A stretch of DNA of 64,000 nucleotides, taken from assembly GCF_028743515.2 (NCBI RefSeq), contig NZ_CP117969.2, positions 2,947,501-3,011,500 of the forward strand. Reading direction: 5' to 3'. The translations under genes were made by a program, and so were the position numbers. Shown here in pieces: positions 1-64,000 of the stretch; position 1 is the stretch's first letter; every line of letters begins with the position of its first letter. The notes under the pieces were generated by a model that had not been told where the DNA came from, made no database searches, and was given only the letters and a program-made list of their open reading frames with translations. Source of the stretch: Imtechella halotolerans (GTDB lineage: Bacteria; Bacteroidota; Bacteroidia; Flavobacteriales; Flavobacteriaceae).

Positions 1-693
1 AGAGAGAAGAGTCAAAAGCGTCGTTTTGATCGTGCCGATTTAATTACTATTAATGAGATAATTAATGAAAGTTCTGATAATATTTCAAGAGTAATTTCTA
101 GTGTAAATGAAATTTATGCTACAGTAATTGATAATCTTGGTAAGCAAGATTTAGTAAAACTTAAAAAGAGCAGAAAGAAGCTTAAGAAGTTAGAGGATGA
201 GGTGGATGAACTTAAGAGTGATGTATTTTATTTTATAAAATCACTTGATGAAACTTCTGTAGAGGCTAGTAAATTTTATATTCTAATTCTTGATTACTTG
301 CAAGATATGGTTCAGTCTATTGGGTATATTGCACGAAATAGTTATACTCATGTGAATAACAATCATAAGAATTTAAAATTTAATCAAGTACGTGATCTAA
401 AAGGGATCTCTGATAAGTTTAATGTATTGTTTACTGATATTACAACCACATTTGAAAAGGAATCGTTTGGTAAATTAGAGAAAATCATCCTGGAGCAAAA
501 AGAACTTCAAGACCATGTTTCTCTTTTAATTCAAAAGCAAATTGATCGTATTCGTACAACGGAGACGAGTCCTAAGAATACAAAGCTTTACTTTAGTTTG
601 TTATTAGAAACTAAGGATCTTATTGCTGCAACCATTAATTTGTTGTTGCTATTCCAAGAGTTCAATAAGGACTATAAGAAAATAGTGAAGTAA
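1..693 (+). CDS. Inorganic phosphate transporter, PiT family (C-terminal part, 5' end outside window)
   Basis: The reading frame is open from base 1 to the stop at 691-693, so this is the 3' end of a longer gene. The visible 230 residues are soluble, highly charged and helical, without membrane segments. They resemble the PhoU-like cytoplasmic tail that Flavobacteriia append to PiT-type phosphate permeases; phrases such as NNHKNLKFNQ and TLYFSLLLETKDL are familiar from that tail. The membrane part would lie upstream. In the family, PiT carries phosphate with a cation across the inner membrane, and the tail probably senses or gates uptake (inference). An in-frame ATG at 202 exists, but the frame and its similarity continue upstream of it, so it is not the start. 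A terminator follows at 717-747. A free-standing DUF47/PhoU-like protein is the alternative. Confidence 0.75.
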   Translation, partial: REKSQKRRFDRADLITINEIINESSDNISRVISSVNEIYATVIDNLGKQDLVKLKKSRKKLKKLEDEVDELKSDVFYFIKSLDETSVEASKFYILILDYLQDMVQSIGYIARNSYTHVNNNHKNLKFNQVRDLKGISDKFNVLFTDITTTFEKESFGKLEKIILEQKELQDHVSLLIQKQIDRIRTTETSPKNTKLYFSLLLETKDLIAATINLLLLFQEFNKDYKKIVK

Positions 694-716
694 AGTAGAT
701 TTTAAGGATATAAAAT

Positions 717-747
717 AAAAGGGGTAGACTTTATGTTTACCCCTTTT
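717..747. terminator. Bidirectional intrinsic terminator between PiT and nfu
   Basis: AAAAGGGGTA (717-726) pairs with TACCCCTTTT (738-747) around an 11-nt loop. A-runs and T-runs flank the stem, so it can act on either strand. It lies between two convergent genes. Confidence 0.75.
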
Positions 748-769
748 AGTATTTATTATTTGTAATTTA

Positions 770-1666
770 TTAACCGTTTATGGCTTCTACTCGAAGTTGT
801 GGATTGTGTAGCATTTCTTTCAGCATGGTTTCGATTCCATTTTTTAATGTAAATGTGGAAGAAGGACATCCGCTACATGCACCTTGTAATATTACTTTTA
901 CCATATTCGAATTCTCATCATAGGATTCAAATAAAATGTTTCCTCCATCACTTGCTACGGCTGGTTTAATGTATTCTTCTATGATGTTAATAATTTCTTT
1001 GGACGTCGTATCTAATGCTTCAAATGCCGTATCTGTAATTATGTTTTTATTGGATGTTAACATTGCATTTTCATCGATAATTTCTTTTCCGTCAGTGATA
1101 TAGTTACGAATAAATTCCCTTAATTCCATGGATACTTCATTCCAATCAGCCATATCATACTTGGTGATTGAAATATAGTTTTCGTCCATAAAAACCTCTT
1201 TTACAAAAGGAAAATGAAATAATGCAGTAGCCAACGGGGCATGAGATGTGTCATCTATAGATTTGAATTCATGTATAGCAGCTACTAATTTTTTATTCGC
1301 TACATATTTCATTACACTAGGGTTTGGAGTGTTTTCAGCGTATATTGTTACGGGGACTTTCTTTTTGGATTCATCATCTAGTACCACTGGGTTGCCACTA
1401 TTTAAGTAGTCTTCTATTTGTTCAGCAACTTCATTTTGTACATCCATCCATTCAACGATACTGTAACGTTCAATAGCGATAAAATTACCAGATATGTATA
1501 CAGTTTTTACAAATGGCAAATAAAAAAGTTGTTGAGCTAGAGGTGAATTTTTGGCCTCATCTATATTTTTGAATTCATAATTGTTTTTAACCAGAAAAAC
1601 TGGAGCTTCCATTTTGATTATAGTTGGATTACTGGTTTCTTGTATGTTAAGTGTTATTTTATCCAT
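770..1666 (-). CDS. NifU/Nfu-family iron-sulfur scaffold with tandem N-terminal domains
   Basis: This 298-residue protein has three modules. Residues 1-95 and about 105-200 are two copies of the Nfu N-terminal domain: each runs TxNPxxxK, then a PLAxxLFxxPFVKxV-type core. Residues about 220-298 form a NifU C-terminal domain with the cluster-binding CSGCPSS motif. Nfu proteins hold a [4Fe-4S] cluster between two subunits and pass it to client enzymes in the cytoplasm. Most bacterial Nfu proteins have one N-terminal domain, and the doubled form is common in Bacteroidota. It is monocistronic. A TAnnTTTG-type box on the same strand sits just upstream (1684-1691), and the gene converges with the PiT gene. 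Confidence 0.9.
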   Translation of the reverse strand: MDKITLNIQETSNPTIIKMEAPVFLVKNNYEFKNIDEAKNSPLAQQLFYLPFVKTVYISGNFIAIERYSIVEWMDVQNEVAEQIEDYLNSGNPVVLDDESKKKVPVTIYAENTPNPSVMKYVANKKLVAAIHEFKSIDDTSHAPLATALFHFPFVKEVFMDENYISITKYDMADWNEVSMELREFIRNYITDGKEIIDENAMLTSNKNIITDTAFEALDTTSKEIINIIEEYIKPAVASDGGNILFESYDENSNMVKVILQGACSGCPSSTFTLKNGIETMLKEMLHNPQLRVEAING

Positions 1667-1683
1667 ATCGGTTTATTTTTTTA

Positions 1684-1691
1684 CAAAATTA
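1684..1691 (-). promoter_or_regulatory. Candidate promoter -7 box for nfu
   Basis: On the minus strand these bases read TAATTTTG, matching the Bacteroidota -7 consensus TAnnTTTG, 17 nt from the nfu ATG. No clear TTTG -33 box is visible at the usual spacing, so the call rests on one element and its position. Confidence 0.4.
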
Positions 1692-1999
1692 CAAAAAGTA
1701 GCTGAGGCTTGTTAGTTTTTGTAGCTGTTAAAAGGGCCTTGATCTTATCGTTTCAAATTGTAGTAAGTAAATTGTACTGTTTGATTTTTTGTTTATTTTT
1801 TATCGTTCCTTTTGAGGTGAAGAACTCTTTGTGGAAAGGAAGTATTTTAGTTATTTATTGATGGGAGTATTAAGTCTTCCATATCACATTTTATATGAAT
1901 GTATTGTAATAACAAAAGCTAGTTTGAATACCTTGTTTTGTGAATCTAGAGATTTTGTAATATTATTTGTCTTGAGGGTCAGTATTTAGCAGAAATTTA

Positions 2000-2007
2000 T
2001 ATCTTTG
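2000..2007 (+). promoter_or_regulatory. Candidate promoter -7 box for porP/sprF
   Basis: TATCTTTG matches TAnnTTTG. It would give a 5' leader of about 155 nt before the ATG at 2172. TTTG at 1966-1969 is too far away for a standard -33 box, so support is partial. Confidence 0.3.
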
Positions 2008-2171
2008 GTTTCTATGGGAAAATTCCTATGGGTGTGGTTGTGAATTGCAATGGTTTTTATCACCTATTTGATCTTTTTTTTGGTTTGTTATGATTATTAG
2101 GTGAATAATTAATTGAGTGATTCATGTGTAGCTAGTTTAAAATCTTTTTATGTATATTTTAATTTTAATAG

Positions 2172-3206
2172 ATGAAAAATAGTGGTTTTGTAAGATGGTA
2201 CCAGCAAATTAAACAATTGTTGGTCTTTTCGGTCCTTATGGTCATTCTTCTATTTAGTAGTAAGTCTTTGGCTCAAGAAGGCATACCTGTTTACTTTGAT
2301 TACCTTACCGATAATTACTATTTAATACATCCATCTATGGCAGGTGCTGGGGATGGGGGAAAAATTCGTCTCACAGCAAGGAAACAATGGTTTGGGGTAG
2401 ATGATGCACCTGCACTTCAGACACTGAGTGCAAATATGCGATTGGCAGAAAGGTCCGGAATTGGCATGATTGCTTTTAATGATAAAAATGGGTACCACTC
2501 TCAATCAGGAGGAAAAATCACCTATGCTCATCATATTAATTTGGGAAGTGGTAATTTGTTGAACCAACTTTCTTTTGGTATGAGTGCTGGTTTTATACAA
2601 AGTAGACTTGATGAATCAGAATTTTTAGCAACGGGGATTTATGATCCGAATATCCACGGTGGATTGGGAAATGCCTCCTATTTTAATGTGGATTTTGGTG
2701 TTTCCTATCATATTGGTGAGGTCTTTACTCATCTTACAGTGAAAAATGCTTTAGGTAGTGAGCGTAATTTGTATACCGCAGCAGAATTTGATAATCTTAG
2801 AAGGTATTTGGTATCCTTGGGTTTAGTTATTGATGGTAATGAGTGGCAGTATGAACCTTCTGTAATGTTTCAATTATCCGAATTTACCAAGGAAAAGAGT
2901 ATTGATGTAAATGCTAAAGTATATAGAGATGTTAGTTTTGGTAAAATATTTGGAGGCTTGTCGTATAGGAGAAGTTTTGATGGTGCCCAGTATATAGATA
3001 ATGGGGAGGTTAAATCTCAAAAGTTAAATCTAGTGTCACCTATCATTGGAATTAATTATAAGAATTTTCTTTTTGCCTATACCTATACAAACCAAGGAGG
3101 GGATATGAGATATGATAATGGAGGTTTCCATCAAATTACTTTAGGATTTGACTTTCTGCAATCAGGTAGACGCTGGGATTGTTATTGCCCAGCTGTAAAT
3201 TATTAG
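2172..3206 (+). CDS. Type IX secretion membrane protein, PorP/SprF family
   Basis: This is a 344-residue outer-membrane beta-barrel protein. Residues 1-34 form a long signal peptide ending SLAQ-EG. The mature start, with YFDYLTDNYYLIHPSMAGAG, is the typical PorP/SprF opening, followed by alternating aromatic and hydrophobic strands to the C-terminus. Family members either belong to the type IX secretion or gliding machinery or serve as dedicated partners that anchor a secreted adhesin. Here no large type-B CTD adhesin gene lies next to it, so its cargo is unknown. The next gene starts 6 nt downstream, so co-transcription with the gamma-carbonic anhydrase is possible. Confidence 0.88.
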   Translation: MKNSGFVRWYQQIKQLLVFSVLMVILLFSSKSLAQEGIPVYFDYLTDNYYLIHPSMAGAGDGGKIRLTARKQWFGVDDAPALQTLSANMRLAERSGIGMIAFNDKNGYHSQSGGKITYAHHINLGSGNLLNQLSFGMSAGFIQSRLDESEFLATGIYDPNIHGGLGNASYFNVDFGVSYHIGEVFTHLTVKNALGSERNLYTAAEFDNLRRYLVSLGLVIDGNEWQYEPSVMFQLSEFTKEKSIDVNAKVYRDVSFGKIFGGLSYRRSFDGAQYIDNGEVKSQKLNLVSPIIGINYKNFLFAYTYTNQGGDMRYDNGGFHQITLGFDFLQSGRRWDCYCPAVNY

Positions 3207-3212
3207 TGAAAT

Positions 3213-3734
3213 ATGATAATTAAGAAAATAAAAGGTAAAGCTCCAAAAATGGGGTTGGATTGTTACGTAGCTGAGAATGCTACAATTGTGGGAGATGTTG
3301 TAATGGGAGATCAATGTAGTATATGGTTTAATGCAGTAATTCGAGGAGATGTTCATTATATTAAAATGGGTAATAAAGTAAACGTACAGGATGGTGCCGT
3401 TATTCATGCTACGTATCTAAAATCTCCGACTACAATAGGGAATAATGTTTCAATTGGTCACAATGCCATTGTTCATGGTTGTACAATTCATGATAATGTC
3501 CTTATAGGGATGGGAAGTATAGTGATGGATGACTGTGTTATAGAAAGTAATAGTATCATAGCAGCAGGTGCAGTAGTCACTCAAAATACGCGAGTAGAGG
3601 CTGGAAGTATTTATGCCGGAGTACCAGCTCGGAAAGTAAAAGATATAAGTCAAGAGCTAATTTCTGGAGAAATTAATCGCATTGCAGACAATTATGTGAA
3701 GTATTCTGGTTGGTTCAAAGAAGAATCAGAGTAG
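3213..3734 (+). CDS. Gamma-class carbonic anhydrase-like hexapeptide-repeat protein
   Basis: This 173-residue cytoplasmic protein consists mainly of left-handed beta-helix hexapeptide repeats (for example IWFNAVIRGD, VSIGHNAIVHG, VLIGMGSIV, IIAAGAVV). It ends in a helical cap after YAGVPARKVK. The His residues in the VIHATY and IGHNAIVHG region fit the trimeric gamma-carbonic anhydrase metal site, which hydrates CO2 to bicarbonate. The family also includes PaaY/YrdA-like proteins of uncertain activity, so the catalytic role is inferred. It converges on murI with only 2 nt between the two stop codons and no terminator hairpin between them. Confidence 0.85.
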   Translation: MIIKKIKGKAPKMGLDCYVAENATIVGDVVMGDQCSIWFNAVIRGDVHYIKMGNKVNVQDGAVIHATYLKSPTTIGNNVSIGHNAIVHGCTIHDNVLIGMGSIVMDDCVIESNSIIAAGAVVTQNTRVEAGSIYAGVPARKVKDISQELISGEINRIADNYVKYSGWFKEESE

Positions 3735-3736
3735 AT

Positions 3737-4528
3737 TTAAAAATCCATGTAGGTTACCATTATTGTTTCGGAAGGTTTTACAAACTGTTTTAGTATTTCC
3801 AATTGTGAATTTGTGTGTAGTTTGTGTACACCTAATCTAGTGCGGTCTAGTTGCAAAAGGTTTTTGTGTCCCAGTATATTCTGAGTCTGTTTCGCTACTG
3901 CTTCACCGGAATCTATAATTGTGATGTGCTTGGGAAGTATCTTTGTAATTTGTGGAATTAAGTAGGGGTAATGGGTGCAACCAAGAACTAAAAAATCAAT
4001 GTTTTTTAGCAACATTGGCTTTAGATATTTACTTAGAAGATGTTCCATTTCTTTGGAATGGATTTCTCCCTTTTCGATGAGAGTAACAAGTCCTTCGCCA
4101 ACTTGTTCTATGACATCAATACCATCACTGTATAGTTGGGTTGTTTTATGAAATAAATCACTACTAAGAGTTCCTTTGGTAGCTAAAATGCCAATAGTTT
4201 TTGTTTTACTTTGAAGTGCAGCTGGTTTAATTGCGGGTTCGATACCTACAAAAGGGATATCGTATTTCGCTCTTAAATGAACAATGGCATTTGTTGTAGC
4301 GGTATTGCATGCTACTACAATAATCTTGCAATTCTGGTTTAGAAGCCATTCTGTATTCTTCTCACTTAATGCAATTATCTCCTCCTTCGATTTTTGTCCA
4401 TAGGGAGCATTCTTACTATCTGCCAAGTAATAGGTGTTTTCATATGGGAGTAGCTGTATGATTTCTTTCCATACAGATGTTCCGCCTATACCGGAGTCAA
4501 AAATACCAATGGGTTGAGAGGAAGTCAT
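3737..4528 (-). CDS. murI: Glutamate racemase
   Basis: This 263-residue cytoplasmic enzyme converts L-glutamate to D-glutamate for peptidoglycan precursors. The N-terminus shows IGIFDSGIGGTSV with the conserved Asp-Ser pair. The two catalytic cysteines are in VVACNTATTNA and VLGCTHYPYL, which is the complete racemase signature. Length is normal. It is the last gene of a minus-strand envelope-biogenesis block, but a terminator at 4541-4571 separates it from the ompH genes, so it may have its own promoter. Confidence 0.95.
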   Translation of the reverse strand: MTSSQPIGIFDSGIGGTSVWKEIIQLLPYENTYYLADSKNAPYGQKSKEEIIALSEKNTEWLLNQNCKIIVVACNTATTNAIVHLRAKYDIPFVGIEPAIKPAALQSKTKTIGILATKGTLSSDLFHKTTQLYSDGIDVIEQVGEGLVTLIEKGEIHSKEMEHLLSKYLKPMLLKNIDFLVLGCTHYPYLIPQITKILPKHITIIDSGEAVAKQTQNILGHKNLLQLDRTRLGVHKLHTNSQLEILKQFVKPSETIMVTYMDF

Positions 4529-4540
4529 AGGTACAAAAAT

Positions 4541-4571
4541 AAAAAGTGTTCGTTTGCGGCGAACACTTTTT
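4541..4571. terminator. Terminator between ompH and murI
   Basis: AAAAAGTGTTCG (4541-4552) pairs perfectly with CGAACACTTTTT (4560-4571) over a 7-nt loop. The T-run on the minus strand would end the bamA-ompH-ompH transcript before murI. Confidence 0.75.
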
Positions 4572-4592
4572 ATAGAATATTTTCAAAGTTTA

Positions 4593-5123
4593 TTAGAAAC
4601 CTAATTCTTTCTTTACATCAGCCAATAGGTCTTTACCATCCGCAACTAGAACTCCAGCTCCTGGGGTAGCATCTAATACATATTGGAAGCCTTGAGTTTT
4701 AGCTACCTTTTGAATAGCGTTTTGTGCTTTTTCTAAGATTGGCCCCATAAGCTCTTGCTGTTTTTTCTGCAGTTCTTCACCTGCACTTTGACGTGCTTGT
4801 TGAATGTTTGCCTCCATACCTTGTAATTCTTCAGCTTTCTTTTGAAACTCAGCTTCACGAGATTTAAGTTGGGATTCTGAAAGGCCATTAGCTTCTGTTT
4901 GATAGGCATTTGCTTTGGTTTGCAATTCTTTTAATGAAGCTTGGATATCTGCTGAATAGGTTTGTTCTAACTTTTTTAACTGTGCCTGTGCAGCTTTCAT
5001 TTCCGGCATTTCGCTCATTAGTTTTTGAACGTCAATATGAGCAACTTTAGATTGCGCTGTTGCAAACGTTGTTGCGCTCATCAATAGTACAAATGCGATG
5101 GCAAGGGTTTTAAAGTGTTTCAT
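4593..5123 (-). CDS. OmpH/Skp-family periplasmic chaperone
   Basis: This is a 176-residue protein. Residues 1-23 form a signal peptide ending ATTFATA. The mature part opens with KVAHIDVQKLMSEMPE, the standard OmpH/Skp start, and continues with a long Gln/Glu/Lys-rich coiled coil (about residues 40-125). Skp trimers hold unfolded outer-membrane proteins in the periplasm and deliver them to the BAM complex, and the gene lies two genes downstream of bamA. It is the smaller of two adjacent paralogs, 33 nt apart. Confidence 0.9.
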   Translation of the reverse strand: MKHFKTLAIAFVLLMSATTFATAQSKVAHIDVQKLMSEMPEMKAAQAQLKKLEQTYSADIQASLKELQTKANAYQTEANGLSESQLKSREAEFQKKAEELQGMEANIQQARQSAGEELQKKQQELMGPILEKAQNAIQKVAKTQGFQYVLDATPGAGVLVADGKDLLADVKKELGF

Positions 5124-5156
5124 TTTGTAGTAATTAATTTAGTATTTGTCTTTTGT

Positions 5157-6047
5157 TTAATTTTCTTTTGTTTCGGTTGTATCTTTTTTCTTTTCTCGTT
5201 CTTCCAATGCTTTCTTGCGTTTGGCTTCACGTTCTTCTATTAATTTTTGTCTTTTCTCTTCGTATTCTTTTTTACGTTTCTCTCGTTCTTCCAATAGTTT
5301 TTGTCTTTTTTCTTCAAGAGCTTTAGTTTGTTCAGTTCTTCGATCTTCAACTTCTTTTAGACGTTCTTCTTGAATTTTTGCAATTTCTGCTTTTCTTTCC
5401 TCCGTCTTTTCCAACTGCTCCGCTCTTTTAGCATCGATAGCTTCCTTGCGTGCTATGGCTTCTGGAGTTAATTCAGGTTCTTGATCAAATTTGTCAATTT
5501 CATTTGGGCCTTTTCGGGCATTTTGAGTTGCAGCTCGGTTGATACTTCTAAGAACTAAATCACTTATGTCATGGCGTTTGTCAGAATAAAGCATTACTAA
5601 ATCTGCAGATTTATCAAAAACAAAGTCATAACCCCTGCTTGCGGCAATTTCTTGAATGGCATTAAAGACTTGATCTTGTACAGGCTGTGCTAATAGTCTT
5701 CTTTGTTGAAATAAATCTCCCTGCGGTCCGAATCTGTTTTCTTGATAGGTCTGCAAATCTTTTTCAAGTATAGTAATTTCTTCTTCACGTTCCAAAATAA
5801 GTTCGCGAGTTAGTAATACTTTTTCTGCTAGCAACTCTTTTCGCATTTTATCAATGGCAGCCTGTTGCTTTTCGATTTCATCTTTCCACTTTTGAACTTT
5901 ACCACTAAGTTGAGTATTGGCTTCTTGATATTCCGAAACATTTTCAAGTATGTACTCCATATCTATGTAGCCAATCCTAACACCTCTTTGTCCGTACAAG
6001 CTCATAGTGAGCAATGTTGTCAATACTAAAAGAACTTTTGTTTTCAT
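5157..6047 (-). CDS. OmpH/Skp-family chaperone with a long charged C-terminal helix
   Basis: This 296-residue protein has a signal peptide (residues 1-19) followed by RIGYIDMEYILENVSEY, the OmpH opening, and a coiled coil up to about residue 165. Unlike typical OmpH proteins (150-180 residues), it carries about 110 extra residues. The last 55 or so are almost entirely E, K and R with a near-repeat of EEKRQKL(L/I)EERE units, which predicts a stiff single alpha-helix or coiled coil. The core presumably chaperones outer-membrane proteins for BamA, whose gene ends 42 nt upstream. The tail may span the periplasm or bind an acidic partner (inference). Confidence 0.88.
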   Translation of the reverse strand: MKTKVLLVLTTLLTMSLYGQRGVRIGYIDMEYILENVSEYQEANTQLSGKVQKWKDEIEKQQAAIDKMRKELLAEKVLLTRELILEREEEITILEKDLQTYQENRFGPQGDLFQQRRLLAQPVQDQVFNAIQEIAASRGYDFVFDKSADLVMLYSDKRHDISDLVLRSINRAATQNARKGPNEIDKFDQEPELTPEAIARKEAIDAKRAEQLEKTEERKAEIAKIQEERLKEVEDRRTEQTKALEEKRQKLLEEREKRKKEYEEKRQKLIEEREAKRKKALEEREKKKDTTETKEN

Positions 6048-6089
6048 ACTTTGGTCAGTTAAACGTTAGAAAATATCGTGCCAAATTTT

Positions 6090-8621
6090 CTAGAACTGCT
6101 GTCCGATAATGAAATGGGTTTCCCATCCATTAGGCTGGGTTGATCCTGGTATAGGGTCGAAACCGTAACCGAAATCAATACCTAACAATCCAAAGGCTGG
6201 CATAAATATACGTAGCCCCAATCCGGCAGATCGCTGTAATTCAAACGGATTATAGTTCTTAAAATTGTTGTATGCTCCACCTCCTTCTAAAAATGCAAGC
6301 CCATAAATTGATGCGGTTTGCTTTAAAGTAAGAGGGTATCGTAGTTCCATTGAGAATTTATTATAAATAATCGATCCATCATTGTCTGATAATGATTGAT
6401 TTGGATAACCCCTTAATTGGATGTTTTCTCTTCCATCTAATGTGTAATTTCCTAAACCATCACCACCGACAAAGAATCGCTCGAAAGGAATAACTCCGCG
6501 ATGATTATTGTATGCTCCCAGGTAACCCAACTCAACTCCAGTTTTTAATACTAATTTATCAACAAGGTTTGTATACCAGTTCCCTTTGAATTTCACTTTG
6601 TAGTATTCAAGCCATTTAAAACGTTGTTGATCAATTTGGGCAATTTTGTCTGTATCATTATTCTCTACGGCATCTTTACGTTCTTCAGCTAGTCCTTTAT
6701 AATCAGTGTTGTCCAATAATGAATAGGGAGGGGAAAGTTTTGCTGTTATGGTAAAGTCGTTTCCGCCCAATGGATATATAGGGTTTGGTCCTGATGAATT
6801 TCGGCTTAGAGCTATGGTGTATGCTAATGAATTTGAAAAACCATCGCCAAAGGTAAATAGTGCGGTATTATAATTCTTTAGGTTATAGTGTTGGTAGCTC
6901 ACCGCTTGAGATAATGAAAAGTAGTCATCTGGTACTCTAAGACGCTTAGCAATTCCAACTGTAATACCTGAAATATTAAAACGACGATCTTTATCGGCAT
7001 TTCCAGTTAAATAGTCATATAAAAATTGCTTCGTGTGAGATAGAGAAACTGAAAATTGTACAGGTTCTTTACCTCCCATCCAAGGTTCTGCAAATGAAAA
7101 ACTATAGGTTTGGAAAAAGCGACTTGCTTGTAAGCGAAGAGCTAAACTCTGCCCGTCTCCCATTGGTACTGGTTTGTACGCTTTTTTGTTGAATAAATCT
7201 TTAATTGCAAAATTGTTAAATGAAAGTCCTAAGGTCCCTATAAATCCTCCACCACCATATCCACCTTGTAGTTCTATTTGGCTTGATCCTTTCTCTGCTA
7301 ATTCGTATTTAATATCTACGGTTCCTGAATTAGGATCTGGATTTTCAACCTTTGGAACAATCTGTTCAGGATCAAAGAATTGCATCTGGCTTAATTCTCG
7401 AATTGTTCGTATGATATTTTCTTTTGAATAAAGTTGTCCAGGTTTGGTTCTAAGTTCTCGGTAGATAACGTGATCATTAGTTTTCTCGTTCCCAGTAACT
7501 GAAATCTTATTGAAATAAGCAGGTTTACCTTCTAAAATTCTAATTTCAAAATTTATAGTATCGTTTATAGCAGATACTTCAACAGGGTTGATTTGTGAAA
7601 ATAGATACCCATTATTTTGGTAAAGATTGGCAATGTTTTCACCGTCAGGTTTGCTTGGGTCATCGATACGTTTCTTGAGTAACACACCATTATAGGTATC
7701 TCCTTTTTTAATACCCAACAGCTGACCAAGTAGGCGGTCAGAATACACTGTATTTCCGATATAACGAATATCTCCAAAGTAGTATTTATTTCCTTCTTCT
7801 AACTTTATTTTAATATCAATAGTGTTGTCATTATTATAAGCTAGGGTGTCTTCGATTATACGTGCATCTCTATATCCATTCTCTTTGTAATAATCAATAA
7901 GAGAAACTAGGTCTTCCTTGAAGTCCTCACTTATGTATTTTGATTTTTTCCAAAATCGACCGGGAACTATTTTTTTAGTGTTTTTAAGGGCTTTTCTAAG
8001 TTTTTTGGCGCTAATAGCGTCATTACCAGTAAAGCCTATGTTCTGTACTTTAACCTTTTCCCCTAAATCAATATTTACAAGCATGTTAACTGCACTGGAT
8101 TCTGTAGTATCAGGTGTAGTAATAATGTGTACCTTAGTATTAAGATATCCTTCCTTTTTATACTTGTTAATGAGGTAGTTTTTTGTGTTGGTCAAAAAAC
8201 TTTCAGTTACTTTTTTTCCTTTTTTAAGTTCCGTGTCCTTGAGAATCGGCTCTATCTTTTTTTGCTTAATCCCTTGGACCTTGACATTATTGAGCGAAGG
8301 TACCTCTTGAATATTTAACTCTAGATAAACTGTATTGCCTTCAATGTTAGTTACATAAAAGTTAATATCGCTGAATAAGCCTAATCCCCACAGTTTATTG
8401 ATAACCCTGCTAATATCTTCTCCCGGGAGCGTTATTTCTTGACCAATTCTAAGTTCGGTATATGCAATTACGGCTTGTTCGCTATAACTTTTAATTCCGG
8501 TTACTTCTATACCTCCTAGAATATACTTTTGATTGTTTCCTAATGCAATTTCTTGTGCGTTTGCATTAAAAATGGAGAGGATAAATAATAAAAAAACTAT
8601 GGTAATTTTTTTTAAAAACAT
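6090..8621 (-). CDS. bamA: Outer-membrane protein assembly factor BamA
   Basis: This is an 843-residue outer-membrane protein that inserts beta-barrel proteins. I chose the ATG at 8619-8621 because it begins a clean signal peptide (MFLKKITIVFLLFILSIF, cleavage after NANA). An upstream ATG at 8657 would add 12 residues that overlap uppS. Residues about 25-430 form five POTRA repeats. The C-terminal half is a 16-strand Omp85 barrel containing the loop motif IQLRGYP (the family's conserved RGY) and ending in an aromatic-type strand, HFIIGQQF. It sits in a block uppS-bamA-ompH-ompH, matching enzyme, insertase and chaperones of envelope assembly. Confidence 0.95.
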   Translation of the reverse strand: MFLKKITIVFLLFILSIFNANAQEIALGNNQKYILGGIEVTGIKSYSEQAVIAYTELRIGQEITLPGEDISRVINKLWGLGLFSDINFYVTNIEGNTVYLELNIQEVPSLNNVKVQGIKQKKIEPILKDTELKKGKKVTESFLTNTKNYLINKYKKEGYLNTKVHIITTPDTTESSAVNMLVNIDLGEKVKVQNIGFTGNDAISAKKLRKALKNTKKIVPGRFWKKSKYISEDFKEDLVSLIDYYKENGYRDARIIEDTLAYNNDNTIDIKIKLEEGNKYYFGDIRYIGNTVYSDRLLGQLLGIKKGDTYNGVLLKKRIDDPSKPDGENIANLYQNNGYLFSQINPVEVSAINDTINFEIRILEGKPAYFNKISVTGNEKTNDHVIYRELRTKPGQLYSKENIIRTIRELSQMQFFDPEQIVPKVENPDPNSGTVDIKYELAEKGSSQIELQGGYGGGGFIGTLGLSFNNFAIKDLFNKKAYKPVPMGDGQSLALRLQASRFFQTYSFSFAEPWMGGKEPVQFSVSLSHTKQFLYDYLTGNADKDRRFNISGITVGIAKRLRVPDDYFSLSQAVSYQHYNLKNYNTALFTFGDGFSNSLAYTIALSRNSSGPNPIYPLGGNDFTITAKLSPPYSLLDNTDYKGLAEERKDAVENNDTDKIAQIDQQRFKWLEYYKVKFKGNWYTNLVDKLVLKTGVELGYLGAYNNHRGVIPFERFFVGGDGLGNYTLDGRENIQLRGYPNQSLSDNDGSIIYNKFSMELRYPLTLKQTASIYGLAFLEGGGAYNNFKNYNPFELQRSAGLGLRIFMPAFGLLGIDFGYGFDPIPGSTQPNGWETHFIIGQQF

Positions 8622-8628
8622 GTTGTAG

Positions 8629-9372
8629 TTAGCTAAGTTGTTCACTTGTTTTCCCAAATCTTCTTTCTCTGTTTTGAAAAGCTGTTAATGCTTCATATAA
8701 ATGGTCTTTGGTGAAATCAGGCCAAAGAACCGGTGTGAAATACAGTTCAGCATATGCAATCTGCCACAATAAAAAATTACTAATACGATACTCGCCACTA
8801 GTTCGTATAAGTAAGTCTACATCAGGTAGATCATGCGTGTAAAGATGCTGATTTATAACTGAATCATCAATTTTTTCTTCTGAAATTATATTATTTTTAA
8901 CTTTGGATGCAATTTCCTTAACGGCATTTTTTAATTCTTCTCTTGCTCCATAACTTAAAGCTAATGTGAGCGTCATTCGTTGATTGACTTTCGTTTTTTC
9001 AATGACCTCTGAAAGTTCTTTTTGTGCTTTCAAAGGAAGTGAATCTAGTTTGCCAATCGCATTCAATTTAATATCATTTTTAGTAAGTGTTTTAAGTTCT
9101 TTCCGTAACGAACTTACTAATAAATTCATTAATGTATCCACTTCTTTTTTAGGCCTATTCCAGTTTTCTGTTGAAAAGGCATATAAAGTAAGGTTTGGTA
9201 TGCCTAATTCAGCACAAGCTTCAACAATTGTTCGAACAGTTTTTGAGCCGTTTTCATGGCCAAAAATGCGTAATCTTCCTTTCTGTTTGGCCCATCTTCC
9301 ATTGCCATCCATAATGATGGCCAAGTGCTGAGGGAGGTAGTGTGCTTTTATGTCTTCTTTAGTAATTTTCAA
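8629..9372 (-). CDS. uppS: Isoprenyl transferase (undecaprenyl diphosphate synthase)
   Basis: This 247-residue cytoplasmic enzyme condenses isopentenyl diphosphate units onto farnesyl diphosphate in cis, making the lipid carrier for peptidoglycan and LPS. The signature HLAIIMDGNGRWAK near residues 17-30 contains the catalytic Asp. LTLYAFSTENW and the C-terminal DLLIRTSGEYRISNFLLWQ also match the cis-prenyltransferase family. The usual E of RTSGE is present. bamA starts 7 nt downstream, implying one transcript. Confidence 0.95.
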   Translation of the reverse strand: MKITKEDIKAHYLPQHLAIIMDGNGRWAKQKGRLRIFGHENGSKTVRTIVEACAELGIPNLTLYAFSTENWNRPKKEVDTLMNLLVSSLRKELKTLTKNDIKLNAIGKLDSLPLKAQKELSEVIEKTKVNQRMTLTLALSYGAREELKNAVKEIASKVKNNIISEEKIDDSVINQHLYTHDLPDVDLLIRTSGEYRISNFLLWQIAYAELYFTPVLWPDFTKDHLYEALTAFQNRERRFGKTSEQLS

Positions 9373-9384
9373 AAGGTCATTAAT

Positions 9385-10080
9385 TTAATCTGCGCAAAAA
9401 CATGGTTTTTCCCCAAAGGTAAATGTAAGGGTAATCCCTGTAAATACATACCAATCGTCACTATTTAGATTTCCAAATTTGTATTGTGTTGGTTCGGGAA
9501 AACTGCCGTCTAGATTGTTTGTGAAAGTGTAGCGTGCTCCTGCTTCAATTCCTAAAATCCAGTTCCGCGCAATAGATCCTTTAACGCCTAAAACCATGGG
9601 GATCGCAATTGAATTTTTCCTGCTACCGCTGTATTGTAGCGCTACATTGCTTTGGTAATCAAAGTAAAGGTTTTCATAAGTGAAATATGAAAGTCCTGAA
9701 TACATATATGGGGTGAATTGTTTATTCATTTTGTGCAAATCATAGGGAACAAAATTGAATTCAACTCCCGCAGAGGCCTCAAAAATATTGTTAGTGAATG
9801 AGAAATCACGTTTTAGGCGTGCATTTATATCTGATTTATAGTCATTTCCCTCTAAAGTAGCGTATAGAAGGCTTGCTCTAAAGGCATATCGAGTATGCTT
9901 ATTCCATTTGTAAACTACTCCAAAAGCGGTGTTATTTGGTGCTAGATATTGGGTAGATCCAACATCTCCTATGAAATTACTACCCCCTGCAAAAAGACCT
10001 ATTTCGTTTATTTGAGAGAATAGGCTCTGGGTGGATAAGATGGTAATGATAACTAAAAAGATGTTTCTCATAAAATTCAA
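9385..10080 (-). CDS. DUF6089-family outer-membrane beta-barrel protein, function unknown
   Basis: This 231-residue protein has a signal peptide (about residues 1-22, ending SLFSQ). An opening INEIGLFAGGSNFIGDVG is typical of the Bacteroidota DUF6089 family, followed by alternating strands of a small barrel similar in layout to OmpW/OmpX-type porins. It ends with LTFTFGEKPCFCAD, an unusual Cys-containing tail. The family is conserved immediately upstream of uppS and bamA in many flavobacteria, suggesting a link to outer-membrane assembly, but no activity is established. A TAnnTTTG box at 10088-10095 suggests that the uppS-bamA-ompH transcript begins here. Confidence 0.8.
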   Translation of the reverse strand: MNFMRNIFLVIITILSTQSLFSQINEIGLFAGGSNFIGDVGSTQYLAPNNTAFGVVYKWNKHTRYAFRASLLYATLEGNDYKSDINARLKRDFSFTNNIFEASAGVEFNFVPYDLHKMNKQFTPYMYSGLSYFTYENLYFDYQSNVALQYSGSRKNSIAIPMVLGVKGSIARNWILGIEAGARYTFTNNLDGSFPEPTQYKFGNLNSDDWYVFTGITLTFTFGEKPCFCAD

Positions 10081-10087
10081 AAGTTTG

Positions 10088-10095
10088 CAAATATA
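10088..10095 (-). promoter_or_regulatory. Candidate promoter -7 box for the DUF6089-uppS-bamA-ompH operon
   Basis: The minus strand reads TATATTTG, an exact TAnnTTTG match, 8 nt upstream of the DUF6089 start codon. The 93-nt gap after nadK fits a new transcript start. The -33 element is not clear. Confidence 0.4.
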
Positions 10096-10173
10096 GCAAT
10101 TAAGATGTCCAATTGCTCATATACAGCGGTTAATGTGATGATATGATAAACTTTTTTACCTTTATTTTATTGT

Positions 10174-11058
10174 TTAATTTCTTTTGTCTTCTCCCCATAG
10201 TAGTTTATTTCGGAGCGTTTTAAGGAAGCTCTCTGTTTTAAGGTCTATGAATTTTATGGTGAAAGGGGCTTTACGTATGATAATTTCTGTTTCATTTGAA
10301 AGCGTTGCTTGTCTTGAATCAAGAGAAATTAGGTAGTTTTTTTCTCTTCCACTAACAGAAAGTTTTATTTCAGTATTATCTGCAATTACTAAAGGTCTTG
10401 CGTTGAGGTTGTGAGGAGCAATAGGGGTTAAAACCAAATTGTGGGCAGTTGGCATAATAACTGGTCCGCCACAGCTCAAGGAATATCCTGTTGATCCTGT
10501 CGGTGTAGAAACGATAAGCCCGTCTGCCCAGTAACTGGTAAGGTACTCTTCATTGAGAAAGGTTGAAACAGTTATCATGGAGGCGGTATTTTTTCTGCTA
10601 ACAGCAATTTCGTTTAGTGCAAAATAAAGCCCATTGAGTTCTTTAATGTCAGGCGAGGTGTGTAACTCTACTAAACTACGTTCGCTAATTGTATAGTCTC
10701 TCGCCTTAAGGCATTCTAGCATGTGCTTGATATCTTCTTGTTGAACAGTGGCTAAAAATCCTAATCTTCCAGTGTTAATTCCTAAAATTGGTATAGGTAG
10801 ATTCCGTACCAATGTAGCTGCCCTTAAGATAGTTCCGTCACCACCAATACTTACCATAAGGTTGTAACTGTTGTTTAAATCTTCAAAACCTTGATAGGTA
10901 GGTAGCTCTTTTACAATTGGAATGGTCTTACAGAGTTTTGTTGAATAATTTACTTCAATTACCAATGTGTAACCCATGGAGAGCATCTCGGTAATTAGGT
11001 ACTCAATACATTCTTTGAGTTTTTCATTGTATTGCTGTCCGTAAATGGCTACTTTCAT
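10174..11058 (-). CDS. nadK: NAD kinase
   Basis: This 294-residue cytoplasmic enzyme phosphorylates NAD to NADP with ATP. The GGDGT motif lies at residues 72-76, NTGRLGFL follows, and TPTGSTGYSLSCGGP carries the second conserved glycine-rich loop. These are the defining NAD kinase motifs, and length is normal. It follows the CBS-domain gene by 11 nt in the same direction, as in many Bacteroidota genomes, so the two are probably co-transcribed. Confidence 0.95.
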   Translation of the reverse strand: MKVAIYGQQYNEKLKECIEYLITEMLSMGYTLVIEVNYSTKLCKTIPIVKELPTYQGFEDLNNSYNLMVSIGGDGTILRAATLVRNLPIPILGINTGRLGFLATVQQEDIKHMLECLKARDYTISERSLVELHTSPDIKELNGLYFALNEIAVSRKNTASMITVSTFLNEEYLTSYWADGLIVSTPTGSTGYSLSCGGPVIMPTAHNLVLTPIAPHNLNARPLVIADNTEIKLSVSGREKNYLISLDSRQATLSNETEIIIRKAPFTIKFIDLKTESFLKTLRNKLLWGEDKRN

Positions 11059-11069
11059 GGATTGTTTTT

Positions 11070-11735
11070 TTAGATATTAAGATAACGTTGAAGGTAGTCA
11101 GATTTATCTTTAAGGTCCTTTAAATAGGAGTCATCTTCTTTGTCGATAACAATATTGTAGTTGAATCGTCTAAATGACTGGATGATGGAATTAAGGGGGG
11201 CATTTCCAACTTTTAAAGTTATTTGAACTTGATTCTCGTTCATTTCACTTATAAAAGCACCAAGTAATTTGCCATTATTGCTTTCGACAATTTGTGAAAT
11301 TTCACTAAATGAATAGTCTTTTAGTCCTTTTTCTATTAGTAGAATGCCGCCAGGCTCATTTAAAAATGGGGTTTGATTAAACAAGCCAATAATGTCTAAT
11401 AATTCGTAATAACCAATGTATTCACTTTTTTCATTTAAAACAGGCATGATGTTAGATTCATGTTGGGCAAATGCCTCTAGAACTTCTACCCAATTGGTCT
11501 GTTTTCGGACGAAAAAAGCATCAAGAGCATATAGATAGTCTTCTAATTTTTTATCATCATCAAATCCCTGTATGTCTTCTTGAGCAACACATCCCAAAAG
11601 CATCTTTTGCTCAACCACAGGTAAGTGTGAGAACGCATGACTCTCAGCAATGCTTTTCGCTTTCTTTACACTGTCGAAAGTGATAAGTGGCTGAATGTCA
11701 AAATTGATATGTGAATTAATGTTCATCTCCTTCAA
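11070..11735 (-). CDS. CBS-domain protein
   Basis: This 221-residue cytoplasmic protein begins with a pair of CBS motifs. Residues about 15-70 include SHAFSHLPVVEQKMLLGCV; residues about 75-130 include ESNIMPVLNEKSEYIGYYELLDI. A C-terminal ACT-like segment (about 135-215) follows. CBS pairs bind adenine nucleotides and regulate an attached or partner protein. No catalytic domain is fused here, and the partner is unknown. The tight spacing to nadK (11 nt) hints at a nucleotide-sensing role connected with NAD kinase, which is inference only. It is divergent from pdxJ. Confidence 0.8.
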   Translation of the reverse strand: MKEMNINSHINFDIQPLITFDSVKKAKSIAESHAFSHLPVVEQKMLLGCVAQEDIQGFDDDKKLEDYLYALDAFFVRKQTNWVEVLEAFAQHESNIMPVLNEKSEYIGYYELLDIIGLFNQTPFLNEPGGILLIEKGLKDYSFSEISQIVESNNGKLLGAFISEMNENQVQITLKVGNAPLNSIIQSFRRFNYNIVIDKEDDSYLKDLKDKSDYLQRYLNI

Positions 11736-11788
11736 AATTCATGGGCAAATTAATTAATTTATATCATAAAAATGCATGTTTTACTTTG

Positions 11789-11796
11789 TATTTTTG
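11789..11796 (+). promoter_or_regulatory. Candidate promoter -7 box for pdxJ
   Basis: TATTTTTG fits TAnnTTTG and lies 55 nt upstream of the chosen pdxJ ATG at 11852. It falls inside the longer open frame that begins at 11741, which argues against that upstream start. No -33 box is obvious. Confidence 0.35.
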
Positions 11797-11851
11797 CCTT
11801 TTGCAAATAGAAAAACAATACTTTCATAACTGTTTAAACAAACTTTTGAGT

Positions 11852-12598
11852 ATGACAAAGCTTAGTGTAAATATTAATAAAATTGCTACACTGCGTAATT
11901 CACGTGGGGGGAATGTTCCGAATTTACTCAAGGTGGCTGAAGATGTTCAGAAATTTGGAGCAGAAGGAGTGACTATTCACCCAAGACCAGACGAGAGGCA
12001 TATACGTTATCAGGATGCGTATGATTTAGTACAAGTTGTAAATACAGAATACAATATAGAAGGAAATCCTATACCTAGATTTATAGATTTAGTATTGCAG
12101 ATTAAACCTACCCAAGTTACTTTAGTGCCCGATGCTGATGATGCTATTACCTCCAACGCGGGATGGGATACCGTGGTTCATAAAGACTTTTTGATTGATG
12201 TTATAGCTGAGTTTAAAAGGAATGGGATTCGAACGTCTATTTTTGTAGATCCTGTTGAAAAGATGGTAGAGGCTGCCGCCGTCACAGGAACAGATAGGGT
12301 TGAATTATACACCGAGGAATATGCTAAGGAATTTCAGCGGGGTAATTTAAATGGGATTTCATCTTATGTAAATGCCGCGATTGTGGCTGATAAGGTAGGA
12401 CTAGGTATTAATGCTGGACATGATTTGAGTTTGGATAATATTCGTTACTTTAAAGAGCAAATTCCAAATCTCCTAGAAGTGTCTATTGGGCATGCTCTTA
12501 TTTCTGAGTCTTTGTACTTAGGGCTTGAAAATGTTGTGAACTTATACCTTAACAAATTAAAATATGATGCAAGTACTCCATTCTCAAATTTTTGGTGA
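11852..12598 (+). CDS. pdxJ: Pyridoxine 5'-phosphate synthase
   Basis: This 248-residue TIM-barrel enzyme joins deoxyxylulose 5-phosphate and 3-amino-1-hydroxyacetone phosphate to make pyridoxine 5'-phosphate (DXP-dependent vitamin B6 pathway). The sequence starts MTKLSVNINKIATLRNSRGG, as in the family. It contains VTIHPRPDERHI, a VTLVPD segment and the late motif INAGHDLSLDN. A frame extension to 11741 adds 37 residues (MGKLINLYHK...) that match no PdxJ start and overlap a promoter-like box, so I reject it. The 3' end overlaps the next gene by 35 nt, suggesting translational coupling. Confidence 0.95.
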   Translation: MTKLSVNINKIATLRNSRGGNVPNLLKVAEDVQKFGAEGVTIHPRPDERHIRYQDAYDLVQVVNTEYNIEGNPIPRFIDLVLQIKPTQVTLVPDADDAITSNAGWDTVVHKDFLIDVIAEFKRNGIRTSIFVDPVEKMVEAAAVTGTDRVELYTEEYAKEFQRGNLNGISSYVNAAIVADKVGLGINAGHDLSLDNIRYFKEQIPNLLEVSIGHALISESLYLGLENVVNLYLNKLKYDASTPFSNFW

Positions 12599-13337
12599 AG
12601 GTACTCCTTTCTTAATTCTTCATGGATTTTTAGGAATGTCGGATAATTGGAAAACCATGGGGATGCAATATGCTGCTCAAGGGTTTCAATTACATTTATT
12701 AGATTTAAGAAATCATGGACATAGTTTTCATTCTGAAGACTTTTCATATGAAGTAATGGTACAGGACGTATATGCTTATATGGAATACCATGGTTTGGAA
12801 AGTGCTATTGTTCTTGGGCATTCAATGGGAGGTAAAGTTGCTATGGAGCTAGCGGTTACTTATTCGGAAAAAGTAAAAAAACTCATTGTCGCTGATATTG
12901 CTCCAAAGTACTATCCGGTTCATCATCAAACCATTTTAAATGGATTAGCTTCTTTGGATTTTTCAAAAATAAAAACCAGAGGGGAAGCTGATAATCAGCT
13001 AGCGAATTATATATCGGATGCAGGAATTCGTATGTTTCTTCTAAAAAATCTTTATTGGGTAGCTAAAGGACAGCTCGGGTTGAGGTTGAATTTGAAAGTA
13101 TTAACTGATAAAGTAGGTGAGGTGGGAGAGTCTTTGGCAAAATTTGCAAACTATCAAGGTCCTACTTTATTTATTAAGGGGGAACGTTCTGAGTATGTCA
13201 TGAGAGAAGATGAGGTTCTGATTAAAACGCATTTCCCTAAGGTTAAAATTGTGGCTGTTTCCCGTGCAGGACATTGGCTGCATGCAGAGAATCCTGAGGA
13301 GTTTTTTGAGAAAACAATTTCTTTTATAAAGGACTAA
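12564..13337 (+). CDS. Alpha/beta-fold hydrolase
   Basis: This 257-residue cytoplasmic protein has the classic fold markers. The oxyanion region is LILHGFLGMSDNW. The nucleophile elbow is LGHSMGGKVAMEL, with Ser at about residue 92. An acid-bearing strand lies near IKGERSEYV, and the catalytic His is in SRAGHWLHAENPEEF. It resembles YbfF-type esterases that act on small acyl esters, but the substrate cannot be read from sequence. It overlaps the end of pdxJ by 35 nt. Either of two consecutive ATG codons (12564 or 12567) could be the start. Confidence 0.88.
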   Translation: MMQVLHSQIFGEGTPFLILHGFLGMSDNWKTMGMQYAAQGFQLHLLDLRNHGHSFHSEDFSYEVMVQDVYAYMEYHGLESAIVLGHSMGGKVAMELAVTYSEKVKKLIVADIAPKYYPVHHQTILNGLASLDFSKIKTRGEADNQLANYISDAGIRMFLLKNLYWVAKGQLGLRLNLKVLTDKVGEVGESLAKFANYQGPTLFIKGERSEYVMREDEVLIKTHFPKVKIVAVSRAGHWLHAENPEEFFEKTISFIKD

Positions 13338-13378
13338 GAACTTTTTAGTATATTAGTTTAAAGTAAAATTGTGCTATT

Positions 13379-13720
13379 ATGAAATTAATTCTTCGCATAT
13401 TACTTACTGCGGTAGCAGTAGTTGTTTTGTCTCATATTTTAAAAGGAATTCAGGTAGATGGGTATTGGTCAGCAGTTATTGTGGCTATAGTGTTGGCATT
13501 ACTTAATGTTTTTGTAAAACCAATTCTCGTATTTTTGACCCTTCCGGCTACAATTATAACCTTAGGACTATTCTTACTCGTTATTAATGCGGTTATTATT
13601 TTAATTGCCGGTGAGTTAATTGAAGGCTTTAGAGTTTACAACTTTTGGTGGGCCTTACTTTTTAGCTTATTACTTTCCTTGTTACAATCTGTTTTGTTTT
13701 CTCTTTTAAAGGAAGATTAG
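13379..13720 (+). CDS. Phage holin family 4 / YvlD-like membrane protein
   Basis: This 113-residue protein is almost entirely hydrophobic with four predicted membrane segments. It carries the signature LNVFVKPILVFLTLPATIITLGLFLLVINA of the family often named 'phage holin family 4' (YvlD-like). Despite the name, these chromosomal proteins have no shown lytic role and no phage gene is nearby. Its function is unknown. It stands alone between the hydrolase and tig. Confidence 0.85.
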   Translation: MKLILRILLTAVAVVVLSHILKGIQVDGYWSAVIVAIVLALLNVFVKPILVFLTLPATIITLGLFLLVINAVIILIAGELIEGFRVYNFWWALLFSLLLSLLQSVLFSLLKED

Positions 13721-13760
13721 TTAAATAAAATAATCATGTAAAATTCAGCAAGTTAAAAAC

Positions 13761-13791
13761 TTGGATAGCGTTGTAAAAAGTGCTAATTTTG
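13761..13791 (+). promoter_or_regulatory. Candidate promoter for tig
   Basis: TTG at 13761-13763 is followed after 20 nt by TAATTTTG at 13784-13791, matching the Bacteroidota -33/-7 arrangement (TTTG, about 19 nt, TAnnTTTG). The tig ATG is 35 nt downstream. Confidence 0.5.
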
Positions 13792-13826
13792 CCACCCGAA
13801 TTTTAAGTGATAAATTTTAGAGACTA

Positions 13827-15149
13827 ATGAATATTACTAAAGAGCAAGTAGATGCACTTAATGCCATTGTAACAGTGGCTATTACAAAAGAAGATTATAG
13901 CGATAAAGTTGCTGAAATATTGAACGATTATCGTAAAAATGCAACTATTCCAGGATTCCGAAAAGGACATGTTCCTATGGGCTTGGTAAAGAAGCAATAC
14001 GGTAAGGCAGTGTTGGTGGATGAGGTAAACAAGCTTTTACAAGATGCGCTCAATAAGTATTTAACAGAAGAGAAATTAGATGTCTTAGGAAATCCACTTC
14101 CAAAAGCACAAGATAATTTAGATTGGGATGCCGAAGATTTTTCATTTGAATTTGAATTAGGATTGGCTCCTTCTTTTGATGTTACTCTTAAGAGTAAAAA
14201 AGCGATTACGCACTATACAATTGTAGCGGACGATAAGATGATTGAGGAGCAGGTTGCTCGCATCCAGAAGCAATTTGGGAAGTTAGTATCCAAAAACGAA
14301 ATTGCTCAAGATGATGAAATCACTGGAACTTTCTTTAATGAAGACAAAGGAATAGATAATAAAGTTACCTTCACTCTAGATAAACTTAAAGGTAAGAAAA
14401 ACATTGGTGCTTTTGAAGGTGCTAAAGTTGGTGATCAAATTACGATTAACACCAAAGGTCTTTTTGTTGACGAGCATGATTTGATGCATTATATGAAGGT
14501 AAGTCATGACCAAGCACATGATTTGGCAGTAGATGTTACCTTTACTGTGGAAGAAGTTAATACACGTGAACTGGCTGAATTAGACCAGGATTTGTTTGAT
14601 AAACTTTTTGGTCCAGGAAATGTTACTTCTGTGACTGAAATGAAAAATAAGATAAAGGAGGATGCGGAAAAACAATTCCTTCAGCAGGCCGACCAAAAGT
14701 TATTGAACGATGTTACTGAATACCTAGTTGAAAATACTGAGTTCGATCTTCCAGCAGCCTTTTTGAAAAAATGGATTCAAGTAACAGGTGAAAACCCGTT
14801 GACAGATGAGGAGGCAAGTGAAGAATACGAAAAGTCTGAGAAAGGATTGCGTTATCAACTAATTGAAGGTAAGATTATTTCAGAAAATAATCTTCAGGTT
14901 ACTTTTGAAGAGTTAAAAGATTTTGCCAAAGGATTTATTAAAGCTCAAATGGCTCAATTTGGTCAATTAGACCCTGCTGAAGAAGATTTAGATAATATAG
15001 CATCTCGTGTGCTTTCAAATCAAGATGAAGTTCGTCGTTTGTCAGAACAATTGATGAGTCAGAAGTTGGTTTCTTTTTATAAAGAAAATGCAAACTTAAA
15101 GGCGAAAGAAGTGACGTATGAAGACTTCGTTAAAGAGGCCTATAACTAA
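13827..15149 (+). CDS. tig: Trigger factor
   Basis: This 440-residue ribosome-associated chaperone folds nascent chains. The N-terminal ribosome-binding domain contains PGFRKGHVPMGLVKKQYGKA (about residues 40-60), the GFRxGxxP tail-tip signature. The middle region (about 150-240) corresponds to the FKBP-type domain but looks diverged, as is usual in Bacteroidota, so prolyl-isomerase activity is doubtful. The C-terminal third is the helical chaperone cradle. It is followed by a strong terminator and then clpP-clpX, the same chaperone-protease order seen in many bacteria. Confidence 0.93.
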   Translation: MNITKEQVDALNAIVTVAITKEDYSDKVAEILNDYRKNATIPGFRKGHVPMGLVKKQYGKAVLVDEVNKLLQDALNKYLTEEKLDVLGNPLPKAQDNLDWDAEDFSFEFELGLAPSFDVTLKSKKAITHYTIVADDKMIEEQVARIQKQFGKLVSKNEIAQDDEITGTFFNEDKGIDNKVTFTLDKLKGKKNIGAFEGAKVGDQITINTKGLFVDEHDLMHYMKVSHDQAHDLAVDVTFTVEEVNTRELAELDQDLFDKLFGPGNVTSVTEMKNKIKEDAEKQFLQQADQKLLNDVTEYLVENTEFDLPAAFLKKWIQVTGENPLTDEEASEEYEKSEKGLRYQLIEGKIISENNLQVTFEELKDFAKGFIKAQMAQFGQLDPAEEDLDNIASRVLSNQDEVRRLSEQLMSQKLVSFYKENANLKAKEVTYEDFVKEAYN

Positions 15150-15177
15150 GCTCAGAAAAAATAATTTACCTATCTTT

Positions 15178-15211
15178 AAGGCGTTAAAAAAGTTCTTTTA
15201 ACGCCTTTTTT
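15178..15211 (+). terminator. Intrinsic terminator after tig
   Basis: AAGGCGTTAAAA (15178-15189) and TTTTAACGCCTT (15196-15207) form a 12-bp stem with a 6-nt loop and a trailing T-run. It is only 27 nt from the clpP ATG, so clpP needs a promoter close to or overlapping this hairpin, or depends on read-through. Confidence 0.8.
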
Positions 15212-15237
15212 AAACTTAATGCGAATTTTATTAGTAT

Positions 15238-15897
15238 ATGAACTACGGTAAAGAATTTAAAAAATATGCTACTCAGCACCATGGTGTCAATAGTATGTAT
15301 TACGACAAGATTGTAAGCAGCATGACTCCATATATTATTGAAGAACGCCAATTGAATGTGGCTCAAATGGACGTTTTTTCACGTCTAATGATGGATCGTA
15401 TCATTTTTTTAGGAACGGCCATTGATGATACTATTGCAAATATTATTCAAGCTCAACTTTTGTTTTTGGAGAGTGTAGATAGTACTAAGGATATTCAGAT
15501 ATATGTAAACTCACCTGGAGGTGGAGTATATGCAGGTTTAGGGATTTATGATACGATGCAGTTTATTAAACCTGATGTAGCAACCATATGTACTGGTATT
15601 GCTGCTTCCATGGGAGCAGTTCTATTGTGTGCCGGGGCCAATGGAAAGCGCTCAGCATTACCGCACTCACGAGTAATGATTCATCAACCACTTGGCGGCG
15701 CTCAGGGTCAGGCTAGTGATATTGAAATTACTGCCCGTGAAATTTTAAAGTTGAAAGACGAATTGTATGATATTATTTCTAAGCATTCTGGGCAACCATT
15801 TGATAAGGTTCATCACGATAGTGATAGGGATTATTGGATGAAGGCGGAAGAGGCTAAGGCCTATGGAATGATTGATGAAGTTTTGGTACGTAGTTAA
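15238..15897 (+). CDS. clpP: ATP-dependent Clp protease proteolytic subunit
   Basis: This 219-residue serine protease forms the tetradecameric barrel of ClpXP. The catalytic Ser is at residue 124 in [12 protein letters not shown] and the His at residue 149 in [14 protein letters not shown]; the Asp lies further along in the handle region. The N-terminal stretch of about 35 residues before [18 protein letters not shown] is longer than the mature E. coli subunit and may include a processed propeptide. clpX follows 10 nt downstream, so they form one operon for regulated proteolysis in the cytoplasm. Confidence 0.95.
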
Positions 15898-15907
15898 TTA
15901 AAAATAA

Positions 15908-17140
15908 ATGGCAAAAGAAGTATTAGAGTGCTCGTTTTGTGGTCGTAAAAAACCTGAAACCAATATCTTGATAGCTGGTCTTGATGCTCATATTTGTGAT
16001 CGTTGTATCGAGCAGGCCCACGGTATAGTACTCGAAGAATTAAAACAGTCAAAGTCTGGAGATCTTTCGGCTGAATTAGTGCTAAAAAAACCTCAAGAAA
16101 TAAAGGAATTTCTAGATCAGTTTATTATAGGACAAGAGTTTACTAAAAAGGTGATGTCGGTTGCTGTATACAATCATTATAAGCGTTTGTTGCAACCTGT
16201 AACCAATGATGATATTGAAATTCAAAAGAGTAATATCATTATGGTTGGACAGACAGGTACTGGAAAAACATTAATGGCAAAGACGATTGCTCGAATGCTT
16301 AATGTTCCTTTAGCGATTGTTGACGCCACAGTACTTACAGAGGCTGGTTATGTAGGAGAAGATGTTGAAAGCATCCTTACACGATTGCTTCAAGCTGCTG
16401 ATTACAATTTAGAGAAAGCTGAACGAGGTATTGTGTTTATTGATGAAATAGATAAAATTGCACGAAAAAGTGATAACCCGTCAATTACGCGTGATGTGTC
16501 GGGTGAAGGTGTTCAACAGGCATTATTAAAACTTTTAGAAGGAACGGTAGTTAATGTTCCACCAAAAGGAGGAAGAAAACATCCAGATCAAAAGTTTATT
16601 GAAGTGAATACTGAAAATATTTTATTTATTGCCGGAGGAGCTTTTGATGGAATTGAACGAATAATTACCAAGCGCTTGAATATGCAAGCTGTGGGGTATA
16701 GTGCTTCCAAAAATGAACTTCAGGTGGATAATAATAATTTATTACAGTATATCATACCAAAAGATTTAAAAGAATTTGGGTTGATTCCTGAGATTATTGG
16801 ACGCCTTCCGGTATTGACGTATATGGATCCTCTAGATGCAAAAACATTAAGAGCCATTCTTACAGAGCCTAAAAATGCAATTATAAAACAATACACCAAG
16901 TTATTTGAAATGGATGATGTTGCATTTGAGATAGCAGATGATGCGTTGGATTTTATTGTAGAAAAAGCAATAGAGTATAAATTAGGTGCTCGAGGACTGC
17001 GTTCTCTATGTGAAGCTATTCTTACTGATGCTATGTTTGAATTACCTTCTTCTGGTGAGTCTTCGCTACTGGTTACAAAGGCATACGCACAAGATAAATT
17101 AAATAAGTCTTCTATAAATAAGCTGAAGGCAGCTTCTTAA
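15908..17140 (+). CDS. clpX: ATP-dependent Clp protease ATP-binding subunit ClpX
   Basis: This 410-residue AAA+ unfoldase feeds tagged substrates into ClpP. The N-terminal zinc-binding domain has [10 protein letters not shown] and CDRCI (two CxxC pairs, residues about 7-33). The Walker A motif is GQTGTGKT, the Walker B region is [11 protein letters not shown], and the C-terminal D2 region has [13 protein letters not shown] with the sensor-2 Arg. All core motifs are intact and length is standard. It is followed by a bidirectional terminator. Confidence 0.96.
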
Positions 17141-17145
17141 ATTAT

Positions 17146-17174
17146 AAAAGCCGCTTTAATTGAGCGGCTTTTTT
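17146..17174. terminator. Bidirectional terminator between clpX and the LytTR regulator
   Basis: AAAAGCCGCT (17146-17155) pairs with AGCGGCTTTT (17163-17172) over a 7-nt loop, with T-runs on both strands. It serves two convergent genes. Confidence 0.8.
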
Positions 17175-17180
17175 ATTCAT

Positions 17181-17924
17181 TTAATTTTCTTTTTCTTCGA
17201 TATCATCTTCCTCATAAATGAAATTAATATCTAATATGGTGCTTTTAACTTCGTTTAAATAACTTCGTCCTATAGTGTAACGAGTTCCACCTATTTCAAT
17301 ACTATTTCCCTCTACTACAGTAACCTTGTCAATTGAAATCGTGTACGATCTATGAATTCGAATAAATTTATCCTTAGGTAATTGTTCCGTAAAACTACTT
17401 AGAGTTTGATGTATAATATACTTTTGAGTAGGTGTAATTATCTTAATATAATCTTTTAGACTTTCCACGGCCAAAATTTCATCTAAAAAGATCTTTTTCA
17501 TTTTCTTTTTGTCAATTTTCACAAAAAGATAATCCTTATTTCCAGTAGAAGTCTCAGGTTTTTGTTGATAGCTTTGTTTAATAGCTTTGTTTATTGCCAG
17601 GAGGAATCGGGGGAAGGAAACGGGTTTTACAATGTAATCCAACACCTCTAACTCATAGCCTTGTAATGCATATTTTTCATGGGCCGTGGTCAAGATGATA
17701 TTGGGTTTTTGGTGTAAGCTTTTTATGAAACTAAGTCCATCAAGAATAGGCATATCTACATCCAGGAAAATCAAATCAACTGTATTTTTTTGTAAATATG
17801 ATAGCGCATCAATAGCATTGCCAAATGTAGCACAGACTTCTATGTCTTTAACTTGTGAAGCAAAAGAGTTCAATACATTTATTGCCAAAGGCTCGTCATC
17901 TATTAGTATAACTTTCAGTTTCAT
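17181..17924 (-). CDS. LytTR-family response regulator
   Basis: This 247-residue two-component regulator has a receiver domain at residues 1-120 with the acidic pair DD at 9-10, phospho-acceptor Asp55 in IFLDVDMPILDG and the Lys switch in DYIVKPVSF. Residues about 135-235 form a LytTR DNA-binding domain with the typical FIRIHRSYTISID and IGRSY pieces. It pairs with the sensor kinase encoded upstream on the same strand, though 337 nt separates the two genes. Its targets are unknown. The adjacent glycan locus, divergent from the kinase, is a candidate (inference from position). Confidence 0.92.
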   Translation of the reverse strand: MKLKVILIDDEPLAINVLNSFASQVKDIEVCATFGNAIDALSYLQKNTVDLIFLDVDMPILDGLSFIKSLHQKPNIILTTAHEKYALQGYELEVLDYIVKPVSFPRFLLAINKAIKQSYQQKPETSTGNKDYLFVKIDKKKMKKIFLDEILAVESLKDYIKIITPTQKYIIHQTLSSFTEQLPKDKFIRIHRSYTISIDKVTVVEGNSIEIGGTRYTIGRSYLNEVKSTILDINFIYEEDDIEEKEN

Positions 17925-18261
17925 GAGGGTAAAAATATGTTATTTTGTTGTAAGATGGAAATGGAGGGGTATCGCTATTGTTTTCAACTACTAATTTCAA
18001 AATCGTTTTTCGATAAGCCTTTGTTCAAAGTCTTTCTAGGAATAGGAATTTAATTTGCTTCCTGAAATCTGATTATTGATTGTTCCTTACTATTTATATC
18101 TATTTACTTCAGTTGAATTTAACGCTGCTAATCATTTCATTGTTGTCATTCTATGGGAATTCACTTCATGAAATTACTGCAATACTGTCTAATGCTATAG
18201 ACTTTGTTTTTTACAAAATTCTTTTATATTTATTTTGTTTTACGATTTTATTTCCATGAAT
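17925..18261. other. 337-bp intergenic region between the response regulator and kinase genes
   Basis: This AT-rich stretch separates two genes of one two-component pair on the same strand, an unusually long gap for such a pair. It has no convincing terminator, no TAnnTTTG box on the minus strand and no RNA fold that I can see. A 39-codon frame at 17937-18056 has no recognisable features. Confidence 0.5.
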
Positions 18262-19365
18262 TTAACGCAAAAGTATGGCTAGTTCAACTACATATAGATT
18301 GCTGTGTTCATATATTTTTAAGTCATATTCATTTGGTTTGTAACCAAGTTCCAGCCTTTTTTTGACATTAGCAATCCCTAAACCACCAGAGGTAGGTGAA
18401 TCTTTTGAACTTTCCTGTTCACCAGGCATGGTGTTGGTTACTTTGAAATATAGCCAAGAATTTTCTATCCTGAAATCGATAGTGATAGTTACATTGCCTA
18501 AATTTTTATCTGCACCATGTTTAAAACAATTTTCAATAAAGGTGAGTAGTAACATTGGAGCAATTCGCTTTCCTTCCATATTGCCACTTATAGTCATCTC
18601 TATGTTAAGAGAATCACCATAACGGATGCGCTCAAGATCTAAATAATTTTGAATGCAAATTACCTCTTTTGAAAGTGATTGCTTTCTTTTCTTTGTTTCA
18701 TATAGCAGATAGCGCATCAATTCAGAAAGCTTCAAAATGATTTCAGGAGCTTTGTTTGATTTCTCTAGCGTTAATGCATAAATATTATTAAGGGTGTTGA
18801 AGAAAAAGTGAGGTGAAACTTGAGTTCTTAATAAGCGAAGTTCAGTCTCTAAATGTGTCTTTTCAAGATCGGTAACTCTTCTATGCTCTTGTAGCCAATC
18901 TACAGTAATTTTAATGGCCGTAACAAAGGAAATCACATATAGTTCTCCTAGCATCATTGTGATTCCATAATTGAAAGTTAAATTATGTGTTTCTTCAGGA
19001 CCCTCGGGCCATACGTTTTGACTAATAAGAAAATAAGTTAGGTAATATTTTACTAGCAACATGAAAAACAACGAAGCTATTAGTAGTAAGGTATAGAAGA
19101 CATATTTTTTCTGAATTATATATCTTGGCATCAAAAAGTATATGTTAAAATAACAAAGGATGATGTGAATAGGAAAACCTAATAGGTTACCTTTGAGTGA
19201 ATACCAATAGTCTTGATAATAACTACCCCAACGTATTGTATTAAAAATGAAGTAAATCGTCCAGAAAATAATATGGTGACGTGTGGAAATGGCATATCCT
19301 CTATTAGCTTCTAGTTTTAAGTGATGTTTTATCTTTTGCTTTATGGACATATGATAAATATGCAT
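18262..19365 (-). CDS. LytS/YehU-type membrane sensor histidine kinase
   Basis: This is a 367-residue inner-membrane kinase. Hydrophobic segments at about residues 30-45, 60-80, 88-112 and 133-155 give four membrane helices with no large periplasmic sensor. A His_kinase domain follows, with phospho-acceptor His186 in LRTQVSPHFFFNTLNNI. A HATPase domain carries the N-box ENCFKHG and the G-box GGLGIANVKKRLELGY. It would phosphorylate the neighbouring LytTR regulator. It starts at 19365, or at an internal ATG five codons later, 126 nt away from and divergent to the first gene of the N-glycan locus. Confidence 0.9.
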   Translation of the reverse strand: MHIYHMSIKQKIKHHLKLEANRGYAISTRHHIIFWTIYFIFNTIRWGSYYQDYWYSLKGNLLGFPIHIILCYFNIYFLMPRYIIQKKYVFYTLLLIASLFFMLLVKYYLTYFLISQNVWPEGPEETHNLTFNYGITMMLGELYVISFVTAIKITVDWLQEHRRVTDLEKTHLETELRLLRTQVSPHFFFNTLNNIYALTLEKSNKAPEIILKLSELMRYLLYETKKRKQSLSKEVICIQNYLDLERIRYGDSLNIEMTISGNMEGKRIAPMLLLTFIENCFKHGADKNLGNVTITIDFRIENSWLYFKVTNTMPGEQESSKDSPTSGGLGIANVKKRLELGYKPNEYDLKIYEHSNLYVVELAILLR

Positions 19366-19448
19366 TTGATACGTTTAGCTTCCTAAAAAGGTTATTGGTC
19401 TAAAATTATTTTTAGAGTTCCTAAATTTATAAATATTTATACTATAAC

Positions 19449-19474
19449 TTAACAATTTCTGAAAATTGAGTTAA
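19449..19474. promoter_or_regulatory. Imperfect inverted repeat upstream of the glycan locus
   Basis: TTAACAATTT (19449-19458) and AAATTGAGTTAA (19463-19474) are inverted with a 2-nt bulge. The element ends 17 nt before the first GH92 ATG, in the intergenic region shared with the sensor kinase. Operator function is a guess. Confidence 0.25.
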
Positions 19475-19491
19475 CTGTAAGGAAATACATT

Positions 19492-21753
19492 ATGTTTAAA
19501 AAATACCATTTATTCCTACTTACTGCATTGTTCATTTCTGTATCATCATGCAGGCAGCAGTCATCAATAATTATTGAAAATCAAATTTCTCCAGTAAGCT
19601 ACGTTGATCCGTTTATAGGTACTGGAGGTCATGGACACACTTATCCAGGAGCTACCGTACCTTTTGGGATGGTTCAAGTGAGTCCTGTCAATGGAACTAT
19701 TGGTTGGGATTGGTGTTCTGGATATCATTATTCGGATGATGTGGCTATAGGTTTTGGACATTTACATTTAAGTGGTACAGGAATTGGCGACTTGTCAGAC
19801 CTATTGTTTATGCCTATTTCTAAAACGGTAGATCTCACTGCTCAACCTATTCAAAGAGATTCACTTACGTATAAGTCTACATATAGTCATGACAATGAGG
19901 TTTCAAAACCTGGATTTTATCAAGTATACCTGAAAGATCATAAGGTGAATGTCGAACTTACAGCATCCGAACGTACTGCTTTTCATAAGTATACCTTTGA
20001 AAAAGAAGCTCTTCAATCATTGGTTATTGATTTGGGGTTTGCCATTAATTGGGATAAGGCAACTCAAACTTCCTTGAAGTTAGAGGACTCGTACACAATT
20101 AGTGGTTATAGGCACAGTACAGGCTGGGCTCATAATCAGAAAGTATTTTTTGTGGCTCGTTTTAATAAACCTATTATTTCGCAACAACTTTTTTCAGATG
20201 GAAGAAGAATACTTCCTTCGTTTGTTAGTGGAGAGAAAGTTTCGGGGCAGTTCTTTTTTGATTCTCAAGAAAATGATCAGCTGTTAGCTAAGGTCGCAGT
20301 TTCATCTGTAAGTGTTGAAAATGCAAAGGAGAATATGTCTGACTATGGAACAGAATTTCCATTTGATCTCGTAAAGGAAAGGGCTAATGATCGATGGGAA
20401 AAATCATTACAAACAATTTCAGTAGAAACACCTGTTGATTCCTTGAAAACCATCTTTTATAGTGCTTTGTACCATACTCAATTAGCGCCTGTTACCTTTA
20501 GCGATAAAAACGGGCAATTTAGAATGGAAAATGATACTATAATATCCGCGGAGGAGTATACGGGTTATTCTACGTTTTCTTTGTGGGATACTTTTCGTGC
20601 TCAACACCCATTACTTACCATAATAGCCCCAGAACGTGTGTCTGATATGATAAATTCTCTTTTGGCTTATTATGAAGTGCGTAATATACTACCTGTTTGG
20701 ACACTGTATGGAAATGAAACAAATACAATGACTGGGTATCACTCAATTCCTGTGATTACAGAAGCATACTTGAAAGGGTTCTCAGGATTTGATGTTGAAT
20801 TGGCATATGAGGCAATGAAGACTACTATGTTGCAGGACGAAAGAGGTTTAAATTATTACAAAAAGTACGGCTATATACCTTATCCATTATTAGATGAGTC
20901 AGTGACCATTACATTAGAATATGCTTATAATGATTGGTGTGTTGCTCAAATGGCCAAGGCTTTAGGTAAAGAAGATGATTATAAATTATTCCTGAATCGT
21001 TCTAAAGCGTATCAACATCTTTTTGATTCTAATACTGGATTTATGAGAGGTAAATCTGAGGATGGTAAATCATGGAATGAACCTTTTGATCCAAAACATT
21101 CTAATCATCGAGAACACACTGACTATACAGAAGGAAATGCCTGGCAGCATAGTTGGTTTGTATTGCATGATGTCAAAAATTTTATTGAATTACATGGAGG
21201 ACCTGCACCGTTTACAAATCGATTAGAACAACTTTTTACAGAAAGTTCAGAAATTACCGGTGATAATATATCTGCGGATATTACAGGGCTCATTGGGCAA
21301 TACGCTCATGGTAATGAACCAAGTCACCATATTGCATATCTTTTTAATCATGCTGGTCAACCATGGAGAACTCAATATTGGGTAAGAGAGATACTTAATT
21401 CTCAGTATAATACAACACCAAATGGACTTAGTGGAAATGAAGATTGTGGGCAAATGTCTGCATGGTATGTATTTAGTTCTATAGGTTTGTATCCCTTTAA
21501 TCCGGCCTCGGGAATTTATGAAATTGGAAGCCCAATCTTTGAAAGAACCACATTAAACGTTGCAAATGGAAAAACATTTGTAATCACAGCAAAAAATGTT
21601 TCTGATAGTAATAGATTTATTCAATCTGCTCGATTAAATGGTGAAAATTTTAATCGAACAACACTTTCTCATAAGGAGATTATGGATGGAGGGACTCTTG
21701 AGCTTGTAATGGGGCCAGAACCCAATACTAAATGGGGTGTTGCAAACAAATAG
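19492..21753 (+). CDS. GH92 alpha-mannosidase lipoprotein (GH92-a)
   Basis: This 753-residue lipoprotein has a signal ending at Cys22 (FISVSSC). The mature enzyme begins with the GH92 signature VDPFIGTGGHGHTYPGATVP and has GHLHLSGTGIGDLSD. In GH92, calcium-dependent exo-alpha-mannosidases invert the anomer. The expected general acid is Glu547 in YTEGNAWQ and the base Asp651 in GNEDCGQMSAWYVF. The loop AHGNEPSHH (residues 605-613) is of the type that shapes the +1 subsite and thus linkage preference. It is the first gene of the locus, with the SSS symporter starting 6 nt downstream. Substrate is probably terminal alpha-linked mannose of N-glycans; linkage is not assignable from sequence alone. 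Confidence 0.92.
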   Translation: MFKKYHLFLLTALFISVSSCRQQSSIIIENQISPVSYVDPFIGTGGHGHTYPGATVPFGMVQVSPVNGTIGWDWCSGYHYSDDVAIGFGHLHLSGTGIGDLSDLLFMPISKTVDLTAQPIQRDSLTYKSTYSHDNEVSKPGFYQVYLKDHKVNVELTASERTAFHKYTFEKEALQSLVIDLGFAINWDKATQTSLKLEDSYTISGYRHSTGWAHNQKVFFVARFNKPIISQQLFSDGRRILPSFVSGEKVSGQFFFDSQENDQLLAKVAVSSVSVENAKENMSDYGTEFPFDLVKERANDRWEKSLQTISVETPVDSLKTIFYSALYHTQLAPVTFSDKNGQFRMENDTIISAEEYTGYSTFSLWDTFRAQHPLLTIIAPERVSDMINSLLAYYEVRNILPVWTLYGNETNTMTGYHSIPVITEAYLKGFSGFDVELAYEAMKTTMLQDERGLNYYKKYGYIPYPLLDESVTITLEYAYNDWCVAQMAKALGKEDDYKLFLNRSKAYQHLFDSNTGFMRGKSEDGKSWNEPFDPKHSNHREHTDYTEGNAWQHSWFVLHDVKNFIELHGGPAPFTNRLEQLFTESSEITGDNISADITGLIGQYAHGNEPSHHIAYLFNHAGQPWRTQYWVREILNSQYNTTPNGLSGNEDCGQMSAWYVFSSIGLYPFNPASGIYEIGSPIFERTTLNVANGKTFVITAKNVSDSNRFIQSARLNGENFNRTTLSHKEIMDGGTLELVMGPEPNTKWGVANK

Positions 21754-21759
21754 CAAACG

Positions 21760-23637
21760 ATGAATAGTATAGATGTAGCCATTATTGTATTATATGTTAT
21801 TATAACATTAGCAGTAGGAGTTTGGGTTTCCAGGAAGGCCTCTAAAGGTTTGGATTCTTATTTTTTAGGAGGGAATAGCATAAAATGGTATTATTTAGGC
21901 CTCAGCAATGGTTCTGGGATGTTTGATGTTTCAGGTACTGCTTGGATGGTAGGTATACTTTTTCTTTATGGGGTAAAGAGTTTTATGTTTATGTGGATGT
22001 GGCCTATTTGGAATCAAATTTTCGTAATGGTCTTTTTGGCTGTTTGGATACGACGTTCTAATATAATGACTGGATCTGAATGGATTTTGACTCGTTTTGG
22101 GGATGACAGGGCTGGAAGAGCATCTCATCTTATAGTGGCCATATTTGCCATAGTGGCATCTATTGGTTTTATTGCCTATTTTTTTGAAGGTGTTGGAAAG
22201 TTTATGACCATTATTATGCCTTGGAATGCCGCCTTAGAAATTGGGGACACCTTATTGTTGACTAGCGCACAAAGCTACGCTCTTATTATTATACTTTTAA
22301 CGACTATTTACACAGTTAAGGGGGGCATGTTTTCAGTGGTAGCTACGGAGGTACTTCAGTACGGGATTATGGTTCTTGCAGGAATTTTAATAGCTATTTA
22401 TGCTTTTATGACTATCAGTGATTCACAGCTAGATGCAATTATTCCTAATGAGTGGAAAAGTATTTTTTTTGGAAGTGAATTAAATGGTTTTTGGAATGGT
22501 AAGTTGGAATCGTTCAATATGCTAATTGATACACAAGGATATAAAATGTTTGGTGCTTTTATAGGAATGACCTTGTTAAAGGGATTTTTTGCAAGTATAG
22601 CAGGTCCCACTCCTAGTTATGACATGCAACGTATATTGTCAACTAGAAATGTAAAAGATGCGGCATATATGAGTGGATTTACAAATCTTATTTTATTTAT
22701 ACCGCGTTATTTGCTGATTGCTGGGGTTGTTGTTCTTGCTTTGGTGTATGTAGCTCCATCTCTTGCCGCTTCCTCTACTCTCTCTGGAAATGATTTAGAA
22801 ATCATTCTTCCGCAAGTAATTAATAATCATGTACCTGTTGGCATTAAAGGCTTACTATTGGCAGGTTTGTTAGCAGCTTTTATGTCTACATTCTCTGCAT
22901 TTGTCAATGCTGGACCTGCCTATATTGTAAATGATATTTATAAAAAATATTTTAAACCAACTGCGACAGACACTCATTATGTAAAGGCGAGTCATATTGC
23001 CTCATTTGTGGTAGTTGTATTAGGAGTAATAATGGGTTTCTTTGCTGATTCTATTAACTCCATTACCTTATGGATTACTAGCGCACTCTATGGAGGGTAT
23101 GTAGCAGCGAATTTTCTAAAATGGATTTGGTGGCGTTTTAATGGATGGGGATATTTTTGGGGAATGCTTGCCGGATTACTCATAGCTACGCTCCAATTCT
23201 TATTGGATCAGAATAAATCGAATATTACCCCAGACATGTGGCTGTATGATTTGGCTCATATTCCAGTAATTTATTTGTTTCCAGTGATTTTTGGAGTATC
23301 CTTATTAGGTGCGTTTTTGGGAACTTGGTTAACACCTGCAACATCTATGGAAACATTAAAATCATTCTATAAGAATGTGCGTCCCTGGGGATGGTGGAAA
23401 CCAGTGTTAAATTCCTTAAGAATAGATGAACCAGAAATAAGATCTAATACTAATTTTTTAAAAGATATGTTTAATTGTGCAATTGGGATTGTGTGGCAAT
23501 CCAGCATGATTTTATTACCAATATATTTTATGGTACGTGACTATCCCAAATCAGGTATAGCGCTTGCAGTATTTGCCATAACTTCTTTAATCTTGAAGTT
23601 TACTTGGCTTGATTCAATTAGAAAAAATGCGATTTAA
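21760..23637 (+). CDS. Sodium:solute symporter (SSS family), probable sugar importer
   Basis: This 625-residue inner-membrane protein has about 14 membrane helices. The first is [20 protein letters not shown], followed by [24 protein letters not shown], the unwound-helix region of SSS/LeuT-fold carriers. It has the family's typical core and a C-terminal extension of two or more helices. SSS members carry sugars, sialic acid, amino acids and others with sodium. Its place between a mannosidase and a cytoplasmic GH130 gene suggests uptake of mannose or a short mannosyl-GlcNAc core (inference). GH130 begins 14 nt downstream. Confidence 0.9.
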
Positions 23638-23651
23638 TTTTATATAGCTAT

Positions 23652-24623
23652 ATGTTACACAACCATTTGCCATGGCAAGAGCGTCCCGAAAACAGTACTG
23701 ATGTTATGTGGCGTTATTCAGAAAACCCAATAATTGAGCGTTATGCTACGCCAACTTCTAATAGTATTTTTAACAGTGCTGTAGTTCCGTTTAAGGATGG
23801 ATATGCAGGAGTATTCCGCTGTGATAATAAAGCCGTGCAAATGAATATTCATGCTGGATTTAGTAAGAATGGAATTGATTGGGACATAAATCCAGAACCC
23901 ATTTTTATGCAGGCGGGAAATACTGAGATGATTCAGTCTGATTACAAATACGACCCAAGGGTAACTTTTATTGAAGATAGATATTGGGTTACCTGGTGTA
24001 ATGGATATCATGGACCAACCATTGGGATTGCCTATACTTTTGATTTTATAGAGTTTTTTCAATGTGAAAATGCATTTTTACCCTTCAATCGAAATGGAGT
24101 ATTGTTTCCGAAGAAGATAAATGGGAAGTACGCAATGTTAAGTAGGCCAAGTGATAACGGTCATACACCATTTGGTGATATTTATATTAGCTATAGTCCA
24201 GATATGAAATTTTGGGGAGAACATCGTTGCGTGATGAAAGTAGCCCCTTTTATGGATAGTGCATGGCAATGTACGAAGATTGGTGCAGGTCCTGTGCCAA
24301 TACTAACCAATGAAGGATGGTTGCTTTTTTATCATGGTGTTATAAATACATGTAATGGATTTAGATACTCAGTTGGTGCCGCTATACTGGAAGAAAATCA
24401 ACCGGATGTAGTGAAATATCGAACACAGCCGTATTTACTTGCCCCAGCTGAGCAATATGAGTTAACTGGAGATGTGCCAAATGTTGTCTTCCCATGTGCG
24501 GCTTTACATTCACTAGAGGAAGATAAATTAGCGCTTTATTATGGTGCCGCAGATACCGTTACTGCTTTGGCATTTGGACAAATTTCAGAGATCATTAACT
24601 TTATAAAGCAAAATAGTTTATAA
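23652..24623 (+). CDS. GH130 beta-mannoside phosphorylase (probably Man-beta-1,4-GlcNAc)
   Basis: This 323-residue protein has no signal peptide, so it is cytoplasmic. It is a five-bladed propeller-type GH130: [16 protein letters not shown] holds the catalytic Asp101, KIGAGPVPI and WLLFYHGV follow, and [10 protein letters not shown] closes the fold. GH130 phosphorylases convert beta-1,4-mannosides and phosphate to mannose 1-phosphate and a shortened sugar. Subfamily 2 members from N-glycan loci act on Man-beta-1,4-GlcNAc, which is the N-glycan core bond. The context (GH92, GH20, PNGase F, glycosylasparaginase) supports that substrate. Some GH130 members are hydrolases instead. The CBM9 gene overlaps its stop by 1 nt. 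Confidence 0.88.
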
Positions 24624-25702
24624 TGATGCTGAAAAAAAATAGTTTAAATGTGTTTTTAATGTTTGCAACATTGATTATTAATGGAGTAATGGCCCAGAAT
24701 TCCTATAATATTCCACTTAAACATGTTGCATACCGTACGACTGAACCATTGAGTATAGATGGAAAGGGGGATGAGGTTTCTTGGCAAAAGGCACCTTTTA
24801 CCAACCATTTTATTGATATAGAAGGTAAAATTATACCTAAATACGATACTCAGGCTAAAATGCTATGGGATGAAACTTATTTCTACATATATGCTGAGAT
24901 GGAAGAACCGCATGTATGGGGAACACTAAAGGAACGCGATACAGTTATTTTTTATAATAATGATTTTGAGGTGTTTATAGATGCTACAGGTGATACGCAT
25001 AATTATTATGAACTGGAGGTAAATGCCCTTAATACGGCGTGGGATCTTTTTTTAGGTAAACCTTATAGGGAACACTCTCCTGTTTTAGACCATTGGGATA
25101 TTAATGGATTAAAGACTGCAGTTCACATTAACGGAACTCTTAATAATTCAGCAGATATTGATAAGGGATGGAGTATTGAAATTGCTATTCCATGGAATGC
25201 ATTAGAAGAAGCTGCTGGAAAAAGAGGGGTTCCTGTGAATGATTTTTGGAGAGTTAATTTTTCTAGAGTTAATTGGGACTTTGATCTAGATGAACATGGT
25301 CGTTATTCCCGTAAGAAGAATGAAGAAGATAAATATCTTCCAGAATACAATTGGGTATGGTCTCCCCAAGGAGTTATTAACATGCATGAACCCGAACATT
25401 GGGGATATGTATATTTTTCAGAGGAAACTGCAGATACACCTGTAAATTTTGAAATTCCTAAAGATGAACATATAAAATGGTATTTATATGAGCTATATCG
25501 TGCACAGAAAAAACAACAAAATAAAACAGGAAATGGTTTTAAAAATACCAAGTCATTAATAGGAAAAGGAAAATTGATTTTAGGAGAAGTTATTAAGCCT
25601 AAATTAGAAAATCACAGTTTGGGATGGAATCTTACAGTGCTGAGCCCATTTTCTGGTAAAAAAATTATTATCCGTGAAGATGGTAAATGTACTATTCAAT
25701 AA
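24623..25702 (+). CDS. Secreted carbohydrate-binding family 9-like protein
   Basis: This is a 359-residue protein with a signal peptide (residues 1-25, ending NGVMAQ). Residues about 35-270 match the CBM9-like sugar-binding fold: an opening TEPLSIDGKGDEVSWQKAPF, an aromatic-rich AKMLWDETYFYIYAEMEEPHVW and a late FWRVNFSRVNWDF. There is no obvious catalytic domain; the last 80 residues are basic and unassigned. CBM9 modules usually bind reducing ends of glycans. As a stand-alone product it may capture glycan or be an enzyme of unknown type. It is translationally coupled to GH130 by the overlapping TAATG. Confidence 0.8.
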   Translation: MMLKKNSLNVFLMFATLIINGVMAQNSYNIPLKHVAYRTTEPLSIDGKGDEVSWQKAPFTNHFIDIEGKIIPKYDTQAKMLWDETYFYIYAEMEEPHVWGTLKERDTVIFYNNDFEVFIDATGDTHNYYELEVNALNTAWDLFLGKPYREHSPVLDHWDINGLKTAVHINGTLNNSADIDKGWSIEIAIPWNALEEAAGKRGVPVNDFWRVNFSRVNWDFDLDEHGRYSRKKNEEDKYLPEYNWVWSPQGVINMHEPEHWGYVYFSEETADTPVNFEIPKDEHIKWYLYELYRAQKKQQNKTGNGFKNTKSLIGKGKLILGEVIKPKLENHSLGWNLTVLSPFSGKKIIIREDGKCTIQ

Positions 25703-25719
25703 ATACTAACTAAAACACT

Positions 25720-26829
25720 ATGAAAAAATTACATTTTATATTCCTTTTTATTACAATATTATTATTGTCATGCGGTGGACCAACCACTGAAAATAAGATT
25801 GCAGAATCTAAAGAAATAACTGGAGATCAAGGAGCTCCATTTAAATATTGGACTTGGATTACTTATAATCCCAAAATGACTACGGAGCAATATGATGAAT
25901 TGTTTAAAAAATTTAAAGGAAATGGGATGGATGCTGTATTGGTTAATACATTAACCAAACCATCAGATTTGGAATTATTAGTTCCCATTGCTCAAAAGAA
26001 TGGGATAGAATTACATGCCTGGCTTATGACAATGAACAGACCAGGTGATGAGGTTGCCTTACAAAATCCAGACTGGTACGCCGTTAGCAGAGAGGGAAAA
26101 TCTTGTCATGACACCCGCCCTTATGTAGATTATTATCAGTGGTTATGCCCAACTCGAAAAGAATCAAGAGCGCATATTTTAGGATTAGTAGAAGGTTTAG
26201 CTAGGGTAGAAGGTGTGGCAAGCGTGCATTTAGATTATATCAGATTCTCGGATATCTTTTTACCTATAGGACTATTGCCAAATTATAATCTTAAACAGGA
26301 AGAAGAGTTGCCAGAATTTGATTTTTGTTACTGTGATGCATGTGTGGCTGAATTTGAAAGTATTCATCATAAAAATCCGAGAGAATTTGGTAATCCAGCA
26401 ATAGATATGGAATGGAAACAATTCCGACTGAATAAAGTAAAAGCAATTGTTGATGACGCCTATGAAATAGCCCATAAACATGGTAAAAAGCTTACTGCGG
26501 CTGTTTTTCCTTATCCTGAAATGGCAGATCATATGGTTCGCCAGCGTTGGGATAAGTGGAATATTGATGTTGTTTTACCAATGATTTATCATAATTTCTA
26601 TAATGAAGAAACCGATTGGATTGGCTATGCAACAGCTCAAGGAGTTAAAGATTTAGAAGGTAAAAATGTGGAGTTACACACGGGAGTGTATGTGCCTCCA
26701 ATGTCAGCAGAAGAAATTAAAGAGGCCATTGAATTAGCCCGAGCCAATGGTGCTAAAGGAATTGCCTTTTATGATGGGAATGATCTTACTGAAGCGCAGT
26801 GGAAGGCAATAAAAGAATCTAAGAAATAA
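25720..26829 (+). CDS. Putative glycoside hydrolase, GHL10-like TIM-barrel lipoprotein
   Basis: This 369-residue lipoprotein has its lipobox ending at Cys18 (ILLLSC). The body looks like a (beta/alpha)8 barrel of the GHL10 (family 10-like, DUF187) group. VASVHLDYIRFSD contains the conserved Asp-Tyr-Ile-Arg motif, followed by FCYCDACVAEFE, a paired-Cys segment common in the group, then a WNIDVVLPMIYHNFY strand and GIAFYDGNDL near the end. No member with this context has an activity that I can name. It is encoded between CBM9 and GH92-b and overlaps the latter by 1 nt, so it is very likely part of N-glycan use. It is the least explained enzyme of the locus. Confidence 0.7.
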   Translation: MKKLHFIFLFITILLLSCGGPTTENKIAESKEITGDQGAPFKYWTWITYNPKMTTEQYDELFKKFKGNGMDAVLVNTLTKPSDLELLVPIAQKNGIELHAWLMTMNRPGDEVALQNPDWYAVSREGKSCHDTRPYVDYYQWLCPTRKESRAHILGLVEGLARVEGVASVHLDYIRFSDIFLPIGLLPNYNLKQEEELPEFDFCYCDACVAEFESIHHKNPREFGNPAIDMEWKQFRLNKVKAIVDDAYEIAHKHGKKLTAAVFPYPEMADHMVRQRWDKWNIDVVLPMIYHNFYNEETDWIGYATAQGVKDLEGKNVELHTGVYVPPMSAEEIKEAIELARANGAKGIAFYDGNDLTEAQWKAIKESKK

Positions 26830-29084
26830 TGCTAAGGATAGGCTACATAACAGCATTGATGATGCTATTATTGGTATCTTGCAAAAAGCAAGATCAAAAG
26901 CCTATAGATCAAATTCCCTTGCGATTAACTCAGTTTGTTAATCCTTTTATTGGCACCGATGGTCCTGGTAATACTTATCCCGGGGCAACGGTGCCATTTG
27001 GGATGGTGCAGTTAAGTCCTGATATTGGTATTCCTGGTTGGGATCGAATTGCAGGATATTTTTACCAAGATTCCATTATTACTGGTTTTTCTCATACCCA
27101 TCTTTCTGGTACAGGCGCAGGAGATTTATATGACATTCTGGTAATGCCTACCAATAGTCGTTTCTCTAAAACGATAAAAGAAAATAATTTTAAACCATTT
27201 TCCTACTTCAGTCACAATAGAGAAGGGGCCTCTCCTGGATACTATCACGTGACTTTAGATAGTTATGGAATTGAGGCTGAGGTAACAGCCACTGAGCGTA
27301 CAGGCATTCATCGATATTCTTTTCCCAAAGATTCTATATCTAAAGTTCACGTGGATTTGGGATATGCTATTAATTGGGATGCTCCAGTTGATACCTACAT
27401 TAAGGTTGTAGATGATTCAACAATAGAGGGCTATCGTTTTTCTACAGGTTGGGCTAAAAATCAACGCATTTATTTTGTAATGAAATTTTCAAGACCATTT
27501 TCAGGATTTGAAATTTTTGAAAATGACAGTATTGCTTCTTCCCCAGTTTATGGTAAAAATACACGCATATCTCTTCAATACACATTTGAGGAACCTACTG
27601 AATTAGTAATTAAAACTTCTTTGTCTACTGCGAGTATTGATGGAGCTTATGCTACAATGAAAGTTGAAGCCCCTCATTTTAATTTCGATTCATATAAAGA
27701 GAAGGCAGAGTTACAGTGGGATTCGGAATTAAGTAAGATAAAGGTTGAAACCTCTGATGAGAATCAGAAGACTATCTTTTATTCCATGTTGTATCAGTCT
27801 ATGTTAGCACCTACATTGCTCAGTGATGTTAGTGGTAATTATAAGGCTGCTAATGATAGTATCGGTCATGCCGACGGGTTTGATCGCTACGACACATTTT
27901 CACTATGGGATACTTTTAGAGCAGCCCATCCCTTATATACAATCCTCCATACACAAAGAGTTCCTCATTTTATAGCGTCTTTATTGGCACATTATAAGGA
28001 AACTGGACTATTACCGGTATGGTCTATGCAAGGTAATGAAACTAATATGATGATTGGGTACCATGCCGTCCCAGTTATTGTGGATGCCTATTTTAAAGGA
28101 ATCCATATGGATGCCGAACTGGCATATCAGGCATGTAAAGCGAGTGCTTTGGATTCTTCCAGACAAATAGATTTATACCAAAAATACGGATACGTACCTA
28201 CAGATGAACATCATGAAAATTGGTCCGTTTCAAAAACGGTAGAATATGCTTTTGCCGATTGGTGTATAGCAATGTTTGCTAAGGATATGGGGTATATGGA
28301 GGACTATTCTTATTTTCTTAAACGTTCAGAGAATTGGAAAAATCATTTCGATCAGCAATCTACTTTTCTTAGACCAAAGGATAGAAATGGCACATTTGTT
28401 TCTCCTTTTATTCCTAAGGAATATACCAATTATTATTGCGAAAGTAATGCGTGGCATTACTTCTGGTTTGTCCCACAAGACATTCCTCAACTTATAGAAT
28501 TAACAGGAGGTGAAGAGCGGTTTTCTCAAAAATTAGACTCTATGTTTAGCTATTCGCCAACAGAGAACGATAAACTTCCTCTTTTTTCAACAGGAATGAT
28601 AGGTCAATATGCACACGGTAATGAACCTAGTCATCATGTAGCGTATTTGTATAATTATATCGGGAAACCTTCAGAGACTCAGAAAAGAGTTCGACAAATT
28701 CTTGAAACACAATATCGAAATGAACCTAATGGTCATTGTGGGAATGAAGATTGTGGACAGATGTCATCATGGTATGTACTTAGTTCTTTGGGAATTTATC
28801 CAGTAAACCCAGCCCAAGGAGTTTATCATTTTGGCACTCCATTATTCCCTAAAGCAACTCTAAACCTTGAAAACAAACACCGGTTTTCTATTATTGCTAA
28901 CAAGCTTTCAAAAGAAAATAAATATATAAAAAGTATTCGGTTGAATGGACATCCATTAAAACGGTTATATATCACTCATAAAGAAATTATGGCAGGTGGT
29001 GTATTAGAATTTGAAATGGACGCTAAACCACATGATGAAGTGTTTAAGCATGCCACTCTGCCAGCTACCTTAACAATTTACTAA
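26829..29084 (+). CDS. GH92 alpha-mannosidase lipoprotein (GH92-b)
   Basis: This 751-residue lipoprotein has its lipobox at LLLVSC (Cys18). The mature protein starts FVNPFIGTDGPGNTYPGATVP and has SHTHLSGTGAGDLYD. The expected catalytic acid is Glu538 in YYCESNAWHYFW and the base Asp641 in GNEDCGQMSSWYV. The +1-subsite loop HGNEPSHH (Glu599) is identical to that of GH92-a, so the two are the most similar of the four paralogs and may share linkage type. It starts on the last base of the GHL10-like gene, and the glycosylasparaginase gene follows after 3 nt. Confidence 0.92.
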   Translation: MLRIGYITALMMLLLVSCKKQDQKPIDQIPLRLTQFVNPFIGTDGPGNTYPGATVPFGMVQLSPDIGIPGWDRIAGYFYQDSIITGFSHTHLSGTGAGDLYDILVMPTNSRFSKTIKENNFKPFSYFSHNREGASPGYYHVTLDSYGIEAEVTATERTGIHRYSFPKDSISKVHVDLGYAINWDAPVDTYIKVVDDSTIEGYRFSTGWAKNQRIYFVMKFSRPFSGFEIFENDSIASSPVYGKNTRISLQYTFEEPTELVIKTSLSTASIDGAYATMKVEAPHFNFDSYKEKAELQWDSELSKIKVETSDENQKTIFYSMLYQSMLAPTLLSDVSGNYKAANDSIGHADGFDRYDTFSLWDTFRAAHPLYTILHTQRVPHFIASLLAHYKETGLLPVWSMQGNETNMMIGYHAVPVIVDAYFKGIHMDAELAYQACKASALDSSRQIDLYQKYGYVPTDEHHENWSVSKTVEYAFADWCIAMFAKDMGYMEDYSYFLKRSENWKNHFDQQSTFLRPKDRNGTFVSPFIPKEYTNYYCESNAWHYFWFVPQDIPQLIELTGGEERFSQKLDSMFSYSPTENDKLPLFSTGMIGQYAHGNEPSHHVAYLYNYIGKPSETQKRVRQILETQYRNEPNGHCGNEDCGQMSSWYVLSSLGIYPVNPAQGVYHFGTPLFPKATLNLENKHRFSIIANKLSKENKYIKSIRLNGHPLKRLYITHKEIMAGGVLEFEMDAKPHDEVFKHATLPATLTIY

Positions 29085-29087
29085 ATT

Positions 29088-30086
29088 ATGAACAGACGAA
29101 AATTTATAACTAATACGGCATTGGGAACGGCAGCGGTGTCTACCTTATATGCCTGTGTAGATAATGGACATACAGTACATAAGCCTCTTAATGGGTCAAA
29201 ACAATTAAAGCCAGTTGTTATATCCACTTGGAATCACGGAATACCAGCGAATGAAGCGGCTTGGAATAAATTACAATCAGAAGGAAAGGCATTAGATGCT
29301 GTTGAAATTGGAGTGATGACTGCTGAGGCAGACCCTAAGGTGATGAGTGTGGGTTATGGAGGTTTTCCAGATAGAGAAGGTAAGGTTACACTGGACGCTT
29401 GTATAATGGATCACAAAAGTAATTGTGGTTCGGTTGCTTTTTTACAAGGAATTAAGCATCCTATAGCCGTGGCTAGAAAAGTTATGGAAGACACACCACA
29501 TGTTATGTTGGTTGGCGAAGGTGCAAAACAATTTGCATTGGAAAAGGGATTTAAAGAAGAGAATCTGCTAACAGAAGAAGCTCAAAAAGCCTATGAAAAA
29601 TGGTTAACTACCTCAGATTATAAGCCCGTAATTAATATTGAAAATCACGATACAATTAGCATGTTAGCACTTGACAAAGAGGGGAATCTCGCTGGTGCTT
29701 GTACTACTAGTGGTGCCGCATGGAAGATGCATGGAAGAGTGGGTGATTCGCCCATTATAGGTGCTGGATTATTTTTGGATAATGAAGTAGGAGCTGCAGC
29801 AGCAACTGGATTGGGTGAAGCAATGATGAAAACCGCAGGAAGTGCTATGGTAGTTGAATTAATGCGTCAAGGGAAATCACCAGAAGAAGCTTGTAAGGAA
29901 ATTGTAGAACGGATTTATAGAATTTATAAAGACGATCCTGAGTTAGCGTATTTGCAAGTAGGATTTATAGCCTTAAATAAACAAGGGGAGTATGGGGCTT
30001 ATTGTTTACGTCCGGGATTTAACTATGCCGTTCAATCTTCTAACAAAGAAAATACACTTTTTGATGCTACATTTAAGCTCTCATAG
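29088..30086 (+). CDS. Glycosylasparaginase (N4-(beta-N-acetylglucosaminyl)-L-asparaginase)
   Basis: This is a 332-residue Ntn-hydrolase. The N-terminus MNRRKFITNTALGTAAVSTLYAC has a twin-arginine motif and a Cys at 23, so it is exported folded (Tat) and may be lipidated. Autocleavage should occur before Thr189 in NIENHDTISML, which becomes the nucleophile. Downstream, GRVGDSPIIGAGLFLDN and GAAAATGLGEAMM match the family's substrate-binding motifs. It hydrolyses the amide bond between GlcNAc and free asparagine, finishing glycopeptide breakdown. In this locus it complements the PNGase F-like amidase, which releases larger glycans from peptides. Confidence 0.92.
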   Translation: MNRRKFITNTALGTAAVSTLYACVDNGHTVHKPLNGSKQLKPVVISTWNHGIPANEAAWNKLQSEGKALDAVEIGVMTAEADPKVMSVGYGGFPDREGKVTLDACIMDHKSNCGSVAFLQGIKHPIAVARKVMEDTPHVMLVGEGAKQFALEKGFKEENLLTEEAQKAYEKWLTTSDYKPVINIENHDTISMLALDKEGNLAGACTTSGAAWKMHGRVGDSPIIGAGLFLDNEVGAAAATGLGEAMMKTAGSAMVVELMRQGKSPEEACKEIVERIYRIYKDDPELAYLQVGFIALNKQGEYGAYCLRPGFNYAVQSSNKENTLFDATFKLS

Positions 30087-30185
30087 AATTATTATTAGGA
30101 TGAAAAATAATATGAACCAACATGGATAATTAATGGAATGAATAAATTTCATTTTATTGTCCACTGTATTAATAAACACACTCAA

Positions 30186-32516
30186 ATGAATAAAGCTAAC
30201 CTAATTTTAATGTTCTTGCTGATATCCTTACTTAATGTAAGTTGTCAAAAAGAACTTCCACTTACCACATTTACTCAGGAAGATATTACCATTATTCCAA
30301 TACCAGTTTCAACTGAGTTAAGGGACGGAACATTTCGTTTTACCAAAAACACAAAGTTTTACGCAACTGAAAGTACTCATATACAGCTTTCAGAAGCCTT
30401 AGCATCAAAGTTTGAAAAGGCAGCAGGTTGGAAATTATCAATTACTAATGAGCAACCTGAAAGGAATTACTTCCAATGGAAAAAGGATGATTCATTACCT
30501 GAGGAAGCATACACATTGGAGGTAACCTCAGATGTTATCACAGTTGCGGCAAGTAGTTTTTCAGGTTTTTTGTATGGAATGGAAACGGTTCGACAGTTAT
30601 TACCTATTGCTATTGAAAGTGATAACATTATAGCGGATGTCGCTTGGGATCTGCCTGCAATTTACATAACCGATCAGCCACGTTTTAAATGGCGTGGACT
30701 TATGCTGGATGTGTCAAGACATTTTTTTCAAAAGGAATATATTTTAAAGACAATCGACAGGTTAGCCATGTTTAAAATGAATACTCTTCATTTTCATTTA
30801 GTGGATGATCAAGGATGGCGTATAGAAATTAAAAAGTATCCAAAACTTACCCAGGTAGGAGCATGGCGAGTTGATCATGAAGATAAACATTGGAATGCTC
30901 GTCCTACTACTACAGCTGATGAAAAAGGGACTTATGGAGGGTTTTACACCCAAGAAGACATCAAGGAGATTGTTGATTATGCCACATCCAAGGGTATAAC
31001 TGTAGTTCCAGAAATAGAAATGCCAGCGCACGTAACAAGCGCCGTTGCATCTTATCCTGAACTTTCATGTCATGAGCGTCCTGTAGGAGTTCCATCTGGA
31101 GGTGTTTGGCCTATTACAGATATTTACTGTGCGGGAAAAGAATCCACATTTGAATTTTTGGAGGATGTTTTAACAGAAGTAATGGATTTGTTTCCTTCAA
31201 AATATATTCACGTAGGAGGTGATGAAGCCACTAAGACTGAATGGAAAAAATGTGCACATTGTCAAGAACGTATGAAAAATGAAGGCCTAGCTAATGTTGA
31301 AGAATTACAGAGTTACTTTATACAACGTATGGAGCGATTTATTAGTAGTAAAGGGCGTTCACTTATAGGTTGGGATGAAATTTTAGAAGGTGGATTAGCT
31401 CCTGGTGCAGCTGTGATGAGTTGGCGTGGTTTTGATGGAGGTATTGAAGCTTCTGCCGATGGACATCATGTGGTTATGACACCAGGATCTCATTGTTATT
31501 TTGATCAGTATCAGGGGGCACAGAATGCAGAGCCATTAGCAATTGGAGGGCATGTAACACTTAGTAAAGTGTATGAATTTGATCCAATAGTTCCTGGAAT
31601 GACTGCTAAGCAGGCTACTTATGTTTTAGGAGGGCAAGCAAATTTATGGTCTGAATATATCACTACTGAGTCACATTCTGAATATATGATTTTTCCAAGA
31701 CTTGCAGCTCTATCTGAGACCGTATGGAGCCCAAAGGATAAACGTAATTGGAATGATTTCTCTAGACGTGTTCAAGTAATGTTTCAACGTTTTGATATCA
31801 TGGGCATAAACTACGCAAAGAGTGCTTATCAGGTTTCAGCAGAATTGACATCCGAAGTAACATCTCCTAAGGTAATTATGGATTTAAAGAATGAATTCCC
31901 TGGAGGAGATATTCGCTATGTGTTAAACGATGGAATATTTCCTTCAGAAGCAAAGTTGTATACAGCTCCTCTTGAAATTACTCAAAGTACTAAAATAAAA
32001 GCTGCACTATTTCAAGATGATAAGCCCTCGGAAGTAGTTTATGAAAATATTATTCGCTTTCATAAAGCCATTGGTAAAAAAATTGACTATGCTACAAAAC
32101 CTCATGAATGGTATCCTGGAAATGATTCCACTTTAGTCGATGTACTAAGAGGTACGAAAAATTTTCATGACAAAAAATGGCAGGCATGGTTAGTGGATGA
32201 TATGGAGTTGACAATTGATTTAGAAGGAATAAATAAGGTGTCTAAAGTAGTAATAGGTACTATGGAAAATCAAGGTTCAGGTATTTATTATCCAATTAAG
32301 CTTGAGGTTATGGGATCTGAGGATGGAAAAAACTTTGTGTCAGTAGGAAGTATAGAACGTGCCTATAAAAATAATGGGTATGCTGAGCTTAAAGAGTTTG
32401 AAATTACATTTAAGGAACAATTATTCCGTTATATAAAAGTGAAGGGTACTAATTTAGGTCATCCACCACATGGAGGTGATTCTTGGTTGTTTGTAGATGA
32501 GATTATTATAGAGTAA
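30186..32516 (+). CDS. GH20 beta-N-acetylhexosaminidase lipoprotein
   Basis: This is a 776-residue protein. I chose the ATG at 30186 because it starts a clean lipoprotein signal (MNKANLILMFLLISLLNVSC). The upstream in-frame ATG at 30138 would add 16 residues. Domains: an N-terminal GH20b domain (about 35-160), then the GH20 barrel with RGLMLDVSRHFF, LHFHLVDDQGWRIEI and the catalytic Asp346-Glu347 in HVGGDEATKTEW. A C-terminal F5/8-type (CBM32-like) domain lies at about 645-776. It removes terminal beta-linked GlcNAc or GalNAc by substrate-assisted catalysis, fitting the antennae or chitobiose core of N-glycans. A 99-nt gap precedes it. Confidence 0.92.
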   Translation: MNKANLILMFLLISLLNVSCQKELPLTTFTQEDITIIPIPVSTELRDGTFRFTKNTKFYATESTHIQLSEALASKFEKAAGWKLSITNEQPERNYFQWKKDDSLPEEAYTLEVTSDVITVAASSFSGFLYGMETVRQLLPIAIESDNIIADVAWDLPAIYITDQPRFKWRGLMLDVSRHFFQKEYILKTIDRLAMFKMNTLHFHLVDDQGWRIEIKKYPKLTQVGAWRVDHEDKHWNARPTTTADEKGTYGGFYTQEDIKEIVDYATSKGITVVPEIEMPAHVTSAVASYPELSCHERPVGVPSGGVWPITDIYCAGKESTFEFLEDVLTEVMDLFPSKYIHVGGDEATKTEWKKCAHCQERMKNEGLANVEELQSYFIQRMERFISSKGRSLIGWDEILEGGLAPGAAVMSWRGFDGGIEASADGHHVVMTPGSHCYFDQYQGAQNAEPLAIGGHVTLSKVYEFDPIVPGMTAKQATYVLGGQANLWSEYITTESHSEYMIFPRLAALSETVWSPKDKRNWNDFSRRVQVMFQRFDIMGINYAKSAYQVSAELTSEVTSPKVIMDLKNEFPGGDIRYVLNDGIFPSEAKLYTAPLEITQSTKIKAALFQDDKPSEVVYENIIRFHKAIGKKIDYATKPHEWYPGNDSTLVDVLRGTKNFHDKKWQAWLVDDMELTIDLEGINKVSKVVIGTMENQGSGIYYPIKLEVMGSEDGKNFVSVGSIERAYKNNGYAELKEFEITFKEQLFRYIKVKGTNLGHPPHGGDSWLFVDEIIIE

Positions 32517-32528
32517 ACAAAAAATATG

Positions 32529-32576
32529 GATTTAGCGAACTGGAGTTTGGATATGACAAATTTTAGACGCTAAATC
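32529..32576 (+). other. Inverted repeat between GH20 and GH29 genes
   Basis: GATTTAGCG (32529-32537) and CGCTAAATC (32568-32576) are perfect inverted copies separated by 30 nt. No T-run follows, so it is not a standard terminator. It could be an RNA-processing or stability stem, or a protein-binding site. Confidence 0.35.
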
Positions 32577-32603
32577 TTAAATTAAATAGGAAATAAGAAA
32601 CAC

Positions 32604-33953
32604 ATGAAAAGGAAGTATTTTTTAGTGGCTTTAATTGGAATTTGTTTTACAAAACTTATAGCGCAAAACCCAAGCTATGAGGAGCGTATGCAGTGGTTTA
32701 CTGAAGCAAAACTTGGAATTTTTATTCATTGGGGATATTATGGAGTAAATGGTATTACTGAGTCATGGTCTTTGTATCACAAGCGTATTACCCATGACCA
32801 ATATATGAAGCAAGGTGAAGAATTTACTGCTGCTAAGTACAATCCTGAGGCTTGGGCTGAATTGTTTAAGAAAACGGGTGCTCGTTACGCTGTACTTACT
32901 ACTAAGCACCATGATGGAGTTGCTCTATGGGATTCTAAATTTAGTAAACTTAATACCGTACGTCATGCAGCGGCAGCTAAGGATCTTGTAACACCCTTTG
33001 TTTCAGCTATGAGGGCCGAAGGTATTAAAGTAGGGTTGTATTATTCTCTTCCTGACTGGTCTCACCCAGATTATACACCTGTTGTATTTCCTAGGAATGA
33101 CACACGTAAATGGTATCGACAAAAAGGTCAAAATAAATGGGAACCTTGGGATCGATTTATGGACTTTAATTTAGGTCAAATAAAAGAGTTGGATTCGCAA
33201 TATCATCCTGATTTATATTGGTTTGATGGTGATTGGGAACATCCTTCCTCAAAGTGGAAATCCGGAGCTATTAAGGAGTTACTTTTGGCAAATAATCCTG
33301 GGGTAATTGTGAACTCTCGATTAAACGAATATGGCGATTATGGAACTCCTGAGCAAGGTGTTCCAGTTGTAAGACCAGAGGGACCATGGGAATTTTGCAT
33401 GACAATGAATGATAACTGGGGATATTACCCAAGTGATACCAATTATAAACCAATTGCGCAGATCGTTCGAACTTTTGTAGAGGTAATATCAGGTGGAGGG
33501 AACCTACTTCTTAATATTGGTCCTAAGCCTGATGGAACCATTGCTGCTCCTCAAATGGAACGTTTGGAAGCATTAGGGAATTGGATTCAGAAACATGAAA
33601 GAGCAGTTTATCCAACCAAATCTGGCCTGCCATATGGGCATTTTTATGGTCCTTCATTACTAAGTAAGGATGGAACTAAGATTTACCTAGCTTTGTATGA
33701 TAAACCAATGAATTATATCCAGTTAAAAGGGATACAAAACAAAGTGGTTTCCATTAAAGTTGTTGGAAGTGAGGAGAATCTAACATTTGAACGTAATGGT
33801 GGTGCTGCATGGAATAATATTCCTGGTATTTTACGCATTTCTTTACCTTCAGAAAAAAGCATTGATCCCTATGTTACTATTATTGAAGTGACCTTAGAAG
33901 ATGAATTGAAGCTTTACCGAGGTCATGGGAATGCTGTAGAACTAAACAATTAA
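32604..33953 (+). CDS. GH29 alpha-L-fucosidase
   Basis: This 449-residue protein has a signal peptide (residues 1-20, cleaved near LIAQ). The GH29 barrel shows LGIFIHWGYYGVNG, AVLTTKHHDGVALWDS and VGLYYSLPDWSHPDY. The nucleophile is Asp208 in YWFDGDWEHPS. The retaining enzyme removes alpha-linked fucose. In an N-glycan locus the likely target is core or antennary fucose. A short C-terminal beta domain (about 345-449) completes the usual length. GH92-c follows after 29 nt. Confidence 0.92.
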   Translation: MKRKYFLVALIGICFTKLIAQNPSYEERMQWFTEAKLGIFIHWGYYGVNGITESWSLYHKRITHDQYMKQGEEFTAAKYNPEAWAELFKKTGARYAVLTTKHHDGVALWDSKFSKLNTVRHAAAAKDLVTPFVSAMRAEGIKVGLYYSLPDWSHPDYTPVVFPRNDTRKWYRQKGQNKWEPWDRFMDFNLGQIKELDSQYHPDLYWFDGDWEHPSSKWKSGAIKELLLANNPGVIVNSRLNEYGDYGTPEQGVPVVRPEGPWEFCMTMNDNWGYYPSDTNYKPIAQIVRTFVEVISGGGNLLLNIGPKPDGTIAAPQMERLEALGNWIQKHERAVYPTKSGLPYGHFYGPSLLSKDGTKIYLALYDKPMNYIQLKGIQNKVVSIKVVGSEENLTFERNGGAAWNNIPGILRISLPSEKSIDPYVTIIEVTLEDELKLYRGHGNAVELNN

Positions 33954-33982
33954 TAACAATAATCAAGTTTAAATTAGCTGTT

Positions 33983-36292
33983 ATGAGAAAATATTTAGTG
34001 TGTTTTTTTATTGGTTTTGGGCTTTTAATGAGTTGTGAAACTACTGATACAATTTCTAAAATAGAGGAGCATAGTTACTTGGAGTATGTTAATCCTTTAA
34101 TGGGAACAGATTCTGAGTTTATTTTGTCTAATGGAAATACCTATCCTGCCATTGCAACACCTTGGGGGATGAATTTTTGGACACCTCAGACGGCTAAGAT
34201 GGGTGATGGTTGGGGCTATAAGTATGATGATTATAAAATTCGGGGGATTAAACAAACACACCAGCCTAGCCCTTGGATTAATGATTATGCAGCCTTTTCT
34301 TTAATGGCCACTTCAGGAATTCTCAAGTATAAAGAAGAGGAAAGAGCCTCATGGTTTTCACATAAGGCTGAAATTGCGAAGCCTCATTATTATAGCGTTT
34401 ACCTTGCAGATTATGATATTACTGCTGAGGTTACTCCAACGAGTCGTGCAGCGCATTTTCGATTTACCTTTCCTGAAGCTGACACATCTTACATTATGGT
34501 AGATGCGTTTTTTAAAGGCTCAATGGTTGAGATTTTTCCTAAAGAACGAAAAATTGTAGGGTATGCTCGAAATAATAGTGGTGGAGTTCCTGAAAATTTT
34601 CATAATTATTTTGTTGTAGAGTTTGATAAGGATTTTGAGATTAATCACACTTGGGGTGACAATTGGAATCTTGAAGAAAACGCTACCCTAAGCAAGGGAG
34701 AACATGTAGGTGGTATTATTGGATTTAAAACTAAACAAGGAGAACAGGTGCATGCTCGAGTAGCTTCATCTTTTATTTCGGTTGAACAGGCTCAACGTAA
34801 TTTAGATACTGAGATTGGCCAGGATTCATTTGAACAAACCAAGGAAAAAGCTCGTGTAGCTTGGGAAAAAGAATTAGGAAAGATTCATGTGGAGGGTCCG
34901 GATATTGATCAAATACGAACATTTTATTCAAGCTTATATCGAGTTCTCTTGTTTCCTAGAAGTTTTTATGAATATGATCAACATGGTAATGTAGTGCATT
35001 ATAGCCCATACAACGGAAAGGTTCTACCTGGCTATATGTATACTGATAATGGCTTCTGGGATACATTTAGAGCTGTTTTTCCTTTTTTTAATTTAATGTA
35101 TCCAGATTTTACAACAAAGGTAATGGAAGGATTAGCTAACACTTATAAAGAGTCTGGATGGTTGCCAGAATGGGCGAGCCCAGGGCACAGAAATAGCATG
35201 ATTGGATCTAACTCCGCCTCAATTATTGCAGATGCGTATTTGAAAGGGAATATGCGTAATGAAGATATTCCTGTTCTGTTTGAAGCAGTGTTAAAGAACG
35301 CAGATACAGAGGAAGGTCGTCCTGAAAATTCTGTAGGCAGGGCTGGCCTTACCTATTATAATTCACTTGGGTATGTTCCATATGATGTAGGTATAAATGA
35401 AAATGCGGCTCGGACATTGGAATATGCATATGCTGATTTTACTATTGCCGAGATGGCCAAGAAAATGGGTAAAGAAGACATCGCAGCTCGTTTTTATAAA
35501 CAATCTCAAAACTATAGACATTTGTTTGATCCTGAAACCAAGTGGATGCGAGGTAAAAATGCGGATGGAAAGTTTCAATCCCCTTTTAATCCATTAAAGT
35601 GGGGGGATGCTTTTACTGAAGGGAATAGTTTACATTATACATGGTCGGTGTTTCAGGACATAGAGGGATTAGTTTCTTTAATGGGAGGTAAGGAAGCTTT
35701 TGCTGGAAAACTTGATGAGGTGTTTCAGATGCCACCAGTTTTTGATGATTCCTATTACGGTTTTACAATTCATGAAATAAGAGAAATGCAGATAGTTAAC
35801 ATGGGCAATTATGCACATGGAAATCAACCAATTCAGCATATGATTTATTTGTATAATTATGTCGGGCAGCCTTTTAAGGCACAAGAAAAAGTACGGGATG
35901 TATTAACTAAACTCTATGCAGCCACACCTGATGGCTACTGTGGAGACGAGGATAATGGTCAAACTTCAGCTTGGTACGTGTTTAGCTCTCTTGGATTTTA
36001 TCCTGTAACTCCTGGTGTAGCTCAGTATGTTATAGGAGCTCCACTATTTACAAAAGCAGAATTATCACTTGAGAATGGAAAGAAAATTGTGATAAATGCA
36101 CCCAACAATTATAAGGAATCAAAATATATAAAATCAATGCAAATCAATGGAAAACCATGGAATAATACCTATCTCGAATATGAAACATTAATTAATGGTG
36201 GAACCATTGAATTCGAAATGAGTAGTACTCCTAATACTAGCTGGGGAACGGATGCAACATCAGTACCGTTTTCCCTTTCAAAATCAAATTAA
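33983..36292 (+). CDS. GH92-family lipoprotein with a divergent subsite motif (GH92-c)
   Basis: This 769-residue lipoprotein has its lipobox at GLLMSC (Cys18). It opens YVNPLMGTDSEFILSNGNTYP and lacks the HLHLSGTG stretch of GH92-a/b, having IKQTHQPSPWINDY instead, so it belongs to a different branch of the family. The expected acid Glu546 (FTEGNSLHYTW) and base Asp657 (GDEDNGQTSAWYV) are kept. The +1 loop reads HGNQPIQHM, with Gln615 where GH92-a/b have Glu. Catalysis should be intact but linkage or aglycone preference probably differs. It is a true GH92 by length and fold motifs. Confidence 0.88.
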   Translation: MRKYLVCFFIGFGLLMSCETTDTISKIEEHSYLEYVNPLMGTDSEFILSNGNTYPAIATPWGMNFWTPQTAKMGDGWGYKYDDYKIRGIKQTHQPSPWINDYAAFSLMATSGILKYKEEERASWFSHKAEIAKPHYYSVYLADYDITAEVTPTSRAAHFRFTFPEADTSYIMVDAFFKGSMVEIFPKERKIVGYARNNSGGVPENFHNYFVVEFDKDFEINHTWGDNWNLEENATLSKGEHVGGIIGFKTKQGEQVHARVASSFISVEQAQRNLDTEIGQDSFEQTKEKARVAWEKELGKIHVEGPDIDQIRTFYSSLYRVLLFPRSFYEYDQHGNVVHYSPYNGKVLPGYMYTDNGFWDTFRAVFPFFNLMYPDFTTKVMEGLANTYKESGWLPEWASPGHRNSMIGSNSASIIADAYLKGNMRNEDIPVLFEAVLKNADTEEGRPENSVGRAGLTYYNSLGYVPYDVGINENAARTLEYAYADFTIAEMAKKMGKEDIAARFYKQSQNYRHLFDPETKWMRGKNADGKFQSPFNPLKWGDAFTEGNSLHYTWSVFQDIEGLVSLMGGKEAFAGKLDEVFQMPPVFDDSYYGFTIHEIREMQIVNMGNYAHGNQPIQHMIYLYNYVGQPFKAQEKVRDVLTKLYAATPDGYCGDEDNGQTSAWYVFSSLGFYPVTPGVAQYVIGAPLFTKAELSLENGKKIVINAPNNYKESKYIKSMQINGKPWNNTYLEYETLINGGTIEFEMSSTPNTSWGTDATSVPFSLSKSN

Positions 36293-36355
36293 TATAATTA
36301 GTTAACCTATTTTCAATGCGTATTAATTGCTTAGTTATTACTGCGTTAATTAACA

Positions 36356-36367
36356 ATTGCCAAATTG
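36356..36367 (+). promoter_or_regulatory. 12-nt sequence shared with the susC upstream region (copy 1)
   Basis: ATTGCCAAATTG occurs here, 23 nt before the PNGase F-like ATG, and again at 39994-40005 before susC. Both sites follow larger intergenic gaps in the locus. A shared regulator site is possible but unproven. Confidence 0.25.
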
Positions 36368-36390
36368 GCTTTATTTATAGAAATAATTAC

Positions 36391-37578
36391 ATGAAAAGAT
36401 CCCAAAATATCTTGTTAGCACTTATAATTGGAACCCTTACTGCTTGGAGTCAAAAACCTTTCGAATTGGAAGTGTATAAAAACACCCCGGTAAACTTTAG
36501 TAATGAAGGAAGTATAGAAGGGGTTTATCGCCTTCAAAGCGGCAGGTTACTCATAAAAAAGGTTACCGCTCCAAATTTTAAAAAAGGAACTGATGTAAGA
36601 ATAGATGTTACGGTTCGTTCAAATGGGGATCCATGGGATAAATCAGGATCTGCATTTGTGATTTCAAATACCGATTTGATTAATGTGCTTACGGTAGCCC
36701 AAGGATTAAAATCTTTTCCTATGAATTCTGGAATAGAAGGGGATTACCTAGGTATACGAACTACAGAAAATTATCAACCTGCAGTGGAGTTAATGCGTTT
36801 TATGACCCCCTTTGGAGTTGGTTTTTTTAGTGATGAGGTTAAAAACCCTAGAATGCGATACAACCGTCCAGTATATGTTCCCAAATGGGAAGAAGAAGTA
36901 AGCTGGAGTCAAGACATTTCACAGTTAGAATCGTTGGTAACAGGCACATTCTATGTCGGAGTTTGGATTGATACTTGGACAGCTGAAGGATATACCGTGG
37001 ATGTAAGTCTTCACTATAGTGGAAGAGCTCGAAAGCAAGAGAAAGTGATAGCTATTTTGAATACGGTTTATTACGCTAACGGACAAAAAATTCCTGATGT
37101 ATTTGCCAAATCAACAGTAGAAAGTTCTTTTGTATTACCTAAAGATGCAAAAAATGTAAAGTTACATTACATAAGTACTGGACACGGAGGACATTCAGGT
37201 GGAGATGAATTTATTCAATTGAGAAATACAGCTAAAATTGATGGTAATAAAGTGATAGATTTTATACCGTGGAGAGACGATTGTGCCTCATTTAGAAGGT
37301 TTAATCCCTCTTCAGGTGTTTGGACCCGTAAGGATACAGCCTTTGCGTATACTAAAGAGCGTGTAAGAGAGTATAAACCTATTGAGGAACGTTTGGCCTC
37401 CTCAGATCTTTCAAGATCAAATTGGTGTCCTGGTTCTCAGGTCTTTCCGGAGGTAGTGTCATTAGGTGATTTAAAGAAAGGAAAGCACCTATTGGAAGTT
37501 CAAATACCAGCAACCTCCAATACAGGTGATCAATTAAACCATTGGCTAGTCTCGGCCTATGTGACATATGATGAATAG
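36391..37578 (+). CDS. PNGase F-like peptide-N-glycosidase
   Basis: This is a 395-residue protein. The ATG at 36391 starts a signal peptide (MKRSQNILLALIIGTLTAWSQ); the earlier in-frame ATG at 36316 would add 25 residues and spoil it. It aligns by eye with the two jelly-roll domains of PNGase F. SNGDPWDKSGSAFV holds Asp83, the counterpart of the catalytic Asp60 (in WDRY) of Elizabethkingia PNGase F. GHSGGDEFIQL holds Glu273, matching Glu206. RSNWCPGSQVFP matches the conserved GWCPG stretch. At the Glu118 position there is Asp194 (WIDTWTAEGY). The enzyme cleaves the Asn-GlcNAc amide of glycoproteins, releasing the glycan and leaving Asp. Confidence 0.85.
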   Translation: MKRSQNILLALIIGTLTAWSQKPFELEVYKNTPVNFSNEGSIEGVYRLQSGRLLIKKVTAPNFKKGTDVRIDVTVRSNGDPWDKSGSAFVISNTDLINVLTVAQGLKSFPMNSGIEGDYLGIRTTENYQPAVELMRFMTPFGVGFFSDEVKNPRMRYNRPVYVPKWEEEVSWSQDISQLESLVTGTFYVGVWIDTWTAEGYTVDVSLHYSGRARKQEKVIAILNTVYYANGQKIPDVFAKSTVESSFVLPKDAKNVKLHYISTGHGGHSGGDEFIQLRNTAKIDGNKVIDFIPWRDDCASFRRFNPSSGVWTRKDTAFAYTKERVREYKPIEERLASSDLSRSNWCPGSQVFPEVVSLGDLKKGKHLLEVQIPATSNTGDQLNHWLVSAYVTYDE

Positions 37579-37637
37579 GAAAGAATATTATGCTTAAATA
37601 ATAACTTAATACGGGTATTTATCTAAATTTAGTAAGA

Positions 37638-39875
37638 ATGAAAAAGTATATAGGTATTCTATTAGTTGGTTTTTCAAGTGTTCTATGGTCTCAAAAGCAT
37701 CCCGTCGATTATGTAAATCCTTTTATAGGGACTAGCAATTATGGGGCTACCCACCCAGGGGCTATGGCTCCACGAGGGATGGTAAGCGTGTCACCATTTA
37801 ATGTGGCGGGAAATCTCAATTTGTTAGAAAAGGATAGTCAGTGGCTTTCCAACCCTTACGTTCATGAAAATACTTTTTTAACAGGATTTACACATGTAAA
37901 TCTAAGCGGTGTTGGTTGTCCTGATTTGGGTGTTATTATAACTATGCCAACAACAGGGCCCATAGAAACTAATCATTTGGTATATGGTAGTACCTATTCT
38001 GGTGAGCAAGCAAAGCCTGGTTATTATGCTGTGGATTTGAATAAGTATTCGATTAAAGCTGAAGCCACAGCTAGTACTAGAGCTGGAGTAAGTCGATATC
38101 ATTTTCCGGCAGGAACTTCAAACATTTTACTTAACCTTGGTTTAGGACTAACCAATGAACTTGGCTCCATGCTGCGCTTTGTTTCTTCCACGGAAATTGA
38201 AGGTATGAGAACTGTAGGTTCGTTTTGTTATAATAGTCCTGAACAGGCTTATCCTGTTTATTTTGTCATGCGTTTTTCAGAACCTCCTCATGAATTTGGT
38301 GCTTGGAAAACCCCCTATACCAATAATGGTGTGGAGTCTCAGTGGATGGGGTATAATGGGAATACAAGACTTATGAAAGGATACACTAAGACTGTTGTGG
38401 GAGATAGTATAGGAGCGTATGTGTCATATCAGTTTAAAAAGCCAACTGTAGTTGAAGTTAAGGTTGGTGTTTCTTATGTCAGTATCGAAAATGCCAGGGA
38501 GAATCTTGATCGAGAAGTGGGATCTCTATCTTTCGATCAGGTGTATAATACAACTCGTAAAACATGGAATGATAAGTTAAGTGTTGTGGAGGTTTCGGGT
38601 GGTAAGGAGGAGGATTTTACCGTATTTTATTCTGCCTTATATCACACACAAATTCATCCAAATATTTTAAATGACATTAATGGAGAATATCCTGAGATTG
38701 CTACTGGGAAGATTGGAAAAACAACAGGTACAAGATATACCACATTTTCTCTTTGGGATACTTATCGCAATTACCATCAATTGATGACCTTGCTTTACCC
38801 AAGGGAACAATTGGATATGGTAAGGAGTATGCTTGCTATGTATGATGAAAATGGATGGTTGCCTAAATGGGAGCTTAACTCAACAGAGACTTTTACCATG
38901 GTAGGAGATCCGGCGGCAGTAGTCATCGCAGACACCTATCTGCGTGGACTTACGGATTTTGATGTGCAAAAGGCTTATGAGGCTATGGTTAAAAGTGCCA
39001 CTCAATTAGAAAATAATCCTTTAAGACCTGGTTTAAGGGAGTATCTTGAGAAGGGATATTTAAGTGTGGATGGAGGAGTTGCTGGGCCAGTTTCTACAAC
39101 GCAAGAGTACAATATGGCTGATTATGCCATTGCGCAATTAGCAAAAGTGTTAGGTAAAAAAGGAGATTTTAAACGCTTTTATACCCAATCACTTTCCTAT
39201 AAAAACTTATTTGATCCAAAGTGGAAATTACTGAGACCAAAACATAGAGATGGAAGTTGGTTTAGTCCATTTGATCCTTATAAAGGTGCCAATTTTGAAA
39301 AAAATGTAGGCTATATTGAAGGAAATGCTTGGCAGTATGCCTTAATGATACCACATGATGTTAATGGCTTAATGCAATTGATGGGAGGAAGGTCAGGTTT
39401 TATTAAGAATCTTGATTATATTTTTGAAAATAATCAATTTGATATGGCTAATGAACCTGACATAGCTTATCCTTATTTATATAATTACGTCAAGGGAAAA
39501 GAGTGGAAAACACAAGATAGGGTAGATCAATTGCTAGCCAACTACTTTACGAATAAACCCGCTGGTTTACCGGGTAATGACGATACAGGTACTATGAGTG
39601 CATGGGCAATTTACAGTATGATGGGAATATATCCCATAATTCCTGCTGATCCGGTATACACAATTACAACACCTACCTTTTCAAAAATAAAAATTCACTT
39701 AGATACTACCTTTTATCCTTCGGGAGAATTGATTATTGAAGCTTCTAATTCTGCTAGAGATAGATTTATTCAATCGTTAGAAATCGATGGAAAACTACAC
39801 AAAGGTTATTTTCTCTCCCATGAAGCCTTAGTCCGAAGTAAACTGTTGAAATTCACTCTTAAGGAGCAGCAGTAA
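37638..39875 (+). CDS. GH92-family secreted protein, fourth paralog (GH92-d)
   Basis: This 745-residue protein has a type I signal peptide (residues 1-19, ending VLWSQ) rather than a lipobox, unlike the other three GH92 products. The start DYVNPFIGTSNYGATHPGAMAP and FTHVNLSGVGCPDLG are GH92 motifs. The acid Glu561 (YIEGNAWQYA) and base Asp649 (GNDDTGTMSAWAIY) are present. The +1 loop is MANEPDIAYPYLYNY (Glu606), lacking the SHH of GH92-a/b, which points to a different linkage or aglycone. It precedes susC by 181 nt, the longest intergenic gap in the locus. Confidence 0.9.
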   Translation: MKKYIGILLVGFSSVLWSQKHPVDYVNPFIGTSNYGATHPGAMAPRGMVSVSPFNVAGNLNLLEKDSQWLSNPYVHENTFLTGFTHVNLSGVGCPDLGVIITMPTTGPIETNHLVYGSTYSGEQAKPGYYAVDLNKYSIKAEATASTRAGVSRYHFPAGTSNILLNLGLGLTNELGSMLRFVSSTEIEGMRTVGSFCYNSPEQAYPVYFVMRFSEPPHEFGAWKTPYTNNGVESQWMGYNGNTRLMKGYTKTVVGDSIGAYVSYQFKKPTVVEVKVGVSYVSIENARENLDREVGSLSFDQVYNTTRKTWNDKLSVVEVSGGKEEDFTVFYSALYHTQIHPNILNDINGEYPEIATGKIGKTTGTRYTTFSLWDTYRNYHQLMTLLYPREQLDMVRSMLAMYDENGWLPKWELNSTETFTMVGDPAAVVIADTYLRGLTDFDVQKAYEAMVKSATQLENNPLRPGLREYLEKGYLSVDGGVAGPVSTTQEYNMADYAIAQLAKVLGKKGDFKRFYTQSLSYKNLFDPKWKLLRPKHRDGSWFSPFDPYKGANFEKNVGYIEGNAWQYALMIPHDVNGLMQLMGGRSGFIKNLDYIFENNQFDMANEPDIAYPYLYNYVKGKEWKTQDRVDQLLANYFTNKPAGLPGNDDTGTMSAWAIYSMMGIYPIIPADPVYTITTPTFSKIKIHLDTTFYPSGELIIEASNSARDRFIQSLEIDGKLHKGYFLSHEALVRSKLLKFTLKEQQ

Positions 39876-39888
39876 AGGCATATAAACG

Positions 39889-39922
39889 AAAGGGCGAAAT
39901 CGGTTTCGTAAATTCGTCCTTT
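39889..39922 (+). other. Hairpin in the susC leader region (attenuator or terminator candidate)
   Basis: AAAGGGCGAA (39889-39898) pairs with TTCGTCCTTT (39913-39922) with one G-U. An inner CGAAA/TTTCG pairing (39895-39899 with 39904-39908) is mutually exclusive with part of it. No long T-run follows, so termination is uncertain. It may insulate or modulate susCD relative to the enzyme genes. Confidence 0.35.
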
Positions 39923-39993
39923 AGCTTTCCAGATCCGTTGTTGGTCGAAAAACTTTTCAATTTCTTCACATTATTATAACATTTAGCATGGTC

Positions 39994-40005
39994 ATTGCCA
40001 AATTG
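39994..40005 (+). promoter_or_regulatory. 12-nt sequence shared with the PNGase F upstream region (copy 2)
   Basis: This is a second exact copy of ATTGCCAAATTG, 51 nt before the susC ATG chosen here. See the copy at 36356-36367. Confidence 0.25.
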
Positions 40006-40056
40006 TGCAATGGCTCATTAACTAATTCAAATCAATTCATTAAAATTTTAAAACGT

Positions 40057-43000
40057 ATGTGCAAAAAGCTACTTACCATTTTTGCGTTCGTATCGTTGCT
40101 GTTTTCGCAGTCGATATATGCGCAAGAAAAAACGGTAACCGGGACGGTTACTGATGCTGAAGATGGCATGCCACTTCCACAAGTCAATGTGTTGGTCAAA
40201 GGTACCACTACAGGGACATTTACTGATTTTGATGGTAAATTCAGTTTGAAAGTACCGGGAAATTCAGCAGTATTAGTGTTATCGGCATTGGGGTATGCAA
40301 CGAAGGAAATTACTGTTGGTACATCGAGCCAATTAAATGTTACCTTATCACCATCTTCAGAACAGTTGGATGAAGTTGTAGTAACCGCTTTAGGTTTGCA
40401 AAAACAAGCCCGATCAGTTGGGTATGCAACTACTAAAGTTGACACTAAAGAGATTGAACGTATAAATGTAATAAACCCTGTGGCCGCATTGCAAGGAAAG
40501 GTTGCTGGTGTAAGTATTAACCTCGGTGGTGCCTCTGGGGTTACGTCAAGTTCATCAATCACCATAAGGGGGGCTAAATCACTAGATAAGAATAACTCTC
40601 CGATTTTTGTTATTGATGGTATGATTATTCAAGAACCTATGACTGGTGCCTTATCAGGTACTGACTGGGGTTCTCAATTGAAAAATTTGAATCCCTCAGA
40701 TTATGAAAGTGTAACTGTGCTGAAAGGGGCTGCGGCAACTGCTCTTTATGGCTCTAGGGGTGCAAATGGAGCTATAGTTATAGTTTCAAAAGGTGGAAAA
40801 TTTGGAAAACAAGGATTAGGAATTGAAGTTTCTCAAACACTTGAAACAGCTCAGATATATAAGGCTCCTATTAAAATGCAAAACATCTATGGAGCTGGAA
40901 GTCCGAATAATGGATATGAAGGTGATTTTTTACCTGATGGATCATTACAAAGAACTGCCTATAGCTGGGGACCAAAAATGGATGGAAGGGTTATAGATCA
41001 ATATATGCCAAATGGTGAAGCAACTCCATTTGTACCTCATTCAGATAATTGGAAAGCATTGTATCAATCTCCCTTTAATATGAGCACGAGTGTGGCTGTA
41101 AGTGGAGGAAATGAAGATTCCTCCTATAGATTGTCATATTCAAATGTTGATAATAATGGGGTGTTTAAGCGAAACAGTTTTAAGCGAAATACTGTAAATT
41201 TTAGAGGGCTTGCTAAGTTAAATGATGTGTTCTCTATTGAGGCTGGAATTAATTATGCTTTTTCCAGAGCTCAAAATGGTGCTAATCAAGGAGGTTGGAA
41301 TTGGGGAGGTAATGCCGGTTTTATGAGTACAATGTATATTCCAAGGAATATGGATTTGGAAACTTATGAAAGCATGTATAGAGACCCTGAAACTAAAGCA
41401 GTTGAAAATGTTACCCCTTGGGGAGACTTGAGAGGTTTTTTACATAGGAGAGATTTGAATTTAAATCAGCGTTCAGAAAACTCTCTATTAACAAATTTGA
41501 CTTTAAGAGCTCAAATTAGCCCAAAACTTACGGCTAGTATTAAAGGGAATTATAATTATTATGGAATCTCCACCATGGAGAAATTATATGGTTCAGGTGC
41601 TAATTATGGGCCTACAGGTTCTGGAGGATTTTCACGAGGAGGTAGTACTTCCGGGAATTATAATTTTTTAGGAATGTTGCAAACAAATGATAATTTGTTT
41701 AAAATTGGGGGAGAAGAGATAAGTGTAGATGGTATTTTAGGTGTAGAATTGTATGGAAACACTGAATCCCATTCATGGTATAAGTCAACAAATGGAGGAT
41801 TAGTAACTCCGGGAGTTTTTGCGTTTTCAAATTCAGTAAACACCATTATCCCTCGTTTTGATTATACACCAAAAAATAATCAATCTTTGGGAGTTTTTGC
41901 AATTGTTAATTTGAGTTGGAAAGATCAGTTATTTCTAGAATTGACTGGACGAAATGATTGGTTATCCTCATTAACCTATCCTACATATGCTGTTGATGGT
42001 AAAAATAATTATACAGTATTCTATCCTTCAGCAAATTTATCCTATGTGTTTACGGAATCATTAACAATGCCTGAATGGATTTCCTTTGGTAAGTTAAGAG
42101 CGTCCTTGGCTAGAGCCGGGATGGGAACTAGTCCTTATGCAACAATAAATGGATTTGGGTTTTTTAATCAAAGCGCACAGTTTGATCCGGATAGGAATAG
42201 TGTGTTAATAGCCAATCCTAATTTAGGAACTGCTTATAATCCAGATTTAAAGCCTGAGGTTCAACAATCCTTGGAATTGGGTACTGATATAAGAATGTTC
42301 GATGAACGTTTGAATTTGGATTTCACATACTATAAAACTAATACCTTCAATCAAATTATGACATTGCCAAGTGTTGCGGAATCTGGAGCTTCTCGACAAT
42401 TGATTAATGCAGGTAATATTCAAAATCAAGGGGTGGAGATTATGTTAGAGGGAACTCCTGTAAAAACCAAAGATTTTAGATGGACCTTAGGGACAAATTT
42501 TACTTTGAATAGAGGAAAGATTAAAGAATTGCATAAAGATGTAAAAGAATGGCAATTATTAGGGCAATATGATGCAGGTCCAGAAATCTGGGCATATGAA
42601 GGAGGAAAGTTTGGGGTTCTAACAACCTCCTATGCTAATCCTTATGGCTCATCAATTTATAGATATAATAACGAAAATGATGCCAATGATCCAAGAAATG
42701 GTAAGCCTGTGATTTCTTATTGGGGAGGCGCTGGTAGCCCTAATAGAGCTTATATTTATGGTTACACTACGAACTATGATAAGGGAATAAATGATAGGGT
42801 AGTTGTAGGTAAAGTGGAGGCTGATTTTTATCTAAGTTTTAATACTTCTTTTTCTTATAAGAATTTTGACTTTTATGCTTTAGTTGATGGTAGAGTTGGA
42901 GGGAATTTTTTCTCACATACCTATAAATATGCTTCATATAGAGGGGTGCTTGAGTCTTCTCTTAATGGAAGAGATAAAGAACATGGAGGTCTTCCTCGTG

Positions 43001-43467
43001 TAAATTATAAAGGAGAGACTGTGTATGACGCAATTATGCTTGATGCTGTGTTTGATGAAGGTGCTACCGCTCCATCAGCGAGCGACCCAACTCAGAGTAT
43101 TGATGTTGCTGGATTGACATATGAACAAGCACTTGAAAAAGGTATTGTACCTATGATGGCTAGTGCTTTTTATATGTATAATTATGGATGGGGAATGCCT
43201 GCAGAACTAGGTGTACAAGATAATACTTGGTTTATGTTGAGAGAAGTTACTCTTGGATATCGTTTTTCAGAGGAGTTATGTAAAAAGATTGGAGCTAATT
43301 ATCTGCGTATAGGCTTGACTGCACGTAATTTAGGATATTTGGTTAATAAGTTAACTGACGGGTTGAATCCTGAGTCTTTATCTAACAATAATCCTTTGAC
43401 TCCAATGGATATTGGGACGGTTCCATATTCAAGAACATATGCGCTTAATCTAACTTTAAGATTCTAA
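40057..43467 (+). CDS. SusC/RagA-family TonB-linked outer-membrane transporter
   Basis: This is a 1136-residue protein. I chose the ATG at 40057, which begins a signal peptide MCKKLLTIFAFVSLLFSQSIYAQ; the in-frame ATG at 39988 adds 23 residues with no signal character. After a carboxypeptidase-D regulatory-like domain (about 25-110, VTGTVTDAEDGMPLPQVNV), LDEVVVTALG resembles a TonB box. The plug follows (SITIRGAKSL, LKGAAATALYGSRGANG), then a 22-strand barrel ending SRTYALNLTLRF. SusC pairs with SusD to import oligosaccharides across the outer membrane. It is unusual that this pair lies at the 3' end of its locus. Confidence 0.93.
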   Translation: MCKKLLTIFAFVSLLFSQSIYAQEKTVTGTVTDAEDGMPLPQVNVLVKGTTTGTFTDFDGKFSLKVPGNSAVLVLSALGYATKEITVGTSSQLNVTLSPSSEQLDEVVVTALGLQKQARSVGYATTKVDTKEIERINVINPVAALQGKVAGVSINLGGASGVTSSSSITIRGAKSLDKNNSPIFVIDGMIIQEPMTGALSGTDWGSQLKNLNPSDYESVTVLKGAAATALYGSRGANGAIVIVSKGGKFGKQGLGIEVSQTLETAQIYKAPIKMQNIYGAGSPNNGYEGDFLPDGSLQRTAYSWGPKMDGRVIDQYMPNGEATPFVPHSDNWKALYQSPFNMSTSVAVSGGNEDSSYRLSYSNVDNNGVFKRNSFKRNTVNFRGLAKLNDVFSIEAGINYAFSRAQNGANQGGWNWGGNAGFMSTMYIPRNMDLETYESMYRDPETKAVENVTPWGDLRGFLHRRDLNLNQRSENSLLTNLTLRAQISPKLTASIKGNYNYYGISTMEKLYGSGANYGPTGSGGFSRGGSTSGNYNFLGMLQTNDNLFKIGGEEISVDGILGVELYGNTESHSWYKSTNGGLVTPGVFAFSNSVNTIIPRFDYTPKNNQSLGVFAIVNLSWKDQLFLELTGRNDWLSSLTYPTYAVDGKNNYTVFYPSANLSYVFTESLTMPEWISFGKLRASLARAGMGTSPYATINGFGFFNQSAQFDPDRNSVLIANPNLGTAYNPDLKPEVQQSLELGTDIRMFDERLNLDFTYYKTNTFNQIMTLPSVAESGASRQLINAGNIQNQGVEIMLEGTPVKTKDFRWTLGTNFTLNRGKIKELHKDVKEWQLLGQYDAGPEIWAYEGGKFGVLTTSYANPYGSSIYRYNNENDANDPRNGKPVISYWGGAGSPNRAYIYGYTTNYDKGINDRVVVGKVEADFYLSFNTSFSYKNFDFYALVDGRVGGNFFSHTYKYASYRGVLESSLNGRDKEHGGLPRVNYKGETVYDAIMLDAVFDEGATAPSASDPTQSIDVAGLTYEQALEKGIVPMMASAFYMYNYGWGMPAELGVQDNTWFMLREVTLGYRFSEELCKKIGANYLRIGLTARNLGYLVNKLTDGLNPESLSNNNPLTPMDIGTVPYSRTYALNLTLRF

Positions 43468-43479
43468 ATTCATATTACA

Positions 43480-45324
43480 ATGAAAAAATATAAAGTAATA
43501 CTTATGGGAGTTCTGGCTCTTTCAACACTTTCAGGGTGTTTAAAAGAGTATCAAGAACTTAATACAAACCCTGAATTGCTTGGAGAAACAGATCCTAGAT
43601 TTGTTTTTACAGGGGCTACAGAGAATTTTAATAACAGTAGTCGAAATCATCTTATGGCAAAGTATAGTGGGGTGATGCAAATGATGCAATATTTGGTAAA
43701 TTATCAAGGTGCTCAGGAGGGAGTTTATGTAAATCCTCAATCTACTAATCGTCCTAATCCTTTTACACCTTATTATAGTGATTATTATGCTCAGATTGGA
43801 CTAAGGTTGCGCTATCTCAGAGAAAAGGTGATCCCTAGTAATGCTGAGGCAGAAAGATTTCAAAATTTGTCAGCTATAGCAGGAATTTTGGAAACTTATG
43901 AGGCTTGGTTGGTTTTTGACGTCAACGGAGCTGCTCCTTACACCGAAGCATTTAAAGTCTCAGAAGGAATTGGCAAACCTCGTTATGACTTCTATCAGGA
44001 AGGATTAGATGGCAGTCCTCTTTATAAGGAATTTGATGCTAAGGTTAAAGAGTATATTGGAATTTTGCAGAGTAATTTGCCTAATCAATATGATTTAGGA
44101 AGTAGCGATTTCTTTTACAAAGGAAATGTAGATAATTGGATTCGATTTGCTAATACTTTAAGAATAAAGATGGCTCAAAGACTAGAATTGGCTGATGCTA
44201 CATTTTATAATGATGTTCTTAGTGAGGTTTTAGCTAATCCTGGAGGATTGATATCAAACAATGAGCAATCATGTGTTTATAATCATCCTAATGAGTATAA
44301 TAACAATACTGATGATATGCATATCTTGACATATCAATATGCAGCATCTAGAGCCTTTGTTAATTTTATGAAGGAATATGACGATCCTAGACTTCCTTTG
44401 TTGGTAAGAAGAAATGGATTTGGTTTTGGGAATAATAATGAAATTAATGACGGCATTACTGAATTATTGGAACAACACTATCCCGATTATCAAACTAGAT
44501 TTCCAGAGTTTAGCGAAAGATATTTTGGGATGTCATCTAATCCAGACAGCACGAGCACTTTATGGTCTGGAACAACTTACTTTACACTACCATACACTGA
44601 AGGAGGGGTTGACAAGACTTTGACTGTAAGGCATAATAGCCAAATTGAAAGTAGATTTTATGTTAAAAATGGAGGAAAAGTTGGGACTCAAGTGACAGCT
44701 AGAGACAAAGAAGATGCGACTTATGATGTGAGCCAAAACTCGATTAGTATTTTCACTCCTCTCATTACATATTCAGAAACTTGTTTCATGATGGCCGAGA
44801 TTGCATTTAAATCTGGTTCGGCTAAAGGAGGTAAAGATGCACTAACTTGGTATCAAGAAGGCATTAGGGCTTCAATGCAGCAGTATCAGACTTGGGCAGA
44901 GAAAATGGCTGTCCCTTCTGCGATGAATTCTAATAGTGATAATTATAATCCAATTACATCAGTAAAAATTGATAACTATCTATCACAGACTGAGTTTCAA
45001 ACTGTGTCCCTTGAGAAGATTATTTCTCAACAATGGGTTAATTTATTCATGCGACCTGAGGAAGCATGGGCGACGTGGAAAAGAACTGGCCTTCCAGCTT
45101 TCAAGGATCAACCAATTCCAGAGGCAGGCGTTGCTTTCCTAGAGGCTATTACTACTGGAGGAAATAGTCTAGTTATACCAAGAAGAGGTGCATTGCCTGT
45201 GCCTAATGACGCAAATATTGATAATTTTAATTCTGCTTTAGAAAGGCTTACTCAAGATCCAAACTATGGAGATATGAACAATAAGACCGAAGGAAGAATT
45301 TGGTGGGATCGTTTTTTGAATTAG
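43480..45324 (+). CDS. SusD/RagB-family outer-membrane lipoprotein
   Basis: This 614-residue lipoprotein has its lipobox at LSTLSGC (Cys20). The mature start LKEYQELNTNPE and the helical TPR-like body with ETYEAWLVFDVNGAAPYTEAF identify the SusD-like group (the SusD-like_2 type). It caps the SusC barrel at the cell surface and binds the glycan. The ligand here should be N-glycan-derived, by context only. It follows susC by 12 nt and is the last gene before a strong terminator, closing the locus. Confidence 0.92.
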   Translation: MKKYKVILMGVLALSTLSGCLKEYQELNTNPELLGETDPRFVFTGATENFNNSSRNHLMAKYSGVMQMMQYLVNYQGAQEGVYVNPQSTNRPNPFTPYYSDYYAQIGLRLRYLREKVIPSNAEAERFQNLSAIAGILETYEAWLVFDVNGAAPYTEAFKVSEGIGKPRYDFYQEGLDGSPLYKEFDAKVKEYIGILQSNLPNQYDLGSSDFFYKGNVDNWIRFANTLRIKMAQRLELADATFYNDVLSEVLANPGGLISNNEQSCVYNHPNEYNNNTDDMHILTYQYAASRAFVNFMKEYDDPRLPLLVRRNGFGFGNNNEINDGITELLEQHYPDYQTRFPEFSERYFGMSSNPDSTSTLWSGTTYFTLPYTEGGVDKTLTVRHNSQIESRFYVKNGGKVGTQVTARDKEDATYDVSQNSISIFTPLITYSETCFMMAEIAFKSGSAKGGKDALTWYQEGIRASMQQYQTWAEKMAVPSAMNSNSDNYNPITSVKIDNYLSQTEFQTVSLEKIISQQWVNLFMRPEEAWATWKRTGLPAFKDQPIPEAGVAFLEAITTGGNSLVIPRRGALPVPNDANIDNFNSALERLTQDPNYGDMNNKTEGRIWWDRFLN

Positions 45325-45367
45325 TTAGATTATACAATCAGGTCTCAACTTGATTAATTGAAATTAG

Positions 45368-45403
45368 AAACCCGTCTCGGTTCGCACTGAGACGGGTTTT
45401 TTT
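45368..45403 (+). terminator. Strong intrinsic terminator closing the glycan locus
   Basis: AAACCCGTCTC (45368-45378) pairs with GAGACGGGTTT (45389-45399) over a 10-nt loop, followed by further T residues to 45403. It lies 43 nt after the SusD stop. Confidence 0.88.
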
Positions 45404-45423
45404 GTTCCTACCCCTTTAAAATC

Positions 45424-45606
45424 TTGTTGACTCAAGAAAACAGCATCAGGTCGAGTTATCCATCTTTACAGAGATATTTAATCAATATGAGTACGAAGGC
45501 TCCTTCAGAGTCCTTCAAGTCCAAAATTAAAGCTTTTAGAAGTCAATTCAGAGGGGTTAGAAACATAGAATTCTTCCTATATAGATTGACCAAAATATTT
45601 GCGTAA
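45424..45606 (+). pseudogene. C-terminal remnant of an ISL3/ISAon1-like transposase
   Basis: A short open frame (first possible codon TTG) ends in STKAPSESFKSKIKAFRSQF followed by RGVRNIEFFLYRLTKIFA. This is the C-terminus of DDE transposases of the ISL3-type group, named ISAon1 family in Bacteroidota, where the usual form is close to STNASAESFNAKIKAFRAQF. Everything upstream, including the catalytic DDE residues, is missing, and the preceding residues look scrambled. The full protein would be several hundred residues, so this is a dead fragment left by insertion-sequence decay at the edge of the glycan locus. Confidence 0.8.
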
Positions 45607-45621
45607 ACACAACATTTAGTC

Positions 45622-45645
45622 TTGATCCTTGATCCGTTTTGATCC
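45622..45645 (+). repeat. Three short direct repeats TTGATCC
   Basis: TTGATCC occurs at 45622-45628, 45629-45635 and 45639-45645, just after the transposase remnant. It may be what is left of the insertion sequence's right end; no matching left end was found. Confidence 0.4.
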
Positions 45646-45670
45646 GGACAGGAAGAGTTAATAAAACAAA

Positions 45671-45703
45671 AAAACCTTGTAAGTTTTTAATTTACAAGGT
45701 TTT
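45671..45703 (-). terminator. Terminator downstream of tRNA-Phe
   Basis: AAAACCTTGTAA (45671-45682) and TTACAAGGTTTT (45692-45703) form a 12-bp stem. On the minus strand a T-run follows, 15 nt after the tRNA 3' end. Confidence 0.8.
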
Positions 45704-45717
45704 GTATTTTTTAATTG

Positions 45718-45790
45718 TGGTACCTCCAGGAATCGAACCAGGGACACATGGATTTTCAGTCCATTGCTCTACCAACTGAGCTAAGGTACC
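45718..45790 (-). tRNA. tRNA-Phe (anticodon GAA)
   Basis: The minus strand folds into a complete 73-nt cloverleaf. The acceptor stem is GGTACCT/AGGTACC, the D arm is GCTCAGTTGGTAGAGC, the anticodon stem is ATGGA/TCCAT with loop CTGAAAA (anticodon GAA at tRNA positions 34-36), and the T arm is CCTGGTTCGATTCCTGG. The discriminator base is A. CCA is not encoded (the next bases read CAA), so it must be added enzymatically, as is usual in Bacteroidota. Confidence 0.97.
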
Positions 45791-45810
45791 TTTTTGCTGT
45801 ATTGCGGGTG

Positions 45811-45842
45811 CAAATATAAAGGCTTATTTTATTATTTACAAA
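45811..45842 (-). promoter_or_regulatory. Promoter of tRNA-Phe
   Basis: Read on the minus strand, TTTG (45839-45842) is followed after 20 nt by TATATTTG (45811-45818). This matches the Bacteroidota -33/-7 promoter, 20 nt upstream of the mature tRNA 5' end. Confidence 0.6.
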
Positions 45843-45868
45843 ACAATTTTCTAAAAAAATATGTTTTG

Positions 45869-45876
45869 TAAATTTG
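45869..45876 (+). promoter_or_regulatory. Candidate promoter -7 box for coaX
   Basis: TAAATTTG matches TAnnTTTG and lies 17 nt before the ATG at 45894. It falls within the longer open frame beginning at 45861, which supports the downstream start. Confidence 0.45.
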
Positions 45877-45893
45877 CTTCTTTCGTTACATAT

Positions 45894-46619
45894 ATGAATT
45901 TAGTTATTGATCAGGGAAATACATTTGTAAAACTTGCTGTTTTTGAGAATAGTAGGTTAGTAGATTTGGATTCGGTTTCCTATTGTGAGGCAGAAGAGAT
46001 GCTGAAAAAAATTTTTAAAAAAAATGAAATTAAGCAGGTTATCTGGTCATCAGTAGGTGAAGCAATGCCTTTTTTTGATACTTTTTTGGATAATAAAGTA
46101 GTGTTAAGGCTAACTTCTGAAACATTGGTTCCATTCTTTAACAACTATGGGTCTCCACGTTCTCTAGGTGTCGATCGGATTGCACTGGCTGCCGCTGCCG
46201 CTGTGAATTATCCTAAGAAGAATGTTTTGGTAATTGATGCGGGTACTTGCATTACTTTTGAATTTAAGAATGCCAATGATGAATATTTGGGCGGAGCAAT
46301 TGCACCTGGAATACAGATGAGATTTAAGGCTTTGCACGATTATACGGCAAAATTGCCATTAGTTTCTTTAGCTTCTGTGGAGGATTTTATCGGAAATAAT
46401 ACAGAGACTAGTATTCTTTCTGGAGTAGTTAATAATGTAGTTCAAGAAATTGACGGTGTTATCAATCAGTATCTTGCTCGTTTTGAAGATTTAACAGTTA
46501 TTTTAACAGGTGGAGACACTCTTTTTTTGGCTGAAAGAGTAAAAAATACCATATTTGCGAATCCAAATTTCCTTTTGGAGGGTCTAAACGCTATTTTAGA
46601 ACATAATACACACGGATGA
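45894..46619 (+). CDS. coaX: Type III pantothenate kinase
   Basis: This 241-residue cytoplasmic ASKHA-fold kinase phosphorylates pantothenate, the first step of coenzyme A synthesis. MNLVIDQGNTFVKLAVFE is the phosphate-1 loop, GSPRSLGVDRIALAAAA is the family signature, and VLVIDAGTCITFEF is the phosphate-2 loop; a GGDT motif follows near the end. The ATG at 45894 is preferred over 45861 because the family begins at this loop and a promoter-like box lies between. It overlaps the next gene by 4 nt (ATGA), as expected for coupled translation. Confidence 0.94.
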   Translation: MNLVIDQGNTFVKLAVFENSRLVDLDSVSYCEAEEMLKKIFKKNEIKQVIWSSVGEAMPFFDTFLDNKVVLRLTSETLVPFFNNYGSPRSLGVDRIALAAAAAVNYPKKNVLVIDAGTCITFEFKNANDEYLGGAIAPGIQMRFKALHDYTAKLPLVSLASVEDFIGNNTETSILSGVVNNVVQEIDGVINQYLARFEDLTVILTGGDTLFLAERVKNTIFANPNFLLEGLNAILEHNTHG

Positions 46620-47881
46620 TTAAAAAAATATTTATAGCTGTTACCGTACTATTTTGCGGAAGCATATACGCACAGGAAGGAACAGCCTCTCCTTATTCAT
46701 ACTACGGAATTGGTGAGTTGAAATTTAAAGGAGTTGCCGAAAATAGGGCAATGGGTGGAATAAGCGTTTATAATGACAGTATTCATGTCAACCTTAATAA
46801 TCCTTCTGCATTTGGTTTTTTAAGGTATGCTACCTACACTGTAGGCGCTTCTTATAATTCCTATAATTTCAAGACAAATAATAACAAGGAGAATGCTTCA
46901 GCTGGTAGCTTGGATTATTTAGCTTTAGGATTCCCAATTAGCAAGAAAATGGGTCTTGGATTTGGATTGATGCCTTTTACGTCTGTTGGGTATAAGCTGC
47001 AATCGGAAGGTCTTATTGGTGAGAACAAGATGTTTGATCGTTTTTCTGGATCTGGAGGTATGAACAAGGCTTTTTTGTCATGGGGATACCAAGTTTTTAA
47101 AGGATTTAGTATTGGCGCCACTGCTAACTATGATTTTGGCAAAATGGAAAATGAAAAGTTGAAAATCATAGAAAATGTAGAAAATGCGACTCTTGAAACT
47201 AACCGTTCAGAATTAAGTGGGTTTGATTTTAATTTGGCGGCCTCATACAAAGGGAAAATCACGGATAAACTTCAAATGCAGGCCTATGTAAGTTATATCC
47301 CTGAGGCCAAAATTAGTTCTGATAATTTCCGTACCATCGCAGTAGGTAGGTTTTCTCAGACAGGATTTATTCCGGTAGATCTAGATGAGATTGATTTAGA
47401 GGCTCTGGGTATGAAATCTACAGATCTGACACTTCCTTCTGAAGCCTCTTTTGGTTTTGGAGTAGGGAGTGATAAAAAGTGGTTTTTAGGGGCTGATTAT
47501 AAAACTTCCAAGACTAGTAATTTTGCAAATCCGTTTTTGACCGTCTCTGGACTTACCTATGAGGATAGTAAGACATTCTCAGTTGGAGGGTTTTATTTGC
47601 CAAAATATAATTCATTTAGTAGCTATTTTAGTAGAGTGGTATACCGAGCTGGAATGCGATTTGAAAATACAGGAATGGTCATAAATGGTGAAACTATAAA
47701 TGATTTTGGCATATCATTTGGTATAGGATTACCAATAGGAGGATTTTCTAATGCAAATATAGGGTTTGACCTTGGTAAAAGAGGAACAACAAATTCAGGA
47801 CTTGTTCAGGAGAATTACTTCAATGTAAGAGTAGGTTTGTCGCTTAACGACAGGTGGTTTGTGAAGTCCAAATATCAATAA
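46616..47881 (+). CDS. Outer-membrane beta-barrel protein (FadL-like layout), function unknown
   Basis: This 421-residue protein has a signal peptide (residues 1-19, ending SIYAQ). After EGTASPYSYYGIGELKFKG it shows the pattern of FadL/OmpP1-like barrels (ENRAMGGISVYNDSIHVNLNNPSAFGF), with alternating strands to the end. FadL-type proteins take up hydrophobic compounds; this branch is uncharacterised. In flavobacteria it sits in a fixed order between coaX and the TPR/lptC genes, which hints at an envelope role. Its start codon overlaps the end of coaX. Confidence 0.8.
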   Translation: MIKKIFIAVTVLFCGSIYAQEGTASPYSYYGIGELKFKGVAENRAMGGISVYNDSIHVNLNNPSAFGFLRYATYTVGASYNSYNFKTNNNKENASAGSLDYLALGFPISKKMGLGFGLMPFTSVGYKLQSEGLIGENKMFDRFSGSGGMNKAFLSWGYQVFKGFSIGATANYDFGKMENEKLKIIENVENATLETNRSELSGFDFNLAASYKGKITDKLQMQAYVSYIPEAKISSDNFRTIAVGRFSQTGFIPVDLDEIDLEALGMKSTDLTLPSEASFGFGVGSDKKWFLGADYKTSKTSNFANPFLTVSGLTYEDSKTFSVGGFYLPKYNSFSSYFSRVVYRAGMRFENTGMVINGETINDFGISFGIGLPIGGFSNANIGFDLGKRGTTNSGLVQENYFNVRVGLSLNDRWFVKSKYQ

Positions 47882-47899
47882 AAATAAAACTTTAAAGAA

Positions 47900-49234
47900 A
47901 TGAAGAAGAACATTACATTATTACTTGCGGTATTTTTAGGTTCGGTGAGCCTGGCAAGTGTACATGCTCAAGATGCTGATTGCTCAACTAATCTTTCTAT
48001 TTTTAACGAGCATGCTAAGGTGAAAAACTATGATGCTGCTTATGAGCCTTGGTTGGTGGTATATAATAATTGTCCTGAATTGCATTTTGCTACTTTTTAT
48101 TACGGTGAAAGGATATTATCTCATAAGATTGAAAATGCTACAGGAGATGAAAGGACTAAGTTTATAGGTGATTTGGAAAAATTATATGATGGGTATATAC
48201 AATATCACCCTTCTAGAATTACCAAAGCAGATGTGTATATTAAGAAGGCCTTATTGTTATATGATACTAAGACGGGTACCGAGGATGAAATATATGGTTT
48301 TTTAGATAAGGCTTTTGTTGAAGACAGAGGTAACTTTAAAAATGAGAAGGCAATGTATATTTATTTCTTAACCTTGGTAGATTTAAACAAGGCTGGGAAG
48401 AAAGACTTGCAGTTAGTGTTTGATACCTATGATAATGTGAACGAAAAAATAGAAGATGAAAAAGCTGTTCTTTCGGATCAAATTAACTCATTGCTTCCAG
48501 CTGAGGAGGCGGGTACTTTAGATTCTAAATCTAAAAGAACGTTGGATAATGCTCGTGCACGTGTAGACAACTATCTTTCAATTAGTGAGAGTATCGATGC
48601 TACTTTAGGTAACTTGGCAGATTGTGATAACTTGATTCCTTTGTACGAGAAAAACTTTGCTGAAAAATCAAGTGATGCAGAGTGGTTAAAGCGTGCTGCA
48701 GGTAAAATGTCGGATAAAGATTGTACTTCTGATCCTTTATTTGTGAAGTTAGTTGAGTCTTTACACTCTCTTGAACCATCGGCATCTTCAGCCTACTATT
48801 TAGGAGTATTGAATGAAAAAAATGGAAAATCTGCGGAGGCAATTAAATTCTTTAATCAGTCTGTGGACTTAGAGACCGATAACTTTAAAAAGTCTAGAGT
48901 TTTGGTAAAAATAGCTACTAAAATGGGTAAAGCTTCTGCTGTAAACTATGCAAATAAGGCATTGCAGTTTAATGCATCTAACTCTGATGCCTATAGAATT
49001 ATTGCTCATGCGTATGCTTCTAGTGCTAACGAATGTGGAACTACTTCCTTTGAAAAGAGAGCGATTTACTGGTTAGCTGCACAAACAGCAAGAAAGGGTG
49101 GTTTGGAATCTTTAGCAGCACGTTATGATGCTTTAGCTCCTTCTAGATCAGACATATTTGCGGAAGGAATGTCTGGTAAAACTATTACTTTTAAATGTTG
49201 GGTAGGAAAGAGTGTAAAAGTTCCATCACTATAA
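47900..49234 (+). CDS. Periplasmic tetratricopeptide-repeat protein
   Basis: This 444-residue protein has a signal peptide (residues 1-23, ending SVHAQ). The rest is helical with TPR-like units, clearest at about residues 290-385 (SSAYYLGVLNEKNGKSAEAIKFF, then a unit with KASAVNYANKAL). Such proteins scaffold other proteins; no partner can be named. It lies 18 nt after the barrel gene and 4 nt before lptC. A terminator-like hairpin inside the lptC start may end part of this transcript. Confidence 0.8.
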   Translation: MKKNITLLLAVFLGSVSLASVHAQDADCSTNLSIFNEHAKVKNYDAAYEPWLVVYNNCPELHFATFYYGERILSHKIENATGDERTKFIGDLEKLYDGYIQYHPSRITKADVYIKKALLLYDTKTGTEDEIYGFLDKAFVEDRGNFKNEKAMYIYFLTLVDLNKAGKKDLQLVFDTYDNVNEKIEDEKAVLSDQINSLLPAEEAGTLDSKSKRTLDNARARVDNYLSISESIDATLGNLADCDNLIPLYEKNFAEKSSDAEWLKRAAGKMSDKDCTSDPLFVKLVESLHSLEPSASSAYYLGVLNEKNGKSAEAIKFFNQSVDLETDNFKKSRVLVKIATKMGKASAVNYANKALQFNASNSDAYRIIAHAYASSANECGTTSFEKRAIYWLAAQTARKGGLESLAARYDALAPSRSDIFAEGMSGKTITFKCWVGKSVKVPSL

Positions 49235-49238
49235 TGTA

Positions 49239-49832
49239 TTGATGAAACCACAATTAAAAAATAAATTATTAAACATTGTCACAGTTCTTGCTGTGACAAT
49301 GTTTTTTTCATGCCAAAGCAATCTTAGTGAAATTGAAAAGATGCGCTTTACGGAAAAGTTTCCTAATGGTATTGCTGAGAACTTTGTTCTTACCTACACT
49401 GATTCTGCCAAAGTTAAAGCGATATTAAGGAGTGTTCTTAATGAAGATTTTTCTAATCAGAGTTTCCCTTATTCAGAATTCCCTAAAGGTCTACAGGTAG
49501 ACTTTTTTGACGATTTGAATAATAAAAGTACCGTTACAGCTCAATATGGTATTTTATATTCAAATACCAATTTAGTAGAATTAAGAGATAGTGTTGTTCT
49601 AAAAACGCATGATGGTAAAGTTTTGGAGACCTCACAGCTTTTTTGGGATCAAAAGAATGAATGGGTTTTTACCGAGAAAAAGTTTACCTTTACCAATCCG
49701 AAAGAAGGAACCATTATGAATGGTGAGGGTATGGATTTTAACAAAGATTTTTCCATAGCCAAAGCACATAAGACCTTTGGTGTATTTGCTATAGAAGATA
49801 GAGAGGTTTCTGCTTCTGGAGAAGAACAATAG
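49239..49832 (+). CDS. lptC: LPS export ABC transporter periplasmic protein LptC (lipoprotein form)
   Basis: This 197-residue protein has an N-terminal hydrophobic stretch LLNIVTVLAVTMFFSC with a lipobox-like Cys at 25. The body is the beta-jellyroll LptC fold seen in Bacteroidota: DFFDDLNNKSTVTAQYGILY, DSVVLKTHDGKVLETSQLFW and NGEGMDFNKDFS match the repeated beta strands of LptA/LptC. LptC receives LPS from the LptBFG transporter and passes it on. The codons for the signal peptide form a near-perfect intrinsic terminator (see 49271-49308), a striking overlap. Confidence 0.85.
   Translation: MMKPQLKNKLLNIVTVLAVTMFFSCQSNLSEIEKMRFTEKFPNGIAENFVLTYTDSAKVKAILRSVLNEDFSNQSFPYSEFPKGLQVDFFDDLNNKSTVTAQYGILYSNTNLVELRDSVVLKTHDGKVLETSQLFWDQKNEWVFTEKKFTFTNPKEGTIMNGEGMDFNKDFSIAKAHKTFGVFAIEDREVSASGEEQ
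49271..49308 (+). terminator. Terminator-like hairpin inside the lptC signal-peptide codons
   Basis: AAACATTGTCACAG (49271-49284) and CTGTGACAATGTTT (49291-49304) are perfect 14-bp inverted copies with a 6-nt loop. A run of seven T residues occupies 49302-49308. It has every mark of a Rho-independent terminator, 37 nt after the TPR gene stop, yet it encodes residues 11-23 of LptC. It may reduce lptC transcription or attenuate it conditionally. Confidence 0.65.
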
Positions 49833-49884
49833 AAATTTCTTTGTTCCTATTAGTTGTTGTATTCAATTTTAATGAATTATATCC

Positions 49885-50082
49885 ATGAAGTTTTTGAAAT
49901 TTTTTGAGTATGTCTATCTAGGAGTAGCAATTTTATCTCTAATAGAGGTTTTTAATGAGTGGAACAGTCCTGATAAAACCAGGTTGTATATTTTTATTCT
50001 CTTTGCCGCTGTTTCTCTTTTTATGTTTTTCTTCAGACGTCGCTATCGTCAGCGATTTGAGAACAGAAGAAAAGATCAATAG
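49885..50082 (+). CDS. Small two-helix membrane protein, conserved hypothetical
   Basis: This 65-residue protein has two hydrophobic helices (about 5-22 and 33-50). It ends in a strongly basic tail, FFRRRYRQRFENRRKDQ, which should stay in the cytoplasm. I recognise no function. A gene of this type commonly lies between lptC and the CBS/CorC gene in flavobacteria, which supports it being real. The next gene starts 8 nt downstream. Confidence 0.7.
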   Translation: MKFLKFFEYVYLGVAILSLIEVFNEWNSPDKTRLYIFILFAAVSLFMFFFRRRYRQRFENRRKDQ

Positions 50083-50090
50083 TTTTTAGT

Positions 50091-51341
50091 ATGTTTTCGT
50101 TACTTGTTGTAGTTGGCATTTGTTTGTTCTTATCTGCATTTTTTTCAGGTATGGAGATCGCGTATGTATCTTCCAATAAGATTCATATTGAGATTGCTAA
50201 AAAACAGGGAGGCTTTTTAGCTGGCATACTTACCAAGATTACAGAGAAGCCTTCTAAGTTTATAGCTGCGATGTTAGTTGGTAATAGCATCACATTGGTG
50301 GTGTATGGATTTGTGATGAGTGATTGGATTATGAATACACTACCAGTTACATATCATAATTTGTGGTGGCAAATCGGTATAGCAGGACTAGTCATTCTTA
50401 TTACGGCTGAATTTTTGCCTAAGATACTTTTTCAATTACATGCAAATTCTTTATTAAAGTTTTTTGCAATACCAGCTTACTTTTTTTATAGACTTTTTTC
50501 TCCAATTTCTTCATTTGTTATTTGGGTTTCTGATTCTTTAATGAGAATTCTTTTTAAAACTAATAATAATGAGATGCAACTAACTATTAGCAGGGATGAA
50601 TTAGGGGATTATATAACGGAGCAGATGGAGCAGGTGGATGAAGATCAGGAGGTTGATTCGGAAATTCAACTTTTCCAGAATGCTTTGGAATTTGCTGAAG
50701 TAAAAGCTAGAGAAGTAATGATCCCGAGAACGGAGATTACAGCTGTGGAATTTCGTGAAAAACCACAAGATCTGGTTCGGCTTTTTACGGAAACTGGCTA
50801 TTCAAAAATTCTAGTTTACAAGGATACTGTGGATGATATTATTGGGTATGTCCATTCTTTTGAAATGTTTAAAAAACCCAAAACAATTAAAAGTATAATG
50901 CTTTCTGTGGAATATGTCCCTGAAACCATGTTGATTAATGATGTGCTAAGTATTCTTATGAAAAAACGTAAGAGTATGGCGGTAGTGCTTGATGAATACG
51001 GAGGGACTTCTGGAATTATTACTGTGGAAGATATAGTTGAAGAGCTATTTGGAGAAATCGAAGATGAGCATGATACTGTAGAGCTTCAGGAAGAGCAGTT
51101 AAGTGATGCTGAGTTTCTTTTTTCCGCTCGTTTAGAAGTGGATTACCTTAATGAGTCTTATAAGCTTAATTTACCTGAAAGTGAAAATTATGAAACACTT
51201 GGGGGGCTAATAGTGAATCATTATGAAGACATTCCTGAGCAGGGTGAGCGTGTGGTAGTAGGAGAGTATCATTTTATTATTGAGGAGGTAGCAAGTACTA
51301 AAATTCTAACAGTACGTCTTAAAATAGTACCGGAGGAATAA
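50091..51341 (+). CDS. Hemolysin-family (CNNM/CorC) CBS-domain membrane protein
   Basis: This 416-residue inner-membrane protein has an N-terminal DUF21/CNNM domain with four helices (residues 1-140, FFSGMEIAYVSSNKI being typical). A CBS pair follows (about 205-325, REVMIPRTEITAVE and MAVVLDEYGGTSGIITVEDIVEELFGEI). A C-terminal CorC_HlyC domain (about 335-416) ends it. Family members handle magnesium or other divalent metals; the 'hemolysin' name is historical. It resembles GldE in layout, but the gld partners are not here, so I do not use that name. Confidence 0.9.
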   Translation: MFSLLVVVGICLFLSAFFSGMEIAYVSSNKIHIEIAKKQGGFLAGILTKITEKPSKFIAAMLVGNSITLVVYGFVMSDWIMNTLPVTYHNLWWQIGIAGLVILITAEFLPKILFQLHANSLLKFFAIPAYFFYRLFSPISSFVIWVSDSLMRILFKTNNNEMQLTISRDELGDYITEQMEQVDEDQEVDSEIQLFQNALEFAEVKAREVMIPRTEITAVEFREKPQDLVRLFTETGYSKILVYKDTVDDIIGYVHSFEMFKKPKTIKSIMLSVEYVPETMLINDVLSILMKKRKSMAVVLDEYGGTSGIITVEDIVEELFGEIEDEHDTVELQEEQLSDAEFLFSARLEVDYLNESYKLNLPESENYETLGGLIVNHYEDIPEQGERVVVGEYHFIIEEVASTKILTVRLKIVPEE

Positions 51342-51360
51342 AAGCAAGCTCCTCATTTGG

Positions 51361-51385
51361 CATCCGTTAACGAGATGTTTTTTTC
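51361..51385 (+). terminator. Probable terminator after the CBS/CorC gene
   Basis: CATCCG (51361-51366) pairs with CGAGATG (51371-51377, one bulged A) around TTAA, then a long T-run follows. It lies 20 nt after the stop. Confidence 0.5.
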
Positions 51386-51469
51386 TTTTTTTATGGGTAA
51401 TTATACTTTTATTATTACAAAGAAAATGCTATTTTCGCCCACTATTAATTTATAATAACCCTATATAAG

Positions 51470-53590
51470 ATGGCTATTCTTGAAAAAATTAGAAACAGGT
51501 CACTATTTCTTATCCTTATTATTGGTTTGGCATTGTTTGCTTTCGTTATTTCCGATTTAATTGGAAAAGGTGATTTCAGCGCGCTAAAATCAAGTTCTAC
51601 CATAGGTGAAGTAAATGGAGAAACCCTCTCGGTGGAGGATTTTAGATTGAAAGCAGAGAGCACTATGCAAAACTTAGGTCCTAATGCCAGTACAACACAA
51701 GCTGTAAATATGGTATGGGAGCAAGAAGTCCGCAACACAATCTTAGCTCAAGAGTTTGAAAAAATTGGATTGAGTATTGAAAAAGATCAAATCATTAATC
51801 TGGTAAAAAATAATCCAGCAATTGCTCAAAGTCCAATGTTTCAAAATGAAGCTGGTATTTTTGACGATGCAAAGTTTATTGAATACATAGCAGATTTAAA
51901 AGTATCTAGTCCTGATGCCTATGCCCAATGGACTATGCAGGAAGATGCCATTATAGAAAATGCGAAACAACAAACCTATTTTAATTTAATTAAAGCTGGA
52001 TTAGGGACTACTGCTAAAGAAGGTGAATGGGTGTATCGTCAGGAAGCCGATAAGGTGGATGTTTCTTTTGTTCAATTGCCTTATTCTTCCATTGCAGACA
52101 GTACCTTAACTATTTCTGATAGTGAGATAAAAGCGTACATGAGTAAGCGTAAGGATGATTTCAAACAGGAGTCCATGCGTAATATTCAATATGTTTTTGT
52201 AGAAGAAAAAGCTTCAGAAGGGGACATTAATACTGTAAAGGAGAATATAACAAAATTGTTAAGTTCTTCTGTAGAGTTTAATCAGGACACCAATAGCAAT
52301 GATACTATTCCTGGTTTCTCTACAGTTACTAATGTGGAGGATTTTGTTAATAAGCATTCGGATATTGCTTATGATTCTACCTTCGTTACAAAGAAACAAT
52401 TGCCATCATTACAGGCAGAGGATCTTTTCGCGTTAGAAGTTGGAGCGGTTTATGGTCCTTATGAGGATAATGGATATTTTAAGATTTCCAAAATGACCGC
52501 TAAGAGACCCAATGGGAGTGCTCGTGCGAGTCATATTTTGGTAGCATATCAAGGTGCTCAAAATGCTAATCCATCTTTGGTTCGCACTAAAGAAGCGGCC
52601 AAGGCTAAAATAGATTCATTGTTGATAGAAGTTAAAAAGCCTGAGGTGGATTTTGCTACAGTAGCTCGTGAAAATTCTGAAGATGGTGCTGCTTCTCAAG
52701 GTGGAGATTTAGGTTTCTTCCAAAAGGGAGATATGGTAAAACCTTTTGCTGACTATGTGTTCGGTAATGGAGTAGGTAGTATTGGTGTTGTTGAAACTGA
52801 TTTCGGATATCATATTGTTAAAATTACAGAAAAAGAAGATGTAGTTCAATTGGCTACCATAGCTCAAGAGATTGAAGCTTCCGAGAATACTATTAATGAT
52901 TTATTTGCCCAGGCAACTAAATTTGAAATGGCGGCGACCGAGGATTATAAAAACTTTGGTGATATTGCTAAAGGAATGGAGATGAATGTTCTTCGTGCTG
53001 ATAATTTATTGGCTATTGATGAGTATATAGTAGGTTTAGGTAGTCAAAGAAGCATCGTTCAATGGGCTTTTGCTAAGGATACCAAGCATGGAAATGTAAA
53101 GCGTTTTAGTGTAAATAATGGATATGTTATAGCGCAGCTCACTAAGAAAACGGAGGAAGGATTAGCAGCAGTTAAAGATGCACGTCCTTTTGTAGAACCA
53201 ATTTTGATTAAAGAGAAAAAGGCTGAATTGTTGAAAAAGAAAATGGAAGGGAAGTCCATGCAGGATATCGCGTCTGCTAACAAAGTAGAGGTGAAAACGG
53301 CAACAGGCCTTACTATGAAGAATCCATTACTTGGGGATGCTGGTAGAGAGCCTAGAGTTGTTGGTACTGCATTTGCACTTGAAAAAAATGCTACATCTGG
53401 CGCTATTGAAGGTAGTAATGGGGTTTATATGATTCAAGTTACTAATTTGAATATTGCTCCTAAACTTGATAGCTATAAAACATATATGGCTAATGCGACT
53501 ACCTTAAAGGTAAATCGTGCTGGTCAGACAGTATACTTGGCTTTACGTAAAGCTGCAGAGGTTGAAGACAATCGCGCAATGTTCTACTAG
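51470..53590 (+). CDS. ppiD: Peptidyl-prolyl isomerase, PpiD/SurA-like membrane-anchored chaperone
   Basis: This 706-residue protein has one N-terminal membrane helix (residues 11-30, LFLILIIGLALFAFVISDLI) anchoring it in the inner membrane with the rest in the periplasm. A SurA_N-like region follows (about 40-220), then a parvulin rotamase domain (about 345-460: ARASHILVAYQG, SQGGDLGFFQKGDMVKPF, VETDFGYHIVKI), then a second parvulin-like stretch of weaker form. It assists folding of exported proteins near the Sec translocon. It has an independent leader after the CBS/CorC gene's terminator. Confidence 0.9.
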   Translation: MAILEKIRNRSLFLILIIGLALFAFVISDLIGKGDFSALKSSSTIGEVNGETLSVEDFRLKAESTMQNLGPNASTTQAVNMVWEQEVRNTILAQEFEKIGLSIEKDQIINLVKNNPAIAQSPMFQNEAGIFDDAKFIEYIADLKVSSPDAYAQWTMQEDAIIENAKQQTYFNLIKAGLGTTAKEGEWVYRQEADKVDVSFVQLPYSSIADSTLTISDSEIKAYMSKRKDDFKQESMRNIQYVFVEEKASEGDINTVKENITKLLSSSVEFNQDTNSNDTIPGFSTVTNVEDFVNKHSDIAYDSTFVTKKQLPSLQAEDLFALEVGAVYGPYEDNGYFKISKMTAKRPNGSARASHILVAYQGAQNANPSLVRTKEAAKAKIDSLLIEVKKPEVDFATVARENSEDGAASQGGDLGFFQKGDMVKPFADYVFGNGVGSIGVVETDFGYHIVKITEKEDVVQLATIAQEIEASENTINDLFAQATKFEMAATEDYKNFGDIAKGMEMNVLRADNLLAIDEYIVGLGSQRSIVQWAFAKDTKHGNVKRFSVNNGYVIAQLTKKTEEGLAAVKDARPFVEPILIKEKKAELLKKKMEGKSMQDIASANKVEVKTATGLTMKNPLLGDAGREPRVVGTAFALEKNATSGAIEGSNGVYMIQVTNLNIAPKLDSYKTYMANATTLKVNRAGQTVYLALRKAAEVEDNRAMFY

Positions 53591-53613
53591 GAAGTATACG
53601 TTGAATAGAAATT

Positions 53614-53643
53614 AAAAGAGCCATGCAATTGCATGGCTCTTTT
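53614..53643. terminator. Bidirectional terminator, perfect 30-nt palindrome
   Basis: Two 15-nt arms, AAAAGAGCCATGCAA and its exact inverse, abut with no spacer. They lie between the convergent ppiD and GHMP-kinase genes, with T-runs on both strands. Confidence 0.85.
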
Positions 53644-53665
53644 GATATAAGTCGTTCTATTAAAA

Positions 53666-54556
53666 TTAACTAAGAATCATGTCTGAATAGCGGATAATGG
53701 TAGGATATCCTTTTGATTTGAAATAGTTAATTACATCCTCGTTACTTGCGGCTAAAATAAAATCACCTCCCCAAGCTCCAAGGCTTTTTATTTCTCCTGG
53801 AAAATCTGGAAATAGATGTGATTGTACTGTAGGTATATCGAGTGAATTTGAAATAAGTCTTTCGTGTTCTTTAATGAGTGAGCAAAAGTTTTCAAGGGAC
53901 TGAGTTAAAGTGATCTCTTTGGTAAGGTTTGTCAGCTCCTCAATAAGATGATTTTTGTGCTTTGCCAATTTGCGGTATCGCTGAATTCCTTCTTTGCTAT
54001 TTTGTTTTTGATTCAAGTGAACAAAAAATAAACTATCCTTAAAAAGTGGGTTGTATTCGATGGGGGTGATTTCAGGTTGACTGTCCTTAAGTTGGTACCA
54101 TATAGGCTTGTTTTGCTGAGCACATGCAATATCATAGCCACTGCCCCCAAAACTTTCAAAAAGTAGCTTAAAGGCGTCTATTTGGGCCCATTGGGCTATG
54201 TTATTAATTAATGTTGATGAGGATCCTAATCCCCAATCTCTAGGAAATTCAAGCTTAGTCTCCACATGAAAATTTTTTTCAATTAGGAAATTTGGGTTCA
54301 GTTGTTTTGCAGTACAAAGGATTTTCTCTAAGGTTTGCGTAATTGGATCTGTAGCTTTTCCAGAAAATAATATTTGTTGGTACCAGCAATTATTTCGTTC
54401 ATCTAGACTCTTCCATTGTAGGGAGCCTTCTGTGCTTGGCCGAATTGAAAGCGATTGGCCGTATTGGGTCGGAAGCGCCAATGCTAAGGCACCGTCAAGT
54501 ACTGCATATTCACCTGTAAGCAGTAGTTTTCCGTGACTGTAAAACGTTATTATCAC
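53666..54556 (-). CDS. GYDIA-family GHMP kinase
   Basis: This 296-residue GHMP-fold protein starts FYSHGKLLLTGEYAVLDGALALALP (as in mevalonate and phosphomevalonate kinases). It has a phosphate-binding stretch RDWGLGSSSTLINNIAQW and the motif FGGSGYDIACAQ that names the group. It is thought to phosphorylate a mevalonate-pathway intermediate, but the substrate is not proven for this group. Its start is GTG, overlapping the stop of the HMG-CoA reductase gene by one base (TAGTG), so the two are translationally coupled, which supports a mevalonate role. Confidence 0.85.
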   Translation of the reverse strand: MIITFYSHGKLLLTGEYAVLDGALALALPTQYGQSLSIRPSTEGSLQWKSLDERNNCWYQQILFSGKATDPITQTLEKILCTAKQLNPNFLIEKNFHVETKLEFPRDWGLGSSSTLINNIAQWAQIDAFKLLFESFGGSGYDIACAQQNKPIWYQLKDSQPEITPIEYNPLFKDSLFFVHLNQKQNSKEGIQRYRKLAKHKNHLIEELTNLTKEITLTQSLENFCSLIKEHERLISNSLDIPTVQSHLFPDFPGEIKSLGAWGGDFILAASNEDVINYFKSKGYPTIIRYSDMILS

Positions 54557-55872
54557 TAGTTTGAAGTTAATTGTTGATAGGCAGCAACAACTTCGCTGTG
54601 AATCACAGTTTTGTCTTTAAATTGGTGTGCAATTAATTTTTTTTGCTCTTCAGTCGCGCCTAATTGATTTAAAATATTAAAAAGATGCATTTTCATATGA
54701 CCTTTTTGGATTCCTGAAGTAATAAGTGATCTCAAAGCAGCAAAGTTTTGAGCAAGACCGGCAACTGCAACTAATTGCATTAGCTCTTTTGCTGAAGGTT
54801 TGTCCAAAATTTCTAGTGCAATTTTCACCAAAGGATGTAATGAAGTAAGTCCACCAACGGTACCCAATGCTAGTGGTATTTCAATCCAAAATCGAAATAT
54901 TCCATTTTCAATAGAGGCTTGAGTTAAACTTCGATATTGGCCATCTCGAGCTGCATAAGCGTGAATTCCAGCCTCAACTGCTCTAAAGTCATTGCCAGTA
55001 GCTAAGACCACCGCATCAATTCCATTCATTATTCCTTTGTTATGAGTAACAGCTCTATGAGGTTCTGCATTGGCTATGGCTACGGCACGAACAAATTTTT
55101 CTGCAAATTCATGTGGCGTTAGTCTATCTTCATTAAGTGCTTCAACAGGGCAACTGACTTCCGCGTGGACTATGCAATTAGGGACATAGTTCGATAAGAT
55201 GCTCATGACAATTTGAATATCTTTTTCACTTGATGTGAATTCAGAATAATCTTGGGCTGCGGCTTTAAAAGTTTTTGCGAATTGTTCTAGGCAAGAATTA
55301 ATAAAATTGGCACCCATGGCGTCCAAGGTATTAAAGGTTGCATGTAACTGGTAGTAATTGGTTAAAGCTTCCGTTTTATCTCTGAGTTCAATGTCAATAA
55401 TTCCTCCTCCTCTTTTCTCCATATTTTTGGTAATATCTTTTACCGCATGAATTAATTGAGGCTTTATATAGGTGAAGAAAGTTTGTAAACGGCTTTTATC
55501 ACCTGAATACATAAAATGTACTTGTCCAATTTTTTCTGTATCAATTACTTTTGCAATAAATCCTCCTCGTTTTTGCCAAAATTTTGCTGCTTTACTAGCT
55601 GCTGCCACTACAGAACTTTCCTCAATTGTCATTGGAATGGTATAATACTCTCCATTCACTAAAAAGTTGGGAGCTACAGCAAATGGTAGATAAAAGTTAG
55701 AGATGGTATTTTCAATAAACTCGTCATGAAGCTTTTGGAGTTGTGTGTCCTCATTCCAGTATTGCTTTAGTACGTATACTGCATTTTCGTCATCGTAAAA
55801 ATAGGCCTTAGCTAGCCAGTCTATTTTTTGTTCTTTAGTAAGCTTGGAAAATCCTTCAACAGGTCGTTTCAT
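54556..55872 (-). CDS. Hydroxymethylglutaryl-CoA reductase, class II
   Basis: This 438-residue cytoplasmic enzyme belongs to the class II (bacterial, 'degradative') HMG-CoA reductases. It has ENTISNFYLPFAVAPNFLVN with the catalytic Glu, TIEESSVVAAASKAAKFW, DAMGANFINSCLEQ, the HNKGIMNGIDAVVLATGNDF motif with the active-site Lys and Asp, and LGTVGGLTSLHPL. Though the class was first described as catabolic, Bacteroidota use it to make mevalonate for isoprenoids. It is divergent from the S9 peptidase, with a TAnnTTTG-type box 25 nt upstream. Confidence 0.93.
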   Translation of the reverse strand: MKRPVEGFSKLTKEQKIDWLAKAYFYDDENAVYVLKQYWNEDTQLQKLHDEFIENTISNFYLPFAVAPNFLVNGEYYTIPMTIEESSVVAAASKAAKFWQKRGGFIAKVIDTEKIGQVHFMYSGDKSRLQTFFTYIKPQLIHAVKDITKNMEKRGGGIIDIELRDKTEALTNYYQLHATFNTLDAMGANFINSCLEQFAKTFKAAAQDYSEFTSSEKDIQIVMSILSNYVPNCIVHAEVSCPVEALNEDRLTPHEFAEKFVRAVAIANAEPHRAVTHNKGIMNGIDAVVLATGNDFRAVEAGIHAYAARDGQYRSLTQASIENGIFRFWIEIPLALGTVGGLTSLHPLVKIALEILDKPSAKELMQLVAVAGLAQNFAALRSLITSGIQKGHMKMHLFNILNQLGATEEQKKLIAHQFKDKTVIHSEVVAAYQQLTSN

Positions 55873-55896
55873 GGTATAATTATGAAAATAAAGCTA

Positions 55897-55904
55897 CAAA
55901 TATA
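55897..55904 (-). promoter_or_regulatory. Candidate promoter -7 box for the HMG-CoA reductase operon
   Basis: The minus strand reads TATATTTG, an exact TAnnTTTG match, 24 nt upstream of the ATG. The -33 box is unclear. Confidence 0.4.
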
Positions 55905-55967
55905 CTAAATATTGATAGCAGCTTTGACGGCAGATAACGTAGATTACTATACTAAATAAGGTAGGTT

Positions 55968-55987
55968 TAACTAAAAAAGTTTAGTTA
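55968..55987. promoter_or_regulatory. Inverted repeat in the HMG-CoA reductase / S9 peptidase divergent region
   Basis: TAACTAAA and TTTAGTTA (55968-55975 and 55980-55987) are perfect inverted copies around 4 nt, in the middle of the 167-bp divergent intergenic region. It may be an operator; the AT content makes chance possible. Confidence 0.3.
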
Positions 55988-56039
55988 TTTATTAAATATT
56001 TAGTAAACTTGACGGTTTTTTAATTTATCTGTAACCTTC

Positions 56040-58205
56040 ATGAGAAAACTACTCGTATCGCTACTGATTTTAAGTTCTTTTTCAGTTTTTGTAAATGCTC
56101 AAAATCAACAGATTACTATTGAGGATGTGTTTGGAAGTACCTTTCGCACTCGCGGGATGGATGCTTTACATTCGTTGAACAATGGTACTCAATATACCGT
56201 ATTACAGCACAACCGCAAAAATAATAGCGTTTCTGTAGAAATGTATAATTATGCTACTTCTACCCAAGTGGCAACTGTGGTAAGTTCTTCAAATCTTCCA
56301 GGAAATTTTTATTTCACATCCTATGAATTCAGTAATGATGAATCCAAATTGTTATTGGGAGGGGCTAGTGAGCCGATTTATCGTCATTCACAGTTAGGTA
56401 CCTATTATGTGTACGATATTAAAACTAAGGTTGCCACACTTGTTTTTGATAAAAAAATACAAGAGCCAACACTTTCACCAGACGCTTCTAAAGTTGCCTT
56501 TGTACATAACAATAATATGTATGTAAAAGACTTGTCTAATGGAGCTGTCAAGCAGATTACTACAGATGGTGTTAAAAATCAAATTATTAATGGTATCACT
56601 GATTGGGTTTATGAAGAAGAATTTGGCTTTGTTCGTGCATTTGAGTGGAATACCAATGGTTCTAAGTTAGCTTTTATACGATTTGATGAGAGGGAAGTTC
56701 CTGAATTTTCCATGGACATTTATGGGAATGGACTGTATCCTACGCAACAAGTGTTTAAGTATCCTAAAGCTGGGGAAGCTAATTCTAATGTGTCTCTTCA
56801 TGTTTACGATATATCTTCAAAGGAAACGGTGACAGTAGCCTTAGATAATCCGTATTATATTCCTCGTATAAAGTGGACTAATGAGTCCAATATTTTGAGT
56901 GTACGCACTTTAAATCGTCATCAGAATGAGTTAGATTTGATTTTTTACAATGCTGCAAACAATACATCTGAATTGATTTTAAAAGAAACTGATAAGGCAT
57001 ATGTAGATGTAACGGATGATCTTACATTTTTAGCGGATAATAGTTTTATCTGGACGAGTGAGAAGTCAGGACATAATCACATTTATCATTATAGTAAAAC
57101 TGGAAAGTTAATCAATCAGGTAACTAGCGGTAATTGGGAAGTGACCTCCTACTATGGTTATGACGTTAAATCAAAGCAAATTTTCTATCAGTCTGTAGAA
57201 AATGGTTCTATAATTCGTGATGTATATACCATAGGATTAAATGGTAAAAACAAAAAACGTCTTTCTGCTGAAATTGGTACAAACTCCGCAAAGTTTAGTG
57301 CGAACTTCAGTTTGTTTATCAATACATACTCAAGTATAACTACACCACCTCGATATACATTACATCGATCAAAGGATGGAAAGATGTTGAAAGAAATTGT
57401 GAATAATACACCTGTATTAGAAAAGCTAATGGAGTTTGGCGTAACACCAAAGGAATTTTCTACCATCTCGGTTAATGGATATGATCTCAACATGTGGACT
57501 ATTAAGCCAAACGATTTTAACCCTGACAAAAAATATCCGGTTCTAATGTTTCAATACAGCGGTCCTGGCTCGCAACAAGTAGCAAACCGTTGGTATTCAG
57601 GAAATGATTACTGGCATTTTATGTTGGCTCAACAAGGTTATATCGTTGTGTGTGTCGATGGAAGAGGAACAGGTTTTAAAGGGGCAAAATTCAAGAAAAT
57701 TACTCAAAAAGAATTGGGTAAGTTTGAAGTAGAGGATCAAATAGCAGCTGCGAAAAAATTGGGAGAACTTCCTTATGTGGATGCCAATCGAATTGGAATA
57801 TGGGGCTGGAGTTATGGTGGGTTTATGTCTTCAAATGCTATACTTAAAGGTAATGAGGTGTTTAAGGCTGCCATTGCCGTGGCGCCTGTCACCAGTTGGA
57901 GATTCTATGATACCGTTTATACGGAACGTTATATGACTACACCTCAAGAAAACCCTAGTGGTTATGATCAGAATTCCCCAATTTATCATGTGGATAAATT
58001 AAAGGGTAACTATTTACTTATTCATGGTTCAGCCGATGACAATGTTCATGTTCAAAATACCATGGTAATGATTGAGGCTTTAGTGCAAGCAAATAAACAA
58101 TTTGAATGGGCAATTTATCCTGACAAAAACCATGGAATATACGGTGGAAATACGCGAATACAATTGTATACAAAAATGACCGAATTCCTAAAGGAAAACT
58201 TATAA
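56040..58205 (+). CDS. Dipeptidyl-peptidase IV-type S9 family peptidase
   Basis: This 721-residue exported serine peptidase has a signal peptide (residues 1-20, ending VNAQ). The N-terminal beta-propeller (about 30-450) contains DWVYEEEF, the Glu pair that binds the substrate N-terminus in DPP IV. The C-terminal alpha/beta hydrolase has nucleophile Ser591 in GWSYGGFMSS, Asp in HGSADDNVHVQN and His in DKNHGIYGG. It trims Xaa-Pro/Ala dipeptides in the periplasm. Two POT di/tripeptide transporters follow, giving a peptide-use cluster. Confidence 0.95.
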   Translation: MRKLLVSLLILSSFSVFVNAQNQQITIEDVFGSTFRTRGMDALHSLNNGTQYTVLQHNRKNNSVSVEMYNYATSTQVATVVSSSNLPGNFYFTSYEFSNDESKLLLGGASEPIYRHSQLGTYYVYDIKTKVATLVFDKKIQEPTLSPDASKVAFVHNNNMYVKDLSNGAVKQITTDGVKNQIINGITDWVYEEEFGFVRAFEWNTNGSKLAFIRFDEREVPEFSMDIYGNGLYPTQQVFKYPKAGEANSNVSLHVYDISSKETVTVALDNPYYIPRIKWTNESNILSVRTLNRHQNELDLIFYNAANNTSELILKETDKAYVDVTDDLTFLADNSFIWTSEKSGHNHIYHYSKTGKLINQVTSGNWEVTSYYGYDVKSKQIFYQSVENGSIIRDVYTIGLNGKNKKRLSAEIGTNSAKFSANFSLFINTYSSITTPPRYTLHRSKDGKMLKEIVNNTPVLEKLMEFGVTPKEFSTISVNGYDLNMWTIKPNDFNPDKKYPVLMFQYSGPGSQQVANRWYSGNDYWHFMLAQQGYIVVCVDGRGTGFKGAKFKKITQKELGKFEVEDQIAAAKKLGELPYVDANRIGIWGWSYGGFMSSNAILKGNEVFKAAIAVAPVTSWRFYDTVYTERYMTTPQENPSGYDQNSPIYHVDKLKGNYLLIHGSADDNVHVQNTMVMIEALVQANKQFEWAIYPDKNHGIYGGNTRIQLYTKMTEFLKENL

Positions 58206-58220
58206 TTTAAACCAACTTCG

Positions 58221-59747
58221 ATGAATCAAACACAAGCACCTTCCAAAGAACTATTTGGGCATCCGGCAGGCTTATTCTATCTCTTTTTTGCTGAATTATG
58301 GGAACGATTCAGTTTTTATGGAATGAGAGCATTGTTGACTCTTTACATGGTCAACGAAATTTTTGAAGCCTTAGTAAATAGAGATACTGCAGCAGCGGCT
58401 GTTTACGCTTCTTATGGGTCATTGGTCTATGCTTCCACTGTTATTGGTGGTAGAATTTCCGATACCATATTAGGGATGCGCCAATCCATCTTCTTAGGAG
58501 GTATTTTGATGGCAATTGGGCATTTTGTGCTTGCCATAGAAAATAATGTAGCCTTTTTCCTTGCACTTGCCTTTATAGTTGTTGGGAATGGATTTTTTAA
58601 ACCTAATATTTCCACTTTTGTAGGTTCATTATATAAAGATGGAGATTTGCGAAAGGACTCTGGATTTACCATTTTCTATATGGGAATCAATATAGGCGGT
58701 TTTGCCGCTCCACTCCTTTGTGGATGGCTGGGTAGAACTTATGGGTGGCATTATGGTTTTGGACTTGCAGGAATTGGAATGTTAATAGGTTTGTTGTTTT
58801 TTTGGAGTGGAATTCGAAAAAATGTGTTTGGTGATAAGGGATTACCACCAAGTGTAGAAGTTAATGAGAGAAAAGTGATGGGGGTTAAGCAAAAGCAACT
58901 CATTCCTATAATCGCATTCTTATCAGCTCCACTTATTGCTTTTCTTCTTTCTTCATATCAAGCCGTTGGAGGAGGAACAACATTTCTTGGTGATCAAAAC
59001 ATTGTAAATGTTATTTTTAAACTAGTAGGTTTTGTGATTGTGGGATACCTCGGATATATTTTGTATCAGGCCAGTCCAGAAGAACGTAAAAAGTTATTTG
59101 TGGCTATCTTTATCACCTTATTTATGACCATATTTTGGGGATTCCATGAGTTGTCAGGTAGTGTTATTACCCTTTTTGCAGCCAGAAATGTTAATTTATC
59201 TTTCATTGATGCTGCGCAGACAAATTCATTGAATTCAATGTACATAATTATCTTATCTATACCTATTTCCTTACTTTGGGCTTATCTTTCAAAAAAGAAA
59301 TTAAATCCGCGGACGCCGTATAAATTTGGTTTAGGATTGGCATTGGCAGGATTGAGCTTTTATGTGCTTTCTCTTAGTGGGAATAGTGCGGATGAAAATG
59401 GGATGGTTCCTTTTTCGTATTTATTGGTAATGTACTTTTTGATTTCTGTAGGAGAACTGTTTATGTCCCCAGTTGGATTATCTAAAATCACTGATTTATC
59501 GCCAAAACGTATTGTTTCATTTATGATGGGTATTTGGTTTTTATCGTCAGCCTATGCTTTTCAGCTTGTGGGCTTTATAGGTAAAGAATTGGCTGTAGAA
59601 AGTGACAATACAGAAATTAGCGGATTTGATTCTTTAAATACGTATATAGGTGGATTTGATCTAATTGCTAAATACGCCATTGGAGCTGCCGTAATTATCT
59701 TGTTAATTTCGCCTCTATTGAAGCGTATGATGGGTAAAGTACATTAA
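58221..59747 (+). CDS. POT-family proton-dependent oligopeptide transporter, first copy
   Basis: This 508-residue inner-membrane MFS protein has 12 to 14 helices. ELWERFSFYGMRALL in helix 1 is the ExxERFxxY proton-coupling motif of POT carriers. PNISTFVGSLY and FTIFYMGINIGGFAAPLLCG are the PTR2 family signatures. It imports di- and tripeptides with protons. It starts 15 nt after the dipeptidyl-peptidase gene, so uptake of the released dipeptides is the obvious role. Confidence 0.92.
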   Translation: MNQTQAPSKELFGHPAGLFYLFFAELWERFSFYGMRALLTLYMVNEIFEALVNRDTAAAAVYASYGSLVYASTVIGGRISDTILGMRQSIFLGGILMAIGHFVLAIENNVAFFLALAFIVVGNGFFKPNISTFVGSLYKDGDLRKDSGFTIFYMGINIGGFAAPLLCGWLGRTYGWHYGFGLAGIGMLIGLLFFWSGIRKNVFGDKGLPPSVEVNERKVMGVKQKQLIPIIAFLSAPLIAFLLSSYQAVGGGTTFLGDQNIVNVIFKLVGFVIVGYLGYILYQASPEERKKLFVAIFITLFMTIFWGFHELSGSVITLFAARNVNLSFIDAAQTNSLNSMYIIILSIPISLLWAYLSKKKLNPRTPYKFGLGLALAGLSFYVLSLSGNSADENGMVPFSYLLVMYFLISVGELFMSPVGLSKITDLSPKRIVSFMMGIWFLSSAYAFQLVGFIGKELAVESDNTEISGFDSLNTYIGGFDLIAKYAIGAAVIILLISPLLKRMMGKVH

Positions 59748-59778
59748 TGTTGATTGAACGTAAATAATATAATTTGAT

Positions 59779-61545
59779 ATGAACCAAACCTCAAACTCAA
59801 CTAGTCAGTTTTTTGAAAATCCAGTGTTAGGACATCCTGCTGGGCTTTTCGTTTTATTTTTTACCGAAATGTGGGAGCGTTTCTCTTACTATGGTATGCG
59901 TGCCTTACTAATATTGTTTTTTACAGCCTCAATAATGGATGAGGGCTGGGGATGGCCTGCAGAATGGGCTTTTGCCATCTTTGGAACGTATACTTCTTTG
60001 GTGTATCTCTCAACTATGTTGGGGGGGTATTTTGCCGACAATGTAATTGGAATTCGAAAAGCAGTGGTGCTTGGAGCTCTTTTAATGACTATTGGTCATG
60101 CCTGCATGGCGCTAGAAACCACCTTCTTTATTTATTTAGGACTTACCTTTCTGGTTTTTGGTAGTGGTTTTTTTAAACCTAACATGACTTCTATTATTTC
60201 TGAAATGTATAAGGATAGACCAGAGAAAAAGGATGGTGCCTACACTATATTCTATATGGGAGTTAATGCCGGTGCTTTCTTAGGTATTTTATTGTGTGGA
60301 TATCTTGGCGAAAAAGTAGGTTGGAGCTGGGGCTTCGGAGTTGCTGGTATTTTCATGCTTTTTGGTTTGTTACAATTTTGGTTAGCGCAAAACATTTTTG
60401 GAGATGTAGGAGTAAAGCCAAAAGGAAAAGAGGTAGTCGTTGTTGAAAATACTTCCACTGAGGATTCAGAGGAGAAAAGAAATCCTTTTACTAAATTTCA
60501 TAAAATATTAATTTTTGCGGCTGCAGCTTTAGGGTTGGCTTGGATACTTAATGATCCTGTTTCAAAAATTTCAGGAGGAGAAATGAATCTCTTTAGTTTT
60601 GAATTTATGGGTATGAGTGGGCCAACGGTGGTAATATTGTTTGCGTTACTTTTATTTATTTTGTTGTTGGCTATACGTATTCCTAAATATGTAAAAACTA
60701 CTCGAGATAAAATGCTAGCCATTATATTTTTTGCTTTTGTAACCATGTTCTTCTGGGCCATATTTGAACAATCTCCAAGCTCATTAACCGTTTTTGCAAG
60801 GGATTACACTCAACGTACACTTGAAGGTAATGCAGGGTTGGCTTTCAAAATTATTAACTCATTAATGACTATTATTCCTTTGGCTGTTATTACTTGGGTT
60901 TTAGGCATGTTGTTTAAACGTACATTTGGGAAATATGCTTGGTCTAATATCTTCTTATCACTTAGTTTTGTTATTGTATGGGGGATTGCTATATGGATGT
61001 TGATTAATGAGTTTAGAATGGAACAGACCGAAGTGCCTGCATCATGGTTCTCTGTGCTTAATTCCTTATTTATTATTACACTTGCTCCTTTGTTTTCGAA
61101 ATGGTGGGAAAGTAAGTATAATCCAAATGCAAATATGAAATGGGCTATTGGAATGGGGCTTTTAGGTTTAGGAATGGCTTGTGTGGCCTTTGGTGCATCT
61201 GGAATTGAACCTGGGGCTAAGACAGCATCTGTAAGCATGATATGGTTGATACTGGTATATCTTTTCCATACTATGGGAGAGTTGTGTATATCCCCGGTAG
61301 GACTTTCCTATGTGAGTAAGCTAGTACCGGCTCGAATGATTGCGACAATGTTTGGTATTTGGTACCTGGCTATTGCTATCGGAATGAAGTTAGCAGGTAT
61401 GTTTGCTGAATCCTCGGCAAGTATTGCTGAAGAAAAAGGGATTAGTCATTTCTTCTGGATCCTAACCGGTGTTTCACTTGCATTAGCTATATTGTCAGTT
61501 TTAGTATATCCGGTTATTAAGAAACTTATGCATGGTGTAAGGTAA
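59779..61545 (+). CDS. POT-family proton-dependent oligopeptide transporter, second copy
   Basis: This 588-residue paralog of the preceding gene has the same motifs (TEMWERFSYYGMRALL, PNMTSIISEMY, YTIFYMGVNAGAFLGILLCG). It has a longer, acidic central cytoplasmic linker around residues 215-235 (VVVVENTSTEDSEEKRN) that the first copy lacks. It begins 31 nt after the first copy. The pair probably differ in peptide preference; sequence does not say how. Confidence 0.92.
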   Translation: MNQTSNSTSQFFENPVLGHPAGLFVLFFTEMWERFSYYGMRALLILFFTASIMDEGWGWPAEWAFAIFGTYTSLVYLSTMLGGYFADNVIGIRKAVVLGALLMTIGHACMALETTFFIYLGLTFLVFGSGFFKPNMTSIISEMYKDRPEKKDGAYTIFYMGVNAGAFLGILLCGYLGEKVGWSWGFGVAGIFMLFGLLQFWLAQNIFGDVGVKPKGKEVVVVENTSTEDSEEKRNPFTKFHKILIFAAAALGLAWILNDPVSKISGGEMNLFSFEFMGMSGPTVVILFALLLFILLLAIRIPKYVKTTRDKMLAIIFFAFVTMFFWAIFEQSPSSLTVFARDYTQRTLEGNAGLAFKIINSLMTIIPLAVITWVLGMLFKRTFGKYAWSNIFLSLSFVIVWGIAIWMLINEFRMEQTEVPASWFSVLNSLFIITLAPLFSKWWESKYNPNANMKWAIGMGLLGLGMACVAFGASGIEPGAKTASVSMIWLILVYLFHTMGELCISPVGLSYVSKLVPARMIATMFGIWYLAIAIGMKLAGMFAESSASIAEEKGISHFFWILTGVSLALAILSVLVYPVIKKLMHGVR

Positions 61546-61615
61546 TGTTAATAAATAAAACCGCCACTGGTTTTTTCGTACTTTAGACGAATTATTAGCC
61601 CTAATTGTTTTAATT

Positions 61616-62155
61616 ATGAAACACGCATTTTTTGTTCTAATTTTATTCATTGCCGGATCTGTATCGGCCCAGGAAATTAATTGGATGACTTTTGAAGAGG
61701 CATTGGCTGCCCAACAAAAGAAACCTAAGAAAATTTTTATGGATGTATATACTGTTTGGTGTGGACCTTGTAAATTACTGGATAAAAATACCTTTTCCAA
61801 TAAGGATTTGGCAGCTTATGTTAATAAGCACTTTTATCCTGTAAAATTTAATGGTGAGGGTAATGAGGAACTAAATTACCAAGGTAAAAAGTTTGGAAAC
61901 CCACGTTTTGATCCCAAAAGAAAGGGTAGAAATGGCGTGCATGATTTAACTGTTTATTTACAGGTGAATGCATACCCTACTATGGTTTTCTTTGATGAAA
62001 AGGGACAGACTCTTATGCCTGTTCGTGGATATCTAACACCCGATAAATTAGAAGTTTTTCTTAAGTTTTTCAAAAATGATGATCATAAGAAAATAAGAAC
62101 TCAGCAAGATTTTGATGCATATCAGAAGAATTTTAAATATGAGTTTAAAATCTAA
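61616..62155 (+). CDS. Secreted thioredoxin-fold protein
   Basis: This 179-residue protein has a signal peptide (residues 1-18, ending SVSAQ). A thioredoxin-like domain carries the redox motif WCGPCK at about residues 49-54 and a later cis-proline segment NAYPTMVFFDE. The extended loop after the motif (FNGEGNEELNYQGKKFGNPR) is typical of the DsbD-gamma/DUF255-like periplasmic thioredoxins of Bacteroidota. It would reduce or exchange disulfides in the periplasm; partners are unknown. Confidence 0.88.
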   Translation: MKHAFFVLILFIAGSVSAQEINWMTFEEALAAQQKKPKKIFMDVYTVWCGPCKLLDKNTFSNKDLAAYVNKHFYPVKFNGEGNEELNYQGKKFGNPRFDPKRKGRNGVHDLTVYLQVNAYPTMVFFDEKGQTLMPVRGYLTPDKLEVFLKFFKNDDHKKIRTQQDFDAYQKNFKYEFKI

Positions 62156-62178
62156 AATTATTTTTTAATCCATTATAC

Positions 62179-62215
62179 AGCTCCCCTTTATGTGAATGCA
62201 TTAAGGGGAGCTTTT
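62179..62215. terminator. Terminator after the thioredoxin gene
   Basis: AGCTCCCCTT (62179-62188) pairs with AAGGGGAGCT (62203-62212) over a 14-nt loop, followed by TTT. It lies in the 274-bp convergent gap, whose remaining bases (to 62429) show no other feature. Confidence 0.75.
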
Positions 62216-62429
62216 GTTTTGAAGTGCACGTTGGTTTTCAGATTTGTTTTTATCCTTAACGACAAGATATAAAGGAGTGTATGACGGTAGTTTATGTGTC
62301 ATAATTGGGTACCCACATGCAAACTATAGTACTCACGGTAAAATGATTTTGTAGCTGTAATGATTATGCTCAAGGAATTTATTCCAAGGGCATCACTAGA
62401 GATTAATCAAGTATATAAATTGGTTTATT

Positions 62430-63008
62430 TTATAATATTCTTTTTGCCTTTACAAAGGCATTACTCCAGTATCCTTCCTTTAGAGAGGATATAATGACAC
62501 CTCTTGAGGTTGATGAGTGAATGAATTTAATTTCTTTTCCAGCTTGAACAACCAGACCAACATGGTTGATTCGTTTCCCTCTATTGGTTACAAAAAAAAG
62601 TAAATCACCAACACTGACCTGATCCAGTTTTATATCATCTCCTTCACGCGCCATTAGATAAGAGGACCTTTGTAGGGTTATGTCGTGATTAAGAAAAGTT
62701 GTGTAGATTAATCCTGAACAATCCATTCCTTGACGTGTAGTTCCACCCATTCTGTACCTTGTTCCTGTATAAGAAAGGGCAGTTTCAATTATGGCGTCGA
62801 CCTGAGAATTTGAAGAGGTAGGATTCGCTATTTTAAGATCCGTTGTAACAGATGGGAATGTTGGTTCTGTTATGTTTATGTAATTTGGTTCAGTTTTGAC
62901 TATTCTAGTTGGTGAAACTACTTCTATACGTCTTGTGCTTCCACAAGAAGTTAAGACCAATGCGGTAAGGTAGATGAGTATGGAATGAGGAATTTTTTCT
63001 GATAACAT
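62430..63008 (-). CDS. C40 (NlpC/P60) peptidoglycan hydrolase lipoprotein
   Basis: This 192-residue lipoprotein has its lipobox at ALVLTSC (Cys22). A C-terminal NlpC/P60 domain (about residues 75-192) carries the catalytic triad: Cys in GMDCSGLIYTTF, His in RINHVGLVVQAG and a second His in KFIHSSTSRG. These enzymes cut peptide cross-links or stem peptides in the cell wall from the periplasm. It follows lpxB by 24 nt on the same strand; co-transcription is likely. Confidence 0.92.
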   Translation of the reverse strand: MLSEKIPHSILIYLTALVLTSCGSTRRIEVVSPTRIVKTEPNYINITEPTFPSVTTDLKIANPTSSNSQVDAIIETALSYTGTRYRMGGTTRQGMDCSGLIYTTFLNHDITLQRSSYLMAREGDDIKLDQVSVGDLLFFVTNRGKRINHVGLVVQAGKEIKFIHSSTSRGVIISSLKEGYWSNAFVKAKRIL

Positions 63009-63032
63009 AGGGCTGCAAATTAGTAAAAAAAA

Positions 63033-64000
63033 TCAATGTTTATTACTTGAAATAATTAAGTCAGCTGTTTTTTGACTTGCACCGCGTCCACCTAATATCT
63101 GTTCTAATCTGTAATATTCCATAAAAAGGTGTTCCCGGTGGTTTTTATCTAATATTTTGCGAAGTTCTATTTCTAACTTTTTAGAGTTGCATTCACCTTG
63201 GATTAATTCTGTTACTACCTCCCGGTCCATGATTAAGTTGACCAGCGATATATATTTTAATGTAATTATTCTTTTTGCAATTTGATATGATACCCAATTA
63301 CCTTTATAGCATACTACTTCAGGTACTTTAAAAAGTGCAGTTTCTAGAGTGGCAGTACCACTTGTTACTATCGCAGCATGCGCAACACTTAAAAGATCAT
63401 ATGTTTTATTGGCAATATAACTGACGTCTTTAGAACCTATGAAGGGCTTATAAAATTCAAATTCCTGACTTGGAGCTCCAGCAATTACAAATTGATATTC
63501 AGGAAATTTAGGAAGCATTGTAAGCATGACATTTAACAATTTTTTGATTTCTTGCTTCCTGCTTCCAGGCAGTAATGCTATAATTGGTCGGTCGTCCAGG
63601 TTATTTGCCTTTTTGAAATCATCTGGATGGATCTGTTCTCTGTCTGCTATAGCATCAAGCAAGGGATGTCCGACAAAATGCACAGGGAACGAATGCTTTT
63701 TTTCGTAAAAATCCTTCTCAAAAGGAAGGATGACATACATTTTATCTACATCTCGCTTGATTGCTTTAATTCGATTTTCTTTCCAAGCCCATAACTGAGG
63801 AGAAATGTAATAATGTGTTGGAATACCTCTGAGTTTAGCCCAATGTGCTATACGCATATTAAAACCTGGATAATCTATAAAGATTAACACATCTGGTTTA
63901 AAAGCATTTATGTCTTCTTTGCATAAAGTGATGTTTTTTAGTATAGTACGTAGGTTTAGTAGTACTTCTAAAAAACCCATGAAGGCCAGATCTCGATAGT
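63033..64000 (-). CDS. lpxB: Lipid-A-disaccharide synthase (5' part outside window)
   Basis: This is a GT19 enzyme that joins UDP-2,3-diacylglucosamine and lipid X to form the lipid A disaccharide on the inner face of the inner membrane. The visible 322 residues include YRDLAFMGFLEVL at the cut end, DVLIFIDYPGFNMRIA, HYYISPQLWAWKE, VGHPLLD, LLPGSRKQEI and TSGTATLETALF, all LpxB signatures. The frame stays open to base 64000, and the Met at 63978-63980 is internal, as the family has about 45 more residues before it. Confidence 0.95.
   Translation of the reverse strand, partial: YRDLAFMGFLEVLLNLRTILKNITLCKEDINAFKPDVLIFIDYPGFNMRIAHWAKLRGIPTHYYISPQLWAWKENRIKAIKRDVDKMYVILPFEKDFYEKKHSFPVHFVGHPLLDAIADREQIHPDDFKKANNLDDRPIIALLPGSRKQEIKKLLNVMLTMLPKFPEYQFVIAGAPSQEFEFYKPFIGSKDVSYIANKTYDLLSVAHAAIVTSGTATLETALFKVPEVVCYKGNWVSYQIAKRIITLKYISLVNLIMDREVVTELIQGECNSKKLEIELRKILDKNHREHLFMEYYRLEQILGGRGASQKTADLIISSNKH

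Follow-up and report, generated by a model that had tools for sequence, protein, structure and literature searches.

A terminator-like hairpin encoded in the lptC signal peptide of Imtechella halotolerans is conserved among relatives and tracks the upstream gene

Is the stem-loop that lies within the first codons of lptC in Imtechella halotolerans a transcription terminator, and if so, to which gene does it belong? The window, a 64,000-nucleotide stretch of DNA, sits in a closed 3.11-Mb genome and carries the hairpin within a run of plus-strand genes, in the order coaX, outer-membrane protein, TPR, lptC, 65-aa ORF, CNNM/CorC and SurA/PpiD-like.

45861..46619, plus strand: coaX, type III pantothenate kinase
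46616..47881, plus strand: outer-membrane protein gene, with a weak Toluene_X/FadL match below the Pfam cut-off
47900..49234, plus strand: upstream gene, termed 'TPR' in the original prediction, its stop 7 nt before the lptC ATG
49242..49832, plus strand: lptC (Pfam PF06835), with a lipoprotein-type signal peptide and Cys24
49271..49304, plus strand: hairpin, with arms at 49271-49284 and 49291-49304 and loop at 49285-49290; covariation and G-U bias in relatives
49302..49308, plus strand: U-tract of seven T, seen in the sequence; U selected in relatives
49885..50082, plus strand: 65-aa ORF between lptC and corC; similar ORFs found by tblastn in several relatives
50091..51341, plus strand: CNNM/CorC-type transporter gene, downstream of the hairpin
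51470..53590, plus strand: SurA/PpiD-like peptidyl-prolyl isomerase gene, downstream of the hairpin

The genes on either side of the hairpin run in the same direction and belong to a conserved cluster, which is the placement of an operon-internal terminator. The TPR gene gave no Pfam match at an E value of 0.001, and Cys24 of LptC was invariant in 15 aligned LptC proteins. The named relatives by LptC were Flavobacteriaceae such as Allomuricauda, Maribacter, Zobellia and Eudoraea, mostly of 45-53% identity, and the 60 genomes listed included none of the same genus. Other strong hairpins in the window were seen at 45366-45401 (16 pairs, with a T-tail) and 45671-45703 (15 pairs), and a 13-pair hairpin was seen on the minus strand at 53643-53614, just past the SurA-like gene. 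A sigma-70 style promoter scan was at chance level (31 found, 33.8 expected).

The original prediction described a perfect 14-bp stem, a 6-nt loop and seven T residues inside the lptC signal peptide, and this was confirmed from the sequence. The 5' arm is AAACATTGTCACAG, the loop TTCTTG and the 3' arm CTGTGACAATGTTT; the first three T of the U-tract also pair in the stem and four lie beyond it, giving a stable stem-loop with a U-tract directly behind, as in an intrinsic (Rho-independent) terminator. RNAfold closed one extra pair, resulting in 15 pairs and a 4-nt loop. The stem occupies codons 10-21 of lptC and the U-tract extends to codon 23, in the hydrophobic part of the signal peptide before Cys24, and the codons for NIVTVLAVTMFF had been read correctly. 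The hairpin was rightly placed inside lptC and soon after the upstream gene, and only the two distances needed adjustment: the stem starts 29 nt past the A of the ATG at 49242 (the earlier figure of 32 nt counts from a TTG at 49239), and 36 nt rather than 37 nt separate it from the upstream stop at 49232-49234. Its folding energy of -20.6 kcal/mol is stronger than that of 58 of 65 terminator-like hairpins sampled between genes of this genome. When the 111-nt context was compared with 200 dinucleotide shuffles, z was -3.3 and 2 of the shuffles folded equally well. The exact stem pattern has a single occurrence in the 3.11-Mb genome, and the next-best match of a covariance model in the same genome reached E = 0.005 (150 of 2618 first-look candidates scored).

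Among the 74 terminator-like hairpins detected in 464 kb of this genome, 65 were intergenic, 7 antisense and 2 in sense orientation inside ORFs, the one in lptC being the strong one of the two; of the 117 co-directional gaps that measured 24-300 nt in this sample, 26 held such a hairpin. Among 243 terminator-like hairpins in 905 kb of the named relatives' loci, 57 lay in sense orientation inside an ORF, 43 of these in lptC and 14 in other genes. At looser settings, a hairpin was present at 3 of 762 other gene starts and in 13 of 2286 random internal windows. Terminator-like hairpins were also seen in L065, L085, L089 and L104 (near positions 1348-2185), where they lie about 31-37 nt past the called start of an ORF of 357-367 aa; this start codon may have been wrongly assigned, and the hairpin may belong to a leader.

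The effect of the encoded protein was assessed through synonymous recoding, a test that was not filtered for hairpin presence. At this locus, the observed -21.1 kcal/mol stood against -9.7 kcal/mol (sd 3.8) for the recodings, 1 of 300 being as low. Across 103 loci, including the window's own and drawn from 107 (left out were L020, where no Cys was within reach, and L026, L097 and L105, which matched too far inside), z was below -2 in 98 and below -3 in 78, counts that are not independent, as many of the loci are close relatives. The loci failing z < -2 were L087, L093, L006, L065 and L010, and the fixed 51-nt window of the test missed hairpins in L149, L166, L168 and L199 that were detected later. 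Chance or protein constraint alone was rejected by this synonymous null together with the scarcity at other gene starts. That repeated Val-Thr and Ile-Ala residues form the hairpin unaided, as a coincidence of codon choice, has on its side that Val-Thr codons (GTNAC) are self-complementary and that recoded versions still fold to the average given above, but given how few recodings fold as low, the z scores in relatives and the compensatory changes in the stem, we regard its probability as negligible.

Pairing of the stem was found to be maintained in relatives. In 68 rows aligned without gaps, the 14 pairs had 93.6% of their cells paired, although these rows were chosen from hairpin-passing loci (156 of 202), a choice that favours pairing, and related rows are not independent. 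Of the 14 pairs, 13 change on both sides with pairing kept, amounting to 198 such cells in the 68 rows; with the partner slid by 1-3 columns only 27-55% of cells were paired, and none of 500 shuffles reached any of these measures. RNAalifold independently predicted 13 of the 14 pairs. The 68 rows were taken from 82 centre-aligned loci, 14 being omitted by choice (mostly other families with shorter stems), and counts on all 82 rows agreed with those on the 68. The original prediction had named stem conservation in relatives as a check, and both stem and U-tract proved to be conserved, with compensatory changes.

Departures from pairing reveal the strand on which selection acts. In the 68 rows there were 78 G-U and 4 A-C departures, a ratio of 19.5 compared with 1.9 (maximum 2.18) in shuffles, and all 82 rows gave 99 G-U and 5 A-C, compared with a ratio of 1.8 (at most 2.08) in shuffles. 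This excess of G-U over A-C in the sense strand shows that it is the sense RNA that is selected, and not a DNA palindrome or an antisense RNA. A DNA palindrome, serving as the binding site of a dimeric regulator or in some other DNA-level function, would account for the near-perfect dyad symmetry of the hairpin DNA, but the symmetry carries the RNA-type wobble bias just described and the stem sequences vary widely among relatives, so that an operator palindrome was rejected as a candidate and is very improbable as an explanation.

The U-tract is likewise under selection. Phe codons at the four positions before the Cys were counted in 80 non-redundant loci that were not filtered for hairpin, this count and the synonymous recoding being the two tests free of such filtering. 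TTT was used in 130 of them and TTC in 1, against 100.8 TTT expected from codon usage, and Phe codons wholly beyond the stem were TTT in 67 of 67 cases (expected 51.9). As controls, the 20 codons after the Cys had TTT in 61 of 74 (expected 57.6) and 32 loci of hairpin-less lineages had 13 of 15 (expected 10.3, z 1.6), whilst the whole mature lptC had 755 of 978 (expected 717.3, sd 13.4), a mild excess that makes it not quite neutral. Leu codons on the 3' side were CTT in 47 of 74 cases (expected 15.1), part of them within the stem. Conservation of both a sense-RNA structure and a U-tract is as expected for an intrinsic terminator.

The position of the element was then compared with the space available before lptC. 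A single rule was used to classify 279 loci, of which 33 near-duplicates were dropped, 7 were left unclassified and 1 was without the Cys, leaving 238 to be counted. In most of the fetched Flavobacteriaceae loci, the lptC start falls anywhere from 1 nt ahead of the upstream stop to a few nt past it. With gaps of up to 23 nt, the hairpin lay inside lptC in 140 of 180 loci and was absent in 40, the absence of a terminator from such gaps being forced, as there is no room. Gaps of 24-39 nt had the element inside lptC in 4 cases, in the gap in 1 and nowhere in 3, and gaps of 40-62 nt had it inside lptC in 11 (9 of these from genus g57), in the gap in 8 and nowhere in 7. Beyond 62 nt, a terminator was found in the gap in 20 of 24 loci, none in 4, and inside lptC in no case. 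These 24 loci comprised 20 from f22, the others coming from f1, f19, f24 and f25, so that with 20 of 24 from one family the number of independent moves is small: f22 and L143, where the TPR gene is present, and L198 and L203, where it is absent. In L143, the gap is 256 nt, lptC is without the hairpin, and a 21-bp terminator (-31.8 kcal/mol) lies 19 nt past the upstream stop; 15 further loci of its genus were added (16 matching genomes including L143, best LptC matches first). The 40 short-gap loci without a hairpin at the thresholds used were 23 relatives at class or phylum level and 17 within the order, 7 of the latter in genomes of at most 2 Mb and the other 10 being six from g61 together with L062, L121, L170 and L171.

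Loci were also added, as best LptC matches, for the class-level families f22 (best 30 of 41), f21 (best 15 of 25) and f25 (best 15 of 30). In the f22 set, a terminator occupied 2 of 9 other gaps of these loci, and TAnnTTTG, which we take to be the Bacteroidota -7 element, was found near the lptC start in 14 of 26 gap-type loci of that set (expected 1.0), so that lptC of this family looks as if it were a separate transcription unit. Where the hairpin is in the gene (n = 155), its median distance from the upstream stop was 31 nt, and 132 of 155 lay at 27 nt or more. In 112 of 156 loci the distance between its centre and the assigned start codon was 45.5 nt, a constancy that may reflect protein constraint or be important in itself. 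L199 (the same place as L301, f25) has a 21-bp hairpin of -35.9 kcal/mol that spans -2 to +49 of the lptC start and includes the start codon, and might therefore block translation as well as end transcription.

The presence of the element was found to follow the TPR gene. A TPR profile was made from the window protein plus 40 of the 179 matches of a first round, which means that some loci are in their own model. It matched 187 of the 238 loci when sought across the whole fetched locus (1-12 kb, mostly about 1.5 or 6 kb upstream) and so beyond the adjacent ORF; 167 of these 187 had a terminator, located in lptC in 140 and in the gap in 27. Among the 51 loci lacking a TPR match, 17 had a terminator, namely 11 from g57, 3 from f5 and one each from f18, f24 and f29. 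Relatives of the TPR gene occur in the class-level families f21, f22 and f25 as well. A terminator was present there in 7 of 7 f21 loci with TPR and 0 of 8 without (best 15 of 25), in 12 of 12 f25 loci with and 0 of 3 without (best 15 of 30), and in 26 of 28 f22 loci with and 0 of 2 without (best 30 of 41). The TPR gene was present and the element absent in 20 of 187 loci, 8 of which were among the 13 loci of g61. As the element tracks the TPR gene, it is better described as a terminator behind TPR than as a feature of lptC.

An in-lptC hairpin was found under 14 of 33 clade labels (two of these labels being genera of f1 and one comprising three MAG loci). Among the 14 families of the same order it was present in f1, f2, f3, f4, f5, f7, f13 and f14 and absent from f8, f10, f11, f12, f15 and f16, these hairpin-less families being represented by one to three loci each, from genomes of at most 2.0 Mb and with some loci unclassified. 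The covariance model matched lptC of G044 (f9, 1.7 Mb), and a small genome therefore does not exclude the element. Among class-level relatives, it lies inside lptC in f21, in f25 and in a single f18 locus. In L184 (G021:C1:1686500-1691500), a second, partial lptC-like copy lies about 2 kb downstream, interrupted by stops and with its own copy of the hairpin.

Given the conserved structure and a position that follows the gene boundary and the TPR gene, a terminator is the best reading: the element is probably an intrinsic terminator behind the TPR gene that is coded in lptC and limits transcription into lptC-corC-surA. Confidence in this reading is lowered by most gap-type loci belonging to one family, which the TPR link offsets in part. 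The double use of the bases that had been proposed, as terminator and as signal-peptide codons, is supported by conservation and by the tracking of gene boundary and TPR, and we infer termination in the cell, its efficiency and its effect on dosage from the sequence. The terminator would end the transcription unit that finishes with the TPR gene and, where lptC abuts TPR, would double as an operon-internal terminator for lptC-corC-surA. Polymerase arriving from upstream would make the hairpin about 30 nt past the TPR stop and about 30 nt past the lptC start, and then the U-tract, at which a share of polymerases would stop. The ribosome finishing TPR would halt too far back to mask the stem and that initiating lptC would rarely arrive in time, and read-through transcripts would carry lptC and the later genes, giving these a lower dosage than the upstream genes. 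According to the available text of PMC4824070, tR2, a terminator studied in E. coli, is almost entirely repressed when it lies a few bp past a stop codon and is maximal beyond about 27-30 nt, works efficiently within the first 100 bp of a coding region, and at 30 bp after the AUG loses about 10% of its efficiency to translation. At 36 nt from the stop and 29 nt from the ATG, neither ribosome should mask the lptC hairpin, if E. coli is a guide. Against a terminator, truncated transcripts would bear the start of lptC without a stop codon.

How lptC is transcribed bears on the same question. TAnnTTTG was near lptC in only 1 of 94 abutting Flavobacteriaceae loci (expected 2.8), and lptC therefore seems to be supplied by read-through or by a promoter of another form. 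A strict scan for TTG-spacer-TAnnTT[TC]G gave 4 matches in 96 loci, none of them within 150 nt of the lptC start. Genus g57 is mostly without the TPR gene, yet the hairpin lies inside lptC in 13 of its 17 loci. TAnnTTTG is right at the lptC start in 8 of the 13 g57 loci with a gap of at least 37 nt; in L124, L128 and L131, for example, it ends 4 nt before the start codon. An mRNA from this promoter-like element would be nearly leaderless.

The structure might instead act in the finished mRNA, in RNase processing, in stability or by slowing translation of the signal peptide, with the U-tract serving the same role. That the structure is one of sense RNA and keeps a fairly constant spacing from the start codon would suit this, but lineages with room carry the hairpin in the gap before lptC, the element tracks the upstream gene rather than lptC, and the U-tract beyond the stem is selected, all of which make such a role quite unlikely. 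A known riboswitch or other Rfam element was also rejected as a candidate, since the search of 48900-49700 gave weak sub-threshold matches only (no family at gathering score, the best match having 30.5 bits against a gathering score of 47).

Regulated attenuation survives somewhat better. Here, read-through would answer a signal, be it the initiation rate of lptC, an RNA-binding factor or an antiterminator, and lptC-corC-surA would be switched on demand. In g57, the transcript on which the hairpin would act is that of lptC itself. This favours attenuation, as a plain end-of-gene terminator needs no place downstream of lptC's own promoter-like element, or else a relic by which transcripts of the outer-membrane protein gene are now ended. 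The distance from centre to start is also kept though the N-terminal residues vary. The antiterminator that the original prediction offered as one option was not borne out: a simple complement search of 220 nt upstream in 59 loci found no pairing to either arm that competes with the stem, the mean longest complement being 5.20 in own against 5.27 in other loci for the 5' arm and 5.24 against 5.18 for the 3' arm. Moreover, the hairpin codons show strong synonymous conservation and most of the final 25 codons of TPR are close to what is expected, and, as above, no Rfam family reached gathering score. A regulated attenuator is therefore possible but, in our estimate, unlikely.

A bolder and equally tentative proposal, which we consider doubtful, is that the terminator in the signal peptide serves the LPS-export genes as a regulatory gate, one that senses the capacity to begin making LptC. 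Transcripts from upstream would be cut off at about codon 23 of lptC, whereas those with a promptly ribosome-loaded lptC start, perhaps the leaderless ones of g57, would escape. LptC, CorC and SurA would then be adjusted together, and the gate would have shaped signal-peptide residues since before several families of the order parted.

Under the preferred reading of a terminator behind the TPR gene, one stretch of DNA is held under two lasting constraints, protein and RNA, the compensatory changes altering both codons and amino acids. In genomes where the genes abut, lptC, and perhaps corC and surA, are then predicted to depend on terminator read-through for their expression. Surveys that dismiss hairpins in coding sequence as chance would probably miss such elements. 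As lineages with and without abutment and with and without TPR exist, the purpose of coding-embedded terminators is directly testable.

Leader-peptide attenuators such as those of trp and pyrBI have a terminator close behind a start codon, where the position of the ribosome could matter. Unlike in these, the coding sequence concerned is the beginning of lptC itself, and the search for antiterminator pairing found none. None of the matches listed in the open-licence literature describes an lptC terminator: the main text of a Flavobacterium psychrophilum transcriptome paper, so far as available, contains neither lptC nor hairpin (PMC9723704), and the available main text of an E. coli study has no word beginning with 'lpt' and no 'signal peptide' (PMC7815308). 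The class of mechanism is known, and we have not found described its residence in signal-peptide codons with compensatory change and intergenic counterparts. In clostridial ABC-importer operons, as given in the accessible portion of PMC9045158, internal terminators with efficiencies of 20.7-96.1% set stoichiometry and, like the lptC element, consist of a hairpin and U-rich tail between co-directional genes, but they are described there as intergenic, whereas the lptC hairpin lies inside signal-peptide codons and covaries under protein constraint. In Methanococcus maripaludis, internal-operon termination accompanies lower downstream expression, similar to what is proposed for lptC, although this is an archaeon and the available text describes no hairpin coded in a signal peptide (PMC10450193). 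Natural 3' ends inside ORFs occur in E. coli, of which at least one (aceK int) has an intrinsic-terminator score in the part of the report at hand (PMC7815308). The nearest geometry is found in the available part of PMC4824070, which also mentions the pyrBI attenuator: tR2, when engineered 30 bp inside an E. coli ORF (plasmid W48), sits almost as the lptC hairpin does and keeps most of its efficiency, and where that construct is artificial, the lptC element is natural and conserved.
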